Below, in pieces: positions 1 through 64,000 of a stretch of 64,000 nt of DNA (within the stretch, counting starts at the first letter, position 1; each line of letters starts with the position of its first letter). Location of the stretch: assembly GCA_028275925.1 (NCBI GenBank), contig JAPWTS010000001.1:37473-101472 (forward strand), read 5' to 3'. A program made the translations under genes and the position numbers. This DNA is from Thermofilales archaeon. Lineage in GTDB: Archaea > Thermoproteota > Thermoprotei > Thermofilales > Thermofilaceae. The notes under the pieces were generated by a model. It ran no database searches. It was given only the letters and a program-made list of their open reading frames with translations, and was not told where the DNA came from.

Positions 1-1247
1 AGGTGCCTCTCCACGATGTAGCCGGGTTTCAGCGCCTCGGCTATCGCGTCGCGATCCTTCACGAACCGCAAGTCGATCCTAGCGCCGTCGGGCCTCACGA
101 TGTAGTTCGCACCGGGGTACTCGAGGGGCCCCCTCCTCACAAGCTCCCTCATCTCCTCCAGGTTCCACGGAGTGACCTTCTCGGGCACGACCAGAACCTT
201 CGCCACCTCGATGGGGACCCCCACTTCGTTGATGCTCAACCTCGGGTCCGGCGACACGACCGTCCGGGCGGAGAAGTCGACCCTCTTCCCAGCCAGGCTC
301 CCGCGGAAACGCCCTTCCTTACCCCTCAGCCTTTGAGCGATCGTCCGCAGGGGGCGCCCCGACCTGTGCCTCGCTGGCGGGATCCCCGGTAGCTCGTTGT
401 CGAACAGCGTGGCGACGTGGTACTGCAGGAGGCTCCAGAGGTCGTCTATCACCAGCTGGGGCGCTCCCTCCTCTATACTCTCCTTAAGCCTCTGGTTGAT
501 GCGCAGCAGGTCCACCAGTTTGTGGGTGATGTCGTCTTCCGAGCGCATCCCCGTCTCGAGGGTTATCGTCGGCCTGACGGTGATGGGGGGGACCGGCAGC
601 ACCGTGAGGACCATCCATTCGGGCCTGGCGCTCTGAGGGTCTAGGCCCAGAGCTTCGAGGTCTTTGTCGGGGATCCGCTCCAGGCGGTCCCGTATTTCGG
701 TGGGCCTCAACGTGACCGCGCCACCTTCCCTTTCCTCGTAGAAGGTGTACGGCTTCTCGAAGCGTATCTTGTACTGCTGAGCTTGGCAGTGTGGGCACAC
801 CGTGACCTTGGCGGCCTTCTTGGCCACGCTCTCGCCGTACTTGTACTTCAGCAGGGGCCACCGCGCTTCCAAGCGCTTGGCCATCCTGCGGGCCTTCTCT
901 ATCTCCTCTTCAGGCAGCAGCAGCCTTCCGCAAACCCTGCACGTGGCCCTCAGCAGCATGTGGATGTGCTTAGCGAAGAGCGGGTGCACGACGGGCCTCG
1001 CCAGCTCCACGTGGCCGAAGTGCCCTGGGCACAGCGAGACGTAGTTGCCGCACGTTTCGCAGCGCACACCCGGCTCGACGGTCCCTAACCTGCGGTCCAT
1101 AGGGCCGCCTCTAATCGGCATGCCCTCCTCGTCGTACGTTTCGGGTATGACTATCTGGGTGACCGATAGCGCTCTGATTAGGTCCGGGGACAGGACGCCG
1201 AACTTTACACCCCCGATTGTTTTCGTCTCCTCAAACTGGAACGCCAT
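1..1247 (-). CDS. rpoA1: DNA-directed RNA polymerase subunit A' (N-terminal part, cut by window edge)
   Basis: This is the first 415 or so residues of the largest RNA polymerase subunit of archaea (the beta'/RPB1 homologue), which forms one side of the catalytic cleft. The reading frame stays open from an ATG at 1247 to the left edge, so the 3' part is outside the window. Visible landmarks are the N-terminal [17 protein letters not shown], the zinc-binding [17 protein letters not shown] (residues about 55-72), and a second cysteine pair in CRVCGRLLL. The ATG begins directly after the rpoB stop codon, preceded by GGAGGTGG, so the two genes are almost certainly co-transcribed and translationally coupled. 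The identity is secure; only completeness is lacking. Confidence 0.97.
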
Positions 1248-4200
1248 CTAAACCACCTCCTCGATCTTATCCTTCAATATAAGCCTAGGCGCGATGCCCA
1301 AGCTCACGAGCTCCTGGAGGAGCAGCTTGAACGCGTACGACACGTAGACGGGGTGCAAGTCCCCTTTCTCCCTGCAGACGGGGCACACGAGCTCGTTCCT
1401 CCTCGCATCGTACCAGCCTAAGAAGCCGCAGTTGTTGCACACGAAGATCAGTGTCTTGTCCGAGGATTCGAACAGCCTCTCTCTAAGGAGTATCGAGGCT
1501 CCATGGCCGACGAGGCAGTCCTTCTCCATCTCGCCAAACCTGAGACCGCCCTCCCTGGCTCTCCCCTCGGTCGGCTGCCTGGTCAGTATCTGCACCCTCC
1601 CCCTAGCCCTAGCATGGATCTTGTCAGCGACCATGTGGTGCAGCTTCTGGTAGTAAACGACGCCGATGAACACCTCCGCTTCCAGCCGCTCGCCGGTGAT
1701 GCCGTTGTAAAGGACCTCCTTCCCGTCGCTCCTGAAGCCCAGCTTGAGCAGCATCTGCCTGAGCTGCTCCTCCGGCGTCCCCTCGAAAGCCGTCGCATCG
1801 ACGAACACCCCGGATAGCGCCGCTACCTTGCCCGCGATCGACTCGAGGAGCTGCCCGACGGTCATCCGCGACGGGATGGCGTGCGGGTTGATCAGCACGT
1901 CCGGGATGATGCCCTCCTCGGTAAACGGCATGTCCTCGGCCGGCAGGATCACGCCGATGACGCCCTTCTGCCCGTGGCGCGACGCGAACTTGTCCCCGAG
2001 CTCCGGTATGCGGGGGTCTCTCACTCTGACTTTGACTAGCCGGTTGCCCTCTGCGTCCTCGGTGAGCACTACTCGGTCCACGTAACCGGATTCGCTCGGC
2101 CTCACGCTCACGGACGTGTCCCTCCTCCGCGTGCCTGCCCTGTACTCGAAGAAGCTGCTCAGGAAGCGCGGCGGGCTCGTCTTGCCGATGATCACCTCGC
2201 CGCCCTTGACCTCCGACTCGGGGAACGCTAGCCCATCCCTCACGTCCAACTTCACGTAGGCTTCCCGCGACCTGTAACCCAGCACGTCTTCGGGGGGCAC
2301 CTCGAAGCGGTCTTCCTGCCCACCGGGGTACTTCGTCTCGACCGCCTCATAGGTCCTGAAGAACGTTGACCGGGCGAGACCCCGCTCGATGGCGGCTTTG
2401 TTGATGACGATCGCGTCCTGTATGTTGTAGCCCCCTCCCGTCAGCACCGCTACCACCATGTTCTGGCCGAACGGCCTTCCGTCGAGGTTTATGAGGTCGA
2501 ATATCTTCGTGCGCACGAGCGGCTTCTGCGGGTAGTGGAGCAGGTGCATCCTCGGGTCCATCCTGTGCAGGAAATTCGCTGTCGAGAAGCCCAGCGCCTG
2601 CTTCGCCATAGCGGCTTCGTAGCTGTTGCGCGGAGACTGGTTGTACTCGGGGTACGGGATCACCGACGCGACGACCCCCAGGATCGCTGCCGGAGAGATC
2701 TCCATGTGGGTCGTCTCCTCGGTTACGCTGTCCACGCTCTCCGCTATCAAAGCGTTCTCCTCCTCCTCAGCGTCGAGGTACTCGACGATCCCCCGCTTAA
2801 CCAAGTCGCTCCACGCCCACTCCCCGTTCTTCAGCTTCTCTATGTGCCACGGTTTGAGCTTGAGCTGGCCTTTCTCCACGACGAGGAGCGGCCGCCTGAT
2901 CCTGCCGCCGTCGCAGTTCACGTACACCTCGTCGATCTTCTCGGTCTTGTAGCGCGCCACGTTGACTTCGTGAGGTATCTTACCCTGCCTCCTCAGCTCG
3001 CGAATGACCCTCGCGAGCTCGTCGCCGTTCTCGTGAATCCCTATCAGCCTCATGTTCAGGAAGACCTTCGTCCCCTTCAAGCCCTTCTCCCTAGCCTCTC
3101 TGATCGGTACCACGCCCAGCTTCTCCACCAGAATCCTCCTCACTTCCTCTTCGTCCACCCCGATGGATACGGTGGCTAGGAGCGCTAAGTTCTTCACCAA
3201 CCCGCAGTTCTGCCCCTCAGGGCTCTCCACAGGGCACAGCATGCCCCAGTGGGTGGCGTGCAGCTCCCTAGCTTCGAAGTGCGGCTGAGTTCTGCTCAGC
3301 GGCGAGACAACCCTCCTCAAGTGGCTGATCGTAGCCAGGTAGTTGGTCCGATCCAGGATCTGGCTTACGCCGGTTCTGCCGCCGGGCCAGTTGCCGGTCG
3401 CTAGCGCGCTCCTCAGCTTGTCCGTGATCACGTCGGCCCTCGCCAGCGTGTAGAGGTTCACCTCCCTGCTCTTGCTCCTGTTCTTCTCGAGCTGGTACGC
3501 TAGGTCCCTGACGAACTGCCTGAACGCCTGCCGGTAGACTACAGCTATTAGGTCGCCGGCGAGCTTGAACCTCTTGTTCGCCAGATGATCTTTGTCGTCG
3601 GGAACCCGCCTCCCGATGGCAAGCTCCAGTAGCTTCTCCACCATCTGCCCGAGGAAGTAAGCCTTGTCGACGCGGTTCTCGGGCTTGGTGCCGATGTGCG
3701 GGAGGAAGTACTGGTCGAGCACCTGCTGAGCCCGCTCCAGCCTCACGTTCCTCGGCTGGCCCACGGCTACGCGTGCCCCTATGTAATCCAGCGCGTCTTC
3801 GACCGTTGGAGCAATCCTGCTCTGCTCGATCAACGTGGGGTAGAGCTCGTTCAGAATCTCCGGGTCGTCGGTTATCGCGTTAACGATCTCCCTGTCGCTT
3901 TCGAGACCTAGCGCGCGCATCATGACGACGAGGGGGATCCGCGACGGTACGGAGGGGAACGTGACGTAGATCTGCCCGTCCTTCGTCCTCTCCACCGTTA
4001 TGGGGATCCTGTAAGCCGCCGTGGACGAGAACACTTTGGCGACGTGCGTGACGGAGCCCCCGCTAGGGCCGTAGTCGACGAGGACTCTGTTGACGGCTAG
4101 ATCCTCCTGAACGACGAGCACGCGCTCCGAGCCGTTGACGATGAAGTACCCGCCGGGATCGTCGGGGTCCTCCCCCACTTTCACCTGCTCCTCCTCACTC

Positions 4201-4607
4201 ATCTTAGAGAGAGGGCACTTCGAGGATTTCACCATTATGGGCAGATCCCCGATGTAAACGTTGGCTCGATCCTTCTCCTCCCCCTCTTCAACCAGCGTCA
4301 TCTCGAGGAACATCGGAGCCGCGTACGTCAGGTTGCGGATTCTAGCCTCCATAGGCAGTATCGAGCTTTCGGAGCCATCCGCCTCCTTAACGCGGGGGGT
4401 CCCTACCGTCAACTTGCCTAGCACGACCTTTAAGCCCGGTATCCCGCACTCCACGACTTTCATGTCGTTCACTATTTCCTGGATCGTGCTCTCCAAGAAT
4501 TTGTTGAACGAATCTAAATGCTGCCTCACCAAACCGTGCTCCTTGATGAAGGCCTTAATCAGCACCCAAGCATCCTCCCTAGAGTACCTCCAGCCCTCCT
4601 CCCCCAT
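1248..4607 (-). CDS. rpoB: DNA-directed RNA polymerase subunit B
   Basis: Second-largest RNA polymerase subunit (beta/RPB2 homologue), 1119 residues, which is full length for an unsplit archaeal RpoB; many euryarchaea split this gene into B' and B'', this organism does not. Typical segments are visible in order: the lobe region GGYFIVNGSERVLVVQEDLA, GMLCPVESPEGQNCGLVKNL, the catalytic-site segment GDKFASRHGQKGVIG, and a C-terminal zinc ribbon CNNCGFLGW...CPVC that closes against the A' clamp. It starts 3 nt after the rpoH stop and ends directly in front of rpoA1, so it is the middle gene of an H-B-A' operon driven from upstream of rpoH. Identity is certain. Confidence 0.98.
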   Translation of the reverse strand: MGEEGWRYSREDAWVLIKAFIKEHGLVRQHLDSFNKFLESTIQEIVNDMKVVECGIPGLKVVLGKLTVGTPRVKEADGSESSILPMEARIRNLTYAAPMFLEMTLVEEGEEKDRANVYIGDLPIMVKSSKCPLSKMSEEEQVKVGEDPDDPGGYFIVNGSERVLVVQEDLAVNRVLVDYGPSGGSVTHVAKVFSSTAAYRIPITVERTKDGQIYVTFPSVPSRIPLVVMMRALGLESDREIVNAITDDPEILNELYPTLIEQSRIAPTVEDALDYIGARVAVGQPRNVRLERAQQVLDQYFLPHIGTKPENRVDKAYFLGQMVEKLLELAIGRRVPDDKDHLANKRFKLAGDLIAVVYRQAFRQFVRDLAYQLEKNRSKSREVNLYTLARADVITDKLRSALATGNWPGGRTGVSQILDRTNYLATISHLRRVVSPLSRTQPHFEARELHATHWGMLCPVESPEGQNCGLVKNLALLATVSIGVDEEEVRRILVEKLGVVPIREAREKGLKGTKVFLNMRLIGIHENGDELARVIRELRRQGKIPHEVNVARYKTEKIDEVYVNCDGGRIRRPLLVVEKGQLKLKPWHIEKLKNGEWAWSDLVKRGIVEYLDAEEEENALIAESVDSVTEETTHMEISPAAILGVVASVIPYPEYNQSPRNSYEAAMAKQALGFSTANFLHRMDPRMHLLHYPQKPLVRTKIFDLINLDGRPFGQNMVVAVLTGGGYNIQDAIVINKAAIERGLARSTFFRTYEAVETKYPGGQEDRFEVPPEDVLGYRSREAYVKLDVRDGLAFPESEVKGGEVIIGKTSPPRFLSSFFEYRAGTRRRDTSVSVRPSESGYVDRVVLTEDAEGNRLVKVRVRDPRIPELGDKFASRHGQKGVIGVILPAEDMPFTEEGIIPDVLINPHAIPSRMTVGQLLESIAGKVAALSGVFVDATAFEGTPEEQLRQMLLKLGFRSDGKEVLYNGITGERLEAEVFIGVVYYQKLHHMVADKIHARARGRVQILTRQPTEGRAREGGLRFGEMEKDCLVGHGASILLRERLFESSDKTLIFVCNNCGFLGWYDARRNELVCPVCREKGDLHPVYVSYAFKLLLQELVSLGIAPRLILKDKIEEVV

Positions 4608-4610
4608 CCC

Positions 4611-4862
4611 TCACCCCCTCACCACGTACCTGAAAGCCACAGCGACGCCAGCCGTCGGGCTCTTCCTCAGAATCATCACGACATCGCCAGGCTTGGCTCC
4701 TAAAGCTTTAGCGACGGGGTCTGAAGCGAGCATCCACGGTAGCTGCATCTTCGAAATGCCCATTCTCTTAAGTATCCTCTTCGCTTCCTCCTCGCTGAGG
4801 AGTATGTGCTGCGGAACAAGCTCGTGCTCCAGAATGTTCACCTTACGTGCGCGCGAGCTCAT
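4611..4862 (-). CDS. rpoH: DNA-directed RNA polymerase subunit H
   Basis: An 83-residue subunit homologous to the C-terminal domain of eukaryotic RPB5, which contributes to the lower jaw of the archaeal polymerase. The family signature is clear: NILEHELVPQHILLSEEE at the N-terminus, PWMLASDPVAKALGAKPGDVVMILR in the core (written here as its family block), and the terminal FRYVVRG. The length is typical. It is the first gene of the rpoH-rpoB-rpoA1 operon, the standard archaeal order. A TATA-like box lies 26 nt in front of the ATG, so the mRNA probably starts at or a few bases before the start codon. Confidence 0.97.
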   Translation of the reverse strand: MSSRARKVNILEHELVPQHILLSEEEAKRILKRMGISKMQLPWMLASDPVAKALGAKPGDVVMILRKSPTAGVAVAFRYVVRG

Positions 4863-4887
4863 AACCTCTCGTGCGGCGAGTACAACC

Positions 4888-4895
4888 TATATAAA
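4888..4895 (-). promoter_or_regulatory. TATA box of the rpoH-rpoB-rpoA1 operon
   Basis: On the minus strand the sequence TTTATATA is centred about 29 nt upstream of the rpoH ATG, the spacing expected for an archaeal TATA box with a leaderless or nearly leaderless transcript. This is seen directly; the function is inferred from spacing and composition. Confidence 0.7.
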
Positions 4896-5012
4896 CTTTG
4901 AGCCTAGAGCCGCGCGCTGCAGCCCGGCACGGCGAGCGGTTTCGCGATTCACCGTCGGTTCATGAAACAGAGAGATAAAAAGGTTGTTTGAAAATGGGTC
5001 GCTAGGCGCGCT

Positions 5013-7499
5013 CTAGACCTCGTCTACGCGGCGTGCCCAGACGTTGGGCAGGCCCTTCCTGGCTCTGCGCATAGGCCAGCCTAAGTCCTCGTCGTAGTGC
5101 TCAATTCCGAGCGCCTTCTCTATCAGCATCCTCCTCTCTATCGCGGCCACGAGTTCGCGCGTCCTAACCACCACGTCGGGGTTCACGCTGACGCTGTCGA
5201 TACCCTGCCTGACGAGGAACTCGGTGAACTCGGGGTACACGGAGGGTGCCTGACCGCAGATGCTCACCGTCCTGTACCCGTACGGCGAGTTGTGCGCCTT
5301 CTCGATGAGCATCGCTATGGCGGTCTTCACCGCGGGGTCGCGCTCGTCGAAGTACCTGGGGTCGATCTTCGGCAGTATGGCGCTGTCCCTGTCGGTACCC
5401 AGCGTGAGCTGGGTCAGGTCGTTGCTACCTATGCTGAAACCGTCGAAGTACCTGGAGAACTCCTCAGCGAGGAATATTATGCTCGGCACCTCTGCCATAG
5501 CCCAGATCTTGAAGTCGCGACCGCTCTCCAGGCCCTCCTCGGCTAGGAGCTTGATGAACCTCTCCGCCTCCCAGAGAGTCCTCACGAAGGGCGCCATGAC
5601 CCACACGTTGCCGAGACCCATTTCGTCTCTAACCTTCTTGATCGCCTTGACCTCCAGCCTGAACGCCTTCTCGTACTGCGGGCTGATGTACCTGCTGACG
5701 CCGCGCCAGCCGAGCATCGGGTTGTCCTCGTGCGGCTCGTACTTCTCGCCTCCCCTCAGCTGCCTGTACTCGTTGGTCTTGAAGTCGCTGAACCTCACGA
5801 CGACGGGTCTCGGGTAGACCTCCCTCGCGACCATCGCTATGCCCTCAGCGAGCTTGTTCACGAGCACGTCGCCCCTCCCCGTCTCGAGCAGGTACAGCGG
5901 GTGGTCGCCGACGTAGCTGGCCATGATGAACTCGATGCGCATTAGGCCGATGCCGTCGAACGGCAGGTTCCTGTACTCAGCGATTTTCTCGGGTACGCCC
6001 AAGTTCATGTAAATCTTTGTGGCCGTGATGGGCTTGATCACGATCTCCAGCGGAGCGGCTGCTGCAGCTGCCGCAGCCGGCTTCTCCTCCTTCCTGCCGA
6101 GCAGGTCCTCCACGTAGCCTTCGTAGACTACACCGGCCCTCGCGTCCACCGTGTAGTCCTTGCCGGTCTGCATAACCTTCGTGGCTTCCCGCGTTCCGAC
6201 GATGCACGGGATCCCCAGCTCCCTGCTGACGATAGCGGCGTGGGCCGTCATCCCCCCCTCATCGGTCACGATGGCCGATGCGAGCCTCATGTAGGGCACC
6301 CAGTCGGGGTCCGTCATCCTCGTGACGAGGATGTCGCCCTTCTGCATCAGCTTCTTCGCGTCCTCCAGCGTTAGGCACACCTTAGCGACGCCGTACGCAA
6401 CCCCGGGGCTCGCCGCCAGCCCTTTGACAACCGCTTTGGCCTCGGCGAGCCGGACCGCGGCCTTCGCTTCGGCAGGCTTGGCCTCCGCCTGCTTCGCGCT
6501 CCACACGGTTTCGGGCCTCGCTTGGACGATGAACACGTTCTCCGGGAACTTGAGGTCCCTGTCGATCGCCCACTCGATGTCCATGGCCCTACCGTAGTGC
6601 TCCTCTATGCGGACAGCCAGCTCGGCCAGCTTGCGCGCTTCGTCGTCGCTCAAGCACGGCGCCGTCCTCCGCTCAGGCTCCACTTCCCGCTCCACGTTGC
6701 GCCCGGTCACCGGGTCGCGCACGATCTCCCTGGTCTTCTCCGAGATCCTCCTCTCCAGTATCTGCAGCGTGTTCTTGTCCACCACCCACTCATCCGGCGT
6801 CACCTTACCGGCGACGACGGACTCCCCCAGGCCCCAAGACCCCTCAATGACTATCTTGTCCCGCTCGCCCGTCACCGGGTGGATGGTGAACATCACGCCC
6901 GCGGACCTCGAGTTCACCATCTTCTGCACCGCGACGCTGATCAACACTTTCTCGTGCGCGAAGCCCTTGCTCTCCCTGTAGAATATCGCCCTAGGCGTGA
7001 AGAGGCTGGACCAGCACTTCTTCACCTTATCCACCACATCGTCCTCGCCTATCACGTTCAGGTACGTCTCCTGCTGCCCAGCGAAGCTGGCGTCTGGGAG
7101 ATCCTCGGCGGTGGCGCTGCTCCTCACCGCCACGAACTCCTTGTCTTTGCCGAGCCGCTTGCACAGCTCCCTGTAAGCCCTACGGATCTCTTCCTCGATG
7201 TCTTTGGGCATAGGGGTCTTTTCGATTAGCGCGCGGATCTCCTCGCTAACTTCGATGTAGTCCTGAGGAGCCGAGGCGCCCGGCTTCACCCTCTCCTTCA
7301 GGATCCTGTATATTTCGTCCTTGATCCCCGTCTCCTCGATGAAGCGCTTGTACGCGTAGGCGGTCACAGCGAAACCCGGAGGCACCGGGATGCCGGCCCT
7401 CAGCATCTCGCCGAGGTTCGCGTTCTTACCACCAACCAGCGGGACATCCTCCTTAGTCAGCTCCTCGAACCAGAGTATTATGGCCCTTTCCTTGCTCAT
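5013..7499 (-). CDS. ppsA: phosphoenolpyruvate synthase (pyruvate, water dikinase)
   Basis: Converts pyruvate, ATP and water to phosphoenolpyruvate, AMP and phosphate; in archaea this is the entry to gluconeogenesis and can also run in the glycolytic direction. The 828 residues show the N-terminal ATP-grasp domain (LVGGKNANLGEML; VAVRSSATAEDLPDASFAGQ), the swivelling phosphohistidine domain with GGMTAHAAIVSRELGIP (catalytic His about residue 420), and the C-terminal PEP/pyruvate TIM barrel with SIGSNDLTQLTLGTDRDS and VSICGQAPS. The linkers are unusual: AEAK-type repeats around residues 337-357 and a run of eight alanines near 475, both consistent with flexible hinges for the swivelling domain. 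It is monocistronic with its own TATA-like box about 28 nt upstream. The gluconeogenic partner FBP aldolase/phosphatase lies at 36.8 kb. Confidence 0.97.
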   Translation of the reverse strand: MSKERAIILWFEELTKEDVPLVGGKNANLGEMLRAGIPVPPGFAVTAYAYKRFIEETGIKDEIYRILKERVKPGASAPQDYIEVSEEIRALIEKTPMPKDIEEEIRRAYRELCKRLGKDKEFVAVRSSATAEDLPDASFAGQQETYLNVIGEDDVVDKVKKCWSSLFTPRAIFYRESKGFAHEKVLISVAVQKMVNSRSAGVMFTIHPVTGERDKIVIEGSWGLGESVVAGKVTPDEWVVDKNTLQILERRISEKTREIVRDPVTGRNVEREVEPERRTAPCLSDDEARKLAELAVRIEEHYGRAMDIEWAIDRDLKFPENVFIVQARPETVWSAKQAEAKPAEAKAAVRLAEAKAVVKGLAASPGVAYGVAKVCLTLEDAKKLMQKGDILVTRMTDPDWVPYMRLASAIVTDEGGMTAHAAIVSRELGIPCIVGTREATKVMQTGKDYTVDARAGVVYEGYVEDLLGRKEEKPAAAAAAAAPLEIVIKPITATKIYMNLGVPEKIAEYRNLPFDGIGLMRIEFIMASYVGDHPLYLLETGRGDVLVNKLAEGIAMVAREVYPRPVVVRFSDFKTNEYRQLRGGEKYEPHEDNPMLGWRGVSRYISPQYEKAFRLEVKAIKKVRDEMGLGNVWVMAPFVRTLWEAERFIKLLAEEGLESGRDFKIWAMAEVPSIIFLAEEFSRYFDGFSIGSNDLTQLTLGTDRDSAILPKIDPRYFDERDPAVKTAIAMLIEKAHNSPYGYRTVSICGQAPSVYPEFTEFLVRQGIDSVSVNPDVVVRTRELVAAIERRMLIEKALGIEHYDEDLGWPMRRARKGLPNVWARRVDEV

Positions 7500-7526
7500 G
7501 CTCCCGGAGGGGTTGCAGCCGCTCAG

Positions 7527-7532
7527 TTTATA
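7527..7532 (-). promoter_or_regulatory. TATA-like box of ppsA
   Basis: CCTATAAAC on the minus strand lies about 28 nt before the ppsA ATG, consistent with a basal archaeal promoter and a short or absent leader. Confidence 0.6.
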
Positions 7533-7584
7533 GGCTTAGCGCCACGCGCAACAGCGCTTTTATGAGCCCTCGAGCACAACGTTG

Positions 7585-7655
7585 TTGAGGTGATGAGTGC
7601 CCGCGAAACGGAGCCCGCACGCGGCGATGAGGATTACCGAACCGGCTGAGGCCTT
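7585..7655 (+). ncRNA. candidate C/D-box sRNA (2'-O-methylation guide)
   Basis: A 60-nt core has the archaeal C/D sRNA layout in the right order: C box GTGATGA (7590-7596), a 12-nt guide, a D'-like CGGA (7609-7612), an 11-nt spacer, C' box GCGATGA (7624-7630), a 15-nt guide and D box CTGA (7646-7649). AGG before box C can pair with CCT after box D as a short terminal stem. CTTTTATG at about 7555-7562 lies about 25-30 nt upstream, so it may have its own promoter. Under the D+5 rule the second guide would direct methylation of the U paired with A7641; I could not place the target. The D' box is degenerate (consensus CTGA), which lowers confidence. C/D sRNAs bind L7Ae, Nop5 and fibrillarin. Confidence 0.6.
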
Positions 7656-7972
7656 CACGCGCGACGCATCTGCTTGTACATGAGCTTGAGCTCCCTCTCC
7701 GCTCTCGCCCTAAGCGCCTCGCTCAGGTAGCCGCCTTCCAGGTTGAGGCGCCTAATCGTGGAAACCGCGATCACGTGCGAGCATATCCCGCGCTCTTTGA
7801 ACCCGTTGCAAGTGCACACGAGCTTGTCGCCCTCGACCTTGACCAAGTGCCTATTTTTCCTCCCGATCACGTAGTATAGGACGTCGCTTATCTTCACCAC
7901 CCGGCCTTCGTGCATTAGCCACGCTGCTTTCGCAACAAGCCTACTCATGAAGTCGCCGCTTACGTCGCTCAC
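7655..7972 (-). CDS. SWIM zinc-finger protein
   Basis: A 105-residue protein with one SWIM-type zinc finger, CTCNGFKERGICSH (CxC...CxH), preceded by a short beta-rich segment (KNRHLVKVEGDKLVC). SWIM domains bind DNA or proteins, and in archaea small SWIM proteins occur beside recombination genes, but nothing here fixes a pathway. The GTG at 7972 was chosen because CTTTAACG lies about 25 nt upstream of it; the internal ATG at 7948 (MSRLVAKAAWL) is the alternative. The C-terminus is basic and helical (ARAERELKLMYKQMRRA), possibly for nucleic-acid contact. The fold is confidently seen; the role is unknown. Confidence 0.8.
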   Translation of the reverse strand: MSDVSGDFMSRLVAKAAWLMHEGRVVKISDVLYYVIGRKNRHLVKVEGDKLVCTCNGFKERGICSHVIAVSTIRRLNLEGGYLSEALRARAERELKLMYKQMRRA

Positions 7973-8024
7973 ACCGCTTTGTCGAGTCCATCCGTTAAAG
8001 CTTTTGCGCGCAGCGGGTATCGAG

Positions 8025-8444
8025 CTAAAACGGTTTAACGGGTGTGGTCGCGCCGCACGCCGTGCACCTGAGCTGCATAAGCTTCCTCTCCTCCCTTATG
8101 AGTATTGTGTCGGGGCTCCCGCACACGGGGCAGTTAACGTAGTTTTTCACGAACACGTCGATCAGATCCTTTACGATTTTCCTCGCCGCCACGCCGTATA
8201 TGACCGCTGCGTCCCCCTCGATGTTGCCGGACGCGCCCAGCTCCTTCAGGAGGAAGCGCAACACCAGCCGGGGATCCCTGTTCAGGGTATCGCAGATCCG
8301 CTTGAAGTTCGTGATGAACGTTCTCTTGCCCACCGTGACGACCTCGGGGGGTTCGACCTCCAGCCTCTCCCTCCTGATCCTCCTCGGTGGAAGCAGCTTG
8401 TACGCGCGCTCCAGCAAAGCCTCGTAGCTCAAGTCTCCGGACAC
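8025..8444 (-). CDS. eif2b: translation initiation factor aIF2 subunit beta
   Basis: The beta subunit of the heterotrimeric factor that carries initiator Met-tRNA to the small ribosomal subunit. The 139 residues match the archaeal form: an N-terminal helix that contacts the gamma subunit, the alpha/beta domain with TVGKRTFITNFKRICDTLNRDP, and a C-terminal zinc ribbon CPVCGSPDTIL...LRCTACGA. The start is a GTG preceded at about 27 nt by TTTAAGTA, so it is probably leaderless. The alpha subunit gene lies at 13.6 kb. Upstream is a 498-bp non-coding region. Confidence 0.96.
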   Translation of the reverse strand: MSGDLSYEALLERAYKLLPPRRIRRERLEVEPPEVVTVGKRTFITNFKRICDTLNRDPRLVLRFLLKELGASGNIEGDAAVIYGVAARKIVKDLIDVFVKNYVNCPVCGSPDTILIREERKLMQLRCTACGATTPVKPF

Positions 8445-8479
8445 GAGCGCGGGTAGCGGGACGGGCTACTTAAACGCGC

Positions 8480-8800
8480 CGCCAAAACCGGCGATTGTCG
8501 GCGTGCTCAAGAACCTCAGGACGCGCGCCGACCCTCCTGAGGGGGCGCTCCCGCCTCGTGGCAGGATCCTCCTCGCCCGCCTCGCGGCGGGTTCACCCGC
8601 CACGGCTCGGCCCGCGCGCAGGGCCCTTCAGGGGGCGAGCCGCGATGGCGGAACCCCACCCCCTCGGGAATCGAGCTGGGAAACGGCGCTCACCGGGCAA
8701 GGGATCACGAGCTTGGGAACCCAAGGCTCCGGCTCCCTTATCGCGTCCGATAATGCTGTGCCGTTTCCGGCGCGGTGCCAGGTCTAAGGGCGAACCTGAG
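8480..8800. ncRNA. candidate large structured RNA (identity unknown) in the eif2b-tfs gap
   Basis: Between eif2b and tfs (8445-8942) no plausible protein is seen, but the GC-rich part folds extensively. Helices found by eye: CCTCAGGA 8514-8521 with TCCTGAGG 8535-8542; GGCGGG/CCCGCC hairpin 8586-8601 with a TTCA loop; CGGCTCG 8603-8609 with CGAGCCG 8636-8642; and a long arm made of 8679-8686/8761-8768, 8699-8704/8734-8739 and 8709-8716/8721-8729 capped by GAAC. If transcribed on the minus strand, ATTTTAAA (8825-8832) is a suitable TATA box and TTTT at 8487-8484 a suitable end, giving about 310 nt. That size fits SRP or RNase P RNA, but I could not find the helix-8 motif of SRP RNA or the GAGGAAAGTC-type core of RNase P on either strand. 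Confidence 0.45.
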
Positions 8801-8900
8801 TTTACAAATTCAATGTCAAAAGTCTTTAAAATAACATCCTTAACAAAAAGTCAAACAAAAACGATAAAGAGCACCGCGCGAAGCTCGAGTGTTGAGGGGC
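8800..8900. promoter_or_regulatory. AT-rich intergenic segment upstream of tfs
   Basis: About 80 bp strikingly poor in GC, in contrast to the surroundings: A-rich on the plus strand with AAAGTC twice, TTTAAAATAAC, and several runs of four or five A. It can serve as a divergent promoter region for the structured region on its left and for tfs on its right. An origin-like unwinding element is another possibility given the replication genes that follow, but I see no clear origin recognition repeats. Confidence 0.4.
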
Positions 8901-8942
8901 AGTAAGGAATATAACAGGAGACCGCTCGCGCGCGAGGAGAGC

Positions 8943-9278
8943 ATGGAGTACTGCCCCAAATGCGGGAGCCTAATGCTGCCCCAGAAGAGGGGGGAGGGAA
9001 CCGTGCTCAAATGCCCCAAGTGCGGCTACGAAAAGGCTGTGTCCAACCCCGGAGCGTACAAGGTCACGCGCGTTACCAAGCGCAGCCCCGAGGACTCGAT
9101 CCTCGTGATCGACCGCGAGATCAAGGTTGAAGTGCTTCCCAAGACGAAGGTGGAGTGCCCCCGCTGCGGTCACACCGAGGCATACTACTGGGAGGTTCAG
9201 ACGCGCGCCGGCGACGAGCCGGCTACCAGGTTCTTCAAGTGCACAAAGTGCGGTTACGTTTGGCGCGAGTACCAGTGA
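8943..9278 (+). CDS. tfs: transcription factor S (RNA polymerase cleavage factor, TFIIS-like)
   Basis: TFS rescues backtracked archaeal RNA polymerase by stimulating cleavage of the nascent RNA. The 111-residue protein has the N-terminal zinc ribbon CPKCGSLMLP...CPKCGYEK (RPB9-like) and the C-terminal zinc ribbon CPRCGHTEAYYWEVQTR...FKCTKCGYVWREY. The acidic tip normally carries D-E; here the loop reads TRAGDEPATRF, so the catalytic DE pair is present. The ATG at 8943 was chosen because the family starts MEYCPKCGS; an upstream in-frame start at 8889 would add a non-conserved tail, and AATATAAC at about 8908 fits a TATA box for a start near 8935-8943. It opens the plus-strand cluster leading into PCNA and primase. 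Confidence 0.95.
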   Translation: MEYCPKCGSLMLPQKRGEGTVLKCPKCGYEKAVSNPGAYKVTRVTKRSPEDSILVIDREIKVEVLPKTKVECPRCGHTEAYYWEVQTRAGDEPATRFFKCTKCGYVWREYQ

Positions 9279-9387
9279 CATCGGTTGGTCGGAGGCTGAG
9301 CGATAGAGCTGGGGAGAACGCTTCGGCCTGCGAGCCCTCGCACGCTAGCTATAAATAGCTCGATCGAGAGTGCATCTGGGATGCAAT

Positions 9388-10137
9388 ATGCCGCTGAAGT
9401 TCGAGTTCCCCGACGCGAGGGATTGGCGCTACTTAATAGAGAGCTTGCAGACGGTGATTGAGGAGGCTAACTTCATAGCTGACGCCGAGGGGCTGAGGTT
9501 GCGCGCTTTAGACCCTTCGCGGATAGCGATGGTCGACCTCTATATGCCGCGCGAAGTGTTCGAGTTGTACGAGATAGACGAGGAGCGCGTGCGGATAGGC
9601 GTGAATTTCGACGACCTGAACAAGATCCTGAAGCGGGCTAAGGCAAAGGACAAGATACTTTTCCAGGTCGAAGGGGGACGCTTGAGAGTAACGCTGGCGG
9701 GCAAGGCGGAGAGAACCTTTTCGCTGCCGTTGATCGATGTCGTCGGCGAGGAGCTGCCGCTGCCTAAGGTGACCTTCGATGTGACAGCCAAGATGGTTTC
9801 TGATACGCTGAGGGACGCGCTTAAGGACGCCGAGATGATCAGCGATACGGCGCGGTTTGTCGGCGAAGAAAAAGAGCTGAAGATAGTGGCGAAAAGCGAT
9901 AAGGGAGAGCTGGAAGCGAGGTTCTCGCTGGAGAGCGGTTCCCTGCTGGAGTACGAAGTCAAGCAGCCCTCCACCTCGAGCTACAGCCTCGAGTACCTGG
10001 AGGACATAGTCAGCAAAGCCTACAGGATAAGCGACCTCGTAACGCTCGAGTTCTCCACGAACAAGCCGCTCTCGCTGACCTTCGACATAGCCGGCGGCGG
10101 GGTCCTCCGCTACTTCCTGGCGCCAAGGATGGAGTAG
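9388..10137 (+). CDS. pcn: DNA polymerase sliding clamp PCNA
   Basis: Ring-forming processivity factor that tethers polymerase, ligase, Fen1 and others to DNA. The 249-residue protein shows the expected two-domain repeat, starting KFEFPDARDWRYLIESLQTV, with LRALDPSRIAMVDLYMPREVFELYE in the first domain (split here as its family block), the interdomain connector, and the C-terminal PLSLTFDIAGGGVLRYFLAPRME. Only one pcn gene is in the window; relatives often have two or three that form heterotrimers, so others may lie elsewhere. TATAAATAG at 9349 gives a start just before ATG 9388, which is preferred over the GTG at 9370. priL follows 8 nt downstream. The family B polymerase at 40.6 kb ends in a PCNA-binding motif. 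Confidence 0.96.
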   Translation: MPLKFEFPDARDWRYLIESLQTVIEEANFIADAEGLRLRALDPSRIAMVDLYMPREVFELYEIDEERVRIGVNFDDLNKILKRAKAKDKILFQVEGGRLRVTLAGKAERTFSLPLIDVVGEELPLPKVTFDVTAKMVSDTLRDALKDAEMISDTARFVGEEKELKIVAKSDKGELEARFSLESGSLLEYEVKQPSTSSYSLEYLEDIVSKAYRISDLVTLEFSTNKPLSLTFDIAGGGVLRYFLAPRME

Positions 10138-10145
10138 GAAGAGCC

Positions 10146-11276
10146 TTGAAGACCGAGCTGCTGCTCACTACCGAGGATCTGCGCAAGTACCCGTTTGTCT
10201 CGAAAGCCTTCGAGCGAGTAAGGAGCTTGAACCTGACTTTAGCTGACCTCGCGAGCCACCCCTTGAGGAATGTCATCGAACGCGCTGCAGCTTACGTTAA
10301 AGCGGCGGTAAACGGCTCAGAGCCCCCTCCCCCTTCGGACGATAGCGAGGAGGAGGTCTTAGCGTTCGCCGTCGCGTTGATTCTGCTCAAAGCAGTGGGC
10401 GATCGATCGCTGACGCGTAAGCTCGCCGTGATCTTCTCAAGGAGGGTTGGCAGGTTCCTAGCCGGAGAAGATTTGAGCAAGCTCGTGTACGTGCTGTCGG
10501 AGCTGGGAGTTAAGGCGAGGGTCCTTCAGGCGAAGGTTCACGGGTACCCTGTCGCGGTCCACGTGCTCAGCTACCTCGAGAGCACCCCCGAGAGGGCGGG
10601 GCACTGGAAGCTCGTCCACAGGCTCGTCGAGAGGGGGTGGGTTTACGTGAGCAAGCTCGAGGCAGCAAGGCTCGGCGAGGAGGCTTTGAAGAAGTTTATA
10701 GAGAGAAAGGTTGAGGAAATAAAACTCGACGAGGTTTCGATGCCCGATGCCGTGTACAGGCTGGTGGAGGGTTTGAGTGCCGAGTGGGGAGCGCGCATCA
10801 AAGAGCTCAGGGAGAGGTGGGCGCCCGAGGGGTTGGAGGCTAGCGAGGACGCGTTCCCGCCGTGCATCAAAGCCATCGTGGAGGACTTGAAGGCTGGCAA
10901 GAACGTGCCCCACAGCGCCAGGTTCGCACTAGCCTCCTTCCTGCTGAGCATCGGGATGAGCGTCGACGAGGTTCTCGAGGTGTTCAGGGCAGCGCCCGAC
11001 TTCAACGAAAAGATAGCGAGGTACCAGGTGGAGCACATAGCCGGGATGAGGGGTTCGGGGAAGAAGTATACGCCCTACAAGTGCGACAACATGCGGACGC
11101 TTGGGTTGTGCGTAGCGGAGTGCGGGGTCAAGCACCCCCTCCAGTACTACTGGAAGGCGTTGCGCAGGCAAAAGGCGCCGAGCGCTGCCCGTGGCTCGAG
11201 AGCCAGAAGGGGTCCCGCTGAAGCCCCGCATCTCGTAGAGGGGGATTCTAATGGGCCAAGCACCCGACCCGGTTAA
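10146..11276 (+). CDS. priL: DNA primase large subunit PriL
   Basis: Regulatory subunit of the archaeal/eukaryotic-type primase, which helps the small subunit start RNA primers. The N-terminal half is helical (LRKYPFVSKAFERV; VLAFAVALILLKAV) and the C-terminal half carries the four cysteines expected to hold a [4Fe-4S] cluster: FPPC (about residue 239), YKCDN, GLCVAEC and the following residues up to KHPLQYYWKAL. The start is TTG at 10146, 8 nt after pcn. Its last 26 nt overlap the start of priS, so the two subunits are translationally coupled. The C-terminal 35 residues after the cluster domain are low complexity and basic (RRQKAPSAARGSRARRG) and are probably disordered; a shorter true protein cannot be excluded. 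Confidence 0.93.
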   Translation: MKTELLLTTEDLRKYPFVSKAFERVRSLNLTLADLASHPLRNVIERAAAYVKAAVNGSEPPPPSDDSEEEVLAFAVALILLKAVGDRSLTRKLAVIFSRRVGRFLAGEDLSKLVYVLSELGVKARVLQAKVHGYPVAVHVLSYLESTPERAGHWKLVHRLVERGWVYVSKLEAARLGEEALKKFIERKVEEIKLDEVSMPDAVYRLVEGLSAEWGARIKELRERWAPEGLEASEDAFPPCIKAIVEDLKAGKNVPHSARFALASFLLSIGMSVDEVLEVFRAAPDFNEKIARYQVEHIAGMRGSGKKYTPYKCDNMRTLGLCVAECGVKHPLQYYWKALRRQKAPSAARGSRARRGPAEAPHLVEGDSNGPSTRPG

Positions 11277-12372
11277 GGTGGGTAGAAAGTACTTTGAGTG
11301 GTACTACAGAAGCGCCGACCCCCGCGATTTCTCCGTAACGTCCCTCCCCAGCAGGGAGTTTGCGTTCTCGTACTTCGGCGAAGAGGGCATGCGCCGCCAC
11401 ATTTCGTTCGGCGGGCTCGAGGAACTCGCGGAGCACCTCCGAACCGCCATCCCGCGCCACGCGTTCTACTCGACCGCGTACTACCGCGACCCCGGGGCGA
11501 AGGACATGGAAGAGAAGGGCTGGCTGGGCGCCGACCTGGTCTTCGATATCGATGTGGACCACGTCGAAACCCCCTGCAAGGAGCTCCACGATAAGTGGAT
11601 CTGTAAATCCTGCGGCGCCTCAGGCTGGGGGAGCGTAGAAAGGTGTCCCCGCTGCGGCAGCGAGGCAATCGAACGGCACACGTGGGTGTGCGAAACCTGC
11701 ATTAACGTAGCGCGCGACGAGGTCCTAAAGCTGGTGGACTTCCTCGAGATGGACTTCGGGTTTTCCCGCCACGAGCTCCTCGTCACGTTCTCCGGGCACA
11801 GAGGGTTCCACGTACACTTGGAATCGCCAGAGGTTAGAGAGCTGAGCCAGGACTCGAGGAGGGAGATAGTAGACTACGTCAAGGGCTTAGGCCTCGACGC
11901 GCGCTTCCTTACGGCGAAGACGCGGGGCGGCTACAAGCTGCGCTACGAGGCGCCGCTCGGCTGGTACGGGCGGTTGGCACGCTGGGCGCTGATCAAGGTC
12001 GGGTCGGAGAACCCCGTGCTCAGCTTGAGCGAGTGGCGATCGATAGTAGAGGAGAGCGTTACGAGAGAAGCCGCGGCCGTGGACGAAAAGGTGACCATAG
12101 ACACGAAGAGGCTCATACGCTTACCCAACAGCCTCCACGGTAAAACGGGGTTGAAAGTTGCCCCCTTCAGTGTCGACGAGCTAGAGAATACCAGCATCAT
12201 AGACCGCGCTAAAGTGTTCACGGAAGGGGAAGTCGCGGTGCGGCTGGAAGAGGGGCCTAAGCGGGTGTTAGACGTAGACCTTGGGTCGGGAGGGGTTCTC
12301 ACGCTGCCGACCTACGCGGCCCTCTACCTGCTGCTCAATGGGGCTAAGCTGCTCAAGTTCGAGCAGCGCTAG
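11251..12372 (+). CDS. priS: DNA primase catalytic small subunit PriS
   Basis: Catalytic subunit of replicative primase, 373 residues. The polymerase fold is marked by FSVTSLPSREFAF, the metal-binding pair in LVFDIDVDHVE (about residue 95) and by SGHRGFHVHLE. An inserted zinc-binding knob is visible as CKSCGASGW...CPRCGS...CETC. The C-terminal RLIRLPNSLHGKTGLKVAPFS is a strong family signature. It overlaps priL by 26 nt and stands directly upstream of the GINS gene, so primase, PCNA and a helicase-accessory subunit are expressed from one locus. The reaction is synthesis of RNA, and in archaea also DNA, primers on single-stranded template. Confidence 0.96.
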   Translation: MGQAPDPVKVGRKYFEWYYRSADPRDFSVTSLPSREFAFSYFGEEGMRRHISFGGLEELAEHLRTAIPRHAFYSTAYYRDPGAKDMEEKGWLGADLVFDIDVDHVETPCKELHDKWICKSCGASGWGSVERCPRCGSEAIERHTWVCETCINVARDEVLKLVDFLEMDFGFSRHELLVTFSGHRGFHVHLESPEVRELSQDSRREIVDYVKGLGLDARFLTAKTRGGYKLRYEAPLGWYGRLARWALIKVGSENPVLSLSEWRSIVEESVTREAAAVDEKVTIDTKRLIRLPNSLHGKTGLKVAPFSVDELENTSIIDRAKVFTEGEVAVRLEEGPKRVLDVDLGSGGVLTLPTYAALYLLLNGAKLLKFEQR

Positions 12373-12417
12373 CGCAAAGCCAATATATCCTCGCGCCTGC
12401 CAAGCAAGCAGACACTT

Positions 12418-12966
12418 GTGTCCACGTTAGCTGAGCTGGAGAGCGCGCTAAGGAGAGAGCTCGCATCGGACGAGCTTTTGGACCTAGAGGAGGATTTCTA
12501 CTCAAAGGCTCGCAAACTGTTAAACGATATCAGGCGGGCGCAAAGCGAATCCGCTGGAGCGTCGCGCGTTATCGAGGAAAGAATACGCGAAACTATAGAA
12601 AAACTTTTCCTATTCCGCTTGAAGAAGGAATTAGAACATTTACTACGATATGGAGAAATTCCAAAAAAATCTATACCCCAAGAGGAACGGCAAGTCCTGA
12701 TTAGTATAAACAAAATTCTTTCTGCTATAACGCAAACTCCTATAAAAGAGGGGAAAACCTCAGGCGAAGGCCGCGCGCCGAAAAGCGGTTCTCCAACCAA
12801 GTTATCTTTAGTGGTTTTTAGGAAACCTTACTCTAAAATACTATTGTCCGAAAAGGGGGTCCTGGGACCCTTCGCGCCCGGCGACGTCGCGATTGTACCC
12901 GAGGCGGTGGCTAACGAGCTGAAGAGGTCGCAAGTTCTCGAAGTGATCGCGGATTTCGAGACGTGA
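12418..12966 (+). CDS. GINS complex subunit (Gins15/Gins51-like)
   Basis: A 182-residue protein whose position beside priS is that of the crenarchaeal Gins15-type subunit of the CMG-like replicative helicase (MCM, GINS, GAN). The N-terminal part is helical ([35 protein letters not shown]), the linker around residues 90-135 is polar, and the C-terminal [22 protein letters not shown] forms the small beta domain typical of the A/B arrangement. Family assignment rests on context plus weak motif similarity. Start is GTG, with CAATATATCC about 30 nt upstream. The middle of the gene (about 12580-12735) is clearly richer in A+T than its ends, and coincides with the linker. Confidence 0.75.
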
Positions 12967-13048
12967 GACGTGCGGCACGGCTAAAGCGGAGACGAGAGAC
13001 GCGCGTAACGGTTTTAAAGAGCCGCGTAGGCAGCTTCGAGGTGGTCGC

Positions 13049-13333
13049 ATGAAGTTCCCCAGAGAAGTGCGCACTTACTGCCCGCGCTGCAAAACCTACA
13101 CGGTGCACCAGGCGTCGCTCTACAAGCCTGGTAAGAGGCGCACTTTAGCGCAAGGGCAGCGCAGGTACCTTAGGAAGCTGAAGGGGTACGGTTCGAAGAG
13201 GAAGCCCGAGCAGAAGGAGTTCGCGAAAACCACCGAGAAGCAGGTTGTCAAGCTGAAGTGCACGGTTTGCGGTTACACTCGACACAAGTGCCTCGGAAGG
13301 ATGAAGAAGTTAGAGATCGTCGAGAGGGTGTAG
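13049..13333 (+). CDS. rpl44e: 50S ribosomal protein L44e
   Basis: Archaeal/eukaryotic ribosomal protein (eL42 family) located near the E-site tRNA CCA end. The 94 residues show [21 protein letters not shown], the central [17 protein letters not shown] block and the second half of the zinc motif [24 protein letters not shown] lies about 35 nt upstream of the ATG. It is followed after 3 nt by rps27e, giving the conserved archaeal order L44e-S27e-aIF2alpha-Nop10. Confidence 0.97.
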
Positions 13334-13336
13334 CGC

Positions 13337-13543
13337 ATGCCCCGCTTCAGCAGGGTACTGGTACCGAAACCGCGGAGCCGGTTCCTCCTCGTGCGCTGCC
13401 CAGACTGCGGCAACGAGCAGGTCGTGTTCAGCCATGCCGCGCTGACCGTCACGTGCCGCATCTGCGGGCGGGTTCTGGCCAGGCCTACCGGTGGCAAAGC
13501 CAAAATAGAGGGCGCCGTAATAAAAGCGCTGGACGAGCAGTAG
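13337..13543 (+). CDS. rps27e: 30S ribosomal protein S27e
   Basis: A 68-residue small-subunit zinc-ribbon protein with [20 protein letters not shown] and CRICG, the complete four-cysteine site. The N-terminus ([20 protein letters not shown]) is typical. It sits 3 nt after rpl44e and 9 nt before aIF2-alpha, so these are surely one operon. Confidence 0.97.
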
Positions 13544-13552
13544 GGTGCTGCT

Positions 13553-14350
13553 ATGCCCGTTGGACGCAGGCTACCGAGACCGCTCGAGCTGGTCGTGGGG
13601 ACGGTAGTCAGGATAGAGGACCACGGCGCTTACGTTACGCTGGACGAGTACGGTGGCCTGGAGGCGTACGTCCCGCTGAACGAGGTCTCGCACTCCTGGT
13701 TCAAGAGCATCAGGGAGGTCCTAAAGGTGGGTCAAAAGAGGGTGTTCAAGGTAATAAGGGTAGACCCCCGCCGCAACCACGTTGACGTATCCCTGAAGCG
13801 CGTGAGCGAGCGCGAAGCTAAAACGAAGATGCTGGAATGGAAGAGGCTTCAGCGGGCCCTCAAGCTGGTGGAGCTCGCCGCCGAGAAGCTGGGCAGGAGC
13901 GTGGAAGAGGCGATGGCGGAAGCTGCCAAGCTTGAGGCGCGTTACGGCGAGCTCTTTGCGGGCTTCGAGGCTGCCGCGAGGGAGGGGAGAGGGGCGCTGG
14001 AGAAAGCCGGCGTCCGAGAACCGTGGTTATCGGCGTTCTACGAACTCGCCAAAAGCCACGTAAAGCTGCCGAAGGTGAAGCTGAGCGCTGTAATCTCCGT
14101 GATGTGCCCGCACGGCGACGGGGTGGAGCGGCTGCTTAAGGTTCTCTCCGCGTGGGAGGAGACAATAAGCAAATACCCAACGCTCGACATCCGCTTCTAC
14201 ACCGTGGGAGCTCCCAAGTACAAGCTGGACGTGGAGGCTTACGAGCCCAAAACAGCCGAAGCGTTCCTCGAAGAGGTAGCTAAGGCGATCGCCGCGAAAG
14301 CCGGCGAGGTAGGGTGCCAGTATTCCTTCGAGCGGGTTAAAGGCGAGTGA
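13553..14350 (+). CDS. eif2a: translation initiation factor aIF2 subunit alpha
   Basis: Alpha subunit of archaeal IF2, 265 residues. It begins with an S1-type OB fold (ELVVGTVVRIEDHGAYVTL; VGQKRVFKVIRVDPRRNHVDVSLKRV as its second half), continues with the helical middle domain (KMLEWKRLQRALKLVELAAEKLG) and ends in the alpha/beta domain that binds the gamma subunit (LDIRFYTVGAPKYKLDVEAY). It strengthens binding of initiator tRNA. There is no serine-51 kinase-target context to interpret with confidence. It is co-transcribed with rps27e upstream and nop10 4 nt downstream. Confidence 0.96.
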   Translation: MPVGRRLPRPLELVVGTVVRIEDHGAYVTLDEYGGLEAYVPLNEVSHSWFKSIREVLKVGQKRVFKVIRVDPRRNHVDVSLKRVSEREAKTKMLEWKRLQRALKLVELAAEKLGRSVEEAMAEAAKLEARYGELFAGFEAAAREGRGALEKAGVREPWLSAFYELAKSHVKLPKVKLSAVISVMCPHGDGVERLLKVLSAWEETISKYPTLDIRFYTVGAPKYKLDVEAYEPKTAEAFLEEVAKAIAAKAGEVGCQYSFERVKGE

Positions 14351-14354
14351 AGCC

Positions 14355-14651
14355 ATGGTCTCGAGGTGGCTGCTGAGGAAGTGCGTGCAGTGCGGCGCGT
14401 ACACTCTGAGGAGGGACCGCTGCCCCTACTGCGGGGGGCCCGTGCGCGTACCCCACCCCCCTAAGTTCTCGCCCGAAGACAAGTACGGGAAGTACAGGAG
14501 GATCATCAGGAAACAGCTGCTGGCTAGCGGCCAGGCAGCGCGAACCCCGGGAACCGCCGCTAGCGAGAGCTCAAAGAGCGAAGAGGAGATCCCTCACGAT
14601 GAGAACCCCGCGAAAGCTGTTCAGCCACCAGAAGGGTACTCCACCTTGTAG
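14355..14651 (+). CDS. nop10: H/ACA RNP protein Nop10 with C-terminal extension
   Basis: Nop10 is the small scaffold of H/ACA guide ribonucleoproteins that convert uridine to pseudouridine in rRNA. The first 60 residues are canonical: zinc ribbon KCVQCGAYTLRRDRCPYCGG followed by PVRVPHPPKFSPEDKYGKYR. The protein is 98 residues, about 40 longer than usual; the extra tail is polar, alanine/serine rich and probably disordered, and its last 31 nt overlap the convergent aglB gene. Either the tail is real or a mutation removed the original stop; the sequence alone cannot decide. It is the last gene of the translation cluster. Confidence 0.92.
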   Translation: MVSRWLLRKCVQCGAYTLRRDRCPYCGGPVRVPHPPKFSPEDKYGKYRRIIRKQLLASGQAARTPGTAASESSKSEEEIPHDENPAKAVQPPEGYSTL

Positions 14652-16801
14652 ACGAGAACCCAAGCGTTCGGCTTTGAAGCGAATACCAGCTTGAAGTGGC
14701 GTGGTTGCGGGATGTCGGGGCTCGGCCCCTGGTAGTTTTGGATGGTGGTCCCGAAGGGAAGCTTTTCGAAGATGAAAAAGCTCCTGCCCGGGATCTTCGC
14801 GAACAGCAGGCGGTACAGCGTCGCGTTGCGAGCCTCGGGGGTATCGGCTGGCACCAAGACCGGGAACCCATCGACGTAGCCGACCGCCAAGTACTTGTCC
14901 GGGTTTTCCCCGATCCAGCGCGCCATCTGGTAGCTCTTCGCGAGGTCTCCGCCCAACCCCCCGTACGCCGGAGAGTAGTAAACGTAGATGCCCAGGTACG
15001 GCAGCTGCGCCTTGAGGAAGGGTTCGTAGACCACCACGTAGGACACGTTGAGCTCCTTGAATATCCTCAGCGCTTCCTCCTCGCTGGAGAGGAACGCCCT
15101 TGCGACGCGCTGGATCTGCTTCGTGTCGATCGTCGCGTTGTCGCACGTGCTGTTCCTCCTCGTGTTGACCGATATCCAGTAGCCGTAGTCCCACCAGGTC
15201 GCGATCACGGACCTCTCGGGCACGTTCGCTTTTATCCACTCCAAAGCCGAAAGCCAGTCCGTGTACTGGTAGTCGTAGTCGAGCACGGGCACCGAAGAGG
15301 ATAGGATGAGCGCCGGCTGGTGCGTTGCGGCTACGGAGCTCTGCCTGGCGATAGCGAGCAGCGGCAAGACCGCCACGACGATCAGCGGGATCGCGAGGAT
15401 CTCCGGCGCAAGCGCCTCGCCCCTCCTGCCCCTTGCTGCGGAGGCCCTGGGCGCGAGCAGAGCGCCGAACACTTCCGACATCCCGTGCGCCGCGAGCAGC
15501 GCAACGGCTGGAGCCATCGCGAGCGTCAACCTGGCCATCGACGCGGCAGCGTAAGCGGAGCTCAGCCAGAGCAGCGCCATCAGCGTGTCCTCGAACCGCT
15601 TCCTGTACCTGTACCCGCAGAGCAGCGCCCCGAACGCCGACAGCGGGAGCAGCGGGCCGTAGTCCTGGTAGATGGACGCCCACGTCGGGACTGCGTGCTC
15701 GGCCACCGTCGTGACACCGACCTCGCGCCACACGGGGACGAGGACGGCTAGGATCCTCCCCGGCAAGGACAGCAGCAGCCCGCTGTACCACCCGGCCACC
15801 AGCGCTGCCGCCGTTAGCGCGACCGCGACAGCGACCCACTTCCTCTCAACCCGCAGCGCCACGCGCCTTGAGGGCATAGCGTGCGCCAGCACGAGCACCG
15901 AAGCCGCGATCGCGGACCACGGCACCACAGACGCCAGCGAGGCGAAGGCGAAGGCGGGCCCGAAGCGCGGCATCGTGGCTATAGCTGCGTCCACCGGGAC
16001 GATGAAGAGGAGGAAAGCCTTGGCAACGTTAGCGGCCTCGGGGTTGAAGATCAGCCACGCGAGGACCGCCAGGGAAACTAGGTTCCACGGGTAGATGAAG
16101 CCGCCCCAAGCCAGCACTACCGGGACCATCGCTACGCCCGACAGCAGGGCGCGCGCCGCCGAGTTCCTCCTAACCGCTTGGACGAGCAGCGTGAGCGAGA
16201 GGAGCATGAAGGGGATCGCGACCCCCTCGTGCTTCGCGCCGAGGTTCGTCCTGTATATGAACGGCCAGCTGCACGCCATGAACACGGACGCGAGCGTCCC
16301 TACGCTCTCGTCCCATATCTCCTTGCCGAGAAGGTACGCGAAGAGGCTGGCGGTGGCGGCCCCGACCGCCGGGATGAACGCGTGAACCGTGTAGAGATCC
16401 ACCTCGAAGCCCAAGGCTTTCAGCAGCGTGTAGGTTGCAGCCGAGAAGAGGGGGGCACCGATCTGGCTTGACGCCCTCAAGTCTCTGCCATAGGGGGCCC
16501 AGAAAAGGGTGTCCCTTTCGCCCCTGTTGAACCACCAGCTGTACCACCAAGCCAAGCCTTGCAGCAGGTTGCCGTTACCCTTCTCCAGCAGCTTCTCGGC
16601 CAGGTAGTACTCGTAGAACGGGTCGAACTCGTTCAGGTAGATTCCCCACCGCATTGGCGCGAGCCTAAGCAGCAGCGCCAGCGCCACGCTTAGGGCAACG
16701 ACCGCGTACGCTATGAAGCGGGGGTTGGAGGCGAGCTCGAGCGCCGCAGCGGCGAACTTCCCCGCCGCGCGCCTAGCGGCATCCCACGCTCGAGGTGCCA
16801 C
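14621..16801 (-). CDS. aglB: oligosaccharyltransferase STT3/AglB (protein N-glycosylation)
   Basis: Membrane enzyme that transfers the lipid-linked glycan to asparagine in N-x-S/T sequons on the outer face of the membrane. The 726 residues contain a first transmembrane helix (residues 29-48), the first catalytic loop NEFDPFYEYYLAEKL, about a dozen more membrane segments, a KHEGVAIPF-type second acidic loop, and a soluble C-terminal domain with the diagnostic WWDYGYW at about residues 536-542. Its likely substrates include the sequon-rich surface protein at 59.2-61.4 kb. It is convergent with nop10 and overlaps it by 31 nt. TM topology was judged from hydrophobic runs only. Confidence 0.96.
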   Translation of the reverse strand: MAPRAWDAARRAAGKFAAAALELASNPRFIAYAVVALSVALALLLRLAPMRWGIYLNEFDPFYEYYLAEKLLEKGNGNLLQGLAWWYSWWFNRGERDTLFWAPYGRDLRASSQIGAPLFSAATYTLLKALGFEVDLYTVHAFIPAVGAATASLFAYLLGKEIWDESVGTLASVFMACSWPFIYRTNLGAKHEGVAIPFMLLSLTLLVQAVRRNSAARALLSGVAMVPVVLAWGGFIYPWNLVSLAVLAWLIFNPEAANVAKAFLLFIVPVDAAIATMPRFGPAFAFASLASVVPWSAIAASVLVLAHAMPSRRVALRVERKWVAVAVALTAAALVAGWYSGLLLSLPGRILAVLVPVWREVGVTTVAEHAVPTWASIYQDYGPLLPLSAFGALLCGYRYRKRFEDTLMALLWLSSAYAAASMARLTLAMAPAVALLAAHGMSEVFGALLAPRASAARGRRGEALAPEILAIPLIVVAVLPLLAIARQSSVAATHQPALILSSSVPVLDYDYQYTDWLSALEWIKANVPERSVIATWWDYGYWISVNTRRNSTCDNATIDTKQIQRVARAFLSSEEEALRIFKELNVSYVVVYEPFLKAQLPYLGIYVYYSPAYGGLGGDLAKSYQMARWIGENPDKYLAVGYVDGFPVLVPADTPEARNATLYRLLFAKIPGRSFFIFEKLPFGTTIQNYQGPSPDIPQPRHFKLVFASKPNAWVLVYKVEYPSGG

Positions 16802-16841
16802 GCACGTCTCGCCGCGGGGAGGGATATAACGCTTTTCGCCT

Positions 16842-17024
16842 TCAGCGGCTCGCGGGGGTTGAGCGCTTCCTAACGCTTACGCTCAAGCGCTTGGGTTCCG
16901 TGGACAACCGGTGCAAGCACCGCGGGCACTTGTCACCGTACTTCGCTAGAACCCTCATGACGTCGATCGGCCGCTCCCCAGCGTAAAGCACGAAGGAGCA
17001 CCGGCTGCAGACGACGTAGTACAT
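16842..17024 (-). CDS. small zinc-ribbon protein
   Basis: A 60-residue protein with two CxxC pairs (CSRCSFVLYAG and CPRCLHRL) that should bind one zinc ion, separated by a helix (RPIDVMRVLAKYG). The C-terminus is basic (RLSVSVRKRSTPASR). I do not recognise a named family; it resembles small conserved crenarchaeal zinc proteins. It lies between the RNase H-fold gene and aglB on the same strand, 23 nt downstream of the former's stop side, and may be co-transcribed with one of them. Confidence 0.65.
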   Translation of the reverse strand: MYYVVCSRCSFVLYAGERPIDVMRVLAKYGDKCPRCLHRLSTEPKRLSVSVRKRSTPASR

Positions 17025-17047
17025 AGCCTGCTCTCTCCCCTCCAGCT

Positions 17048-17641
17048 TTATTTAACCGTATCGTTCGCCGGCGCGGCTGGGCTCAACGCGATCTTGAGAG
17101 CCGCCAGCTCGTGCGGGGACAGCTTCCCCACGAAGCTGAAGTCCCCCAGGAGGACGCTGACCCTCGCCTCGTCCTCGTCCACTAGCTCGACTTGAACCCC
17201 CTCGCGCCGCAGCTCGGCGGCTACCCGCTTGGCGTCGGGGGGGTTCTGCCCCGCGTAGCCCAACCGCACTCGAAGGGGGAAGCCCAGCTCGCGCAGGTCC
17301 GCCACCAGCGAGCGCACCTCGGCAACGCTCCGTAGCACCCCGGTGTACGCCACCACCCCCTCGACCACGGCAGCAACGCCGATGTTCTTCTCGCCTAGGT
17401 CGACCCCGAGCGTGAGCGAGGTGGATCCGGTAAGGCGCGATGCCAGCCAGCACGCGAACGCGGCTTTAGGATGCCTTGAGGAGAGAATCCGGCGCGGCAC
17501 TTCAACCCCTTCCACACCGAGCTCGACGAAGTCCGAGAGCCCCAGCTCGCGCAGGAGGCTGCACACCCGGTGCAGCGCGCGCGCCTCCCTCACGGCTAGG
17601 CGGAGGGGCTTCCGCCTCAGCTCGAGAGCGAGCGAGCGCAC
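17048..17641 (-). CDS. predicted RNase H-fold (RuvX/YqgF-like) nuclease or resolvase-like protein
   Basis: The 197-residue protein carries LTLGVDLGEKNIGVAAVVEG at about residues 78-97, the GxDxG beta-hairpin typical of RNase H-fold nucleases of the RuvX/YqgF type, followed by RVRLGYAGQNPPDAKRVAAEL and VQVELVDEDEARV, which fits the later strand-helix elements with acidic residues. The longer open frame upstream is ignored because it would run through the RadB-like gene; GTG 17641 gives a 25-nt overlap with that gene and implies translational coupling. The partner suggests a recombination or repair role, but catalytic activity is inference from one motif. Confidence 0.6.
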   Translation of the reverse strand: MRSLALELRRKPLRLAVREARALHRVCSLLRELGLSDFVELGVEGVEVPRRILSSRHPKAAFACWLASRLTGSTSLTLGVDLGEKNIGVAAVVEGVVAYTGVLRSVAEVRSLVADLRELGFPLRVRLGYAGQNPPDAKRVAAELRREGVQVELVDEDEARVSVLLGDFSFVGKLSPHELAALKIALSPAAPANDTVK

Positions 17642-18240
17642 GCCCTCTCCACCTCCCCCGCATCGACCTCGGTCCTCCACAGCACGGTGAGAGGGTCGGC
17701 GAGGTCCCGCTCCTCCACCGTTAGAACGCTCTCGCTGACGGACGTGCGCAGGAGGCGGGGCCTCAACCGCCTCAGGTAGCGCAGCGCGAGCGGCCCCCCC
17801 GTCCTCGGATCCTCGCCGCACACGACGATGGCTTTCCCGCCGCGCTCGGCGAACTCTCGGAGCAGTTCGATCTCCGTTAGCAGCATCCGCGCCACAACGC
17901 TCTCGCTGAGCGAGGCCCTGTAAGGTACGAGGTTCGCGAGCAGCTCATCCACCACGATGGACCTCACGGCTCCGCGCTTCACCAACCCGGTGGCCTTTAC
18001 CACTTCTAGCAGCTCGTCGTAGAAGGACAGCGCGCGCCGGGCCGTCACCCATGCCGGTAGCACCTCCAAGCGGGCGTGCCGGCCGGCCCCTACGTACAAG
18101 CAAGGGCTGAAACGCGAGCACGCGAGGAGCGCGAGGCGCGTCCTCAGCGTGCCGGGCCCCCCGTAGATGGCCAGAGCCCCCCGCTCCTCGAGCATCCTCG
18201 CGATCAGCTCGAGGAGACCCGCGAGACTCCCCCGGCGCAT
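17617..18240 (-). CDS. RadB/RecA-superfamily-like ATPase with degenerate P-loop
   Basis: A 207-residue protein that looks like a short RecA-superfamily (RadB/KaiC-type) domain: GALAIYGGPGTLRTRLALLA at the Walker A position, a hydrophobic strand ending in D at RSIVVDELLANLVPYR (Walker B-like), and GKAIVVCGEDPRTGGPLALR, which matches the segment before the second lobe of RadB. The P-loop is abnormal: where GxxGxGKT is expected it reads GGPGTLRTR, with no lysine. So nucleotide binding may be weak or lost, as in accessory recombinase paralogues. It overlaps the RNase H-fold gene by 25 nt and follows the membrane-protein gene by 6 nt, so these are one transcript. The family call is by motif order only. 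Confidence 0.6.
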   Translation of the reverse strand: MRRGSLAGLLELIARMLEERGALAIYGGPGTLRTRLALLACSRFSPCLYVGAGRHARLEVLPAWVTARRALSFYDELLEVVKATGLVKRGAVRSIVVDELLANLVPYRASLSESVVARMLLTEIELLREFAERGGKAIVVCGEDPRTGGPLALRYLRRLRPRLLRTSVSESVLTVEERDLADPLTVLWRTEVDAGEVERACARSLSS

Positions 18241-18246
18241 TCCCCG

Positions 18247-18618
18247 CTAGTAGCCCGTCTTCACGTAAGCGAGCGCGGCGACGAGGAGCGCCCCCACGAT
18301 CAGCAGGACAGTGCCCGAGAGGACTCGGTACCTGGCCGCCGCCCTCGAACCCCTAGCGGCGTTGTACAGGGTGTAGGACCCCAGAACCATCATCGCGTAC
18401 CCGAGGAAAACCAGCACCAGCTCCGTAACGTTCTGCAGGTTCTGGCTCGGCACAGGCCCGATCCTCGACATCGCGGCGAGGAACTGGTTGGGGTCGTGCG
18501 ACATCGTGTAAAGTATGTTGAACAAGCCGGATAGGAGGAGGAGCGCGGCCGCCACCGCCAGCGGCGCTAGGAGCTCCGGCCTCAGCAGCCTCTCCACCGC
18601 TTCAACGACCTTGGACAC
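18247..18618 (-). CDS. small membrane protein, three or four TM helices
   Basis: A 123-residue protein with hydrophobic segments at about residues 14-36 (LLAPLAVAAALLLLSGLFNIL), 66-86 (VLVFLGYAMMVLGSYTLY) and 98-117 (LSGTVLLIVGALLVAALAYV). The loop between the first two helices (MSHDPNQFLAAMSRIGP) is polar. No family is recognised. It precedes the RadB-like gene by 6 nt on the same strand. It could be an envelope or complex-assembly protein; nothing in the sequence decides. Confidence 0.7.
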   Translation of the reverse strand: MSKVVEAVERLLRPELLAPLAVAAALLLLSGLFNILYTMSHDPNQFLAAMSRIGPVPSQNLQNVTELVLVFLGYAMMVLGSYTLYNAARGSRAAARYRVLSGTVLLIVGALLVAALAYVKTGY

Positions 18619-18694
18619 GCGGTAGCTGCGCGCACTCCCCGATAAAAAGCTCTCGCGCCCAAGCCCGAAACCCAGCGGCTTCCAGAGCCTCGAG

Positions 18695-19549
18695 TCACGC
18701 CGCAGCAGCGAAAGCCAGCGTTCCCGTGAACATGGCGAGGAGCGTCGTTCGCCTCCCCTTCTCCGCCGTGGCTTTATCGCTGCGCAGGAGGAGGGTTGCG
18801 CTCACGTAGGCGAAGAGCGCGTCCGTCACGGAAACCAACGCCGTGTAAGCTAGGAGCGCGCTCTCCTTGACGAGCGCCAGAGCGGCGACGCTGAGGGAGA
18901 CGGCCGCCAGCAGCAGCGCGCTGGATAGCTTCGCCGCGTACGCGACGCCCTTCGTCGCGGCCACCGTGCGGACCCCCGCCCTAAGGTCCCCCTCTAAGTC
19001 GACGATCCCCTTCAGAACCTCCCTCCCTAGCGCCGCGAGGAAAGCCGTTAGAGTGAACAGGTAAGCTAGCAGCGGGATCCTCACCCCGCTCGCGACGGCC
19101 GCCCCGAAGAGGAAGGGCAGCGCGGTGTCCAGCGCCACCACCGCGTTGCCGGGGAAACCGGACTTCTTCAAGCGCGCGTTGTAAGCCATCCCGGTCAACA
19201 CCGCGAGCGCCGCTATCAGGAAAGGCGCGGGGCCCAGCGCGGCAGCGAGAGCGCCGCCCAGCGCCAGGGAAAAGGCTCCGAGAGCGATCGCCTCCCTCAA
19301 GCTGACCTCGCCTTTTACAAGAGGCCTATCGGGCGCGTTGACCCTGTCCTCTTCTAGGTTGAAGACGTCGTTGAACACGAAAAGCCCGACCTCGACCGCA
19401 ACGGTGACGGCAGCCGCAAGCGCTAAGCGGTACATCTCCACGCTGAACCAGCCGCCGGCGCCCACCGCGCAGCCAACCGCTGTGGCGAAAGCCGCCATCA
19501 CACCGTGCTCGATCCTCGCCAACCGGAGAAAGGCGCCGAGCTTCCCCAC
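18695..19549 (-). CDS. UbiA-family prenyltransferase, probable digeranylgeranylglyceryl phosphate synthase
   Basis: Integral-membrane prenyltransferase of 284 residues. In archaea the usual role of this family is to add the second geranylgeranyl chain to geranylgeranylglyceryl phosphate, the second ether bond of membrane lipids. The two Asp-rich motifs are FNDVFNLEEDRVNAPDRP (about residues 62-79) and IVDLEGDLRAGVRT (about 180-193), with about eight hydrophobic helices. GTG 19549 was chosen because a longer frame would run through the tRNA gene, and TTTTATTG lies about 28 nt upstream. Mevalonate kinase (21.6 kb) and the Tes-like enzyme (29.3 kb) serve the same lipid pathway. Menaquinone-type prenyltransferases are alternative assignments. 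Confidence 0.82.
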   Translation of the reverse strand: MGKLGAFLRLARIEHGVMAAFATAVGCAVGAGGWFSVEMYRLALAAAVTVAVEVGLFVFNDVFNLEEDRVNAPDRPLVKGEVSLREAIALGAFSLALGGALAAALGPAPFLIAALAVLTGMAYNARLKKSGFPGNAVVALDTALPFLFGAAVASGVRIPLLAYLFTLTAFLAALGREVLKGIVDLEGDLRAGVRTVAATKGVAYAAKLSSALLLAAVSLSVAALALVKESALLAYTALVSVTDALFAYVSATLLLRSDKATAEKGRRTTLLAMFTGTLAFAAAA

Positions 19550-19610
19550 GCGAAAGCCCGCGCGCGGGAACAATAAAAGCGCTGCGCAAATAGCGCGTTG
19601 CGCAGGAGCG

Positions 19611-19743
19611 TGGTGGGCCCGCCGGGATTCGAACCCGGGACCTCGGTGGGGGCGAATCCCCCTCTCCCGCGCTCCCAGCCACGTAGCGCCTGTAAGGCTT
19701 GCGCCCCCCGCGGGTGGGCGCCCCACCGCTAGGCTACGGGCCG
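19611..19743 (-). tRNA. tRNA-Pro(GGG), two probable introns, CCA encoded
   Basis: The 3' half is standard: T stem CCGGG/CCCGG around TTCGAAT, acceptor strand CGGGCCC, A73 and an encoded CCA. The 5' half gives CGGCCCG, U8, A9 and a D arm GCCT/GGGC. The anticodon loop CUGGGAG (anticodon GGG at 19676-19674) is flanked by GUGG and CCAC, but only after removing about 35 nt between positions 26 and 27 (19718-19684 approximately) and about 23 nt after position 37. This leaves a normal tRNA length. Two oddities remain: C1 opposite C72, and C27 opposite C43. Exact intron borders are uncertain. Anticodon identity is inferred from loop and stem fit. Confidence 0.62.
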
Positions 19744-20137
19744 GTCGCTTGCGCCCCCGCCGGGGTTAAAAGTTTTGCTAGGGGAGGGGCGGGCTTCCCG
19801 CGGGCTCGAGCAGCCTCCTTGTCACGGGTCCACCCCACCTCGGCTCTATCTTTCTCTTCTCGGCGAGCTCCCTCAGGGTGCTCCTCCACTCGAGAGAGTT
19901 CGGCGAGCTTCAGCACCGCGCGCGAGAGCCCTCCTCGACCTCTCCAGCAGCTCGTCGAGCATAGTTTGCACCGCGTCTGTGGTACCGCTTGCCCTCGGGC
20001 CCCGCCCCCCAGCCCTCGGGGGCTGGGGTGTGGCGCGCCGAGAGATTACAGCCCGCGATCGACGCGTGGAGCCCCAAGTCGCCATTCGCTTGAGCAGAAG
20101 AAAACAGTTTTTGGGCAGGCTTGCGCGCTCCTCCGCG
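19744..20137. other. intergenic region with tRNA promoter element, strong hairpin and a possible decayed ORF
   Basis: Nearly 400 nt without an intact gene. Next to tRNA-Pro it holds the tRNA upstream element (19762-19801). At about 20010-20030 CCCCAGCC and GGGGCTGGGG form a strong hairpin. On the minus strand between about 19960 and 19785 three reading frames in succession read like one small protein: MLDELLERSRRALAR, then AVLKLAELSRVE, then WRSTLRELAEKRKIEPRW and on to a stop at about 19788. That pattern suggests a small helical protein broken by two frameshifts, or chance. Confidence 0.4.
19762..19801 (-). promoter_or_regulatory. upstream promoter element of tRNA-Pro (copy 1 of a shared element)
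   Basis: On the minus strand this segment reads GAAGCCCGCCCCTCCCC, then AGCAAAACTTTTAACCCC, ending 18 nt before the tRNA. TTTTAACC is a good TATA box. The same text recurs upstream of tRNA-Gly (22681-22723), so it is a shared tRNA promoter rather than a chance match. Confidence 0.65.
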
Positions 20138-20431
20138 ATGGAGGTCGTCCACGAGCCTGAGCGGAGTAGGTTCGCTGTTCACCTGGCGCCCGGAGCCTAC
20201 GCTTTCCTCAGGTACGAGATCCGAGGGAAGACGGTGTACATCAAGACCGTGTACACTCCACCCGAATTCAGGGGGAGGGGGGTGGCGACCCGCTTGATGG
20301 AGACCGCGCTCAAGTGGGTCGAGGAGAATGGCTACAAGGTTGTCCCCGTGTGCAGCTTCGCGGCGAGCTTCTTCGAGAAGCACCCTGAGTGGCGCCGCCT
20401 GCTCGACGAGAGCGCGCTAGCGGAAGCTTAG
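20138..20431 (+). CDS. GNAT-fold N-acetyltransferase (YjdJ/COG2388-like)
   Basis: A 97-residue minimal GCN5-related acetyltransferase. Acetyl-CoA binding is indicated by FRGRGVATRLMETALKWVEE (R/Q-x-x-G-x-G/A form, residues 44-63), and VVPVCSFAASFFEKHPEWR (69-87) is characteristic of this short subfamily, with a cysteine at residue 72. Substrates of the subfamily are not established. ATG 20138 is the natural start; longer upstream readings are not conserved in character. Its 3' end overlaps the convergent thpR gene by 15 nt. Confidence 0.88.
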   Translation: MEVVHEPERSRFAVHLAPGAYAFLRYEIRGKTVYIKTVYTPPEFRGRGVATRLMETALKWVEENGYKVVPVCSFAASFFEKHPEWRRLLDESALAEA

Positions 20432-20932
20432 CCCGAGCACGGGCCTCACGCGGCCCGCTTCAGCCTCCATGAGGAGGAGCTCGCGGAGCTCTACGGTCTC
20501 GCTCACCGATCTGCTGGCTCTCACAGCCCGCGAAACGCTCCTGTACAGCTCGAGCGACGGTTTCAGCCTAGTGAAGGCGATGGAAACATGGGGCTTGAAG
20601 TCGCTGTACCTGTCGCGGTGCGCGCCGAGAGCTCTTAAGACCTCGGTTCGCAAGCGCTGGAGGGCGCCAACGCCCTCCGCGGTGGGCACCGCCGCCAGGT
20701 AGCGCGCCCTGCTCCTCGAGGGGAAGGCCTCGAGCCCCTTGAACGTCACCGTAAGCGGCCGGAGCGGGGGCAGCAACTCGAGCCTCTCGCGGAGCTCGCC
20801 GGCGCGCACGCGGTCGCCCAAGTACACGAGCGTGAGGTGCCTCTGCTCCGGCGGTATCGGGGTGAAACCCGGGGGAACGAACCTGTCGAACGCCCTGAGC
20901 GGAGCGAGGAAACCGACGAAGTACGTTGTCAC
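20417..20932 (-). CDS. thpR: RNA 2',3'-cyclic phosphodiesterase (2H family, ThpR/LigT-like)
   Basis: Member of the 2H phosphoesterase family, which opens 2',3'-cyclic phosphates at RNA ends, such as those made by tRNA-splicing endonuclease. The 171 residues have both catalytic histidine motifs, HLTLVYLGD (about residue 32) and HVSIAFTRL (about 120). The archaeal start MTTYFVGFLAPLRAFDRF is also typical. The start overlaps the stop of the gene at 20929 by 4 nt (ATGA), so the two are co-translated. A functional link with the tRNA introns in this window and endA at 38 kb is plausible inference. Confidence 0.93.
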   Translation of the reverse strand: MTTYFVGFLAPLRAFDRFVPPGFTPIPPEQRHLTLVYLGDRVRAGELRERLELLPPLRPLTVTFKGLEAFPSRSRARYLAAVPTAEGVGALQRLRTEVLRALGAHRDRYSDFKPHVSIAFTRLKPSLELYRSVSRAVRASRSVSETVELRELLLMEAEAGRVRPVLGLSFR

Positions 20933-21528
20933 CGAATCACCAAGGGGAGCAGCCTCTCTTTGACCAGCTCGATCAGCTCTTCATCCGTCAGCTTGGAGTA
21001 TGCCACCACGGAGAGGCGGTCGCTGACGCCGAGCAGAACCCCGCTCTCGTCCTCGAACACTGCGTACTTCACCTCGCTGAGCTGCGTGAGCTCCCTGTAA
21101 ACGTCGGTGTCCGAGACCGCGTCCCCCGTGAGCATCACCCTCCTCAACCCGGGCACCCTCACCATGCCGAAGACCACCAGCTTCACAACGCGCCCCTCGC
21201 AGAGCCCGCTGATCCTGCGAGATGGCACCTCGACCTCGCGCGCGTCGAGCCCCGCCGCCTCGGCTACCCCCGCTGCCACTCTGCGGGCGAGCTTTTTGCC
21301 GGCCGCCACGATCAGGTAGAGCTTCCCCTTGAAGCTGAACACCTCGAACACCACCGCGCGCCCGGCGAGCTCCGCAACGCCCCTCAGGCTCAGGCCGCCG
21401 CTCTCCGTCAAAGTAAGCTTAGCGCCGGCCGCCTCCGCGCCGGGCTTCAAGGCCTCGCGCAGCAGGGGCAGCTTGTCGGCCTCCCCCAGCTCGTAAACCT
21501 TGCAAGCGCTCGGCATCTCCTGCTCCAC
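20929..21528 (-). CDS. conserved hypothetical protein upstream of thpR
   Basis: A 199-residue soluble protein of unknown family. It alternates strands and helices: LTLTESGGLSLRGVAELAGR, VVFEVFSFKGKLYLIVAAG, then a second half with GRVVKLVVFGMVRVPGLRR and KYAVFEDESGVLLGVSDRLS. No catalytic motif is recognisable. It may start at GTG 21528 or ATG 21516; GTTTATTTAG on the minus strand near 21547 fits either. It is translationally coupled to thpR, which hints at RNA metabolism. Confidence 0.6.
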   Translation of the reverse strand: MEQEMPSACKVYELGEADKLPLLREALKPGAEAAGAKLTLTESGGLSLRGVAELAGRAVVFEVFSFKGKLYLIVAAGKKLARRVAAGVAEAAGLDAREVEVPSRRISGLCEGRVVKLVVFGMVRVPGLRRVMLTGDAVSDTDVYRELTQLSEVKYAVFEDESGVLLGVSDRLSVVAYSKLTDEELIELVKERLLPLVIR

Positions 21529-21606
21529 CTTCGATACGCGCTAAATAAACGCATCCGTCGAAAAGCGCGCCAGCAAGGCTTAAGCTCCACCCTTCTCGAA
21601 ACCCCC

Positions 21607-22563
21607 GTGAAAGCTTCCGCCAGCGCGCCGGGCAAGGTGATACTGGTCGGCGAGCACTTCGTCGTGGAGGGGAGCCCTGCTATCGCGGTCGCCGTGGACG
21701 TGAGAGCCCGCGCGACCGCCGAAGCGGCGGAGGGGGATCTCGTGACGATCTCTTCGCGCGAGCTGGGCGAAGCCTCGTTCGGACCCGGCGCCGGCGGGGG
21801 GCCGCTGTACCCGGTTTACGTGGCGGTCCAGGAGATCTTCAAGCGCGCCGGCCGGCGGGCGGGGCTCAGGCTAACAATCGAGTCCGACATACCCCCCGGC
21901 GCCGGCATGGGTTCCTCGGCCGCCGTGGCGGCGGCGGCTGCGGCGGCAACCGCCAGGCTACTCGGCCTGCCGCTGTCCCCCGATGAGATCGCGCAAGCCG
22001 CTCTAGCGGCCGAAACGATCGTCCACGGGAAGCCCAGCGGTATCGACCCCGCTGTGACATCGTACGGGGGCGCGATATACTTCAAGAGAGGCGCGAAGCC
22101 CGAGAGGATAAGCGCCGACTTCGGGCGCGTGCGCCTCGTACTCGCCGACAGCGGGATCCAGCGGTCGACGGGGGCGCTCGTCGCCAGAGTCCTCGAGACC
22201 AAGAGGAGGCACCCCGAGGTCCTCGAGCCGCTTTACAAGGCAGCGGCCAACCTGGCGGAGAAGGCGAGGAGCGCGCTCGAGAGGGGGGACTTCGCGACCG
22301 TGGGCGAGCTCATGAACATAAACCACGGGATGCTCAGCGCCCTAGGAGTCTCGAACGCGAAGCTCGAGGAGCTAGTGTACGCCGCGAGAGAAGCCGGGGC
22401 CCTAGGCGCGAAGATCACGGGGGCCGGGGGAGGGGGGATGATCGTGGCGCTCTGCTGGAGTGAGGACGCGGAGCGCGTAGCCCGAGCGCTGAGCGGCATC
22501 GCAGCGCGCACCATAGTAGCCCCAGTAAGCGAGAAGGGCGCGACCTCCACCCTAGAAGGCTAG
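21607..22563 (+). CDS. mvk: mevalonate kinase
   Basis: GHMP-family kinase that phosphorylates mevalonate, an early step towards isoprenoid chains of archaeal lipids. The 318 residues begin ASAPGKVILVGEHFVVEGSPA, carry the ATP-binding DIPPGAGMGSSAAVAAAAAA motif (about residues 97-116), HGKPSGIDPAVTSYGG (catalytic Asp region), and the C-terminal AKITGAGGGGMIVAL. GTG 21607 was selected because it immediately precedes the family N-terminus and CTTAAG lies about 27 nt upstream; the longer open frame is spurious. Its stop is 3 nt from the 3' end of the convergent tRNA-Gly gene. Confidence 0.96.
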   Translation: MKASASAPGKVILVGEHFVVEGSPAIAVAVDVRARATAEAAEGDLVTISSRELGEASFGPGAGGGPLYPVYVAVQEIFKRAGRRAGLRLTIESDIPPGAGMGSSAAVAAAAAAATARLLGLPLSPDEIAQAALAAETIVHGKPSGIDPAVTSYGGAIYFKRGAKPERISADFGRVRLVLADSGIQRSTGALVARVLETKRRHPEVLEPLYKAAANLAEKARSALERGDFATVGELMNINHGMLSALGVSNAKLEELVYAAREAGALGAKITGAGGGGMIVALCWSEDAERVARALSGIAARTIVAPVSEKGATSTLEG

Positions 22564-22565
22564 CG

Positions 22566-22662
<97 letters not shown>

Positions 22663-22680
22663 CGAGGTGAGGGGTCAAAG

Positions 22681-22723
22681 GGGGGTTAAAGGTTTTGCTG
22701 TGCAGGGAGGGGCGGGCTTCTCG
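22681..22723 (-). promoter_or_regulatory. upstream promoter element of tRNA-Gly (copy 2 of a shared element)
   Basis: On the minus strand: GAAGCCCGCCCCTCCC, a short variable stretch, then AGCAAAACCTTTAACCCC. It matches copy 1 upstream of tRNA-Pro over about 35 positions, with one substitution in the TATA block and a few inserted bases. Confidence 0.65.
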
Positions 22724-22791
22724 CAAGCTTTAGTCAGCCGCGCGGTAACCGCCCAGCGGGGTAACCGCTTGACGAGGGGGTGCTCGGGAGG

Positions 22792-22927
22792 TGGTGCCGG
22801 GGCCGGGATTTGAACCCGGGTTAACCGGATTTTAGGCCCGCCGGGCATCCTATCCCCGGGCCGGACGATTATGAGTTTCGCCCGCAGCGCGCGTCCGGCG
22901 CCCTCGACCAGGCTAGGCGACCCCGGC
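22792..22927 (-). tRNA. elongator tRNA-Met(CAU) with two introns, CCA encoded
   Basis: Acceptor GCCGGGG/CCCCGGC with A73 and CCA, D stem GCCT/GGGC, T arm CCGGG-TTCAAAT-CCCGG and variable loop TTAAC are clear. The anticodon stem CCGGA/UCCGG only closes on a proper loop if two segments are removed: about 18 nt after C32 (22892-22875) and about 39 nt at the canonical 37/38 site (22869-22831). The result, CCGGA-CUCAUAA-UCCGG, is the classic archaeal elongator Met arm. The first intron is at a non-canonical place, as known in Thermoproteales-type archaea. G1-C72 and absence of A1-U72 argue against initiator tRNA. Borders may shift by one base. Confidence 0.85.
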
Positions 22928-23117
22928 TCGGCCGTAAAGCGGGTTGCCCCCTTTAAACCCTTCGCTGCGCGGCGTCGCTCAGCCGCGCGGATGGTGGGGT
23001 CGGTTTAACTAGGTTCAATCACGTGCTCATCTGACCCTCTTCTCTTCATCCCTCGCGATCCTGCGAGCCAGTGCAATTAAGCTTTCACCGCGCGGCCGCT
23101 CCGCGCGCTTCGGCCAG

Positions 23118-24335
23118 CTAGAGCTCGACTCGCGCCACTTGCGAGAGCACTTTCTCGCGGAGCTTCTGGGGCGGCTCAGGCTCCGCCTTCAGAACCCCTT
23201 TCTCCATGACCTTCTCCAGGAGCGGTTGCATGGGCTTGCCGCACTTCGGGCAGCTGGGCCGCGGCTCTCCCGCCAGCGTCACCAGGTCTGTGAGGCAGTC
23301 CCAGCACCGGTAGACCTGCTTCCGCCCGCTCAGCTTCCCCCTTTTGGCGATGGGTTTCCACTCGCCGTCCACCTTCACGGCTACGATGTCCATCGCGTAG
23401 TCGATGAAGGGCGCGTTGGCTATCGCCGACCCCACGCCGAACACGTCGGCGCCGGCTTCGGCGAGCTTTGGTATAGTGTATTCGTCGAGCCCGCCTGAGA
23501 CTACGATTCGCACGCCTCTAAAGCCGGCCGCCTCGAGCTTCCACTTGACCTCCCTGACGATCGCCGCCATGTCGCCCCTCCTGCTGCCGGGGGTGTCCAG
23601 CCTGACCCCCCACAGCTTGCTCCCGAGGAGCTTTGCCGCGGCCATCGACTCCTCCACTTCGTCCCAGAAGGTGTCAGCGAGCACTACGCGCGGGATCCCG
23701 GGCTCCACGTGCTTGTCGAAAGCCAGCCAAGCCAGCGTGTGGTCCCCTTTGACAGCCCTGAAGACGATCATGAGGCTGTGGGGCATGGTGCCGGAGGGGG
23801 TTATGCCGAGCAGCTCAGCTCCCTTGACGCACGACACGCCGTCGCAGCCGCCGACGTACGCGTAGTAGTCCACGAAGGGGGCTATGGCGGGGTGGGTTCG
23901 GCGCGCGCCGAAGGACAGGACGAGCTTGTTGCCCGCGGCTTTTTTGACGCGCGCGGCCTTCGTGGCCACCCCGGACGCGGCGGCTAGGAAGCCTAGGAGC
24001 GCGGTCTCGTAGAGCGCGAACTCGCCGTACGGGCCTTCGATCGCCATCACGGGTATCCTGTAGCCCCTCGCGTCGTTCTGGCGCACCAGCGTTCCTTCGG
24101 GCAGCGAGTAGACGTCGACGCCCTTGCCCTCCAGCAGCTTGAGAACCTCCCTCAAGCCGGCGTACACAGCCCAGCCGTAGCCGCTGGGGAGCGCGCTGAT
24201 CGTGATTTCAGCGTGAACTTCAACGCGATCGAGCCCCTCGCCTTTCAGCACCTTCAGCGTCCGCTCGAAGTACACGTCCGTGGTTCTCGCGCCCCTCACG
24301 TCTTCCGGCGTCGCCCACAGGAAGGGCTCTTCCAT
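23118..24335 (-). CDS. pncB: nicotinate phosphoribosyltransferase with C-terminal zinc ribbon
   Basis: NAD salvage enzyme joining nicotinate to PRPP. The 405 residues fit the archaeal NAPRTase family: TTDVYFERTLKVLKGEGLD at the N-terminus, LSFGARRTHPAIAPFVDYYA, GTMPHSLMIVFRA, ADTFWDEVEES, LWGVRLDTPGSRRGD and IVVSGGLDEYTIPKLAEAGAD with GVGSAI for phosphate binding. The C-terminus carries an extra zinc-ribbon-like module (CWDCLTDLVTLAG...CPKCGKPMQPLL), often seen in archaeal members. It is monocistronic or follows the ArsR-like gene. Confidence 0.95.
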   Translation of the reverse strand: MEEPFLWATPEDVRGARTTDVYFERTLKVLKGEGLDRVEVHAEITISALPSGYGWAVYAGLREVLKLLEGKGVDVYSLPEGTLVRQNDARGYRIPVMAIEGPYGEFALYETALLGFLAAASGVATKAARVKKAAGNKLVLSFGARRTHPAIAPFVDYYAYVGGCDGVSCVKGAELLGITPSGTMPHSLMIVFRAVKGDHTLAWLAFDKHVEPGIPRVVLADTFWDEVEESMAAAKLLGSKLWGVRLDTPGSRRGDMAAIVREVKWKLEAAGFRGVRIVVSGGLDEYTIPKLAEAGADVFGVGSAIANAPFIDYAMDIVAVKVDGEWKPIAKRGKLSGRKQVYRCWDCLTDLVTLAGEPRPSCPKCGKPMQPLLEKVMEKGVLKAEPEPPQKLREKVLSQVARVEL

Positions 24336-24382
24336 CGTCGCGCCTCACGGACGAGGATTCTTGGGTTTTTCGCGCTGCTCGA

Positions 24383-24664
24383 TCAAGTGGCACCCGGCGA
24401 ATCGAACCCCGCGCCGGCCGCGCGCGTTCCGCGGAGGAAGCTTTGGTTCAGGTAGAGCAGCACCCTCCTACCGTTCCGCTCCTCCCTGACCAACCCCAGG
24501 CGCTGGAGTATGAGCAGGTGCCCCGAGAGGGTGCCCGCTCCCACCCCAAGCTCGCGCGCGAGCTGCCTGATGCTAATCCCTGGGTTCTCCATCAGTATCA
24601 GCACGATCCTCCTCCTGATCGGGTTGCTGAGCGCTTCTCTAACGCTCAGTATCTTGCTCGGCAC
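24383..24664 (-). CDS. ArsR-type winged helix-turn-helix regulator
   Basis: A 93-residue DNA-binding protein. Residues 8-70 form a wHTH of the ArsR kind: SVREALSNPIRRRIVLILME, then ISIRQLARELGVGAGTLSGH as the HTH, then LILQRLGLVREERNGRRVLL as the wing. No metal-binding cysteine motif is present. GATATATGG lies about 26 nt upstream of its GTG start, so it is likely leaderless. The last 16 residues (GTRAAGAGFDSPGAT) come from DNA resembling a tRNA 3' end (see findings). Targets are unknown; the AT-rich region on its right is an obvious candidate. Confidence 0.85.
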   Translation of the reverse strand: MPSKILSVREALSNPIRRRIVLILMENPGISIRQLARELGVGAGTLSGHLLILQRLGLVREERNGRRVLLYLNQSFLRGTRAAGAGFDSPGAT

Positions 24665-24896
24665 CGGGGGAGCGCGCGCACGCGCGCCATATATCCTTTA
24701 CGCGCTAACGCGCCTCTTCTTCAGCTTAAAGTTTTAGCGCTGGCACGTGGTTATTCTCTTTCCGCGTTCTCTGCCATCTCCACATCCTTCGTCTGCCTAG
24801 TTCTGCAAGGGTATTCTCTGTAGCTGAGAATATTCTTTATCTTTTCTCTAACTTTCTGGTTCAAAAAATTTTCTTTCGGTCTACTCTGGGAAAAGA
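24665..24896. promoter_or_regulatory. AT-rich control region between arsR-like gene and RNA candidate
   Basis: No gene is seen. The left end holds the arsR-like promoter. From about 24720 the plus strand becomes T-rich, with TATTCTCT twice (near 24752 and 24811) and the palindrome AGAATATTCT near 24825. The repeats and palindrome could be regulator-binding sites for the promoter at 24897 or for the neighbouring regulator; this is inference. Confidence 0.4.
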
Positions 24897-24904
24897 TTTT
24901 AAAA
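24897..24904 (+). promoter_or_regulatory. strong TATA box in front of RNA candidate
   Basis: TTTTAAAA preceded by GGAAAAGA (BRE-like purines) on the plus strand. Initiation about 25 nt downstream would fall near 24929, exactly where the GC-rich folded region begins. Confidence 0.65.
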
Positions 24905-24928
24905 GCCCCCTGCCTTACTTTTCAGCCC

Positions 24929-25165
24929 GTGCCGCGCAGAGAGCGCGGTAAGAGCGCACACAATGAGGGGCTGGGGCGGCCCTCGAGCTCGGTACTCGCT
25001 GGCGAGTTGGCGGGGAGACGCTCAGCGCGCCGCCCCGCTGCCCGTGCACCCCCGTGGGCCCGCCGGAGCAGTGATAGGCGGGCCAGAGGGGGCAGAAGAG
25101 CGCGGGCCTACCCGCGCGGGCGCGCGCACCGGGAGAGGCTTCCAGAACCTTGCTAAAAACCTTTT
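24929..25165 (+). ncRNA. candidate structured RNA of about 240 nt with own promoter and T-run end
   Basis: Non-coding region with many helices: CCGCGC/GCGCGG hairpin 24932-24948; GGGGCGGC 24973-24980 with GCCGCCCC 25029-25036 enclosing the hairpin ACTCG-CTGG-CGAGT (24994-25007); GGCCCGCC 25057-25064 with GGCGGGCC 25077-25084 around a 12-nt loop; GCGCGGG-CCTA-CCCGCGC 25100-25117. A TATA box sits 25-30 nt upstream and TTTT lies at 25162-25165. Together this looks like a stable RNA gene. I could not assign it: neither RNase P core motifs nor the SRP helix-8 motif are present in an obvious form. Confidence 0.55.
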
Positions 25166-25230
25166 GTAGCGGTGCGACTCGGGAACTGCTGCTACGGAAA
25201 GTTGCTGCGGCGTCCACTGGTGAGAGGTGG

Positions 25231-25734
25231 CTACTCGAACTTTATGCTTTCCAGCAGCTTGATTGCCTTTTCTAACTTTTCTGTCACCAGACTACCATCT
25301 AAAGCTTCAAGGTCCGTCCCGCAGTAGGGGCATCTGAACATGTTGTCGGCAACCTCGTCGAAGGAGAACCTCGTTCCGCAGGAGGGGCAGTAGAAGAAGC
25401 TGTTGCTTTTCTCGAACTCGAGCCTGCGTTTCAGCACCTCTACCGCTTTCCTCCTGCGCTCCTCGAGGACCCTGGTGGGGTATTCGTCGGTGAGCCTCCA
25501 GTAGTAGAGGTACCAGCCTTGCTCCTCGTCGCGCACGCGCCTGTACTTCACGAGCCTAGACTCGTAAAGCTCGTTGAGAACCCTCCTTATGGTGCCGATC
25601 TCGATCCCGAGGGCTTGGGAGAGTTGCTCGTCGGTGGCTTCGCCGACCTTGATTAACCTTTCGATTATCCTACCCGCTACTTCACCGTGAATTTTCCTGG
25701 CTAATATAGCCAGGACTTGGTCCTTTTCACTCAC
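25231..25734 (-). CDS. tfe: transcription factor E, alpha subunit
   Basis: Homologue of the TFIIE alpha N-terminus; it helps open the promoter and stabilises initiation complexes. The 167 residues begin with an extended winged helix ([40 protein letters not shown]), followed by a coiled linker ([20 protein letters not shown]) and a zinc ribbon [10 protein letters not shown]...CPYCGTDL. Its start overlaps the end of the Trm56 gene by 8 nt. The two are co-transcribed, a pairing seen in other archaea. Confidence 0.96.
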
Positions 25735-26266
25735 GCAACCTCACCACGCGCTTCCCTCTCGGGGAGGGTATCACCCTCAGCTTGGCTCCCTCAAATTCTT
25801 TCAGTAGCTCAGCCCCCTTAAATAGTCTATCCAGGAAGACGGCGAGCGCGGACACCTCGCTGTGCGGCTGGTTGCCTATCGCTACGTTGAAATCGGCCAT
25901 TTCGTACACGTCTCTCGGGACCTTTTCCGCCCCCACTACCACCAGGATGTCTTTCCCGCTGCTCCGTATGCGCTCGAGCACGTCGCTACCCTCGATGTTC
26001 TCCCCGTACATCGTCAGGTGCACCACCAGGCCGCCGTCCTCTTTCCACTTCCTTATCACCGCCCTGTACGAGGGGGCGGTTTCAACGGAGAAGGGGCCTC
26101 CCCACACGTCGACCACCTTCCTCAGGGTGTTCAGCACGCTCTCCTCCACCTCGCCCACGTATATTATCCCGCTCGCCCCGAAAGCCCTCGCGACAAGGCC
26201 CACGTGCGTTGATACCCTCTTATCCCTCCCCAGCCTGTGCCCGAGCCTCAGGACGACCACTCGCAT
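25727..26266 (-). CDS. trm56: tRNA ribose 2'-O-methyltransferase aTrm56
   Basis: SPOUT-class enzyme that methylates the ribose of C56 in archaeal tRNA. The 179 residues match the family: [28 protein letters not shown] at the N-terminus (quoted as its two halves [16 protein letters not shown] and [13 protein letters not shown]), [12 protein letters not shown] and the SPOUT knot segment [33 protein letters not shown] 26266 was chosen since the added upstream residues are not conserved in character; even so the gene overlaps the hflX 3' end by 47 nt. In Pyrobaculum-like archaea this enzyme is replaced by a C/D guide, so its presence here is informative. Confidence 0.93.
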
Positions 26267-27446
26267 CGGGCTCGCCCTCACCGACCCCGTGAAGGTTTCG
26301 ACCCGCTCCCGCCGCGTCCCACCCGGCCGCGTAGCCTTCAACTGCGCTCGGCGCCGCCGCCCATTTCGGGGCGCTGGCTAGCAGCTTCTCGAGGATCCTC
26401 TTCTTTAGGTCGTCGAGCCCGAACCCCTTCAGCGCCGACACGGGGACGACGTCCAGACCCTTGCTTCTAGCGACCGCCAACCTCCTCTCCAGCTCATCTC
26501 CGCCTCCCACCGCGTCCACTTTGTTCGCAACCGCCAGAATCCTCGCTCGGCTGACCCCCAGCGATTGCAGCACCGAGAGGCTGGCCGCCAGCTTGCGCTC
26601 GACCTCGCCCAGCTCCTCGCTGGCATCGTAAACCAGCAGCACGAGGTCGGCGAGCACGACCTCCCCCAAGGTCGTGTAGAAGGCGTCGAGGAGCTGGGGC
26701 GGGAGGCAGTCGATGAACCCCACGGTGTCCGAGACCACAATGGGTCTCCCGTCCAGCTCGATCTTCCTCAGCTTCGTGGAGAGCGTCGCGAACGGCCTGC
26801 CGTCCACGTAACCGTTGTAGCCCGTTAAAGCGCGGAACAGCGTCGTTTTGCCAGCCCCGGTGTACCCGGTCAGCGCGACGTAGCAGAGCCCGCTCTCCAA
26901 GCTCCTGCGCTCCCACCTCGCCCCCTTGATCGCTCTCAGTTTCGCCAGCTCCTTTTCGATCTTGGCGATCCTCCTCCTCACGTGCTTGTAGTACACGTCG
27001 ATCGCGTACTCGCCGCCGCCCATGTACCCGTGGAGCTCGCCCAGCTTCGCTAGCCTCAGCCGCTCGCGGGCGAATGAAAGCTCCCTGCGGAGCTTCGCCA
27101 GCTCGATCTGCAGCTTGGCTTCTCGGCTGCCCGCCCTCTTCGCGAAAATCTCCAGGATGAGGTCGAACCTGTCAACGACCTCGACCTTCAGCTCCTTCGC
27201 CAGGTTGTAAGCCTGGTGGGGCTTCAGCTCGTTGAAGAAGATCACCTTGCGGGCTCCCGTCTCTTCGATCAGCCGCGCGAGCTCCTTCACCTTGCCCGAC
27301 CCTATGTTGTAGCGGGGGTCCTGCTCCCTCACTTGGGTTACGACGCCCACTACCTCGTAGCCCGCCGCTTCCGCCAGCAAGCGGAGCTCGCCCAGCAGGC
27401 TCCTCTCGCTCCTCTCCCTCCTCTCGACGAGTATTACCGGGATCAC
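26220..27446 (-). CDS. hflX: ribosome-associated GTPase HflX
   Basis: GTPase of the Obg-HflX class that binds the large ribosomal subunit. The 408 residues have the N-terminal HflX domain ([34 protein letters not shown]), a coiled linker ([19 protein letters not shown]) and the G domain with [35 protein letters not shown] and [12 protein letters not shown] 27446 is the start because it overlaps the MBF1 stop (GTGA), indicating translational coupling. The C-terminal 35 residues after [10 protein letters not shown] are low complexity and come from DNA shared with the trm56 start, so the true family domain ends near residue 370. Confidence 0.94.
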
Positions 27447-27958
27447 TCCTTGAATACCGCCACGTCTCCTAATGTCTCCTCCCAAGCTTCCGCCTCACCC
27501 CTCCTCCCCAGCCGCTCGTCGATCACCTCTTCAACCAGCTTGACCTTCAAAACCCTTTCTATCTTCCGCGCTAGGTCGATGGGCGGCGTTAGGGCGCCCT
27601 CCTCAATCCTCCTGATCACGGACACCTTCACGCCCAGCATGGCCGCGAGCGCGTCGCGGGTTAGCCCAGCCCTTTCCCTAGCCTCCCTGATGACCCTCGC
27701 GTAATCCTCCACGACCTCCTCGCTAACCGCCTCCTCAAGCCGCCTAGGCGGGCGAGCCCGCTGCACCGGGCGGCGGGGGGTTGCAGCCTGCCCTAGGGGG
27801 CCGTAAACCCTGCTAGCTCTCTTTACGCACTTCTCGCACAAGATCATCTCCGCCCTGTCGACCACGCCGAGATAAGCGCGCCCCCGTATCTCCTCGCCGC
27901 AGAGCTCGCAACGCACGGAGTCGTGTGACGGCGGTGCCCTATAAACATTTATGCGCAT
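27443..27958 (-). CDS. MBF1-like multiprotein bridging factor
   Basis: Archaeal homologue of MBF1, linked to translation and the ribosome in archaea. The 171 residues begin with a zinc motif CELCGEEIRGRAYLG...LCEKCVKR, continue with a Pro/Arg-rich linker and end with a Cro/XRE helix-turn-helix (LTRDALAAMLGVKVSVIRRI as its HTH). The distinctive zinc ribbon plus HTH order supports aMBF1. It heads an operon with hflX, trm56 and tfe, all linked by overlaps. Confidence 0.93.
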   Translation of the reverse strand: MRINVYRAPPSHDSVRCELCGEEIRGRAYLGVVDRAEMILCEKCVKRASRVYGPLGQAATPRRPVQRARPPRRLEEAVSEEVVEDYARVIREARERAGLTRDALAAMLGVKVSVIRRIEEGALTPPIDLARKIERVLKVKLVEEVIDERLGRRGEAEAWEETLGDVAVFKE

Positions 27959-27973
27959 CCCCGCTGACCGCCC

Positions 27974-28471
27974 GTGAGTGAAGCTCCTGGAGCGGAGCCG
28001 GCGGAGCCCAGCGAGATGGAAGTTCGATCGCTAAAGGCTGTTCTCGAGTACCAGTTCGGCAGGGGGGCCGCCCGCCTGCTGGAGGGCGACGTGAGGGTGC
28101 GCCGCTCCCCTACCACCGGGAGGGCTCGCGAAGTGTACGTTGGAGGCGTGTTGGTCGGCACGGTGAGGGCTACCGACAACTTCTTCGTCCCCACCGTGGA
28201 GGGGGCTAGGAGGCTGCTGGAGCTGATACCCCACCCGAGACTCCGCGTAGTTGTCCCCGAGGGGGTGGCGGAGTACGTGGCGAGGGGGCGCACGGTTTTT
28301 TGCAAGCACGTGGTCGAGGCCGACGCAGAGATCAGGCCGGGCGAGGAAGTCTTCGTGGTCGACACGGCCGGCAAGCTCGTCGCGCTCGGGAAAGCCGTCG
28401 TGGGGGGTGCGGCGATGCTTTCCAAGAAAGCCGGTAAGGCAGTTAAGGTTAGAAAGGGGGTAGAAAAATAG
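27974..28471 (+). CDS. PUA-domain RNA-binding protein
   Basis: A 165-residue protein whose C-terminal 80 residues form a PUA domain (RVVVPEGVAEYVARGRTVFC, then IRPGEEVFVVDTAGKLVALGKA). The N-terminal half resembles the pre-PUA region found next to archaeal tRNA-guanine transglycosylase and pseudouridine synthase PUA modules (FGRGAARLLEGDVRVRRSPT). It probably binds tRNA or rRNA. Divergently transcribed from the MBF1 operon, 15 nt apart, with GTG start. Confidence 0.85.
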   Translation: MSEAPGAEPAEPSEMEVRSLKAVLEYQFGRGAARLLEGDVRVRRSPTTGRAREVYVGGVLVGTVRATDNFFVPTVEGARRLLELIPHPRLRVVVPEGVAEYVARGRTVFCKHVVEADAEIRPGEEVFVVDTAGKLVALGKAVVGGAAMLSKKAGKAVKVRKGVEK

Positions 28472-28485
28472 CTGTTTGCTCCAAC

Positions 28486-28791
28486 TTACTTGTAAAACAC
28501 GACGTACCTGAACTGCCTACGGTTCTCTATTCTAACATTAAAATTGTTTTTTAGCACGCGCTCCATCTCCCTGTAGAAGTACTGGTTGCAGAGCCTGGAG
28601 GGGGGTCTCACCCGCGGGACGAGGCCCCTAATGGAGCCCAAGTCCGTGGTCCTCTGCCTGTAAGCCACGTAAGCGTACCTCAGCAGGGTCCTCAGCTTTA
28701 TGGAGACAACGCGCGATTTCGTGTTCTTGAGGATTTCCCTGGAGATGAGGACGACGTGCTCGAGTAGGCCGTCCCTTTCAGAATCCGTCAT
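28486..28791 (-). CDS. hypothetical protein
   Basis: A basic 101-residue protein with no recognised family. The N-terminal half is helical (RDGLLEHVVLISREILKNTK; IKLRTLLRYAYVAYRQRTTD), the C-terminal half polar and basic, ending RQFRYVVFYK. It could be a small winged helix. It is convergent with the PUA gene and stands alone, upstream AT-rich DNA providing a possible promoter. Confidence 0.6.
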   Translation of the reverse strand: MTDSERDGLLEHVVLISREILKNTKSRVVSIKLRTLLRYAYVAYRQRTTDLGSIRGLVPRVRPPSRLCNQYFYREMERVLKNNFNVRIENRRQFRYVVFYK

Positions 28792-28881
28792 CCCCCTCCC
28801 GGCAAAAGGGAGAAGCCTCCTTTATAAATTTTATCTCAGGGCTTTAAAAAGCCTCGCCGGATGCAGCCCAGCGCCGCGGCG

Positions 28882-29337
28882 CTAAACGCTCTCCAATGCA
28901 CTGGGCGCGAGGCCCAACAGGTTGGAGACGGCTCTCGCCCTCTCCCTCCAGGGAGCCAGGTTGGTCACGATGTCTGCGTACACTTTCAGGAGCTTTCCCT
29001 CGGCCGGCTTGTAGGCAGCTAGCAGCTTGTAGCTTCTGCCGTTCACCGTCGCGTTGTAGACTTTAAGAAGGGCGCCTTCCACGTCGCACTCCGAAACCCT
29101 GCACTCGAAACTCCCGCCAGCCAACCCCCTGATCACGTCTGCCGACGTCAGCTGGAGCACGTCGCCGAACTCCGCGTCGAAGTCGAGAGCGTCTAGCTCG
29201 AACGAGAACCCTCTTCCCCGGCACTCCAAGCGCCGGAGCGCGCCCTCGCTCACGGCGTAAACCGCCGTTTCCACCGCCACTCGCCTTGGGTAGGGCTCGC
29301 TGAGCGAGGCTGAGAAGCTAAAGGCTTTCACGATCAT
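28882..29337 (-). CDS. hypothetical protein downstream of tes
   Basis: A 151-residue protein, rich in beta strand (IVKAFSFSASLSEPYPRRVA; FSFELDALDFDAEFGDVLQL; YKLLAAYKPAEGKLLKVYAD), with a helical end. No family recognised. It begins 9 nt after the stop of the Tes-like gene on the same strand, so the two are likely co-transcribed and it may be involved in lipid or membrane processes. That link is only by position. Confidence 0.65.
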   Translation of the reverse strand: MIVKAFSFSASLSEPYPRRVAVETAVYAVSEGALRRLECRGRGFSFELDALDFDAEFGDVLQLTSADVIRGLAGGSFECRVSECDVEGALLKVYNATVNGRSYKLLAAYKPAEGKLLKVYADIVTNLAPWRERARAVSNLLGLAPSALESV

Positions 29338-29346
29338 CCGCGCCCC

Positions 29347-31179
29347 CTACTCTACAACGGGGATGCCGAACTTCTTGGAGGCTAGCACGTGCTCCTCGTA
29401 GGGTATCGAGAAGACGTCCGCCACGCCCTCGTAGGCCTTCCTGTAGGGCTCGCCTTCCATCAGCTTCTTTACGTTCCTCACGTAGACCTCCTCCGCCAAC
29501 CTCTTTCCGGTCAGCTTCTCCCACTCCTCTATCTCGTAGGAGAAGAACTTCTGCGCGCGGTCCCTGTAAAGCTCGGGGAACACGTTGAACGTGCAGAACG
29601 GCACGATCCTGCCGTCCGGCATCACGTAGTGCACGTCGCAGCGCTGCACGCGGCTCACATCGTAGTTATAGGGGTCCTGGAAGTGCATCATCCCTAGGAA
29701 GAGCGTCTGGTAGTGGAACTCGCCGAGCGAGGAGTAGTCGTGCTTCACTAGGATGTTGAAGATGTAGCGGAGGAACCTCCTCTTGCTCCTGAACCTCTTC
29801 GGAGCCTTACTGGTGTCCACGTACCGCCCCAGCTTGGACAGCACGCCGAGCGTGACGATGTACTTGTTTCTCCCGCTCGCTATCTCCTCCGCCGCCTTGT
29901 CGAGGAGCTGCATGACACCGTCCACGTCGACGAAGCGCGTGATCGGTATCAGCTCGCCGTCGTCGTCCCAGAACAGGTAGGTGGCCGCTCCGCACGCGAA
30001 GTGCGTGGTGAGCTCGAACTGAGGTTTACCCCTCAACGCCTCAACGAAGCGGGATACGGGGACGACCGTGGGCACCGGATACCAATCCTCCCTCCTGATC
30101 TGCCCGTCCGTCTGCTTCTCGATCTCCAGCAGCACGTCGGGGATCGTCACCCTGAGCTTGTCGCGCTCCTTCTTGGGGACGCGGCCCACGATGGAGACAG
30201 GCTGCATGTTAACACCGCGCACGATGTCCGCGTGCTTGACGCCGAAGCGTATTATCGCGCCGACCTCGTGCAAGTTGTAGCCCTTTATCACCGTGGGAAC
30301 GAGGACGACGCCCAGCTTCGCCCTCCTCAGGTTGTCTAGAGCGTAGGGGACCTCCCAGTGGTTTTTAGGGTTCGTGTAAGGCGTGACGCCGTCGAAGCTC
30401 ATGTAGACCACGTTCGTGCCAGCCTCCCTCAGCTTGACGGCGATGTCGGGGTCGAAAGCGAGCCGTATGCCCTCCGTGTTCACCTGGATGTGGTGGTAGC
30501 CCTCCTCCCTCGCGATCCTCACGATGTCGACGATGTCGTCGCGGAGCAGCGGCTCGCCGCCGGTGATCTGCACGGCGATCGCTGGGTAAGGCAGCATTCT
30601 CCGCGCTTCGCGCAGCATGAAGCGTATGTGGTTGAGCGACGGCTCGTAGACGTAGCCGGCCTTAACGGCGTAGAAGAAGCAGTACCAGCACCGCAGCTCG
30701 CAGCGGTTCGTGACCGCGATGTTCAGGAGCGCGGTGTGCGACTTGTGCCTAGGGCACAACCCGCAGTTGTAGGGGCAGGGCGCGCTGAGCTGCACGTTGG
30801 GGGTCCAGACGCCTTTACCGTCCTTCTGGTACCTTCTGAACCGCTCGTAGGTGGCGTAGTCGCCGAAGTAGAGTTCTTCGAACTCGCCATGCTCGGGGCA
30901 GACTTTCCGCTCGTAAACCTTGCCCCCATTCTCGTAGAGCACGGCCGCGACAAGAGCGTAGCAGTGGGGGCACGTCGAGAGCGTGTACGCGACAAGCCGC
31001 TCACCCTCGCGGAGCTCCGGGGGCTTGCCGAGGTAGACCCTGTAGTCGACTCCCGCTTTCGGCATTAGATGGGGAACATGCTTTTTCACGATTCTCCCTA
31101 TCTCCTCGGGAGGAAGGTTTGCGATTTCCGAGTACTTGAAGGGGGCGCGCTCGAGAACCCCCGAGCTAACCTGTTCCAC
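29347..31179 (-). CDS. tes: radical SAM tetraether lipid synthase (Tes-like)
   Basis: A 610-residue radical SAM enzyme that closely fits the archaeal tetraether synthase family, which joins the ends of two archaeol chains to build the membrane-spanning GDGT lipids. Extra iron-sulfur ligands lie before the core (CPHC at 70-73, C94, then CPYNCGLC at 135-142). The radical SAM motif is CELRCWYC (C160, C164, C167), preceded by LNIAVTNR. ITGGEPLLRDD and MSFDGVTPYTNPKNHW follow as the SAM-binding and active-site parts, and a C-terminal Cys-containing domain has RVQRCDVHYVMPDGRIVPFC. Archaeal hyperthermophiles depend on such lipids. The gene has its own upstream gap and probably drives the small gene downstream. 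Confidence 0.9.
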   Translation of the reverse strand: MEQVSSGVLERAPFKYSEIANLPPEEIGRIVKKHVPHLMPKAGVDYRVYLGKPPELREGERLVAYTLSTCPHCYALVAAVLYENGGKVYERKVCPEHGEFEELYFGDYATYERFRRYQKDGKGVWTPNVQLSAPCPYNCGLCPRHKSHTALLNIAVTNRCELRCWYCFFYAVKAGYVYEPSLNHIRFMLREARRMLPYPAIAVQITGGEPLLRDDIVDIVRIAREEGYHHIQVNTEGIRLAFDPDIAVKLREAGTNVVYMSFDGVTPYTNPKNHWEVPYALDNLRRAKLGVVLVPTVIKGYNLHEVGAIIRFGVKHADIVRGVNMQPVSIVGRVPKKERDKLRVTIPDVLLEIEKQTDGQIRREDWYPVPTVVPVSRFVEALRGKPQFELTTHFACGAATYLFWDDDGELIPITRFVDVDGVMQLLDKAAEEIASGRNKYIVTLGVLSKLGRYVDTSKAPKRFRSKRRFLRYIFNILVKHDYSSLGEFHYQTLFLGMMHFQDPYNYDVSRVQRCDVHYVMPDGRIVPFCTFNVFPELYRDRAQKFFSYEIEEWEKLTGKRLAEEVYVRNVKKLMEGEPYRKAYEGVADVFSIPYEEHVLASKKFGIPVVE

Positions 31180-31395
31180 GCCCCCCTCTCTTACCGGGCG
31201 CGCTAAAAGCTTTTGCGGGGAAGCGCTCTAGCGAGGCGCGCGTGCGGCTCAGGGCCAGCCTCTCTTCACAGCGCGCGCTCAGAACCCGGATTTCCCTTCA
31301 TCGCCGCTTGCTTAAGAGCGCGCGCTCCTCTATAACGCTTGCGCTAGCGCGGCAGCTTTAAAAGCGCCTCAGCTTGAGCGTGCCCCGGAGCTTAC

Positions 31396-31713
31396 ATGCG
31401 CCACTCGAAGGGTTACCGGAACAGAGGCAGGAAGCTGCTCAGCAAGTCGCCGCGGGAAAGGGGTAGGCCCGGCTTGAGTAGGCTGATGTACGAGTACAAG
31501 GAGGGGGACCTCGTGGTCATTGACATATGCCCGAACTACATAAGCACCGCCCCGCACCGGAGGTATCAAGGTAAAGTGGGAGTCGTCGTGGGGAGGAGGG
31601 GGCGAGCCTACTTGGTAAAGATCAAAGTTGGAGGAAAGGAGAAACTGATAATTACAACCAAAGACCACATCAGACCTTTTGTAGCGCAGCCTCAGCAAAT
31701 TCAACCTCAATAA
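31396..31713 (+). CDS. rpl21e: 50S ribosomal protein L21e
   Basis: The 105-residue protein matches archaeal L21e: MRHSKGYRNRGRKLLSKSPR and PRERGRPGLSRLMYEYKEGD at the N-terminus, VVIDICPNYISTAPHRRYQG, and the KOW-like GKVGVVVGRRGRAYLVKIKV. TTTAAAAG lies about 35 nt before the ATG. In many archaea rpl21e is followed by rpoF; here it is alone and convergent with pus10. Confidence 0.97.
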   Translation: MRHSKGYRNRGRKLLSKSPRERGRPGLSRLMYEYKEGDLVVIDICPNYISTAPHRRYQGKVGVVVGRRGRAYLVKIKVGGKEKLIITTKDHIRPFVAQPQQIQPQ

Positions 31714-31788
31714 CATTCATAAAAATCACCGTGTCTAACTATAGTAATTGGGGTAAAGTGGGGGGTGAAGCGGGTGAGAGCACGCTGT

Positions 31789-33129
31789 TCAGCTGGCGTT
31801 CTCGCTTCTCCGTGCAAAGCTCGCGATCGCCGCGGGTTCTTCGATCCACACGATGTCTAGCTCCTTCACCTCGACGTCGACCCCCAGTATCTCCGCCACG
31901 CTAGGCTTTGTCCTTCCCCCATCGCCGTGAAGGAGCTCCTTAACGTACAGGCCTCCCTGGCAGGTGATCGTGAGCTCCAGCGTGTCGGGGCTCAGCAGCC
32001 TAGCTTTGACGCTGTAGACGACCTTCTTCCTCACCTTATCGGGCTTCCTTCCTAATATCCTCGAGGGGGTGCGTTGAGACACGACGGCTCCGCTCAGCGC
32101 TTTCTCCAGAGCTTCAACCTTGCTTGGGTCTACGCTCTGGCTCAGCTTCACCACGGCGACGTAAGTTTTCCTCGCGATCTCCGCGTAAGCCTTCAGCTTG
32201 GGCACGAGCTTCCCGCTGACCGGGTAGAGCAGCTCGACCTCCACGAGCCCTTGAGCTGCGCGATTCACAGCGTCCTGAGCGAGCTTTAGATCAACGTTCC
32301 TCACCTTGGGGTTGCGGATTTCGACGACGAAGGGCCTGCCGTTGCCCAGCGTCCTCACGTCCACATCCTCCCTGCCCGCCGCGTGGAGCTTGGCGCTTTC
32401 GGCTTTGTACAATCTGACGAGAGGCCCCGTAACCAGCTCCTCGATCGAGGACTGGTACGCTACGCGGGGGTCGGGTGGTCGCAACCAGGGGTTTTGAGGT
32501 AGCCCTCGAACCAGCTTACGGTATCGGCCGTAGATGTAGACAGGTCTCGAGATCACGGAAACAGACCAGGCGCCAACGTCGATCACGAAAACCACATCAG
32601 GGTCTTTGAGCGAGTAGCGCTTCCCAGTCGCCGACTGCACGAGTTTCCCAACCTCGCGCGTGATCTCGCTCTTTATGGATTCGGAAGCGCTGAGCTGGAA
32701 AGCGAGCCACAGCTTCTCCTCGCGCTCCGAAATGTCCTCCGGAACCCTGCAACCGACCTGGAAGGTCTCGTGCTCGTACTCCTTTCCGGCTTCAACGCAC
32801 ATGGCCGCTAGCTCGCTCACGCGTTCCATGAGCCCCCCGCAGATGTAGCAGGCTTGCCGCTCGGGTCTCTCAACGCCCAGCTTCTGCAGCAGGTCTTCAG
32901 CCGGCTTGAACCCCGTTCTAGCCAAGCTGATCGCTACTTCCCTGTCGACTAGGCCGCGAACCACATCGTAAGCTTTCATCAACAGCAGCGTTTTCAGAGC
33001 GCGCCCTCTTTCAGCGTTCGTGAACCCGTACCCCGCCAGCCCGAAGAGCCGGCCCAGGCACGAGTCGCAGAGGGGGTGCTCTGCCAGCACTTTCCTAGCC
33101 GCTTCCACCGGGTCCTCGAGACTCGCCAT
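31789..33129 (-). CDS. pus10: tRNA pseudouridine synthase Pus10
   Basis: Makes pseudouridine 54 and 55 in the T arm of archaeal tRNA. The 446 residues contain the N-terminal THUMP-containing accessory domain with zinc cysteines (CDSCLGRLF about residue 21, CYICGG about 93), then the catalytic domain with GREDVDVRTLGNGRPFVVEI, where the first Asp group is the catalytic region, and TCQGGLYVKELLHGDGGRT near the end. ATG 33129 was chosen over the one 6 codons upstream. It is the last gene of a srp54-trmY-pus10 group on the minus strand. TrmY methylates the pseudouridine that Pus10 makes, so the neighbourhood is functional. Confidence 0.94.
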   Translation of the reverse strand: MASLEDPVEAARKVLAEHPLCDSCLGRLFGLAGYGFTNAERGRALKTLLLMKAYDVVRGLVDREVAISLARTGFKPAEDLLQKLGVERPERQACYICGGLMERVSELAAMCVEAGKEYEHETFQVGCRVPEDISEREEKLWLAFQLSASESIKSEITREVGKLVQSATGKRYSLKDPDVVFVIDVGAWSVSVISRPVYIYGRYRKLVRGLPQNPWLRPPDPRVAYQSSIEELVTGPLVRLYKAESAKLHAAGREDVDVRTLGNGRPFVVEIRNPKVRNVDLKLAQDAVNRAAQGLVEVELLYPVSGKLVPKLKAYAEIARKTYVAVVKLSQSVDPSKVEALEKALSGAVVSQRTPSRILGRKPDKVRKKVVYSVKARLLSPDTLELTITCQGGLYVKELLHGDGGRTKPSVAEILGVDVEVKELDIVWIEEPAAIASFARRSENAS

Positions 33130-33231
33130 CGCCGCCGGCACCGTCAACGGTGCGTGCTCTCCGGAGTCGAGCGAGGCGCGCTTTTAAACGTTGGCGCGTG
33201 CGAAACTAGTCCTTTCAGGGAACCGTTCGGT

Positions 33232-33774
33232 TTACCTGGTTTGAGCGAGAAGGCGGTCGAGCGTTATGTTGATTAAGGCTATCGCTTGGTCGGGCCACAG
33301 CTTGTCGATGGGGAGCTTGAGCTCTACGGTACCCCATCCCTCGCCCTCCACTTCTCCGGAGAGAAGCACAATGAAGGCGGCCGAGCCGCTGACTCGCTGC
33401 AGCGCGCTTCGAGGATCCGCGCCGGAGGTCGAAAGGAGGAATTTGTGCTGGAAGCCGAGCACGTAGTGCTCAACCCCTTGCGGAGCGACGATAACCCCAT
33501 AGTGGGCGGTTTGGGGCAACCTACCCGGCTCGCGGCACAGGCGGAGGGCTTTCCCCAGCACGCCCAGGAGCGACCCCTCATCCGGTGACACGCTCCTCAG
33601 CTTCTGCGCGAGGAAGTGGATGGAGGGGCCGCCGGCAACCGCGAGCACGAGGTCAGAGTCCCTCCTCAGCCCGTGGGATACCATTAGGGCCGCTGACACG
33701 CAGCGGGCGAGGAGGGGGGTTTGCGACGCGAGCTCTTCGAGGCTGCTCGCGACGACGATGAATCTCCGCTTCAT
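33232..33774 (-). CDS. trmY: tRNA pseudouridine(54)-N1-methyltransferase TrmY
   Basis: SPOUT-class enzyme forming N1-methylpseudouridine at tRNA position 54. The 180 residues show family elements: RFIVVASSLEELASQTPLLA, ARCVSAALMVSHGLRRDSDL, LVLAVAGGPSIHFLAQKLRS, SPDEGSLLGVLGKAL, and HKFLLSTSGADPRSALQRV. Its start overlaps the srp54 stop by 4 nt (ATGA-type). pus10, which supplies its substrate nucleotide, lies 100 nt downstream on the same strand. Confidence 0.9.
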   Translation of the reverse strand: MKRRFIVVASSLEELASQTPLLARCVSAALMVSHGLRRDSDLVLAVAGGPSIHFLAQKLRSVSPDEGSLLGVLGKALRLCREPGRLPQTAHYGVIVAPQGVEHYVLGFQHKFLLSTSGADPRSALQRVSGSAAFIVLLSGEVEGEGWGTVELKLPIDKLWPDQAIALINITLDRLLAQTR

Positions 33775-35066
33775 CGGAGCCCAAGCCGCGCCTGCCTCGA
33801 CCTTCCCAGCTGCCTGAGCAGCTTCTGGGCCTGCTTGTACGCTGCAAGGAGCTCTTTGACGTCCTTGACCGTCGTCCCCGAACCCTTCGCGATCCTCACC
33901 ATGCGGGAGTGGTCCAGCAGTTCCGGCCTAAGGAGCTCCTCCCTCGTCATCGAGTTCAGAATCGCCACCCACCTCTTGATGCTCTCGGCGCTCGCCTTCT
34001 CAAGCTCCGGTGTCAGCTGGTACGAGCCGGGCAGCAGCTCGAGGACTTTCCTGAGGGGGCCGAGCTTGCTCAGCTCCTCGAGCTGCCGCTTAAAGTCGAG
34101 GAGGGTGAACTTGCCTCTGAGGAGGGCCTCGGGCTCGACCGATAGGCGCGCTTTCTCCATGCGCTCTACCAGCGCCTTGAGGTCCCCCATCCCAAGGAGC
34201 CTGCCCACGAAGGAGGGAGGGTCGAACGGCTCCAGCTCGTCCAGCTTCTCGCCCACACCTATGAAGGCGATGCGCGCGCCCGTCTTAGCCACAGCCGCGA
34301 GCGCGCCGCCGCCCCGCGCCGCGCCGTCCATCTTCGTCAGGATTATGGACCCTATCGGGACGGCTTTGTGGAACGCTTCAGCCTGAGCGCCCGCGCTCTT
34401 ACCTATCGTGGCGTCGAGTACCAGCATCACTTCGTCCGGCTTCACCGCTTCGGCCAGCTCCTTCACTTCCTCGAGGAGCGCCCTCTCCTCTTTATGGCGC
34501 CCCGCGGTATCGATTACCACCAGCTCCACGCCGCGCTCCCGCAGCGCGGCTACGCCCTTCCTAGCGACCTCGACGGGCGGCAGGCTTCTATCGCCGTAGA
34601 ACTCCGCGCCGACCGCTTCCGCGAGCTGCTTCAGCTGCTCCAGCGCGCCCGGCCTGTAGTTGTCGGCGCAAACCAACCCGACCTTAAACCCCCTCTTCTT
34701 GTAGTAAAGAGCGAGCTTGGCGGCGGTAGTCGTCTTCCCGGAGCCCTGCAGCCCCACGAGGAGCACGACCGATCCCTTCCTGATCCTCGGCTCGTACCTC
34801 GATTCGCCCCCCAGCATGTTCACCAGCTCCTGGTAGAGGTTCCGCAGGAGCAGCTCCCGCCTGGAGAAGCCGGGCGGAACCTCCTCGCTCAACGTTCTCT
34901 CCTCGACCCTCCTCGCTATCTCGGCTACGATGAGAGGCGGGACATCGGCCTTCAGAAGCTCCCTCTCCAGCTCTCGGAGTATCTTTTTGACGGTGGCCCT
35001 ATCCACTACCGCCTCACGCTTAACCAGCGAGACGATCCTCAGCAAGCCCTTCCGCAGCTCCTCCAC
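33771..35066 (-). CDS. srp54: signal recognition particle protein SRP54
   Basis: GTPase that recognises signal sequences on the ribosome and docks at FtsY, bound to SRP RNA. The 431 residues contain the N domain (EELRKGLLRIVSLVKREAVV), the G domain with GLQGSGKTTTAAKLALYY, DTAGRHKEERALLEEVKEL and TKMDGAARGGGAL, and the M domain, which is rather short and has few methionines (KASAESIKRWVAILNSMTRE; HSRMVRIAKGSGTTVKDVKE). The GTG start has TTTTAACGC 26 nt upstream. It is divergent from a 755-bp non-coding region in which an SRP RNA gene would be a natural neighbour. Confidence 0.96.
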   Translation of the reverse strand: MEELRKGLLRIVSLVKREAVVDRATVKKILRELERELLKADVPPLIVAEIARRVEERTLSEEVPPGFSRRELLLRNLYQELVNMLGGESRYEPRIRKGSVVLLVGLQGSGKTTTAAKLALYYKKRGFKVGLVCADNYRPGALEQLKQLAEAVGAEFYGDRSLPPVEVARKGVAALRERGVELVVIDTAGRHKEERALLEEVKELAEAVKPDEVMLVLDATIGKSAGAQAEAFHKAVPIGSIILTKMDGAARGGGALAAVAKTGARIAFIGVGEKLDELEPFDPPSFVGRLLGMGDLKALVERMEKARLSVEPEALLRGKFTLLDFKRQLEELSKLGPLRKVLELLPGSYQLTPELEKASAESIKRWVAILNSMTREELLRPELLDHSRMVRIAKGSGTTVKDVKELLAAYKQAQKLLRQLGRSRQARLGLR

Positions 35067-35159
35067 AAGAGAAGTCGGCGTTTATGCGTTAAAAGAATTC
35101 CGATCGCGCGCCTCCGGTCCCACCCACCCCTAGCTAGCCGCACGCAACACCCTTCCCTC
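35067..35159. promoter_or_regulatory. promoter region between srp54 and RNA candidate
   Basis: Contains GTTAAAAG/CTTTTAAC at 35088-35095, which reads as the srp54 TATA box on the minus strand (26 nt before its GTG) and could also act on the plus strand. The rest is C-rich on the plus strand with no gene. Confidence 0.5.
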
Positions 35160-35592
35160 ACCGGCCTTTTCGCGCAGGGATGATGAGGGCCGTGGTAAGG
35201 TGTCCCTCTCTCTCAGCAGCTCTCTCGCGGCTTCCACTGCGCGAGCCGCTCTCGTGCCGGCGGAGCTTCGTATCACCGCGGTAAGCTGGGGGAGAAGCGG
35301 GTAGAGGGGCCGAGGGCTCAGGCCGAGGACAGGGGCTCCACGTCCGATCGAACAACCGGGGCTTGGCAGCCGCCTCCGGTCGCCCTGGGGGCGGGGGACC
35401 CTGCACGGGTCTCAAGCCTCGGCCTGGGACCCTCGGTCAGCTCTCCTGGGGGGAGAGGGTAGAAAAAGCTTCCCGTAGCCGTGCGGGGCCGGTGAGGAAT
35501 GAGCTACCGCAAGGCAGGGGACCTATGGTCACCCCCGCTAAGGGGACGGGGTACGGGTGTATGCGCGCAGAGGGAAGGCAGGCCCCCATTTT
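35160..35592 (+). ncRNA. candidate large structured RNA of unknown family between srp54 and Sec61-beta
   Basis: The region has no credible reading frame but folds into one closed, branched rod. Outer pairing: 35192-35206 with 35517-35532 (GTGGTAAGGT-GTCCC against GGGGACCTATGGTCAC, with small bulges). Next: CCCTCT 35204-35209 with AGAGGG 35303-35308. Then a 17-bp helix: 35310-35316 with 35430-35436 plus CAGGCCGAGG 35319-35328 with CCTCGGCCTG 35417-35426. Inside: ACCGG/CCGGT (35355-35380) capped by GGCT-TGGC-AGCC, and CGCCC-TGG-GGGCG 35381-35393. The plus strand is favoured: its unpaired parts are purine-rich, and it ends at a T-run (35589-35592). Nearness to srp54 and Sec61-beta suggests SRP RNA, but the conserved helix-8 sequence was not found. 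Confidence 0.5.
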
Positions 35593-35821
35593 AAATCAGC
35601 GTTCGAGCATTCATCGTGCGGCGTTCTGGGAGTTTGCTGCTTACTATCGCTTCCGCTAGGAAAATGCGTAGCGCGCACCAGCAAAGAGCGCGCTGCCGTT
35701 GCATGTCAGAGTACTCAGCTTAGCGCCGATAGCCGGCAGGGCGATGCCGGACAACGGGAAAGGGGACTGCAGCCCTGCGCCTAAAGGCGGGGTAACCGGG
35801 TGGCGTACGCGCCGGCGCGCT
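35593..35821. other. non-coding remainder of the srp54-Sec61-beta gap
   Basis: No gene. It holds three short hairpins: CCGGCA/TGCCGG (about 35731-35748), CGCC-TAAA-GGCG (about 35778-35790) and GGCG/CGCC (about 35803-35814). They may belong to a second RNA or to the 3' region of the Sec61-beta transcript. Confidence 0.35.
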
Positions 35822-35998
35822 CTACGGGACTGGAAGGCTCACGTGAGCGATGATGACCGCCGCGATTAAACCCACAGCGATGAGGACAACAGCTTCAGGC
35901 CTTATCCTGATCCCTCCCACCTCCTCTTCGAAGTATGTTATGAGTCCTGCCGCTGTGGTGGGAGCGGGCTGCCTCTTCTTCCCACCTCTCTTCGCCAT
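35822..35998 (-). CDS. protein translocase subunit Sec61-beta
   Basis: A 58-residue tail-anchored protein: basic start MAKRGGKKRQPAPTTAAGL, then ITYFEEEVGGIRIRPEAVVL, then a single membrane helix IAVGLIAAVIIAHVSLPVP. This is the archaeal Sec61-beta/SecG-type subunit of the SecYE translocon; the GGKKR...GL..YFEEE...I...P..V pattern is diagnostic. It was found by reading the minus strand between srp54 and zpr1. Its position beside srp54 fits a secretion theme. Confidence 0.93.
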   Translation of the reverse strand: MAKRGGKKRQPAPTTAAGLITYFEEEVGGIRIRPEAVVLIAVGLIAAVIIAHVSLPVP

Positions 35999-36118
35999 GC
36001 CCTGTCCCAGGCACGCTCGAGCGCTGCTAGATATAAACTTAGCTACGCCTCACACTGGAGATTGTTCGCCGGCGCGCGGCGACCCTCTTTTCCTCAACAC
36101 CGTTATTCACGTCTAGAT

Positions 36119-36676
36119 TCAATCTGCAGCTGTTCCCTCTACTTCTTCCAATATCAGTTTGGCGCTGTCCCTTGGCTCGATCGAACTAATGCCCCACGGA
36201 TCGTCGATTATCAGGGTGAAACGCGCACCCTTCTTGATGATTTCTTCAATCTCATCTGCGAAGTGCTTCGCCCCACCTTGGAGGACTTCTATCGAGAGCG
36301 CGGCGTCCTGAACCATCCTGAGAACCCCCTCCACGTTGGTCACGACCATGGAGGCTGCGGCTCCCGGAGTTATGGAAATCCCGAGCTCGGGGATCTCCAC
36401 GCTAGCCGCGCTGCTGCGTACAACACGCGCGTTAAAGTCCTCGGGCGAATCCACCGCGTAGTAGATGCGGACCCGCCTTCTAACTTCGCAGGGCACGACG
36501 TCAGCCCGCTTGTACCCGCACGCTCGGCACGTGATGGAAACTAGAACCGCCCTGCCCACCTGGGGCAGCTCGTACAGGCTCTCTCGCAGGATCGCCTCAG
36601 ACCCGCAGACAGGGCACTCGACGCGGAGCTCCTCGCCGCTTTGGGCGTAAACCGAGACCTTCTCGCCCTCGCTCAT
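36119..36676 (-). CDS. ZPR1-type zinc finger protein
   Basis: The 185-residue protein has the archaeal single ZPR1 module: zinc ribbon CPVCGSEAILRES...CRACGYKRADV, the PCEVRRRVRIYYAVDSPEDF block, and the double-stranded beta helix part (VEIPELGISITPGAAASMVV; VLRMVQDAALSIEVL). In eukaryotes ZPR1 binds eEF1A; an archaeal role in elongation factor folding or in nucleic-acid processes is inferred. ATG 36676 (MSEGEKVSVY) is preferred to the upstream start at 36700. Confidence 0.9.
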   Translation of the reverse strand: MSEGEKVSVYAQSGEELRVECPVCGSEAILRESLYELPQVGRAVLVSITCRACGYKRADVVPCEVRRRVRIYYAVDSPEDFNARVVRSSAASVEIPELGISITPGAAASMVVTNVEGVLRMVQDAALSIEVLQGGAKHFADEIEEIIKKGARFTLIIDDPWGISSIEPRDSAKLILEEVEGTAAD

Positions 36677-36827
36677 CCAGACCCCGCTACCGGCCTTCAC
36701 GTACCGCTAAAAAGCCGCTGCTCTAACCCGCCCTTTCTCATTTACTAAATCTTTCCCCGCGATAATCGATTCCTCCGGAATGCGAATGTTTTTAAAGCCC
36801 CTCCGCGGGGCTACGGGCGACGGAAGT

Positions 36828-37931
36828 ATGAAGGTCACGGTAAGCCTGATAAAGGCCGACATCGGCGGCTGGGTTGGCCACAGCACCGTTCACCCGAAGC
36901 TGATAGAGTTCGCGCAGAAAAAGCTCCAGCAGGCGAAAGAGACCGGCTTGCTCATCGATTACTACGTGTTCAACGTGGGCGACGACCTGCAGCTCCTTAT
37001 GACCCACACGAAGGGCGATAACAACCCTGAGATCCACAAGCTGGCTTGGGACACGTTCGTTGAAGCGACGGAGAAGGTGAGCAAGCCCCTAAAGCTCTAC
37101 GGCGCCGGGCAGGACCTCCTAAAGGACACGTTCAGCGGCAACGTGAGGGGGATGGGGCCGCAAGTGGCCGAGATGACCTTTGAAGAGAGGAGGAGCGAGC
37201 CGATCATCGTGTTCGCCGCCGACAAAACGGAGCCCGGCGCCTGGAACCTGCCCCTGTACAAGATGTTCGCCGACCCGTTCAACACAGCCGGCCTCGTGAT
37301 CGACCCCAGCATGCACGACGGCTTCACGTTCGAAGTGTACGACGTGATCGAGCACAAGTACGTGCGCCTCAACGCGCCCGAAGACCTCTACGACCTCCTA
37401 GCGCTCATAGGCACGCCCGGCAGGTACGTGGTTAGGAGAGTGTTCAGGAAGAGCGACGGTGAGATCGCGGCGGTCGCCAGCGTGTCCAGGCTCAGCCTCA
37501 TCGCCGGAAGGTACGTGGGCAAAGACGACCCCGTCCTCATCGTAAGGACTCAGCACGGCTTCCCGGCGGTAGGTGAGATCCTGGAGGCCTTCGCCTTCCC
37601 GCACCTAGTAGCGGGGTGGATGCGCGGCAGCCACCACGGCCCGCTCATGCCGGTCGCCTTGAAGAACGCTAAGTGCACGAGGTTCGACGGCCCGCCGAGG
37701 GTTGTAGCGCTCGGCTTCCAGCTGCACGACGGGCACCTCGAGGGTCCCAACGACCTCTTCGACGACCCGGCTTTCGACTACACGAGGAGCATGGCCCAGT
37801 TCATCGCCGACTACATACGCAGGCACGGTCCGTTCATGCCGCACAGGCTCGGCCCCGAGGAGATGGAGTACACGACGCTCCCAGCAGTCCTCGAGAAGCT
37901 GAGGGACAAGTTCAAGCCCGGCGAAGAGTAA
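36828..37931 (+). CDS. fbp: fructose-1,6-bisphosphate aldolase/phosphatase
   Basis: Bifunctional gluconeogenic enzyme of archaea that condenses triose phosphates and dephosphorylates the product in one active site, making the pathway irreversible. The 367 residues start MKVTVSLIKADIGGWVGHST (the family N-terminus, whose early Asp and His bind Mg) and include FNVGDDLQLLMTHTKG, GNVRGMGPQVAEM, the catalytic ADPFNTAGLVID, and GSHHGPLMPV. Full length for the family. TTTTTAAAG is about 33 nt upstream of the ATG. The ATG 48 nt earlier adds an unconserved tail and was rejected. It works with ppsA at 5-7.5 kb. Confidence 0.97.
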   Translation: MKVTVSLIKADIGGWVGHSTVHPKLIEFAQKKLQQAKETGLLIDYYVFNVGDDLQLLMTHTKGDNNPEIHKLAWDTFVEATEKVSKPLKLYGAGQDLLKDTFSGNVRGMGPQVAEMTFEERRSEPIIVFAADKTEPGAWNLPLYKMFADPFNTAGLVIDPSMHDGFTFEVYDVIEHKYVRLNAPEDLYDLLALIGTPGRYVVRRVFRKSDGEIAAVASVSRLSLIAGRYVGKDDPVLIVRTQHGFPAVGEILEAFAFPHLVAGWMRGSHHGPLMPVALKNAKCTRFDGPPRVVALGFQLHDGHLEGPNDLFDDPAFDYTRSMAQFIADYIRRHGPFMPHRLGPEEMEYTTLPAVLEKLRDKFKPGEE

Positions 37932-37960
37932 GACCTCCTCTTTTTCCCTTCTTTTTTATC

Positions 37961-38527
37961 TCACATCAACCATTTGAACTGGAGGTACCCCACCCTTCCG
38001 GCCTCATCAACGAACGCTATGACGAAGCGCTTGCGGACCGAGTGCGAGAGCCTCCCGGCTCTGACTATCTCGATGGGGTCCAGCTTGCTGTTGTAGGGTA
38101 GCACGTGGACGAGGAAGGGCGCGTGCTCGAGGCCGGGTCCAAGCCTGTACACGACGAACGTGGCGCCGAACTTCATCCCCGATTTCACGACGAGACCCTT
38201 GTCCCGAAGGTCCCTGTAAACAGCGTAAACCTCGTCGAAGTTCTCGTAGGTTTCGCGCCCCAGCTGCCTGAGGGTTTCGGGGCTTACCTTAGACCCACTC
38301 GCGTCCTCCACCTCGAGCTTGCCCTTCTCCACCAGGTAAAGGGCGTCGAGCAGCGAAAGCTCCAATTCCCTCTCCACGTTGGGGGTTTTCGGCTTGCTGA
38401 TCGCGTAGAACTTTCCATAAAACCCTTCGTTGAAGTACAGGTCCCGCGCGCGTTCTCTATCGAAGACGACGACTTTCTTGCCTACAAGCACCCCCTTGAT
38501 TGGAGTTTCTGCGCTCCCCTCGCCCAC
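37961..38527 (-). CDS. endA: tRNA-splicing endonuclease EndA
   Basis: Cuts tRNA precursors at bulge-helix-bulge sites. The 188-residue protein has the catalytic triad context of the family: Tyr in MKFGATFVVYRLGP, His in EHAPFLVHVLPY and Lys in SHSVRKRFVIAFVD, followed by the terminal GYLQFKWL. The size is that of the catalytic subunit of a two-subunit (alpha2-beta2) crenarchaeal enzyme, whose broad specificity allows introns at non-canonical sites; the three tRNA genes at 19.6-22.9 kb need exactly this. GTG 38527 was selected because GATATAAAAG lies about 27 nt upstream; the GTG at 38545 is too close to that box. Confidence 0.94.
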   Translation of the reverse strand: MGEGSAETPIKGVLVGKKVVVFDRERARDLYFNEGFYGKFYAISKPKTPNVERELELSLLDALYLVEKGKLEVEDASGSKVSPETLRQLGRETYENFDEVYAVYRDLRDKGLVVKSGMKFGATFVVYRLGPGLEHAPFLVHVLPYNSKLDPIEIVRAGRLSHSVRKRFVIAFVDEAGRVGYLQFKWLM

Positions 38528-38634
38528 GTGGTTGCTTCCGCCCACCCGCTTTTATATCCGTTTTAGCAGCTCGGCGCCGCTAAGCTTGCAGGCGGCTTCC
38601 CGCTTTATCCACATCCCCGTGTTACCGGGGAGCC

Positions 38635-39594
38635 ATGCTGAAGATTAAGCTCGGCAGGTTCCGGGGAACCGTTAATGTGTTCCAAGGCCACATCACAATA
38701 CTCGGCCGCTCGGGCTCGGGGAAAACGAACACAGCGAAGGTTTTGCTGGAAGAGCTGAGTAAAAAAGGGGTGCCCGCGCTGGTACTGGATTGGGCTGGCG
38801 AGTACTCGATCAAAGGGTTCGACCGGCTGATTCCAGGGGATGGCTTTTCGATACCAGTGCTCTCACCCAGTGACAGCGATGATCCCGAGCGGGTGGACGT
38901 GATCGTCGACCTCTTCGACGCGACCTTCCACCTGACTCAACCGCAATTGTACATGCTAAGGCTCGCTGTGAAGCGCGCCGTATCCTCGAGCGCGAGGAGC
39001 GTCTCTGACTTGCTAGAGGCGCTCGAGGAGGTCCCGGTTCGCTCCTACTACGACAACGAGGTCAAGGCGGCTCTCGTGAGGCGGCTCGCCCCCCTGTCTG
39101 AGGGGAGGGTCGCGCGCGCCCTCGAAGGTGGGGCGGAAAGGGGCCTCCCCTCCCGCAGCTCTATTGTAGATCTAAGTGTTTTTAAAAGCGTCTACGCCAA
39201 ACGCCTTTTCACGCTCTTGCTCCTGAAGAGGCTTTACGACGAGGCGCTGGCTAGGGGGCCTCAGGAGCGCATAGCGCACGCGACGCTCATCGAGGAAGCC
39301 TGGAACGTCGTCCCCTACCGCCGCCTCGACGCAGAACCAACGGTGGGCGAGCGCCTCTTCGCGGAGCTGCGCAAGTACGGCGAGTGCATGATAGCGGTCG
39401 CGCAGAACCCGAGCGAAATCGCTTGGAGCATAGTAAACAACTCCGAAATTCTGATAATACATAGCATGATTCCAAGAGAGTACGAGGTGCTCGGGCTTCC
39501 AGAACTACGCAACATCGTGCTCGGGAGGGGCGAGGCGATCATCGTGGAGCGCGGGCGCGCCCGCTACGTAAGGATTCGGCGAGCTCGCTACTAA
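38635..39594 (+). CDS. HerA-like (DUF87) ATPase
   Basis: A 319-residue P-loop ATPase of the HerA/FtsK superfamily. Walker A is ITILGRSGSGKTNTAKVLLE (residues 20-39), followed by LVLDWAGEYSI; Walker B is HATLIEEAWNVVPY with catalytic Glu, and the C-terminal part has CMIAVAQNPSEIAWSIVNNS and LGRGEAIIVERGRARYVRI. Classical HerA partners NurA and Mre11-Rad50 are not nearby, and the protein is shorter than HerA (about 500 residues), so it is better called HerA-like. DNA translocation or secretion motor functions are both possible. Confidence 0.85.
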   Translation: MLKIKLGRFRGTVNVFQGHITILGRSGSGKTNTAKVLLEELSKKGVPALVLDWAGEYSIKGFDRLIPGDGFSIPVLSPSDSDDPERVDVIVDLFDATFHLTQPQLYMLRLAVKRAVSSSARSVSDLLEALEEVPVRSYYDNEVKAALVRRLAPLSEGRVARALEGGAERGLPSRSSIVDLSVFKSVYAKRLFTLLLLKRLYDEALARGPQERIAHATLIEEAWNVVPYRRLDAEPTVGERLFAELRKYGECMIAVAQNPSEIAWSIVNNSEILIIHSMIPREYEVLGLPELRNIVLGRGEAIIVERGRARYVRIRRARY

Positions 39595-39648
39595 GCGCGC
39601 GGCGAAAAAGCTATTAGATGAATTGCTGTTAGGCTCGCGGGATCGGCT

Positions 39649-39927
39649 TTGGGTGCGCGCGAGCGCAGGTTACGCGTGAGGAGGAGGGATGAGGTGCCGC
39701 GGGGGCAGGCCCGCTTAAACCCTAAGGCGATGGAGTACCTCGGGATAAAGGATAAGGTGGAGGTCGTGGTCGGAGGCAAGAAGAGGTATTTGTTCAGGGC
39801 GTTTGCCTCGGAATCGGTGCCTGAAAACGAGGTTTGGTGCAACGCGGATGAGCTGAAGGAGCTGGGGGTCGCCGACAACACGATCGCTGCTGTGAGGGCT
39901 CCCCTGGCGGGGGGTGCTTCGCAATGA
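39649..39927 (+). CDS. conserved hypothetical protein, beta-barrel-like
   Basis: A 92-residue protein with two similar blocks, RGQARLNPKAMEYLGIKDKV and EVWCNADELKELGVADNTIA, each a short strand-helix-strand unit ending in V; this resembles a double-psi or AbrB-like barrel with internal duplication. It starts with TTG 39649, or GTG 39676 in the basic stretch. Its stop overlaps the start of the PhoU-like gene (ATGA), so the two proteins are co-translated. No function is known to me. Confidence 0.65.
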   Translation: MGARERRLRVRRRDEVPRGQARLNPKAMEYLGIKDKVEVVVGGKKRYLFRAFASESVPENEVWCNADELKELGVADNTIAAVRAPLAGGASQ

Positions 39928-40598
39928 GCATCGAGATCGCTGCGGGTGGGGCGGCTGCGGCAGCTGATGAGAGGTTGATGAGCAACCTGCGGAGCGAGCT
40001 GCTGCTGGCGAAGGAGATGCTGAAGAGCATCGCTAACGCGCTCGCCGCTCTCGGCTCGCGCGACTACCCCGCTGTCAGGAAGTTCGTCGAGGAGGTGGCC
40101 GGTGCCAAGAGGAGGATAGAGATGATGCAGCGGGACTTCCTCACTTACTTCTCGAAGGTCGCGCCCTCCCTGTACAACAGGGAGGAGTGGGTGGGGATGT
40201 TTTCGAAGGTTTCGGGGATCGTCGATAAAATAAGCGGTATAGCCTACAGGACCGAGTACCTCTCGCTAAAGCCTTACGAGATCCCGGAGGGGGTTCGGGC
40301 GGTGCTTTCCGATATGGTGTCGCTGCTCGCGTCGATGATCGACGAGTACGCGACAATGATGAACCACGCGCTAACGAACCCCAGCAGGGCGCTGGAGTCC
40401 CGCAGCAGGGTGGCGTCGCTTGAAGCGGAGATGGACTCCAAGTTCAGGGCCGCGACCTTCGCGATCCTCGAGAACCCCTCGCTGGGGCAGCTCGCGCTCC
40501 TCCTGCTTGCGGTGGCTGAGATGCTCGAGGACGTGGCCGACCTTTTGAACGCGGCCGCCGACGACCTCTACCTGATCACGCTCTCGGCCTCCGGCTGA
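39924..40598 (+). CDS. PhoU/DUF47-like helical protein
   Basis: A 224-residue almost entirely helical protein (LRSELLLAKEMLKSIANALA; EEVAGAKRRIEMMQRDFLTY; LSDMVSLLASMIDEYATMMN; LLAVAEMLEDVADLLNAAAD). The spacing of helices and the final E-x-x-x-D pattern resembles PhoU or DUF47 (phosphate transport accessory) proteins that bind metal clusters between helices. No phosphate transporter lies next to it. The neighbour upstream overlaps by 4 nt. Confidence 0.65.
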   Translation: MSIEIAAGGAAAAADERLMSNLRSELLLAKEMLKSIANALAALGSRDYPAVRKFVEEVAGAKRRIEMMQRDFLTYFSKVAPSLYNREEWVGMFSKVSGIVDKISGIAYRTEYLSLKPYEIPEGVRAVLSDMVSLLASMIDEYATMMNHALTNPSRALESRSRVASLEAEMDSKFRAATFAILENPSLGQLALLLLAVAEMLEDVADLLNAAADDLYLITLSASG

Positions 40599-40603
40599 GC
40601 GCG

Positions 40604-42970
40604 CTAACCGAAGAAGTCGAGGAGCGTGCTCTGAGGGGTTTCGAGCAGCTGGTTCTCCCTCACGCCAAAGTACTCCAGGATCCGCATGGCCGCTGGCACG
40701 ACCTGCTTCCTGATGTAGTAGTCGGCGTCGATCTCGCTCGGGTCTTTGAGCAGGACGTAGGGTAGGGCCTTGTCCGCCAGCTTCCCAGAACCCTTCACAA
40801 CCACGAAGCCGATCTTGCTGCCTTTCAGCACCTTGTACCCAGCTTCCATAAGCTTTTTCGCGGCGGCGACGTGAGCGGCCTCGACCTCGTAATCTTCAAA
40901 CGACTTGCCCACGGTTTTCCATATGATCAGCTTCTCCAACGGGACCTTGCCGGCCTTTAAATCCTGGATGACGCTTCGCACATAGTTCACCGCTTTCGCC
41001 GCATCCCCCTCCTTGAGGATCATCTCGATAACTTTCTCCTGCACTTCCTTGGCTATCTCGGCCCAATCCCCCCTCACAGCTTCCAGCCCCACCACGTCGA
41101 TGCGGCCGTCCTCGAGCAAGCCGCAGTAGCGCTTCTTAGCTTCCGTGAAGAACACTTTAACGTACACTTTATCAACCTTGATGTCGAGGTTGAAAGTTTC
41201 ATTCACAATTTTTATAAGCTTCTCGACCTTCTCTGGTTCGTACTTGACGAATATCGAATCCGTATCGCCGTATATCACGGTTAGCCCCAGCTTCCTAGCT
41301 GTAGCGATCGTCTCCGTTATCACCTTCCTGCCCCACGCCGTCGTGGCTTCGGCGACCTCCCGCTTGTACCATCTCGCCCCAACCCAGCCGCAGTAGCCGT
41401 AGGTGGCGTTCGCGACGACCTTCAGGGCTCGCTGCCTCTCGTCGAGCAGCCTGTACTCAGGGCTCTCGGGGTCTAAGCCCTTCATCTTCTCCCTCACCTG
41501 CCGCCGAGCTTCCAGGAGCCGCTCCAGCACCTTCTTGTAGAAGCCGGGCGGCGATTTCCGGAAAGCGTGCCCGACCTCCGGCGCGATGTTGACCTCCGAC
41601 TCGTCAACCACTTCGTCGGGCGGAACGTACGTGTCGGGCGAGATGTTGTACTTGATCATCAGCGAGGGGTACATCGATGTGAAGTCGAGGACCGCTACGT
41701 TCCTGTGAACGCCGGGCGAGGGCTTGAGCACGATAGCCCCCTTGTACGGCTCGTAGGGGCGCTCCTCCCTATTGGGGATCAGCTCGTTAAACTCGTACGC
41801 TGCCCGCATGAGGTGCCACTCCACCCTGTAGCCGACGGAGGCTGCGCCCACCTGATCGAGGGTGAGCCCCACGATGTTCGAGAGCTGGATGGCGAAGGGC
41901 AGGAACTTCTCGGCTAAACCGTAGGTGCTCTCCACGTCGTCGAGAGCGTACCTGATCAGCGTTGGCCGCTTAGCCGGGTCGTCCCAGTACTCGTGCACGC
42001 GCGAGGCGTCGATGAGCACCCTTTCGCTCTTCTTCCTCACGCCCAGGTAGTCGGCTATGTTGTCCAGCGTCTTCACCTTCACCTCGTAAACCTCTTCCGC
42101 GAAGTCGTAGAGGTCCACGTTCGCGCGCCCCACGATCGAGTAGTGACCGTGAACGGACGGAGTGGGCTCGCCGCCCCCTCTCGACACGTCGAGCTTCACC
42201 CCTTGGAGCTCGGCGCGCTTCAGCAGGTACGGCCAATCGAAACGGTTGCTATTGTAGCCGACCACAACGTCCGGGTCGAAGGATAGGAGGTCCTCGGCAA
42301 AGCGCGCGAGAAGCGCCCTGTCGCTCTTGCCTTCAGCCGTCAAAGCCTTCGCGTCCTCGCCCCCTCGCTTAACAGCGATCACGATCACAGGGTCCCGCTC
42401 CGGGTTGGGCTCGCCGAACGGGTTGTAGCACTCGATGTCGAAAGCGTAGACCCTGAGATCGGGGGGGTTATCGGGGCCCAGGTAGCGGGGACTTTCGCGA
42501 GCTAGGTAGACCCGATCGACCCTCCACCCGTGCTCGTTGGAAACCTCCTCAACATCGACCTCGTGCCACCCGCAAGGGTAGACCCCCTTATCGATCATGT
42601 ACCGCATGTAGAACCTTATGTCCGCTTCCAAGACCTCTCTCACGCCGTCAAGCTTCGCCACCGCCTCCCTCAGCTGGGGCACCGTCCTCGGCGAGAGGAG
42701 CGTGACCTTGACCGCCTTCACAGGCCTGCCGAAATACTTTTTATCCACGATTTCCACGTTCAAAATACCGAACTTCCCGCTCATGGCTTTGATCCTCCTG
42801 GCAACAGCCTCCTCGGCGCCCTCCGCCGGAAGCACGTAGATGTACGGCCTGAAACTACGGTCGAGAACCACCACGCGCCTACCCTCGCGGTCGATACCCC
42901 ACAGCCTGACCTCAGGCACTCCACCGACTACATCGTAGCTGGCGTCTAGCAGCCAAAACTCGGCCCGCAT
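40604..42970 (-). CDS. polB: family B DNA polymerase with PCNA-binding tail
   Basis: Replicative-type DNA polymerase with 3'-5' proofreading, 788 residues. Exonuclease motifs: FDIECYNPF (Exo I), GYNSNRFDWPYL (Exo II), YALDDVESTYGL (Exo III). Polymerase motifs: DFTSMYPSLMIKYN (motif A region), KVVANATYGYCGW (motif B) and IYGDTDSIFVKYE (motif C) with KKRYCGLL. The C-terminus QSTLLDFFG is a clear PIP box for PCNA (9.4 kb). ATG 42970 is chosen because TTTTAAGG lies about 28 nt upstream; the longer frame is not conserved. Crenarchaea have two or three such enzymes; this length fits B3 or a short B1. Confidence 0.96.
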   Translation of the reverse strand: MRAEFWLLDASYDVVGGVPEVRLWGIDREGRRVVVLDRSFRPYIYVLPAEGAEEAVARRIKAMSGKFGILNVEIVDKKYFGRPVKAVKVTLLSPRTVPQLREAVAKLDGVREVLEADIRFYMRYMIDKGVYPCGWHEVDVEEVSNEHGWRVDRVYLARESPRYLGPDNPPDLRVYAFDIECYNPFGEPNPERDPVIVIAVKRGGEDAKALTAEGKSDRALLARFAEDLLSFDPDVVVGYNSNRFDWPYLLKRAELQGVKLDVSRGGGEPTPSVHGHYSIVGRANVDLYDFAEEVYEVKVKTLDNIADYLGVRKKSERVLIDASRVHEYWDDPAKRPTLIRYALDDVESTYGLAEKFLPFAIQLSNIVGLTLDQVGAASVGYRVEWHLMRAAYEFNELIPNREERPYEPYKGAIVLKPSPGVHRNVAVLDFTSMYPSLMIKYNISPDTYVPPDEVVDESEVNIAPEVGHAFRKSPPGFYKKVLERLLEARRQVREKMKGLDPESPEYRLLDERQRALKVVANATYGYCGWVGARWYKREVAEATTAWGRKVITETIATARKLGLTVIYGDTDSIFVKYEPEKVEKLIKIVNETFNLDIKVDKVYVKVFFTEAKKRYCGLLEDGRIDVVGLEAVRGDWAEIAKEVQEKVIEMILKEGDAAKAVNYVRSVIQDLKAGKVPLEKLIIWKTVGKSFEDYEVEAAHVAAAKKLMEAGYKVLKGSKIGFVVVKGSGKLADKALPYVLLKDPSEIDADYYIRKQVVPAAMRILEYFGVRENQLLETPQSTLLDFFG

Positions 42971-43212
42971 CCCATCAGAAAGGCCTCGCTCCCCCCTTAA
43001 AACCCCTTCGCGCGTCGTCAGCCGAAGCGCACTATTCAATGCGTGCCCCGACAACGACCTGGGATTCCTTGGGGAGCGCCGGGGATCTAGGCGAGCGGCG
43101 GCGCTGCGAGCGGTGAGAGAGCCTCAAGCCCGAGCACCCGCGCACAGGAGAAGGGGAAACTCGATAGCCGCGCGCAAAGGGCGGATGGCGCACTAAAAAT
43201 CCTTACGCTCCA

Positions 43213-43902
43213 TCACCTAGTTCCCAACCCCCTGAGGTTTTTCGCAAACTCTAGCAGCTCCTCTCTGAACGTAGCGACCGCGATTACAACGACGGCCACT
43301 CCCAAGCCTATGCCGACCCCCTGCGCAAAGGCCGAAGCGAAATGCGCTAAAGGCGATAAATCCACTCCCGAAGCCGAGAAGGCTGCAGCGATCACCAGCA
43401 AGACGAGGAGAGCGTGAACGAGGCTGAGCGCTAGGGGCACCTGCCCACTTTCGCCAGCAAGAATCTTAGCGGCAATGCCGAACACCTTCTCGACGATCAG
43501 CAACCCGACGGTGAATACCGCTGTCCCGATCACGATGCGCCCGACCACATCGAATAGGCTTTGCGCCAACGCGAAAGCCTCGGGGACTTTCAAGATCCTG
43601 ATAGCGACCGCGATGCTGAAGAGGTACACGGCTATCCTCGTCAGCAGGTCCATCAGGGATGAGAGGCTGTAACCCGCCTTGGCTAGGTAAGAGCCGACGG
43701 GCGTCCCCTTGAGCGCGTCGTCCGCCTTGCTGAGCCTCACTACCGCCGCTACAGCCTTGCCCAATAGCCGCCCCATAAGCCACCCGAGGACGAGAACGAA
43801 CACCATACCTACAGCGCGCGGAAGTATGTAGGTGAAAGCTGCCAGGTACTCGTCGACAACAGCGCGCAAGTTGCTCATGATAGCTTCAATAAGATCCGGC
43901 AC
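43213..43902 (-). CDS. MscS-related small-conductance channel-like membrane protein
   Basis: A 229-residue protein with about five hydrophobic helices. The repeated pattern LPRAVGMVFVLVLGWLMGRL, then LLTRIAVYLFSIAVAIRILK, and later VGLLIVEKVFGIAAKILAGE matches the 'conserved TM helix' repeats found in MscS-like proteins, but the soluble MscS domain is absent. It may form a channel or sense membrane tension. It is a separate transcription unit from polB. Confidence 0.7.
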   Translation of the reverse strand: MPDLIEAIMSNLRAVVDEYLAAFTYILPRAVGMVFVLVLGWLMGRLLGKAVAAVVRLSKADDALKGTPVGSYLAKAGYSLSSLMDLLTRIAVYLFSIAVAIRILKVPEAFALAQSLFDVVGRIVIGTAVFTVGLLIVEKVFGIAAKILAGESGQVPLALSLVHALLVLLVIAAAFSASGVDLSPLAHFASAFAQGVGIGLGVAVVVIAVATFREELLEFAKNLRGLGTR

Positions 43903-43950
43903 AGCCTCCTAGCCACACAGAGTACTTAGCGTTTACGCGCGCGAACCGCG

Positions 43951-45339
43951 CTACCCTCCCAGCAACCTGAGTAGCACCGCGTATAAGGCTGCTAAAGCTG
44001 CAACCAAAAAGCTGGTGAGCACGGCAGCGTAAAGGATTCGAAGAGCGTATATGAACTCGATGTAAGTCGCCTGCGCCACCTGCCTGCCCGCCAAGTACAG
44101 CGGGTAGAGGTGGCTGGCGACCCTCAGCTCCTCGTAGGTGGCGCCGCGCGCTGAAGCCACTTTGTACAGGATCGTAAGAGCGAGCAACCTCCCGACCGCG
44201 GAAGCGAAGAAGGCGGAAACGCCGAGGGCGTTGTACATTTGAACGCCCGCCATCGTGCCTAGAGCTGCCGCTATAGAGGGCAAGATGTTGTACACTGCGA
44301 TGTACACGTGCCTATACTGCCCGCTGTACGACACGGCGTAGTTGAAGGAAGCCAGGTTGAAGCCCGTCCACAGCGTTGTCGAGTAAACTTGCAGCGCGCT
44401 CTGCCCCAGCAGGCTCGGCAGGAAGGGGAAGAGAGCGGGCACAGCGACGATGCCCAAGCCCGACACAAGGAATGTCGCTCTGGGACCGAACCTGTCGTAG
44501 AAGCTGCCCCAGGGCGGGTTCGCCAGCGTACCCACAACTCCCCCGATCAAGTTCAACGTCGTAAACCACGACTCATCCGCGTGGAACGCCGCGTACATGT
44601 GGTAATTCCAGATGCCTGCGACGATGTTAACCGAGAACGACCAGAAGGATAGAGCGGCGGAATCGCGCAGGACCTCCCGGTTCTTCAGCACCGACAAAGC
44701 ACCGCGGACGCCGAGGCCGAGGCCTCGCGGCCTCGTGGGGTCACCGTACATGTAGAGGAGCGGCACGGCAGCGAGCATTAGCGCTGTACCGGCGCTGATC
44801 GCGAGCACGTAACCGGCTGGGTAGCCGAGACCGTCGTAAATGGGCTTCGCGATCAGCAGCCCCGCGATGTTGACGAACCCGAGAATCGTGTTCCTCAGCG
44901 CGAACATGCGCCCGCGGCGCTGCGGCTCCACTAGGTCCGCCATGAGGTCTGTCCACGCTAATCCGGCGAACACGCCCAGCGCGTTCGAAGCGTAGAGGAA
45001 CGCCATCACCGCCCATAAACCGCCCCATCCCGTTAGGAGGACAGCCAAGACGCCCAGCCACATCGCCCGGCCCGCAGCCGCGAACGCCCACATTATGTGC
45101 AAGCGCCTCTCCCTGTAGCGGTCGAGGAGCACCGCAGCGGCCAGCTGGAGGGGGGGCGTCGTAGCGGAAACCAGCGCCGTGTACAAGCCAAGCGCGTTGG
45201 CATCCGCTCCCAAACGCAGCAGGAGAGGCGTGGCCATTGGTCCGGCGAGCGCTGACCCTAAGACGGTGACGGCTCCCTCAACAATGCTCACCTTGAACCC
45301 TCTCGATGAGCTCTTGAGCTCGCTGAGCGGCGAAGGCAT
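43951..45339 (-). CDS. major facilitator superfamily transporter
   Basis: A 462-residue protein with about twelve membrane helices. The MFS hallmark between TM2 and TM3 is DRYRERRLHIMWAFAA, and a matching loop in the second half reads WGSFYDRFGPRATFLVSG. The segment LVEPQRRGRMFALRNTILGF is typical of drug/sugar-type transporters. Substrate cannot be told. It ends a single-gene unit facing the same way as the hydrogenase operon but 67 nt beyond it. Confidence 0.88.
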   Translation of the reverse strand: MPSPLSELKSSSRGFKVSIVEGAVTVLGSALAGPMATPLLLRLGADANALGLYTALVSATTPPLQLAAAVLLDRYRERRLHIMWAFAAAGRAMWLGVLAVLLTGWGGLWAVMAFLYASNALGVFAGLAWTDLMADLVEPQRRGRMFALRNTILGFVNIAGLLIAKPIYDGLGYPAGYVLAISAGTALMLAAVPLLYMYGDPTRPRGLGLGVRGALSVLKNREVLRDSAALSFWSFSVNIVAGIWNYHMYAAFHADESWFTTLNLIGGVVGTLANPPWGSFYDRFGPRATFLVSGLGIVAVPALFPFLPSLLGQSALQVYSTTLWTGFNLASFNYAVSYSGQYRHVYIAVYNILPSIAAALGTMAGVQMYNALGVSAFFASAVGRLLALTILYKVASARGATYEELRVASHLYPLYLAGRQVAQATYIEFIYALRILYAAVLTSFLVAALAALYAVLLRLLGG

Positions 45340-45406
45340 AGTGCGGAGCCCTGCTTTTACGCGGAAGAAAAAGGCTTCGCGGTAAAAGAGGGGGAACGCG
45401 GTAATT

Positions 45407-46690
45407 TCAGCGTTGAGTCAGTAACCGGTATGGGGCTCCCGAGCCCCTTGAGCAGCCGCCGGGGCATACTTGTAGGACGACTGCGCCTGAGGGGTTTTTC
45501 GCGTAGCTTTCCACCGCGGCACTGCACTCTTCGGGCCCCACCGCAACCTTAACTTTGCTCTCGGGCGCCGCTCTCAGCGGCTCGTCCGGTAAGTCTTCTA
45601 GGACGACTCTAGACCACTTAGCGAGCTCCACGAGTTCGTGAGCGGTGATCGTCGGCGCGTGATCCTCCTTCCGCGCTACGCACGCGGTGACGACCACCGT
45701 CTCCTTACCCGCGGCGAGCTTAACGTGAGGCTTGAGGAAGCGCGCCGCCTCGGGGAACCTCAGCTTGACCCACCTCTCCTCAGCCGAGCTGAAGGGGATC
45801 AGGCCCTCCTCGCTGGGCGCTAGCGCTAAGGGATCTACCACCTCCACCTCTCTGAAGCCCAGCTCCTTGAGCAGGGACACGAGCTGACCCGGCCTCACCC
45901 CCAGAGCTTCCGCCGCCGCTTCCAGCGCTAAGCGCTCGGCGACGACCCTTCCGCCGCGTTTAGCCAGCTCGAGCGCCCCCTCGACGTCGCTCCTGTACTT
46001 AAGCGCCGAAACGGGGCAGTACGCAGCGCAGAGCCCGCACCTGATGCATCCGGCCTCCAGGAACGGTAGCTGCGCTGGCGTGGTCACGATCACGCGGTAA
46101 CCCCTGTAAGCCTGCGTGAGCGCGTGAACCCCCAGCAGCGCGCAGAGGTCGACGCACCTGCCGCACACGATGCACTTACCCGTATCCAGCTTCAGGAAGC
46201 CGTCGTCCAGCACGAGGTCGGCGACCTTCTCGTACTCGAAGCGGCGCTCGTACCTGAGCGGTGGGAAGCCGGCAGCCAGAGCCTTCAACACGCGCACGAG
46301 CTCGTCCACGCTGGCCGGGCACCCCCTCACGTAGCTGTCCACTTTGATCACTTGGTGCACGGGGACGGCGTCCATGTAGCCGTCCTTCACGTACTCCTCG
46401 ATGCGTAAGCCGAGCTTGTAGCCTAGGGTCGAGGTTTCGCCGAGGAGCGCGCAGCTGCCTAGGGCCACCACGAACTTCGCCTTTTCCCTTATCTTCTTCA
46501 CTTCTTCGACGTCGCGCGTGGTAATAGCGCCCTCTACGACCGCCACGTCGTACTCGGTGTCTGCGGAGAGCCCCAGAAGCGGTTCCCTCACGATCTCGAT
46601 ACCGCTCTCCCCCGCCAGCTTGTGCAGCTCGTTAACTACCCTGTACCGGCACCCTTCGCACGACCCGAAGCCGAAGAACGCGACCTTCAT
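45407..46690 (-). CDS. [NiFe] hydrogenase small subunit fused to ferredoxin and an [FeFe]-hydrogenase-like H domain
   Basis: A 427-residue three-part protein. Part 1 (1-150) is the [NiFe] small-subunit N-domain with proximal-cluster cysteines C11 and C14 (CEGC), C80 (GSCALLGE) and C124 (RGCPAS). Part 2 (165-235) is a ferredoxin with two four-cysteine sites (C173, C176, C179, C183; C215, C218, C221, C225). Part 3 (250-427) follows the [FeFe] hydrogenase large-subunit core: RPGQLVSLLKELGF, the L1-like FSSAEERWVKLRFPE (300-314), L2-like TACVARKEDHAP with C337, ITAHELVELAKW, and L3-like VCPGGCSRGSGAP with C409 and C413. L1 cysteines are absent. Last gene of the operon; ATG 46690 follows GGTGGGCGGG. 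Role: electron transfer, perhaps a second catalytic or cluster site. Confidence 0.88.
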   Translation of the reverse strand: MKVAFFGFGSCEGCRYRVVNELHKLAGESGIEIVREPLLGLSADTEYDVAVVEGAITTRDVEEVKKIREKAKFVVALGSCALLGETSTLGYKLGLRIEEYVKDGYMDAVPVHQVIKVDSYVRGCPASVDELVRVLKALAAGFPPLRYERRFEYEKVADLVLDDGFLKLDTGKCIVCGRCVDLCALLGVHALTQAYRGYRVIVTTPAQLPFLEAGCIRCGLCAAYCPVSALKYRSDVEGALELAKRGGRVVAERLALEAAAEALGVRPGQLVSLLKELGFREVEVVDPLALAPSEEGLIPFSSAEERWVKLRFPEAARFLKPHVKLAAGKETVVVTACVARKEDHAPTITAHELVELAKWSRVVLEDLPDEPLRAAPESKVKVAVGPEECSAAVESYAKNPSGAVVLQVCPGGCSRGSGAPYRLLTQR

Positions 46691-46700
46691 CCCGCCCACC

Positions 46701-47987
46701 TTAGTGGACTGCGCATGGCAAGCAGGGGTCGTAAGCGCGAACCAGCGCGGCGACGAGATCCTTCACTCGCGCTTCATCGATCCCCTTGCTTAAAGCCCAC
46801 GATACGAGCGCTTCTCCCGCAACCTCTATATGCCTAGCATTCATCACGGTGGGAGTGATGACGTTCGCGTACTCTAGCTTGCCATCCCTCACCCTGTAGT
46901 GGTGGATGAGCACTCCTCTCGGCGCTGTCGCTAAGCCCACCCCTTCACCGCTCTTCTCAGGCACCGTTCCCTCGTGGAAGAAAGCGACGCCGCTCCTTAT
47001 TCTGCTCGCCAGCTCCAAAGATTTCTCGGCCAGTAAGCCGGAAAGGTAGGCCACCTCCACGTACTGGGCCTTGACGTTGTCGAAGGGGTTTGAGAAGTCC
47101 ACGCCTAAAGTTTTGATCAGCTCCCGCGCTTCGCTCGCCAGCAGCGTGAAGTAGGCCTGCATCCTGGCCCTCGAGCCTACGTAGAAGGGCTTCCCCCGGT
47201 ACAGGGCTATTTTCGCGTTCGAATGAGGCAGCTTGCGCTCCTCGATAACCTCCCCGTACCTTTCAGCGCTAACTACGAAGCCGTCGGAGAACGCTAGCTC
47301 GTTGGAGAACATCGGGAACTCCTCTCTAGGAGGTTTGAGTACGCAGTAAGTCGGCGCCGGGTCCTCAAAGCCTTGCGCGATAGGCTTCCAGATCTCGGCC
47401 AGGCTGCCGGCCAGCTCGTAAAGCTCTTTGGAGACGCGGGCCATTTCCCTGCCGACGTACTCCAGCTCAGACTTAGTAATCGGCTTACCGTGGCTCGCCA
47501 CGCCCAAGCTGGGGGTGTGGATGAAGCGCCCGCAGATCCTCCGGTAAGCTTCGAGGATCCTCCTGTTGATGTCCATCATCCTGGCGAACAGCTGTGGATG
47601 GGATTTGGAAAACTGCACCACGTTGCCGTCGCCGGTGTAGTCCGGGAGCGCCATGAGGACGTGGACGAAGTTGTTTTGAACGTTCTCGAAACCTTTAGCC
47701 AACTCTCTCAAAGCTTTCACTTCCGGTTTCGGCTCCACACCCAGCGCCTTCTCGACAGCCTCGATCGAGCACGTTAAGTGGACCACGCTGCAAACGCCGC
47801 ATATCCTGCTCATCACGTGCGGCGCGTAGACGGCCGGCCGCCCCTTCAGGAAGCGCTCGAAGAACCTTGGATCCTGCGTCGCCCCGAAGTCGACGCGCAC
47901 GGTGGCTTGTTCCTTCTCGATGTGTACGTTGACTTTGCCGGCAACCGCCGGCACTTCCTCGATCGTCAACTTCAGCGTCTCAGCCAC
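46701..47987 (-). CDS. [NiFe] hydrogenase large (catalytic) subunit without C-terminal extension
   Basis: Carries the Ni-Fe active site that splits or forms H2. The 428 residues have the N-terminal ligand motif RICGVCSVVH (C63, C66) and the C-terminal DPCLPCAVH (C422, C425), giving all four Ni/Fe cysteines. The protein ends at that His, which is where other large subunits are cut by a maturation peptidase; no propeptide is encoded. Overall pattern (GFENVQNNFVHVLMALPDYT; GDGNVVQFSKSHPQLFARMM; THYR-like IHHYRVRDGKLEYANVITPT) is that of cytoplasmic group 3-type enzymes (MvhA/HoxH-like). It overlaps the NuoG-like gene by 8 nt and precedes the small subunit by 10 nt. Confidence 0.95.
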   Translation of the reverse strand: MAETLKLTIEEVPAVAGKVNVHIEKEQATVRVDFGATQDPRFFERFLKGRPAVYAPHVMSRICGVCSVVHLTCSIEAVEKALGVEPKPEVKALRELAKGFENVQNNFVHVLMALPDYTGDGNVVQFSKSHPQLFARMMDINRRILEAYRRICGRFIHTPSLGVASHGKPITKSELEYVGREMARVSKELYELAGSLAEIWKPIAQGFEDPAPTYCVLKPPREEFPMFSNELAFSDGFVVSAERYGEVIEERKLPHSNAKIALYRGKPFYVGSRARMQAYFTLLASEARELIKTLGVDFSNPFDNVKAQYVEVAYLSGLLAEKSLELASRIRSGVAFFHEGTVPEKSGEGVGLATAPRGVLIHHYRVRDGKLEYANVITPTVMNARHIEVAGEALVSWALSKGIDEARVKDLVAALVRAYDPCLPCAVH

Positions 47988-48639
47988 GGCCCGCCACCCT
48001 TTCAGCCACTTTTTTAACGGTTGCGAAGCCGGGCGCCGAGTTCCAGTAGATTTCCGCCTTGCTTACGACATCCTTCACGTCGAAGCCGAGCTCCTTGTAG
48101 CGGGCGAAGGCCCGCTCGAGGACGTCCTCCCTCGTGATGGGGCCCCTGCAGCCCCAGCACTCGCCCCCGCTCACCAGGCACTCGGCGTTGCACCCCGACT
48201 GCGCGATCATGCCCAGGCACAGCTCGCCTTTGAGCAGGAGGCACTCGCTGGGGGGCAGCGGGCACTCCGAGCACACCGGTATGCCGTCCACGAGGAGCTC
48301 CTTCGAAAGCTGGACGAGGGAGCAGGAGCTCTTCCTCTCGCAAGCCCAGCACTCTATCCTGTGGAACTTGAGCAGGAGCTCGAAGTTGACCCTCCGCATC
48401 TCCCAGAGGTCGGGCGTGCTGGCTAGGAACTCCTCGTCCCTGTACACGCGGTAGTTGCAGGAGGGGAAGAGCCTGCCAGTCGGGGTTTTCACGAGGCAGA
48501 GCCTGCAGCTGGAGCCTTCGTACAGCCCCGGCACGACGCACAGCCGCGGTATCTCCACTCCAGCCTTCTCAGCCGCTTCCAGCACGGTGGTTCCCGGCTC
48601 CACCTCCACGACCCTCCCGTCGATTTTAACTTTCACCAT
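47980..48639 (-). CDS. NuoG/HoxU-like iron-sulfur subunit with [NiFe] small-subunit-type C-terminus
   Basis: A 219-residue electron-transfer protein. The N-terminal [2Fe-2S] ferredoxin is marked by VEPGTTVLEAAEKAGVEIPR and cysteines in RLCVVPG, SSCRLCLVK and FPSCNYRV. Then comes the His-Cys3 motif of NuoG, HRIECWACERKSSC. The last third is unusual: CSECPLPPSECLLLKGELCL, GMIAQSGCNAECLVSGGECW and GCRGPITREDVLERAF recall the C-terminal cluster region of group 3 [NiFe] small subunits (CLGPVTRxGC...CxGCRGP type). The protein therefore seems to combine the N-part of a HydA/HoxU protein with ligands that the fused small subunit lacks. It lies between NuoF-like (6 nt upstream) and the large subunit (8-nt overlap). 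Confidence 0.88.
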   Translation of the reverse strand: MVKVKIDGRVVEVEPGTTVLEAAEKAGVEIPRLCVVPGLYEGSSCRLCLVKTPTGRLFPSCNYRVYRDEEFLASTPDLWEMRRVNFELLLKFHRIECWACERKSSCSLVQLSKELLVDGIPVCSECPLPPSECLLLKGELCLGMIAQSGCNAECLVSGGECWGCRGPITREDVLERAFARYKELGFDVKDVVSKAEIYWNSAPGFATVKKVAERVAGRG

Positions 48640-48645
48640 TCCGGA

Positions 48646-50619
48646 TCACCCAGCGCCCGAAACCTTGTAGACAGCCTTCACGGGGCAGACCGCGTAGCAG
48701 ACGCCGCACTTTACGCAAACGCTCTCGTCTATCCTGTACTTCCCGCCCTCGGTCTTCGATATCGCGCTAGCTGGGCAGTTCAGCGCGCACTGCCCGCAGG
48801 CGATGCACTTCTCCTCGTCTATTCTGTACGTGATCAGCGCTCTGCACACGAGCGCCGGGCACCGCTTCTCTCGAATGTGAGCGAGGTACTCGTCCATGAA
48901 GTACCTCAGCGTGGAGAGAACGGGGTTCGGCGCCGTCCCGCCGAGCGCGCATAGGCTCGCCGACCTCACGGTCTCCGCCAGCTGCCTCAGTACCTGAAGG
49001 TCCTCCTCCGTGCCCTCGCCCCTCGTGATCTTGTCGAGGATGCTCCACATGACCCTCAGACCGACCCTGCACGGTATGCACTTGCCGCACGACTCCGCCG
49101 ACGTGAAGGTGAGGAAGAACTTGGCGACGTCGACCATGCAGTTCTCGTCGCCTATAACCACTATGCCGCCGCTGCCCATGATCGCACCGGCGCTCTGCAG
49201 GGTCTCGTAGTCGAGCGGGAGGTCGAGGAGGCTTGCGGGGATGCAGCCGCCGGAGGGCCCACCGACCTGAACCGCTTTCACCCTAACCCCCTCGGGCGGC
49301 CCCCCAGCCAGCTCCTCAACGAGGGTCCTGATGCTCGTCCCGATGGGGACCTCGTAGGCCCCAACCCTCTTCACGGCGCCCGTCACGCAGAACATCTTCG
49401 TGCCCTTCGTCTTCTCCGTGCCGACCGCCGCGAACTTCTCCGCCCCCTCCGCCATGATGGTTGCCGCGTGCGCCAGCGTCTCGACGTTGTTAATGGCGGT
49501 GGGCTTGCCCCACAAACCCTTCTCTGCCGGGTAGGGCGGCCTCTGCCTCGGCCAAGCCCTCTTGCCCTCGATGGCGGCGATCATCGCGGTCTCCTCCCCG
49601 CACACGAATGCTCCAGCACTGAGTATCACTTCGATGTCGAAGTCGAAGCCCGAGCCGAGTATGTTCTTGCCCAGGAGCCCGTAGCGCCTAGCCTCCTCCA
49701 CGGCTTTCTGCAAACGCTTCGCCATCAGCGGCTTCTCCGCCCTCACGAATACGTAGCCCTGGTTGGCGCCCACCGCGTAGCCGGCTATCGTTAAACCCTC
49801 GATGATCCTGAAGGGGTCGCTCTCCGCCAGGAGCCTGTTCATGAACGCGCCGGGGTCGCCCTCGTCGGCGTTCGCTATGACGTACTTCGGCGTCGCTTTC
49901 TGCTGGCGCGTAATCCTCCACTTCATCCCCGTGGGGAAGCCAGCTCCACCCCTCCCCCTCAAACCGCTCTTCAGAATCTCCTCGATCGTCGCCTCGGGGC
50001 CCAGCTTGAACGCCCTGCTCAAGCCCCTGTAGCCGCCGCTGGCCACGTACTCCTCCAGCGACTCCGGGTTCACTACCCCGCAGTTGCGCGAGACCCACTT
50101 GTACTGCTTCGCCCAGAAGCCCAGCTCGCTGAGCAGGGGGACCTTGTCCTCCCCCTTCGCCGCACCCGTCTTCTCCTTAAGAGCGAAAGCCCCGCCGACG
50201 TCGCGCTTTACGAAGTACTCCTCGAGGATGCGCGGCACGTCGCTCGGCTTCACGTTCGCGTAGATCGCGGTGGGCATCCCCTTCGCCGCGAGCTCCAGCC
50301 ACGGGTCGATGAAGTCCAAGCCGTAACACCCGGAGATCGCTACGGTCGCCTCCAAGCCAATTTTCTTGACGGAGTCCTCGACCGCGCGGTACACGGCCTC
50401 GGCGCCCATCGCCAGCGTGCAGCTCGCCATCGGCACTTTGATCTTCGCGCCCTTCTCGCCGTACCGCAGCTCCTCAAGCCTCCGGCGCCTCAGCTCCCGG
50501 CACCGCTCGTCGTCGTGGCAGAGCGGGCCGGAGAGCCTGCACTCGATGTAGTCGGGGCAGGGGTTCTCGAGCGAGTGCGTGCACTTCTCGCAGCACCTGT
50601 CGAGCAGGGTCCACGTCAC
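48646..50619 (-). CDS. NuoF/HydB-like NAD(P)-linked flavoprotein subunit with C-terminal ferredoxin
   Basis: Diaphorase subunit that exchanges electrons between NAD(P)H and the iron-sulfur chain. The 657 residues show an N-terminal Cys-rich stretch (CCEKCTHSLENPCPDYIECR, residues 9-28), a thioredoxin-like region with most cluster cysteines lost, the FMN/NADH site SGLRGRGGAGFPTGMKW and NADEGDPGAFMNRLL, GAFVCGEETAMIAAIEG, the [4Fe-4S] site SAESCGKCIPCRVG with a later Cys in SLCALGG, and a C-terminal 2x[4Fe-4S] ferredoxin (CIACGQCALNCP; CVKCGVCYAVCP). This order equals HydB of electron-bifurcating hydrogenases and HoxF/NuoF. Its start overlaps the NuoE-like stop by 4 nt. Confidence 0.95.
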   Translation of the reverse strand: MTWTLLDRCCEKCTHSLENPCPDYIECRLSGPLCHDDERCRELRRRRLEELRYGEKGAKIKVPMASCTLAMGAEAVYRAVEDSVKKIGLEATVAISGCYGLDFIDPWLELAAKGMPTAIYANVKPSDVPRILEEYFVKRDVGGAFALKEKTGAAKGEDKVPLLSELGFWAKQYKWVSRNCGVVNPESLEEYVASGGYRGLSRAFKLGPEATIEEILKSGLRGRGGAGFPTGMKWRITRQQKATPKYVIANADEGDPGAFMNRLLAESDPFRIIEGLTIAGYAVGANQGYVFVRAEKPLMAKRLQKAVEEARRYGLLGKNILGSGFDFDIEVILSAGAFVCGEETAMIAAIEGKRAWPRQRPPYPAEKGLWGKPTAINNVETLAHAATIMAEGAEKFAAVGTEKTKGTKMFCVTGAVKRVGAYEVPIGTSIRTLVEELAGGPPEGVRVKAVQVGGPSGGCIPASLLDLPLDYETLQSAGAIMGSGGIVVIGDENCMVDVAKFFLTFTSAESCGKCIPCRVGLRVMWSILDKITRGEGTEEDLQVLRQLAETVRSASLCALGGTAPNPVLSTLRYFMDEYLAHIREKRCPALVCRALITYRIDEEKCIACGQCALNCPASAISKTEGGKYRIDESVCVKCGVCYAVCPVKAVYKVSGAG

Positions 50620-51134
50620 TTCGCGCCACCCCTCTCCTGCCTGCGGTACCGCTCGATGAGCGCGCGCAGCGTGCGCGGGTTAGCCCTCCCCACGATCTCG
50701 TTGCTGCCGTCCGGCTTCTGGACGACGACCACGGGGGCTAGGCCGCAGCACCCGAAGCAGCGGGCTTCCTCGACGGAGAACATCCTATCTTCGGTGGTCT
50801 TCCGGCCCGCCTTCAAGCCGAGGAAGGTGCGCAGGAACTCGATGTTCAAGCTGTTGCCTCGAAGGTGGCAGGCCGTGCCCATGCAGACCAGGATCCGGTA
50901 CTTGCCGATCGGCTCCAAGCTGTACTGGTGGTAGAATGTGGCTACACCGTACGCCTGGGCGAAGGGGACCCCAACGTACTCAGCAGCCCTTCTTATCCCC
51001 TCAGGCGGCAAATAGCCGTAAACAGCCTGAACCCTCCTTAGCGCTTCAAGTAGGCCGTAGGGAGCTTTGGGAACGCCCTCGAACACTTTATCGGGTAGAA
51101 CGCCAACCTCATCGCTGCCCTCCAGCTTCCCCAT
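50616..51134 (-). CDS. NuoE/HydC-like [2Fe-2S] subunit
   Basis: Thioredoxin-fold [2Fe-2S] protein of 172 residues that pairs with the NuoF-like flavoprotein. It starts with the helical part (LLEALRRVQAVYGYLPPEGI; VGVPFAQAYGVATFYHQYSL) and holds the cluster cysteines in VCMGTACHLRG and ARCFGCCGLAPVVVV. The order and spacing C-x4-C...C-x3-C fit NuoE/HoxE/HydC. First gene of the operon, with a TATA-like CTTTAAAG 23-30 nt upstream of the ATG. Confidence 0.95.
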   Translation of the reverse strand: MGKLEGSDEVGVLPDKVFEGVPKAPYGLLEALRRVQAVYGYLPPEGIRRAAEYVGVPFAQAYGVATFYHQYSLEPIGKYRILVCMGTACHLRGNSLNIEFLRTFLGLKAGRKTTEDRMFSVEEARCFGCCGLAPVVVVQKPDGSNEIVGRANPRTLRALIERYRRQERGGAK

Positions 51135-51156
51135 CGGCGCTCCCGTGCGGGAAGAC

Positions 51157-51164
51157 CTTTAAAG
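51157..51164 (-). promoter_or_regulatory. TATA box of the hydrogenase operon
   Basis: CTTTAAAG centred about 27 nt upstream of the NuoE-like ATG on the minus strand, the only good box for the five-gene operon. Confidence 0.65.
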
Positions 51165-51489
51165 AGCTATCTATAAAGTGATTATAAACGTTTTTCAAAC
51201 TTCATCATTAAATCTCTAAATCCACATAGCAACGATGTGATACTAAAAATTCTCTCAGCAAGCGAAAACGCTCACGAGACGCACCGCAAACGCTCCGCTA
51301 GATCGCGAGGGAAGCATGCCCTCGTACTCCAGATAACGTGAGAGCACAAATCGGAGCTCTTCTGCAATACCATTAAAAACTCAGCACTCAAGATCTTCGT
51401 CATCGCTCGCTCAGCTAAGCCTGGCTCATCACGCCCTGAAGTCTCCGACGCGCCCCCTTTAAGCGTTAGCGCACGCTACGACCAAGCGG
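51165..51489. other. AT-rich intergenic region upstream of the hydrogenase operon
   Basis: About 325 nt between the hydrogenase operon promoter and the MBL nuclease gene end. No gene is seen. The left 100 nt is A+T-rich (TATAAAGTGATTATAAACG; CATCATTAAATCTCTAAATC), unusual here, and may hold regulator sites controlling the operon. The right part has no recognisable motif. Confidence 0.4.
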
Positions 51490-52419
51490 CTAGAGCGCGT
51501 ACGCTTCAATCCCCATCTCGCGCGAGATGTAGCTGGCGAAGCTGCTGGCGAAGCTCGAGAACGCGTAGACCGTCGCTACCCCGCTCCCTACGACGTAGCG
51601 GAGGAGGTCGCTGAAGCCAGCGTGGCTCGAGAGGGGGATGCCCCTGCCCACCGCCCAGCCGGTGCAAGGCACCGCTCCGGGATGATCGGACGAAAGGGGC
51701 ACGACCGCGATCGCTCCCCGCGGCGGCCTGAGGGAGTGCACAGCGTACTCTCCGAGCACCTCGCCGTACTTCTCGTAGATCCGGTTCTTCTCGGCTATCT
51801 TCTCCTCCACGAAGGGGACCACCTTCGCCACCAGCGATAGGAGCGCCGTCAGCTCCTGCCCCGTGCCCAGAGTCCTAGCGGCCAGCGCGAGCCCCCTGCC
51901 CTCCTCCACGGCTTCCCGGACGGTTTGCACGATCGCCTTGTAAAGGAGCGGGCGCGGCGGGAAGGTGTAGCGGTGGTGACCGTACGTCGCGTCGATCACG
52001 AGCACGTCGGCCTTGAGAACCGGTGCCGGCCTCATAACGACCCTCCTCTCCAGGTTGAAATCGCCCGTGTACACCACCGTAGCGCCCGCGTCGAACCGCA
52101 GCTGCAAGCTCCCTATCACGTGGCCGGCCTCGTGCACCTCCAGCTGAAGGCCCGCGACCTCGACCTCCTCTCCCGCGTTCACGGCCACCACGCTATCGAG
52201 CCTGCGCCTCGGATCCACGAGGTCACGCGTCGCGTGGCTCATCACCTTCGGGACCCCCTTCAGCGCTCTGAGGACGCTCGGCCTGCAGTGGTCACTGTGC
52301 GCGTGGGAGACAAAAACGACGTCGGGCTTCCTGTCGGGGATCCCGGTGGGGTCAAGCAACAGTCTCTTCCCGCCGGCCTCTACGACGATGCCTCCGCTGC
52401 GGTAAACCCGTACGCTCAT
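51490..52419 (-). CDS. metallo-beta-lactamase-fold nuclease-like protein (mRNA 3'-end processing factor type)
   Basis: The 309 residues have the MBL metal-binding series: VVFVSHAHSDHCRPSVL (HxHxDH), HEAGHVIGSLQL, VVYTGDFNLE and IDATYGHHRYTF, and a final SSHAGFSDLLRY His. This matches the short archaeal relatives of the CPSF73/exonuclease group (COG1236), though the beta-CASP cap seems reduced (RTLGTGQELTALLSLVAKV). Likely an RNA or DNA nuclease. It follows the phosphoribosyltransferase gene by 7 nt on the same strand. Confidence 0.87.
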   Translation of the reverse strand: MSVRVYRSGGIVVEAGGKRLLLDPTGIPDRKPDVVFVSHAHSDHCRPSVLRALKGVPKVMSHATRDLVDPRRRLDSVVAVNAGEEVEVAGLQLEVHEAGHVIGSLQLRFDAGATVVYTGDFNLERRVVMRPAPVLKADVLVIDATYGHHRYTFPPRPLLYKAIVQTVREAVEEGRGLALAARTLGTGQELTALLSLVAKVVPFVEEKIAEKNRIYEKYGEVLGEYAVHSLRPPRGAIAVVPLSSDHPGAVPCTGWAVGRGIPLSSHAGFSDLLRYVVGSGVATVYAFSSFASSFASYISREMGIEAYAL

Positions 52420-52426
52420 CCGCTCC

Positions 52427-53101
52427 CTACTGCTTAACCACGTACTTGCCGGCGCGCTCCTCGAGCTTGCCGGCTTGCAGGAGCCTGCTCAAAGCCAGCC
52501 TGTAGTAGCTTTCGCCCACGTCGATGCCGTACCACTCCTTGAACTCCCTAACCAGCTCCTCGTACGTCCACTCCTTCTTGCCCTCCTTCGCCCTCTCGCT
52601 GATGATTTTTTCGAAGAAGTTCGTCGTGTCTTCGGCGCGCGTCCAGGGGTACTGGTACCAAACCCATTCCTTAACCTCGTCGACGTAGAAGTCCGGCTTT
52701 ATCTTAGCCACTGGCGAGATCCACTGCATGGCAGCCACCTTCAGCTCGGCCGGCTTCCAGCGCGAGAGTATGTAGTCGCGCGCGACGATGACCGAGTCCC
52801 CCGTGTCCACGATGTCGTCGACGAGGAGCACCCTCTTGCCAGCGAGGTCCACGTCGTAGGGGTACTTCACGTGCGCCACGGCCGTGATCTCCGCCGCCCG
52901 GCCCCAGTGGAGCACCTGGAGGCTGAGGAGGTCGTGCACGTCCAGGAAGTCGCACAGGAGCCTAGCGGGGACGTAGCCGCCACGCGCGATCGCGACGATT
53001 ACATCGGGCTTGAACCCGGACTCCTCGATCTTCGCGGCGAGAGCCCGGCACCAGCCCACAACCTCCTCCCAGGCGACGAGCTTGGTGTTCACCTTGGGCA
53101 T
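52427..53101 (-). CDS. phosphoribosyltransferase (purine type) with C-terminal extension
   Basis: A 224-residue type I PRTase. The PRPP loop is KRVLLVDDIVDTGDSVIVAR (about residues 96-115) and the N-terminal hood has VIVAIARGGYVPARLLCDFL. The middle (VKEWVWYQYPWTRAEDTTNF) is typical of archaeal xanthine/hypoxanthine/guanine PRTases. About 60 C-terminal residues (YEELVREFKEWYGIDVGESY; YRLALSRLLQAGKLEERAGK) form a small winged-helix-like extra domain. ATG 53101 (MPKVNTK) or ATG 53119 is the start; CTTATTAG near 53135 supports either. It probably salvages purines. Confidence 0.88.
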   Translation of the reverse strand: MPKVNTKLVAWEEVVGWCRALAAKIEESGFKPDVIVAIARGGYVPARLLCDFLDVHDLLSLQVLHWGRAAEITAVAHVKYPYDVDLAGKRVLLVDDIVDTGDSVIVARDYILSRWKPAELKVAAMQWISPVAKIKPDFYVDEVKEWVWYQYPWTRAEDTTNFFEKIISERAKEGKKEWTYEELVREFKEWYGIDVGESYYRLALSRLLQAGKLEERAGKYVVKQ

Positions 53102-53191
53102 GGGGGCTCGCGCACCCATGCCGTTCACGCTAATAAGGTTTGCCCGCGCGCGCCAGAAATACCCCTTGCCCATCGGGGCGGCGGGCTCGGC

Positions 53192-53653
53192 GTGAGCGTA
53201 GACGTGGGAAGAGTCCACGTGAGGTTGCTCCCCCAGGAGTTCGAGAAGATCGCGGTAGTGGACCGCGGCGCTGTGGTGGACTTCGAGCTCGAGATCGGCC
53301 CTCTCACGCTAAAGCTGCGCCGCGTTCGCGTCGCCGGCGCGCTGACAGGCGTCGAGAGGCGGGGCAGCATGGTGGAGGCGCTGCTGAGCGATGGAGTGGG
53401 CAGCGCCCGCGTCAGGGCGTGGAATCAAGCGGCCGACGCGCTCCTCGGTCTCAAGCAGGGCGAGTTCGTCGAAGTGCTCGGGAACCTCAGGGTCTACCGG
53501 GGCGAGCTCTACGTGGCCGCCAGCGTCGTCCGCAGGATCGGCAGCGAGGGCTTCAACGCGTACGTGAAGCTGCTGGAGAGGGACCGGCGCGTGCTCTCCG
53601 CGCTGCACGCGCGCAAAGAGGAGAGCGGGCCGCAGCCTGTTCCAACACGCTAG
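53192..53653 (+). CDS. OB-fold nucleic-acid-binding protein
   Basis: A 153-residue protein with one OB fold: LTLKLRRVRVAGALTGVERR, SMVEALLSDGVGSARVRAWN, ADALLGLKQGEFVEVLGNLR, VYRGELYVAASVVRRIGSEG. This is the tRNA-anticodon/RPA-type OB pattern used to bind single-stranded DNA or RNA. The C-terminal helix (YVKLLERDRRVLSALHARKE) is basic. GTG 53192 or 53219 may be the start. It is divergent from the PRTase gene, and the winged-helix gene follows 30 nt downstream. Confidence 0.8.
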   Translation: MSVDVGRVHVRLLPQEFEKIAVVDRGAVVDFELEIGPLTLKLRRVRVAGALTGVERRGSMVEALLSDGVGSARVRAWNQAADALLGLKQGEFVEVLGNLRVYRGELYVAASVVRRIGSEGFNAYVKLLERDRRVLSALHARKEESGPQPVPTR

Positions 53654-53683
53654 GTATTTAAAAGCTCCTGGGAACTAAAACTC

Positions 53684-54001
53684 GTGCCCTCCAAGAGCGC
53701 TAAGAAAACCGAGGAGAAGAGCGCCGACCTGCTATCGTTCCTAGGCGGAGAGGTCGAGGCACGGCGGGAGGCTAAGGTGGAGGTCGCGGGAGGTTCAGGC
53801 GAGCTGGAGCGCGCTGTAATCTCGTTCCTGAGGAGCAAGGGCGGCAAAGCGGCTAAAAGCGAGCTGTACGAGTGGGCTAAGAAGAGGGGCGTACCTCCCG
53901 CCGCGCTGTACAACGCGCTCACTAAAATGCTGCAGTCGGGCGCGATCCGCCGCAGCTTCGACGAAAACCTCCAGGAGATCGTTTTCGCGCTGACTTCCTA
54001 G
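53684..54001 (+). CDS. small winged-helix-like protein
   Basis: A 105-residue protein with a charged, probably disordered N-terminus (SKSAKKTEEKSADLLSFLGG) and a winged-helix C-terminal half (ELERAVISFLRSKGGKAAKS; ELYEWAKKRGVPPAALYNAL; TKMLQSGAIRRSFDENLQEI). Likely DNA or RNA binding. A TATA-like ATTTAAAAG lies about 30 nt before the GTG start. Together with the OB-fold gene upstream it may form a single-strand-binding pair, an idea based only on position. Confidence 0.7.
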   Translation: MPSKSAKKTEEKSADLLSFLGGEVEARREAKVEVAGGSGELERAVISFLRSKGGKAAKSELYEWAKKRGVPPAALYNALTKMLQSGAIRRSFDENLQEIVFALTS

Positions 54002-54073
54002 CCGAGAGAAGCACTCTTAATACCGGGGTTGCACGAGCATTCGGGGGATGAGGACCACCCCTAGTCGGAGAGC

Positions 54074-54388
54074 GTGACGAGAAGGAGGTGGGCCGACTCC
54101 CGCTTAGCGGTCGCGGTGGTCGCGTTGGGGAGGAGGCGCGGAGGGCGCAGAAGGAGACCCTACCCGAGGCGCGAAGACGTGGCCAACGCCATCCTCAGCG
54201 TCCTCGCTCGAAAACCGCACATCCACCCAGCCGAGCTCGTCGACGAGGTCAAAGCGGAGCTCGAGAACATGGGCTTCTACGCGGGGCTCGTGAACGCGAA
54301 GCGCGTCTGGCGAACGTACGAGGAGTACGTGAGGGCTGGCAGGATGTACGACTACCTCGGAGTGATGGGCGAGGAAACGGAAACCTAG
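54074..54388 (+). CDS. conserved hypothetical protein
   Basis: A 104-residue protein with a very basic N-terminal stretch (RRRGGRRRRPYPRRED) and a helical C-terminal domain (DVANAILSVLARKPHIHPAE; LVDEVKAELENMGFYAGLVN; RVWRTYEEYVRAGRMYDYLG). It reads like a small nucleic-acid-binding wHTH. Start is GTG 54074. It is convergent with the thioredoxin gene, 6 nt apart. Confidence 0.65.
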   Translation: MTRRRWADSRLAVAVVALGRRRGGRRRRPYPRREDVANAILSVLARKPHIHPAELVDEVKAELENMGFYAGLVNAKRVWRTYEEYVRAGRMYDYLGVMGEETET

Positions 54389-54394
54389 CGCAGC

Positions 54395-54814
54395 TCACGC
54401 GCTGAGGCTCTCTAGGGTTCTCGCGAGCTCTCGGGCGAGCCCCGGGTAGTATCCGACGAAGCGCTTGAACTCCTTACCCTTGCTGAAGACTATGATCGTG
54501 GGGATGCTCATGACCCCGTACTCGAAAGCGAGGTCGCTGTTCTCGTCCACGTTGACTTTCGTTACCGCAACCTTGCCGGCGAACCTTTGAGCGAGCTCCT
54601 CCACGATCGGCTCAACCATCTTGCAGGGTCCGCACCACTCGGCCCAGAAGTCGGCCAGCACGACCTTGCACTCCTTCAGCAACCGCTCGAAGCTGCTGCG
54701 GTCAACGTGCAGCGGACCCCTAGGGCAGGGGCTCGGCGCCGGCGACGCCCGCTTCCTAGCGATCTCCAGCATCATCTTACGGAGCAAGAGCTCCTCTTCG
54801 CTACTCACGCTCAA
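54395..54814 (-). CDS. thioredoxin
   Basis: A 139-residue thioredoxin with the active site FWAEWCGPCKMVEPIVEELA (WCGPCK) and the cis-Pro segment VMSIPTIIVFSKGKEFKRFV. An N-terminal extension of about 30 residues (LLLRKMMLEIARKRASPAPS) is unusual but seen in some archaeal members. Start TTG 54814 or GTG 54808. It would serve protein disulfide exchange in the cytosol. Confidence 0.93.
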   Translation of the reverse strand: MSVSSEEELLLRKMMLEIARKRASPAPSPCPRGPLHVDRSSFERLLKECKVVLADFWAEWCGPCKMVEPIVEELAQRFAGKVAVTKVNVDENSDLAFEYGVMSIPTIIVFSKGKEFKRFVGYYPGLARELARTLESLSA

Positions 54815-54899
54815 CCCCGCGCCCCATCCCCTTAATGAAACTTTCCGCCGTCATGCGCGCTACAGCTTTTAGGGGGCGCGCTGCGCGGAGGGAGCAGGT

Positions 54900-55652
54900 A
54901 TGATCAAGGTGGGGACGTGCGGGTGGTCGGCTAGGGGCGGGCGGCAGGCTTACTTCCAGAACTTTAAGGTGATCGAGCTGCAGGAGACTTTCTACAAGCT
55001 GCCCAGCGAGGAAACCGCAAGGCGCTGGAGGGGCCAGGCGCCTCCCGACTTCGAGTTCACGGTCAAAGCCTTCCAAGCTATAACGCACCCGCCCTCCTCA
55101 CCCACCTGGCGGCGCAGCGGCATCAAAGTTTCCAGCGAGGACTTCGACAAGTACGGTCTCTTTCGCGTAACGGAAGAAACGCTGAAGGCTTGGGAGAGGA
55201 ACCTGGCTGTATGCAAAGCGCTCGGCGCAAGAGTTTGCGTGTTCCAAACCCCGCCGAGTTTCGGGTACTCGCCCGGGAACGCCAGGAACGTTGAGGAGTT
55301 CTTCACGACGATCGATAGGGGCGGCCTAGCGATGGGCTGGGAGCCGCGCGGGACGTGGCACGAGCACCCTAGCGAGCTGAAGCAGCTCCTATCGAGGCTC
55401 GACCTAACGCACGTTGTTGACCCGCTCAGGCGCGAGCCTGTCCACACAGCCGGCTTCGCGTACTTCCGGCTGCACGGCTTGGGGGGCGGCGAAGTCAACT
55501 ACAGGTACAAGTACACGGACGAGGACCTCTCCAAGCTTCTCGCAATCGTGAAGCGCTACGCGGAGAGCCAAGACGCCTACGTGCTCTTCAACAACGTCTA
55601 CATGTTCGACGACGCGCTCCGCTTCAAGCGCCTCCTCGAGCAAACCGGCTAG
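54900..55652 (+). CDS. DUF72 family protein
   Basis: A 250-residue TIM-barrel-like protein of the DUF72 (YecE) family: KVGTCGWSARGGRQAYFQNF, VIELQETFYKLPSEETARRW, FEFTVKAFQAITHPPS, VCVFQTPPSFGYSP, LAMGWEPRGTWHE, YFRLHGLGGGEVNYRYKYTD and YVLFNNVYMFDDAL. The biochemical role of the family is unsettled. ATG 54900 has CTTTTAGG about 30 nt upstream. Single gene. Confidence 0.93.
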   Translation: MIKVGTCGWSARGGRQAYFQNFKVIELQETFYKLPSEETARRWRGQAPPDFEFTVKAFQAITHPPSSPTWRRSGIKVSSEDFDKYGLFRVTEETLKAWERNLAVCKALGARVCVFQTPPSFGYSPGNARNVEEFFTTIDRGGLAMGWEPRGTWHEHPSELKQLLSRLDLTHVVDPLRREPVHTAGFAYFRLHGLGGGEVNYRYKYTDEDLSKLLAIVKRYAESQDAYVLFNNVYMFDDALRFKRLLEQTG

Positions 55653-55738
55653 CGCGCGGTTGCCTGCTCTTAACGCGAAATCGTTTAGCGATATTGCAAG
55701 CGCAAATGCTAAAGGGCGGGGGCTGGCTGGCTAGGCGT

Positions 55739-56827
55739 ATGAGCTTCGAGCGGCTGGTCGCCGAGCTCGATAAATCGCGCATGCTCGACCTTATACTCTC
55801 TGAGCCGGAAGAGTTCGAGCGGTTTTACAGGGAGTACGGCGATGTGGGCTTGCCTGGAAGCGTGCAGGGGGTCCCGCTCCCCCGCGAGCCCGGCAAGGTA
55901 GTTTTCGCCGGTATGGGCGGTTCAGCGATTGTCGGCGATTTCGTGCGCAGCCTCCTCCTCGACAAGGCGGGCGCGGCGGTCGAGGTGGTTCGCGACTTCA
56001 AGCTCCCGTTGCATGCTGGGAAAGGGGACGTGCTCGTCGCGGTCAGCTACTCCGGCAACACGGCAGAGACGCTGAGGTGCGCCAAGGAGGGGGTCGAGAG
56101 GGGGTGCTACCTCGTAGCGGTGACTTCGGGCGGCCTGCTCGAGCGCTACGCCTCCAAGCTGGGCGCCGCGGTCTTCAAGCTGCCAGCCGGCCGCCCGCCG
56201 CGCACCGCGCTAGCGCCGATGCTGGCAGCGGCTCTGCGGGTTCTCGAGCAACTCAACCTCCCGGCACCAACGCCGAAGGGCGCTACGAGCAGTGCACGCA
56301 GAGTAGTCGAAGAGTTCAAGGCCGACCCGCTCGGCTGCCTCCCGGCTTCGATCGCCGCCCGCATGAAGGGCTCTATCCCGCTCATCTACGCCTACCAGCC
56401 CTACAGCCCCGTCGGCTTCAGGTTCAAGACGCAAATAAACGAGAACGCGAAATACCACGCGTTCTTCGCCGAGCTCCCCGAAGCCGACCACAACGAGATC
56501 ATGGGGTGGGAGGGCGCGCCAGCAGCCAAGTACCACCCGGTCCTCGTCAGGGGGTCGGAGGAGCCGAGCGAAATCGCGGTCATTTTAGATTTCTGGAAGC
56601 AAGTGTTCAAAGAGAGAAACATCGAGTACTCCGAGATGAAGTCGAGCGGTGGAGGCAGGTTGTCTGAGCTGCTCGAGCTCTTAGTCTCGGTCGATCTCGC
56701 GTCATACGTGCTAGCGCTCCTACTAGGGGTTGACCCGACCCCTGTCGGTACCATAAGCAGGTTGAAGAAGACGATGGACGAGCGCCTAAACCTTGAGAGG
56801 AAAGTAGCCGCCGAGCTGGGGCTCTGA
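55739..56827 (+). CDS. bifunctional phosphoglucose/phosphomannose isomerase
   Basis: SIS-domain sugar isomerase of crenarchaea that interconverts glucose-6-P/fructose-6-P and mannose-6-P/fructose-6-P. The 362 residues have GKVVFAGMGGSAIVGDFVRS, VAVSYSGNTAETLRCAKEGV, AVTSGGLLERYASKLGA, ALAPMLAAALRVLEQL, NENAKYHAFFAELPEADHNE (catalytic Glu/His) and GVDPTPVGTISRLKKTMDER. Slightly longer than the usual 300-330. ATG 55739 (MSFERLVAEL) chosen over 55694. It feeds the Fbp/Pps gluconeogenic route and glycan precursors for AglB. Confidence 0.94.
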   Translation: MSFERLVAELDKSRMLDLILSEPEEFERFYREYGDVGLPGSVQGVPLPREPGKVVFAGMGGSAIVGDFVRSLLLDKAGAAVEVVRDFKLPLHAGKGDVLVAVSYSGNTAETLRCAKEGVERGCYLVAVTSGGLLERYASKLGAAVFKLPAGRPPRTALAPMLAAALRVLEQLNLPAPTPKGATSSARRVVEEFKADPLGCLPASIAARMKGSIPLIYAYQPYSPVGFRFKTQINENAKYHAFFAELPEADHNEIMGWEGAPAAKYHPVLVRGSEEPSEIAVILDFWKQVFKERNIEYSEMKSSGGGRLSELLELLVSVDLASYVLALLLGVDPTPVGTISRLKKTMDERLNLERKVAAELGL

Positions 56828-56857
56828 CAGGGGCGCGCACTGATCTCGAATCGAGTG

Positions 56858-58129
56858 CTAGCTTCCAGTCAGCAGCTCCAGCGGCACTCTTTCCTCTTTC
56901 CAAGCTTCCAGGTCCCGGACGGTGAGAACCCCGCTCTCCGCCTCGCGCTGCCCGATCACTACCGCGTACCTGAAACCCAGCTTGTCGGCCGCTTCGAGCG
57001 CGGAAGCGAGCTTCCTCCCCATAACTTCCACGACCGCTTTCTCGCCCTTAGCGCGCAGCTTCTCGGCAACCCGTATCGCGTAGCGCCTGAACGAGGGGGC
57101 CACCGGGATCACGTAGTAGCCGCTCCTCCTCGAGCGATGCGCGGGCGCGCCCTCCGCCCTCAACGCCTCTATGAGCCGCTCGACCCCGATCGCCATGCCC
57201 GTCGCCGGCATTTGCGGACCGCCCACGAGCCGGATCAGGTCGTCGTACCTGCCGCCACCCGCCACGCTGCCCAGCTCGCCGCCGAGAGGGGTTTTCGCCT
57301 CGTAGACAAGGCTCGTGTAGTAGTCCAGGCCGCGCACCACGCTCAGGTCCGGCTTCACGAACTCGGCGAGGCCGTAGCCGTCGTCGAGCTCCTGCAACAA
57401 CTGCTCCAGCGCGTCCACAGCCTCCCTCGCCGCTGCCGGGAGCTCGCTAGGCAGCTGCGCCTGCAGCGGGTCGCTGCTCAGCAGCTCGATAAACCTCTTC
57501 AACCGGTCCCTGTTAGCGACCATCCGCGCCAGCTCGTCCTCCACGTAGCTCACGCCCCTCTTTTCCAGCTTGTCGATAACCCTCAGCGCGCTCGGGACGA
57601 GCTCGGGTGGGACGCCCAGCCAGTGCAGCAGGGCTTCGACGAGCCGCCGATCGTTGACGTGCACCTTGAAAGAGGGGAGCCCGGCCCTCCTCAGGGCGTT
57701 GATCAGCACTGCCAGCACCTCGGCGTCGCCTACAGCTCCGGGCACCCCGATCAGCTCCACGCCGGCTTGCCAGAACTCCCTCAGCCTCCCCTTTTGAGGT
57801 TCCTCGTACCTCCACACAGGCTGTATGTAGTAGAACCTTATGGGCTTCGGCAGGGACAGGTTCTCGGCCACTATCCTGGCTATCGGCGTCGTCAGCTCGA
57901 AGCGGAGGCCCAGCTTGCGCCCAGCCTTGTCGGTGAACGCGTAGATCTGGTCGACGACCTCCTCTCCAGCTTTCGCGACGAGGAGCTCTAAGTGCTCGAA
58001 GGCCGGCGTGACCACCTCACCGTAGCCGTAACTCTCGAACACGCTCCTTATCCTTTCGAGCACCGCCCGCCGCTCCTCGCACTCGTGCGGCAGGTAGTCC
58101 CTCGTCCCGCGCGGTCGCTCGTACGGCAC
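56858..58129 (-). CDS. hisS: histidyl-tRNA synthetase
   Basis: Class II aminoacyl-tRNA synthetase charging tRNA-His. Motif 1 region PRGTRDYLPHECEERRAVLE, motif 2 YYIQPVWRYEEPQKGRLREF, HisA-type LAEFVKPDLSVVRGLDYYTS and GGELGSVAGGGRYDDLI, motif 3 PATGMAIGVERLIEAL, then the anticodon-binding domain (SGYYVIPVAPSFRRYAIRVA). Length 423 residues, normal. GTG 58129 is preferred to GTG 58144 because CAAATACG is centred 25 nt before it. Convergent with the PGI/PMI gene, 30 nt apart. Confidence 0.96.
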   Translation of the reverse strand: MPYERPRGTRDYLPHECEERRAVLERIRSVFESYGYGEVVTPAFEHLELLVAKAGEEVVDQIYAFTDKAGRKLGLRFELTTPIARIVAENLSLPKPIRFYYIQPVWRYEEPQKGRLREFWQAGVELIGVPGAVGDAEVLAVLINALRRAGLPSFKVHVNDRRLVEALLHWLGVPPELVPSALRVIDKLEKRGVSYVEDELARMVANRDRLKRFIELLSSDPLQAQLPSELPAAAREAVDALEQLLQELDDGYGLAEFVKPDLSVVRGLDYYTSLVYEAKTPLGGELGSVAGGGRYDDLIRLVGGPQMPATGMAIGVERLIEALRAEGAPAHRSRRSGYYVIPVAPSFRRYAIRVAEKLRAKGEKAVVEVMGRKLASALEAADKLGFRYAVVIGQREAESGVLTVRDLEAWKEERVPLELLTGS

Positions 58130-58171
58130 ACCCGCTGCGCGCACCGCGTCGTATTTGCTTTTCGCGCCGCT

Positions 58172-59200
58172 TCAATCCGCGCGCGCCACGTAGATACCGT
58201 CCTTCACGCGCAGCATCGTAGCCGAAACACCCCGGCCCACGGGCGGGTCGCCCTCTACGCCGACCACTGTGACAACCCTACCCCTCGCCGCGGCGATCCA
58301 CTGGCCCCTCAGCCAGCCGGGTCCGACTACCTTCAGGCGCACCCTCTCGAACCTGCGGAAGACGATGGGCACGCGCTTGGCCCTGACGATCCCGAAATCC
58401 TGGGGCGAAAGCACGAGCTTAACGCCGTACTGCTCCTCCCACTCGCGAAGCGCCGAGTAGAAAGCCTGCCAGCTCATCGGCTTCACACCCTCGGGCTTGC
58501 GACCGTACTTGTGCGCCTCGTACTTCTGGATGCCCAGCGGCGGCCACCGCTTCCCAGCTCCGATTCTCAAGGCCCACTCTACTATCTTGGGGATCTCCGC
58601 GTCGTTGACCCCGGGCACCCACACCGGCGCGATGAGCAGGTCCATGCGGAGCGAGGAAGCCACGTACTCGGCCACTTCAATCACTTTCCTCACGTCGAAC
58701 CACGGTGCGCCGCTGAGAGCCCTCGCCAGCTCGGGGTCGAGGGCGTCGATGGATAGGTTTAGCCGGTCGAGCCCAGCCTCGTCCAGCTCCTCCGCTAGCT
58801 TCTCGGTGAGCAGCGCCCCGTGGGTTTCCATGGCGATCGTCTCCACGAAGGGCATTTCGCGCAGCTTAGCGACGAGCTCGACGATGCGAGGGTAGGTCAG
58901 CGGGTCCCCTACAGCATCGATGTAAGCGTGGACCCTATCTAGCCCTTTGCGCTCGACCGCCCACCTGACCCACGCTAGGAGGTAGTCCACGTCGCTGACG
59001 ACGTATTCTGTAGCCCTCCAGCGGGAACGCGGTCCCGCGTCTACCGAGCAGAAGATGCAGGAGAGAGGGCAGAGCGTGGTGGGCCTGATCTGCAGCAGGT
59101 TCGTGCCGCGGTCGATCACGCCGAACGCCACGTGGCCGACGAGCGGTATGGGAGGCTTAACCTCGAAGACCGCGCGCGCCGGCGCAGCGCTAAAACTCAT
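58172..59200 (-). CDS. radical SAM protein (archaeal COG2100-like)
   Basis: A 342-residue radical SAM enzyme with the cluster motif CPLSCIFCSVDAGPRS (C-x3-C-x2-C, about residues 44-51), then AYIDAVGDPLTYPRIVELVA, IAMETHGALLTEKLAEELDE, LNLSIDALDPELARALSG and WVPGVNDAEIPKIVEWAL. The C-terminal third is beta-rich (RRFERVRLKVVGPGWLRGQW; RGRVVTVVGVEGDPPVGRGV), like a TRAM/OB fold that binds RNA. The substrate is unknown; a tRNA or protein modification is likely. ATG 59200 overlaps the end of the surface-protein gene by 11 nt, so both are coupled. Confidence 0.88.
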   Translation of the reverse strand: MSFSAAPARAVFEVKPPIPLVGHVAFGVIDRGTNLLQIRPTTLCPLSCIFCSVDAGPRSRWRATEYVVSDVDYLLAWVRWAVERKGLDRVHAYIDAVGDPLTYPRIVELVAKLREMPFVETIAMETHGALLTEKLAEELDEAGLDRLNLSIDALDPELARALSGAPWFDVRKVIEVAEYVASSLRMDLLIAPVWVPGVNDAEIPKIVEWALRIGAGKRWPPLGIQKYEAHKYGRKPEGVKPMSWQAFYSALREWEEQYGVKLVLSPQDFGIVRAKRVPIVFRRFERVRLKVVGPGWLRGQWIAAARGRVVTVVGVEGDPPVGRGVSATMLRVKDGIYVARAD

Positions 59201-61376
59201 CGAAGAATCCTTCACCCTCTTCCTCCTCTCCCCCTTCTTCCACCTTCTCCGAGCTGAAAACTTCCCTAAAGCGTTCCAGGAACCCCTTCCAGGAAGTTTC
59301 CTCCTCGCTCTCCTCCTCGACCCCCGCTCTGCCGCCGTACTCTTCGAAAACCCCACGCGCAGCCATTCTGCCGCCCCACACCTTTAGCGCGAGGGCTACC
59401 GCCAGCGCAGCCGCAACCGCTGCCGCGACGAGAGCCGCGAACTCACCGGCGCGGAGCTGGAGCGGCCCGAGGTCTATAAGCAGGTCGAGCGCCACGCGGG
59501 TGGCTCCTCGGTTCACCTCTTCCGTGAGCAGCTGGCGCACCAGCCGGACCCGCCCCTTGCGCACTTCCAGCGTCACTTGCGCGCCGGGGGGTACTGGCAG
59601 CCTGAGCTCCGCCGCGCCGTCGTCTCTCGTCTGAGCGCGCAGCTCGAAGCTGTAGCCTGAGCCGTTCACGGTAGCGGTAAGCAACGCACCGGCGACGGGC
59701 TGCCCAAGCGCGTTAGCAACCTCAACTTTTACGGTGTAAACCGACGCTTTTACTTCAACCGGCTCCGGGGCGACCGCCACGACCTCCTTTGCCACGGGAA
59801 CCCCCATCCAAAACGCTTCCACCCGCACCTTTCTCCCGTAAACGAAACCCACTTCGGCGACGCCCTGAAGGTCGGTTCTGGCGGCCTTCGCGCCCAACTC
59901 GTCAGCGACTTTCAAGGAGGCGTTGGGCAGCGGCCTCCCCGACGCATCCACGACCCTCAGGGAGATGTTGTAGAACGGCAGCGCGAAGCTCAAGACGCTC
60001 GCCTCAGCGCTCAAATCCCTCTCGAAGATCTCGCTCCCGTTCCAGAACACCCTCAACTTCAACGGCGCAGCCACGTAGACGAGCTCGCTAGGCTCGAGGA
60101 CGAGCTCAGCAGACGCCCTGGCCAGCGAGGCGCTGGCCAGCACGTCTCCACCGTACGCGAGCTCGGCCGAGAGCCCGGGCGGTAGGCTGCAGCTCCCAGC
60201 GCAGGCGGGCTCCGTCACCACCCTCACTTTCACCTTGCGCAGAGGAAGTTTAACCTCAACAGCCGATCCGGAAACCTGCACGGGAACGCTGAACGTGTAA
60301 TTGCGCCAGCTCGCGCTCACAACGTAGCCGCCCGGCACAACGTTGCTCAGTACGACCTGCCCCCGAAGATCCGAGACCGCGTCGAAGGCGGCCGAGCCTC
60401 CACCTACTCGAGCGATCCTAAGCCTCGCGCCGGCGATGGGGTGGGAGTCGGCGTCCAGAACCGCAAGCGTCACGGCGGGCAGCAGGTTCGTTGTGAGGTT
60501 GACGCCCTTCTGGAGCCCGTTGACCTCAACGATGCTGTTGAGCAAGGTTTCGCCCTGCCAGCTCACCGCGATCAGGTAGCGGCCGTAAGGCAGGTCGCTG
60601 AGGGTTACGTAGCCGAGGTTCGCTGTGCCGTCGAACACCGTGAAGTTCCTGGCCCCCACGTACACTATTCTCACGCGCGCGCCCACGAGCGGGGACCCGT
60701 CGGCTCTCCTCAGCTCCACCTTGTACGCTCCAGCCACCCCCAACCTCAAGCTGACGCTCGGCGTTCCGTTGGACACCCGGAAGAGGGGGTCGAGCACCGG
60801 CACGGCAAGGGGGTCGCTCGCCCACTCCACCCTGCACTCGGCGCTCGAAGCGTTGTAATCCCCGAAAGGAAGGGACACCGCTTGGCCGCTCGCCACGGTC
60901 AGCGCGGGGGTCTTCGGCTTCAACCCCACCACTCGCGCGGTGCACCTCTCAAGCGCTCTCCCACCATCGTTGGTTAAAACCAACCTTATCGTCGAAGCGT
61001 TAATTTTAGCCACCAGATTGGTTCGAGTGCCGTTTTCCACGCTCAGGCTTTTCTCGTACACCAGCACCCCCAACCAGTAGATCGAAACGTTAACGAGGAT
61101 GGAGGTCGAGTTGACGAACGATAGGGTTTCATTAAAGGCGCAAACGAAGTCTCGGCACTCGCGGGTCACGTTGAACGCTCGCAGCACGACCCTCGGCGTC
61201 TCGCCGAAAGGCCCTACAAGCTGCCGGCCCGCGGCGTCGACGCTCGTGACGTTCAGAGTCAAGACGAACGGTCCCGCGGCTACCTCCACCGCCGCGAAAG
61301 CTACAGCTAATGTCAAAGGGATTATCGGCGTCCAGCGGGGTAGCACGCTCCTAACCGTTGTGTAGGTTGTTCTCAC
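59190..61376 (-). CDS. large membrane-anchored surface protein with repeated Ig/carboxypeptidase-regulatory-like domains
   Basis: A 728-residue protein with an N-terminal signal or membrane helix (PIIPLTLAVAFAAVEVAAGP, residues 17-36) and a C-terminal membrane helix (EFAALVAAAVAAALAVALAL, about 660-680), followed by an acidic cytosolic tail (VEEGGEEEEGEGFFDEF). In between are at least four beta-sandwich repeats of the CarboxypepD_reg/Ig-like kind, each with a D-G-P/V-G-A-R pattern: RADGSPLVGARVRIVYVG, DADSHPIAGARLRIARVG, DASGRPLPNASLKVADEL, NALGQPVAGALLTATVNG. It has many N-x-S/T sequons. Function is unknown; an exported, glycosylated cell-surface or envelope protein is likely. Confidence 0.85.
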   Translation of the reverse strand: MRTTYTTVRSVLPRWTPIIPLTLAVAFAAVEVAAGPFVLTLNVTSVDAAGRQLVGPFGETPRVVLRAFNVTRECRDFVCAFNETLSFVNSTSILVNVSIYWLGVLVYEKSLSVENGTRTNLVAKINASTIRLVLTNDGGRALERCTARVVGLKPKTPALTVASGQAVSLPFGDYNASSAECRVEWASDPLAVPVLDPLFRVSNGTPSVSLRLGVAGAYKVELRRADGSPLVGARVRIVYVGARNFTVFDGTANLGYVTLSDLPYGRYLIAVSWQGETLLNSIVEVNGLQKGVNLTTNLLPAVTLAVLDADSHPIAGARLRIARVGGGSAAFDAVSDLRGQVVLSNVVPGGYVVSASWRNYTFSVPVQVSGSAVEVKLPLRKVKVRVVTEPACAGSCSLPPGLSAELAYGGDVLASASLARASAELVLEPSELVYVAAPLKLRVFWNGSEIFERDLSAEASVLSFALPFYNISLRVVDASGRPLPNASLKVADELGAKAARTDLQGVAEVGFVYGRKVRVEAFWMGVPVAKEVVAVAPEPVEVKASVYTVKVEVANALGQPVAGALLTATVNGSGYSFELRAQTRDDGAAELRLPVPPGAQVTLEVRKGRVRLVRQLLTEEVNRGATRVALDLLIDLGPLQLRAGEFAALVAAAVAAALAVALALKVWGGRMAARGVFEEYGGRAGVEEESEEETSWKGFLERFREVFSSEKVEEGGEEEEGEGFFDEF

Positions 61377-62500
61377 CCTAAAGTTTTTTCCTCCAGCAGC
61401 CTCTCGGCTACATCTCTCATCTTCGCCCGCTTCTCCTGGTGCGATTTAAGCCAGGAGCCGATGATCTCCCAGGCGCGCGCTTTACACTCCCCGCACAGAA
61501 TCCTTCCGGTTTTGCAGTCCCAATACCACTCCTCCAGCAGCTTGTCGTCTTCGAGGAAGTGTGCGGACAAGAGCTCCACGAACACGACGCACTTCTCCGG
61601 CTCGCCGCCCAGCCTCCTCTGCTCCTCGGCCGTGGCTCTACCCCCTGTAAACGCGTTCATCACTTTGACCCTCGCCGACTCGAGGGGCTCGTTCAAGTAC
61701 AGGATCCCCATCGGGTTCCTCTTCGACATCTTCTCCTGCCCCGTGAGGTCCCGGAGCAGCCTGTGGTAGGTGGCGGCCGGCGGCAAGAAGCCGAACTCGT
61801 CCCTGTACTTGGCGGCTAAATCGCGCGTTAACCGGATGTGGGGGTCCTGGTCGGCCCCCACCGGCACCAGCGTGGGTTTCGGGCCGCCGTGGTGAGGCAG
61901 CTGCGGGTTCAGGATGTCCCCGGCTTGGACGAGCGCGGAGAAGTACAAGCCGAACGGGCGGGGGCCGTATATCGCCTCGAGCGTGTTGTACGTGACCGCG
62001 CGGGAGAAGATGAACGCTAAGCGGAGGACCGGCATCTCCTCCGACTGCCTGTACACGTACACGCGCCTGGGGTCCAGGCCGAGCGCGAGCATGTCCATCA
62101 GGTTGCCGAGCGCTATCCGGTAGCTCTCTTCGAGCGGTATCTTGTTGTCGGCGTACGCCTCCAAATCCGCTATGGCGAAGAAGCCGCGAGCCTTGGGGGA
62201 GAGGGACGTGAAGTAGATGAACTCCTCGGAGGTCAGCTTAGTCCCCAAGTGGAACTCCCCGCTGGGTTTGATGCCGGTCATGACCGCGTACTCGGTTCCG
62301 CCCTCGATCGCCTTCACGATCATCTCCAGATCCCTATGGCCGAAGATCAACCTCCTCCGAACCAAGCGATGCTGGTAGGGGAGCCTCTTCGCCAGCTCTG
62401 GAGTGAGGGGTTCTATGCCGAACTGCTTCATCAAGCGGTCGTAGTCCTTAACGTGAGACGTCCCCCAAGGGTCCAGCACAAACGCCTCCTCGCCAGCCAC
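61373..62500 (-). CDS. trpS: tryptophanyl-tRNA synthetase
   Basis: Class I synthetase charging tRNA-Trp, 375 residues, of the archaeal/eukaryotic type. The HIGH-like site is IKPSGEFHLGTKLTSEEFIY and the KMSKS-like site is TGQEKMSKRNPMGILYL; VPVGADQDPHIRLTRDLAA is the Trp/ATP pocket segment. The N-terminus is DPWGTSHVKDYDRLMKQFGI, typical of archaea. GTG start 62500. The stop overlaps the start of the surface-protein gene by 4 nt (ATGA), making one operon of trpS, surface protein and radical SAM. Confidence 0.96.
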   Translation of the reverse strand: MAGEEAFVLDPWGTSHVKDYDRLMKQFGIEPLTPELAKRLPYQHRLVRRRLIFGHRDLEMIVKAIEGGTEYAVMTGIKPSGEFHLGTKLTSEEFIYFTSLSPKARGFFAIADLEAYADNKIPLEESYRIALGNLMDMLALGLDPRRVYVYRQSEEMPVLRLAFIFSRAVTYNTLEAIYGPRPFGLYFSALVQAGDILNPQLPHHGGPKPTLVPVGADQDPHIRLTRDLAAKYRDEFGFLPPAATYHRLLRDLTGQEKMSKRNPMGILYLNEPLESARVKVMNAFTGGRATAEEQRRLGGEPEKCVVFVELLSAHFLEDDKLLEEWYWDCKTGRILCGECKARAWEIIGSWLKSHQEKRAKMRDVAERLLEEKTLG

Positions 62501-62601
62501 GGGGGAGGTAGGGCGAGAGCCGAATAAGCGTTTCCGCGCCTCGATAACGAAGCGCGCTCGCGAGGGAAAGTATAAAAGTTAGTGGAAAGGCGAGGTACGC
62601 G

Positions 62602-62898
62602 ATGGCGGCTCGATCTCGCTCGAAAAGCGTGAAAGGCGTACCCTACGAGGCTAGAGTGTACCTGAATAACCAGGTTTTGATACCGGCGAGTTTGGTGAGG
62701 AGCCTCGGCCTGCAGGAGGCGCGCATGGCGCGCGTCACGCTAGAGTACGAGGGGCAGGAGCTGACGATCGACGTCAGGCTGCTAAAGACCCGCCACACCG
62801 ATTCGCGGCAGTTCACGATACCGAAAAGCGCGAGGGACAGGTACGGGATAGTCCCGGGAGCCACGGTAAAAGTGATAAAGATCGAGGCTCTCCGCTAG
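62602..62898 (+). CDS. double AbrB-like (swapped-hairpin) protein
   Basis: A 98-residue protein with two AbrB/MazE-like units in tandem: YLNNQVLIPASLVRSLGLQE (residues 20-39) and SRQFTIPKSARDRYGIVPGA (70-89), ending TVKVIKIEAL. Normal AbrB proteins dimerise to build the barrel; here one chain may do so alone. It is probably a DNA-binding transition-state-type regulator or a structural relative. TATAAAAG is about 28 nt upstream of the ATG. Basic N-terminus (ARSRSKSVKG). Confidence 0.78.
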   Translation: MAARSRSKSVKGVPYEARVYLNNQVLIPASLVRSLGLQEARMARVTLEYEGQELTIDVRLLKTRHTDSRQFTIPKSARDRYGIVPGATVKVIKIEALR

Positions 62899-62925
62899 AG
62901 CCGGCTGGGATGAGGAGGGGTCAAA

Positions 62926-63021
62926 GCGCCGAAGGGTGAAGAGAACCGCTACACCGACCAGCTAATTACCAAAGTAAAGAGGGAGTATGCTCCCCCGTAT
63001 ACCCGGGGCAGGCTTCGGCGC
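62926..63021 (+). ncRNA. candidate small structured RNA or leader element
   Basis: A perfect 9-bp stem GCGCCGAAG (62926-62934) with CTTCGGCGC (63013-63021) encloses 78 nt. Inside, GGGAG-TATG-CTCCC (62981-62994) forms a hairpin, or GTATGC can pair with GTATAC; the two options compete. It lies in the 154-nt gap upstream of the gene at 63053. It could be an H/ACA-type sRNA or a leader, though no ACA box at the right place is certain. Confidence 0.4.
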
Positions 63022-63052
63022 TCACTAATAGGCGCGCGGCACCCTCACACGC

Positions 63053-63451
63053 GTGAGCGGCGAAGCTGTAAACGCGAGGTTGCGGGAGCTTTACTCCAAG
63101 TACGTGGAAGTCTTAGAGGCGGGAGACGCGGAGAAGGCGCTGGAAGTCGGCGTCGAGATCCTCGAGCAGCTACTCCTCTTGACCAGGAAGAGCGTTCTAG
63201 ATAGCATCGCCAACCCCTCGGTAAAGGAGGTTGCTGCGGAAATACTCCTTCACTACGAAAGGGAGCTCTCGTTCGTTAAAGGGGCTCGCGAAGCCCTTCG
63301 GTCGACACCCCCCCTATACGCCGCCGCTGTAGCCGAGAGAGCACTGGAGACGCTTTCTAGCTGCATCAACGGCCTCTTCAACTTCGCGGTAGGAGCCCTG
63401 CTCGTGATAGCCGATGTCTTTTCGTGTGTAGGTCTCCAGCAGCTATCGTAA
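63053..63451 (+). CDS. hypothetical helical protein
   Basis: A 132-residue helical protein (VNARLRELYSKYVEVLEAGD; AEKALEVGVEILEQLLLLTR; VKEVAAEILLHYERELSFVK; VAERALETLSSCINGLFNFA) with a hydrophobic C-terminal segment (VGALLVIADVFSCVGLQQL) that could contact the membrane. No family is recognised. GTG start 63053. Confidence 0.6.
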   Translation: MSGEAVNARLRELYSKYVEVLEAGDAEKALEVGVEILEQLLLLTRKSVLDSIANPSVKEVAAEILLHYERELSFVKGAREALRSTPPLYAAAVAERALETLSSCINGLFNFAVGALLVIADVFSCVGLQQLS

Positions 63452-63584
63452 ACCGAAAAATCCAGTTTTTGAGAGAAAGTTTCCTCTCTCAACCGCCGCG
63501 CGACTCAGCATCGCAGGCAGGTGTAGCGCCCGCCGGGGTACCTGGCGGTAACGCGCTTAAATAGGGGTTAGGGCCGCACGTCTT

Positions 63585-64000
63585 GTGCTGGACTCGGCGA
63601 CGTTAGCGCTTGCTGCGTGCCTAGTGGCTTACGCGTACGCTGCCTGGAGGGCTCTAGTGGGGGATCGGCGTTTCGCGCTCTACGGTCCAGCTGTCTTGGT
63701 GCGGTGCTCGCGCTGCGCGGACGCGATAAAGCGCTTGGCGCGGGCGAGCCCGCTCCGCATCGCGTGGCTCGGCGTTGCGGCTTGGCTCGCGGGTATGGCG
63801 TCAGGTATGGCGATGCTGATCGCGAGCGCGGCGAGCTCGCTAGCGCTGCCGCCCGAGCAGGCTCCGTCGCCCGCTCTCCTAATCGGGCTGCCGGGCGTTA
63901 ACCCGCTGATACCCCTCTGGTACGGGCTGCTCGGCCTCGTCGTCGCCATGGCGGCGCACGAGCTCGCGCACGGCGTCGTGCTGGCCGCTAACGGGCTACC
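63585..64000 (+). CDS. site-2-protease-like M50 membrane metallopeptidase (cut by window edge)
   Basis: The first 138 residues of an integral-membrane zinc protease. Several hydrophobic helices come first (LDSATLALAACLVAYAYAAW; IAWLGVAAWLAGMASGMAML), with a CSRCAD pair between them; PLWYGLLGLVVAMAAHELAH ends in the HExxH active site (HELAHG). Site-2 proteases cut membrane-anchored proteins within the bilayer. CTTAAATA lies about 25 nt before the GTG start. The 3' part is outside the window. Confidence 0.88.
   Translation, partial: MLDSATLALAACLVAYAYAAWRALVGDRRFALYGPAVLVRCSRCADAIKRLARASPLRIAWLGVAAWLAGMASGMAMLIASAASSLALPPEQAPSPALLIGLPGVNPLIPLWYGLLGLVVAMAAHELAHGVVLAANGL

What the first reader, a model, noticed from the sequence alone, without database searches (positions are those of the whole stretch)
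45407..46690. [NiFe] small subunit fused to an [FeFe]-hydrogenase-like catalytic domain
The protein starts as a [NiFe] hydrogenase small subunit (CEGC, GSC, RGCP), passes through a two-cluster ferredoxin and ends in about 180 residues that track the [FeFe] hydrogenase core motif by motif: RPGQLVSLLKELGF, an L1-position segment, TACVARKEDHAPTITAHELV at L2, and VCPGGCSRGSGAP at L3. The two hydrogenase classes are evolutionarily unrelated, so a single chain joining them is remarkable. The flanking genes encode NuoE, NuoF and NuoG-like subunits, exactly the partners of bifurcating HydABC enzymes. I recall reports of archaeal hybrid [FeFe]/[NiFe] hydrogenases; this is probably a member, not a lone accident.
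Basis: partly seen in the sequence, partly recalled or inferred. Interest (0 to 1): 0.93.

Follow-up and report, generated by a model that had tools for sequence, protein, structure and literature searches.

The report
Two hydrogenases that swapped halves
In an archaeon, a nickel-iron hydrogen enzyme and an iron-iron hydrogen enzyme are encoded as one five-gene set in which each carries half of the other, and because the iron-iron half lacks the cysteines of its first active-site motif, hydrogen is likely handled at the nickel-iron site alone.

Summary

Brockarchaeota-type hybrids keep PC[C/S] at L1, and two genomes of that order hold an unswapped HydA-delta-L operon. The tree runs HydA, unswapped, Brockarchaeota-type, other hybrids.

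Best reading: a five-subunit, likely electron-bifurcating [NiFe] hydrogenase that works like Acetomicrobium NiFe-HydABCSL, with a remnant H-domain. Archaeal hybrid hydrogenases are in print (Greening et al. 2024; recalled, paper not held), so this is most likely a new member. Whether the half-exchange is described there could not be checked.

The parts
45407..46699 (-). hybS: [NiFe] delta N-terminal half + 2x[4Fe-4S] ferredoxin + H-domain remnant; 430 aa from GTG (427 aa from ATG at 46690)
46253..46693 (-). hybS residues 3-149: delta-type domain with the four proximal-cluster cysteines C14, C17, C83, C127
   Evidence: delta HMM 11-162; conservation
45992..46195 (-). hybS residues 169-236: HydA-type two-[4Fe-4S] ferredoxin domain; all eight Cys present in 64 of 64 sequences
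45410..45964 (-). hybS residues 246-430: shortened H-domain-like domain
   Evidence: hhalign E 1.5e-25; predicted fold
45788..45793 (-). L1 position: F303-S304 where CpI has C299-C300; Ser304 in 64 of 64, Cys at 303 in 1 of 64 (P0006)
45680..45682 (-). L2 cysteine C340 (63 of 63 rows with a residue)
45452..45466 (-). L3 cysteines C412 (61 of 62 rows with a residue) and C416 (61 of 61)
46701..47987 (-). hybL: group 3-like [NiFe] large subunit, RICGVC (C63/C66) and DPCLPC (C422/C425) both present; ends at the mature C-terminus
47980..48639 (-). hybA: HydA N-terminal half fused to delta C-terminal half, 219 aa
48283..48639 (-). hybA residues 1-119: HydA N-terminal [2Fe-2S] (C34, C45, C48, C61) and His-[4Fe-4S] (H93, C97, C100, C106)
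48046..48282 (-). hybA residues 120-198: delta C-terminal half with eight cysteines invariant in 17 sequences (medial and distal clusters, inferred)
   Evidence: SHI delta 161-241, E 2.3e-11
48646..50619 (-). hybB: HydB/NuoF-type FMN subunit with CCxxC prefix, SLBB domain, C-terminal 2x[4Fe-4S], and the B2-site residues Cys494, Thr532, His581, Cys587, Cys592
50616..51134 (-). hybC: HydC/NuoE-type [2Fe-2S] subunit

Best explanation
The 430-residue protein joins the N-terminal half of a [NiFe]-hydrogenase delta subunit to the C-terminal half of an [FeFe]-hydrogenase HydA subunit, the neighbouring 219-residue protein joins the complementary halves, and with the HydL-, HydB- and HydC-type neighbours they likely form one electron-bifurcating hydrogenase whose predicted only H2 site is the [NiFe] centre. 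Shown from sequence: the two chimeric proteins, their complementary breakpoints, the conserved gene order C-B-A-L-S, an intact [NiFe] ligand set, retained B2 residues in HydB, no L1 cysteine, and no HydG detected. Inferred: H2 is split or made in hybL. Electrons pass through the proximal cluster of hybS, and by way of the delta-type and HydA-type clusters shared between hybS and hybA, to FMN in hybB. There they would be divided between NAD(P) and ferredoxin; in a fermenting cell the likely direction is the reverse, NADH plus reduced ferredoxin giving H2. The H-domain remnant would be a structural piece or hold a plain [Fe-S] cluster on its three remaining cysteines. The exchange itself is inferred to have arisen from an adjacent HydA-delta-L operon, through circularisation of DNA and reinsertion, in one or two steps.
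For: Complementary halves: HydA profile positions 7/12-128/137 in hybA and from 135/148 on in hybS; delta profile positions 4/12-158/166 in hybS (running on to 208-210 in 5) and 154/165-233/247 in hybA; 20 of 20 locus pairs. The same with solved chains. All five genes in order in 15 of the 16 loci L021-L036; the 16th, L029, is a contig cut inside hybB. L1: Ser304 in 64 of 64 and no L1 Cys in 63 of 64. HydG 0 of 21 and 0 of 12 genome handles, 29 distinct genomes after removing repeats by hybS identity; in the control set one of 14 genomes is over the HydG cut-off. HydF over cut-off 0 of 21; HypD 19 of 21. B2-site Cys, His, Cys, Cys in 21 of 21 HydB-type proteins; PMC9304861 (passages) says that this His marks bifurcating family members. 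A. mobile NiFe-HydABCSL shows that HydABC plus [NiFe] SL without an H-cluster bifurcates (PMC8880783, passages). Ladder HydA / unswapped / Brockarchaeota-type / other hybrids with starred splits, and unswapped HydA-delta-L operons.
Against: No biochemistry. Bifurcation is inferred from HydB residues and a domain; among 21 HydB-type proteins, 3 (L024, L025, L128) lack the C-terminal ferredoxin domain, 9 have neither Cys nor Thr at the fifth B2 place (the window has Thr), and 7 lack a CCxxC near the N-terminus. Two relatives (G096, G124) have no L between A and S, so hybS/hybA can persist without an adjacent [NiFe] large subunit. HypD was not found in 2 of 21. The large-subunit tree does not place the unswapped L next to hybL with support. 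The ladder tree is unrooted, has long branches, and three rows including the window's have unusual composition. Ser at position 300 is also seen in A. woodii HydA1 and a group A6 protein (TSCSPGW), so Ser304 alone would not exclude an H-cluster; the missing cysteine at the preceding position and the missing HydG carry the argument. The genomes are incomplete MAGs, so absence of HydG is not proof.
Confidence: 0.75

Rival explanations
1. A dual-site enzyme: the H-domain still holds an H-cluster, so one complex makes H2 at two unrelated sites.
For: Fold and L2/L3 cysteines are kept. Brockarchaeota-type relatives keep PC[C/S] at L1 and the unswapped HydA keeps PAC. The recalled title of Greening et al. 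2024 says hybrid hydrogenases are active.
Against: No L1 Cys in 63 of 64. HydG not detected in any hybrid genome searched, nor in the order holding the L1-Cys forms, 0 of 12. The domain is about 185 residues and lacks the segment between L2 and L3.
Confidence: 0.07
2. A non-bifurcating, Hox-like NAD(P)-reducing [NiFe] hydrogenase that merely inherited HydABC parts.
For: Hox enzymes share the HydB/C/A core (PMC8880783 passages); some relatives lost the ferredoxin-binding domain of HydB (L024, L025, L128), and 9 of 21 differ at the fifth B2 place.
Against: The window's HydB keeps that domain, the CCxxC prefix and all B2 residues; the best solved relatives of hybB are bifurcating enzymes (9n5u_B, 7t2r_B).
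Confidence: 0.13
3. The H-domain remnant has a new catalytic role: a three-cysteine [4Fe-4S] cluster with an open iron, Ser304 and Glu307, acting on another substrate such as sulfur or polysulfide.
For: C340, C412, C416, S304 and E307 are nearly invariant across very diverse archaea, more than a dead scaffold would need; related delta/alpha enzymes are named sulfhydrogenases.
Against: Conservation may only reflect a structural or electron-relay cluster; no substrate evidence; A. mobile HydA keeps a dead-end A5 cluster at the same place.
Confidence: 0.08
4. The two chimeras arose by two independent fusions rather than one reciprocal exchange.
For: Gene fusion is common; breakpoints lie in inter-domain linkers where any fusion would be tolerated.
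Against: The breakpoints are complementary, with nearly no sequence lost (HydA 122/121, delta 156/161), and both chimeras occur together in 20 of 20 operons.
Confidence: 0.2

Closest known systems
Archaeal hybrid [FeFe]/[NiFe] hydrogenases (Greening et al. 2024, Cell 187:3357; recalled, paper not held; seen only as cited by others)
   Same: Same kind by title and recalled abstract: fusion of [FeFe] and [NiFe] hydrogenases in several archaeal orders; the relatives found here also span several archaeal orders.
   Different: Whether that work describes the reciprocal half-exchange, the L1 cysteine loss, the lack of HydG or the unswapped operon could not be checked.
NiFe-HydABCSL of Acetomicrobium mobile (NiFe-Bfu; PMC8880783, PMC9304861, passages read; 7t2r/7t30)
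   Same: Five subunits; HydABC core plus [NiFe] S and L; no H-cluster; HydB with B2 residues and C-terminal ferredoxin domain.
   Different: There HydA and HydS are separate intact proteins and HydS has one cluster; here both are cut and rejoined crosswise. hybS matches its HydA only over the ferredoxin (residues 158-242), not over the C-terminal domain.
HydABC bifurcating [FeFe] hydrogenase (T. kivui HydA1 8a6t, T. maritima 7p5h, A. woodii 7q4v)
   Same: hybA 1-120 + hybS 153-430 together cover HydA; HydB and HydC homologues adjacent.
   Different: HydA is split over two proteins, the H-domain is shortened, L1 cysteines are missing and HydG was not detected.
Soluble hydrogenase I / sulfhydrogenase 1 of Pyrococcus furiosus (delta and alpha; 9nez, 9e15)
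   Same: hybS 2-152 + hybA 120-198 together cover delta; hybL matches alpha (9e15_B, E 1.3e-49).
   Different: Delta is split; in the window the operon partners are HydB/HydC-type, so electrons would go there.

Membership tests
[FeFe] hydrogenase (active, H-cluster) | L1 cysteine ligand motif (TSC[C/S]PxW) | tested here: not met
   F303-S304 in the window; no L1 Cys in 63 of 64
[FeFe] hydrogenase (active, H-cluster) | L2 and L3 cysteines | tested here: met
   C340, C412, C416
[FeFe] hydrogenase (active, H-cluster) | H-domain fold | tested here: met
[FeFe] hydrogenase (active, H-cluster) | HydG maturase in the genome | tested here: not met
   0 of 21 and 0 of 12 handles, own genome none; the genomes are incomplete
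[FeFe] hydrogenase (active, H-cluster) | Pfam PF02906 over its cut-off | tested here: not met
   12.9 of 22.1 bits
[NiFe] hydrogenase, group 3-like | large subunit with both CxxC ligand pairs | tested here: met
   RICGVC and DPCLPC
[NiFe] hydrogenase, group 3-like | small subunit with four proximal-cluster cysteines | tested here: met
   C14, C17 (62 of 62 rows with a residue), C83, C127 (64 of 64)
[NiFe] hydrogenase, group 3-like | Hyp maturation genes | tested here: met
   HypD in own genome and in 19 of 21 handles; other Hyp genes not searched
NiFe-HydABCSL (NiFe-Bfu) | HydB B2-site residues and C-terminal ferredoxin domain | tested here: met
   Window: Cys494, Thr532, His581, Cys587, Cys592 plus 2x[4Fe-4S]; Thr is an accepted alternative at that place. 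Relatives: Cys/His/Cys/Cys 21 of 21, fifth place Cys or Thr 12 of 21, ferredoxin domain 18 of 21
NiFe-HydABCSL (NiFe-Bfu) | separate, intact HydA and HydS | tested here: not met
   halves exchanged
NiFe-HydABCSL (NiFe-Bfu) | coupled NAD- and ferredoxin-dependent H2 turnover | not testable with these tools
   needs purified enzyme
Archaeal hybrid hydrogenases (Greening et al. 2024) | one complex with [FeFe]-type and [NiFe]-type subunits fused, in archaea | tested here: met
   the definition itself is recalled
Archaeal hybrid hydrogenases (Greening et al. 2024) | phylogenetic place among the published sequences | not tested
   the paper and its sequences are not held

The most novel reading that the evidence does not exclude
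Two evolutionarily unrelated hydrogenases became one enzyme by exchanging halves: a HydA-delta-L operon of the kind still present in two genomes of the Brockarchaeota-type order was recombined crosswise in one event into [A-N/delta-C]-L-[delta-N/A-C]. The iron-iron active site then decayed step by step (PAC, then PC[C/S], then no L1 cysteine) while the nickel-iron site took over, and living archaea preserve each step.
Probability: 0.5. Interest if true: 0.8.

Novelty: new member of a known kind. Interest (0 to 1): 0.62.

Why it matters
If right, it gives a concrete route by which one class of hydrogenase replaced another inside the same electron-bifurcating machine, with intermediates to test. 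It also warns that 'hybrid [FeFe]/[NiFe]' in archaeal genomes need not mean an active [FeFe] site: in this clade the H-cluster machinery was not detected. And it gives a testable case of domains exchanged between two chains that must re-meet in the assembled complex.

Tried and rejected
Reading the H-domain as catalytic: rejected for the window clade on L1 and HydG. Reading the domain as chance similarity: rejected by the profile comparison with controls and by the fold. Reading the 219-aa protein as plain NuoG/HoxU: rejected, because its C-terminal 80 residues are delta. Fold support for that C-terminal half is inconclusive: model pLDDT is low in its first part, and the listed VIA matches span only about residues 1-125. 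Ser304 as proof by itself: rejected, since TSCSPGW occurs in A. woodii HydA1. Placing the unswapped large subunit next to hybL: unresolved. Literature searches (listings only) for a description of the half-exchange showed none, but the key paper is not held. The passages shown for my terms in PMC11094006, PMC11291895, PMC9723716, PMC12578642 and PMC8924675 held nothing on it.

Full report
What is there. The window lies in a 1.95-Mb archaeal genome (95% complete). Named relatives with the same protein include a Thermofilaceae and a Thermofilum MAG, so the host is most likely Thermofilales. hybA and hybL overlap; hybS starts right behind the stop of hybL.

The active site. In the ungapped register anchored on the [YF]P that follows L1, CpI C299-C300 correspond to hybS 303-304. 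Residue 304 is Ser in 64 of 64 sequences and 303 is Cys in one (P0006), so 63 of 64 have no L1 cysteine (one of the 64 is 99% identical to the window's). L2 C340 and L3 C412/C416 are kept. The proton-transfer Cys precedes the expected cluster-ligand Cys in this motif (PMC12138974, passages). Because A. woodii HydA1 and a group A6 protein have TSCSPGW, Ser at the second place alone is not fatal; losing both is. HydG, needed for the H-cluster's diiron site (established knowledge), was found in 0 of 21 hybrid-bearing genome handles and 0 of 12 further ones. After removing repeats by identical hybS these are 29 genomes, all MAGs of varying completeness, among them the one with the broken copy (G089). 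In the control set one of 14 genomes is over the cut-off; the output does not say which, and Thermotoga maritima is among the seven that ring. HydF over its cut-off: 0 of 21; the weak matches occur in all 14 controls too. HypD, for the [NiFe] site, is in 19 of 21. hybL has both ligand pairs and is the only match to itself at E 1e-6 in its genome.

The crosswise partner. hybA residues 1-120 match HydA 3-122 (E 6.8e-21) and residues 120-198 match SHI delta 161-241 (E 2.3e-11). With the family profile, hybS 2-152 matches delta 2-156 and hybS from 156 on matches HydA from 121 on; of its three HydA stretches two are significant (7.2e-29, 6.8e-5) and the L2 one is not. The breakpoints are thus complementary, with almost nothing lost. 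With profiles built here from 34 bacterial HydA and 10 archaeal delta proteins, the same pattern holds in 20 of 20 hybS/hybA pairs. In 15 of the 16 loci L021-L036 the five genes stand in the same order; the 16th, L029, is cut inside hybB. Both unswapped forms are widespread: HydA N-terminus plus ferredoxin lie on one chain in HydA, in a NuoG (7q5y_A) and in a formate dehydrogenase (6tg9_A), and delta is continuous in the 10 archaeal references. The exchanged form is therefore read as derived.

Spread and steps. Profile searches gave 63 proteins; names and loci point to Thermofilales, Desulfurococcales, Sulfolobales, Wolframiiraptor, Archaeoglobales, Njordarchaeales, Odinarchaeota and other Asgard archaea. 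In the phylum survey 19 of 398 genomes had a match, one of them (G089) broken by stops. A further search with the G130 protein found 12 hybrid-type proteins. Six, one of them named Brockarchaeota, keep PC[C/S] at L1 and six do not. In two genomes of that order (G095, G116; 4 of 12 genomes there had any match) HydA (L1 SPACPAA), delta and L are intact neighbours. In G095 no HydB/C was found within the 14 kb fetched; in G116 the contig ends 0.75 kb upstream of HydA. HydG was not detected there either (0 of 12). A tree of the ferredoxin plus H-domain (59 rows, part of what I had) puts bacterial HydA, the unswapped HydA, the Brockarchaeota-type and the other hybrids in that order, each split starred (97/98, 100/99, 100/99). 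A 101-row tree without the unswapped ones agrees. The trees are unrooted and branches are long. The large-subunit tree groups hybL with G130's at SH-aLRT 93 (not starred) but leaves the unswapped L unresolved.

How it could have happened (inferred). From A-delta-L, the blocks A-N, A-C, delta-N, delta-C+L are reordered to A-N, delta-C+L, delta-N, A-C. A circular delta-L piece integrating inside hydA, or excision of the A-C/delta-N stretch as a circle and its reinsertion behind L, gives both fusions and the observed order.

How it likely works. Of the five B2-site residues of bifurcating HydB, four (Cys, His, Cys, Cys) are kept in 21 of 21 HydB-type proteins compared; the fifth is the accepted Cys or Thr in 12 of 21, the window included; the C-terminal ferredoxin domain is in 18 of 21, the window included. 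PMC9304861 (passages) says the His is absent from homologues that do not bifurcate. A. mobile NiFe-HydABCSL, with HydABC whose H-cluster is replaced and with [NiFe] S and L, reduces ferredoxin with H2 only if NAD is present (PMC8880783, passages). The window complex likely works like that enzyme. It is not a member in the strict sense, because its HydA and HydS are not separate intact proteins. hybA carries 16 cluster ligands invariant in 17 sequences. The H-domain remnant is likely structural or holds a dead-end [Fe-S] cluster like A5.

Known or new. Archaeal hybrid hydrogenases are in print (Greening et al. 2024; cited in PMC11406978, PMC12578642, PMC11803613 and PMC13104023, passages). I could not read the paper and recall only its title and abstract. 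The window protein is most likely a member. I do not know whether the half-exchange, the L1 loss or the unswapped operon are described there; the listings of my searches showed no other paper on them in the held library.

Noticed in passing
46701-46760: hybL ends exactly at DPCLPCAVH, with no C-terminal tail for a maturation protease, in the Thermofilales loci and L024/L025; the other hybrid large subunits listed keep 4-10 residues.
   Followed up: partly
L126:2591-7197 and L125:1-3091: In G096 (C-B-A-S) and G124 (contig starts inside B, then A-S) no large subunit stands between A and S. G096 has one distant large subunit on another contig; G124 has one on another contig and a canonical delta plus large-subunit piece about 3-5 kb downstream.
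   Followed up: partly
L127:7646-11814: G089, same genus as G096, holds a copy of hybC-B-A-S with stops and frame changes, apparently decaying. Described only.
   Followed up: no
L148:3834-7470 and L149:6186-9865: Unswapped, adjacent HydA-delta-L operon (genes overlap in L148), H-domain with PAC at L1, in genomes where HydG was not detected; its function is unknown.
   Followed up: partly
L024, L025, L128 hybB: HydB-type subunit without the C-terminal ferredoxin domain, with Cys/His/Cys/Cys of the B2 site still present.
   Followed up: no
L031:293-2363 and L032:177-2247: Wolframiiraptor genomes carry a canonical delta-L [NiFe] pair about 3 kb from the hybrid operon.
   Followed up: no
22569-22662: tRNA gene of 94 bases on the minus strand, possibly with an intron.
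   Followed up: no
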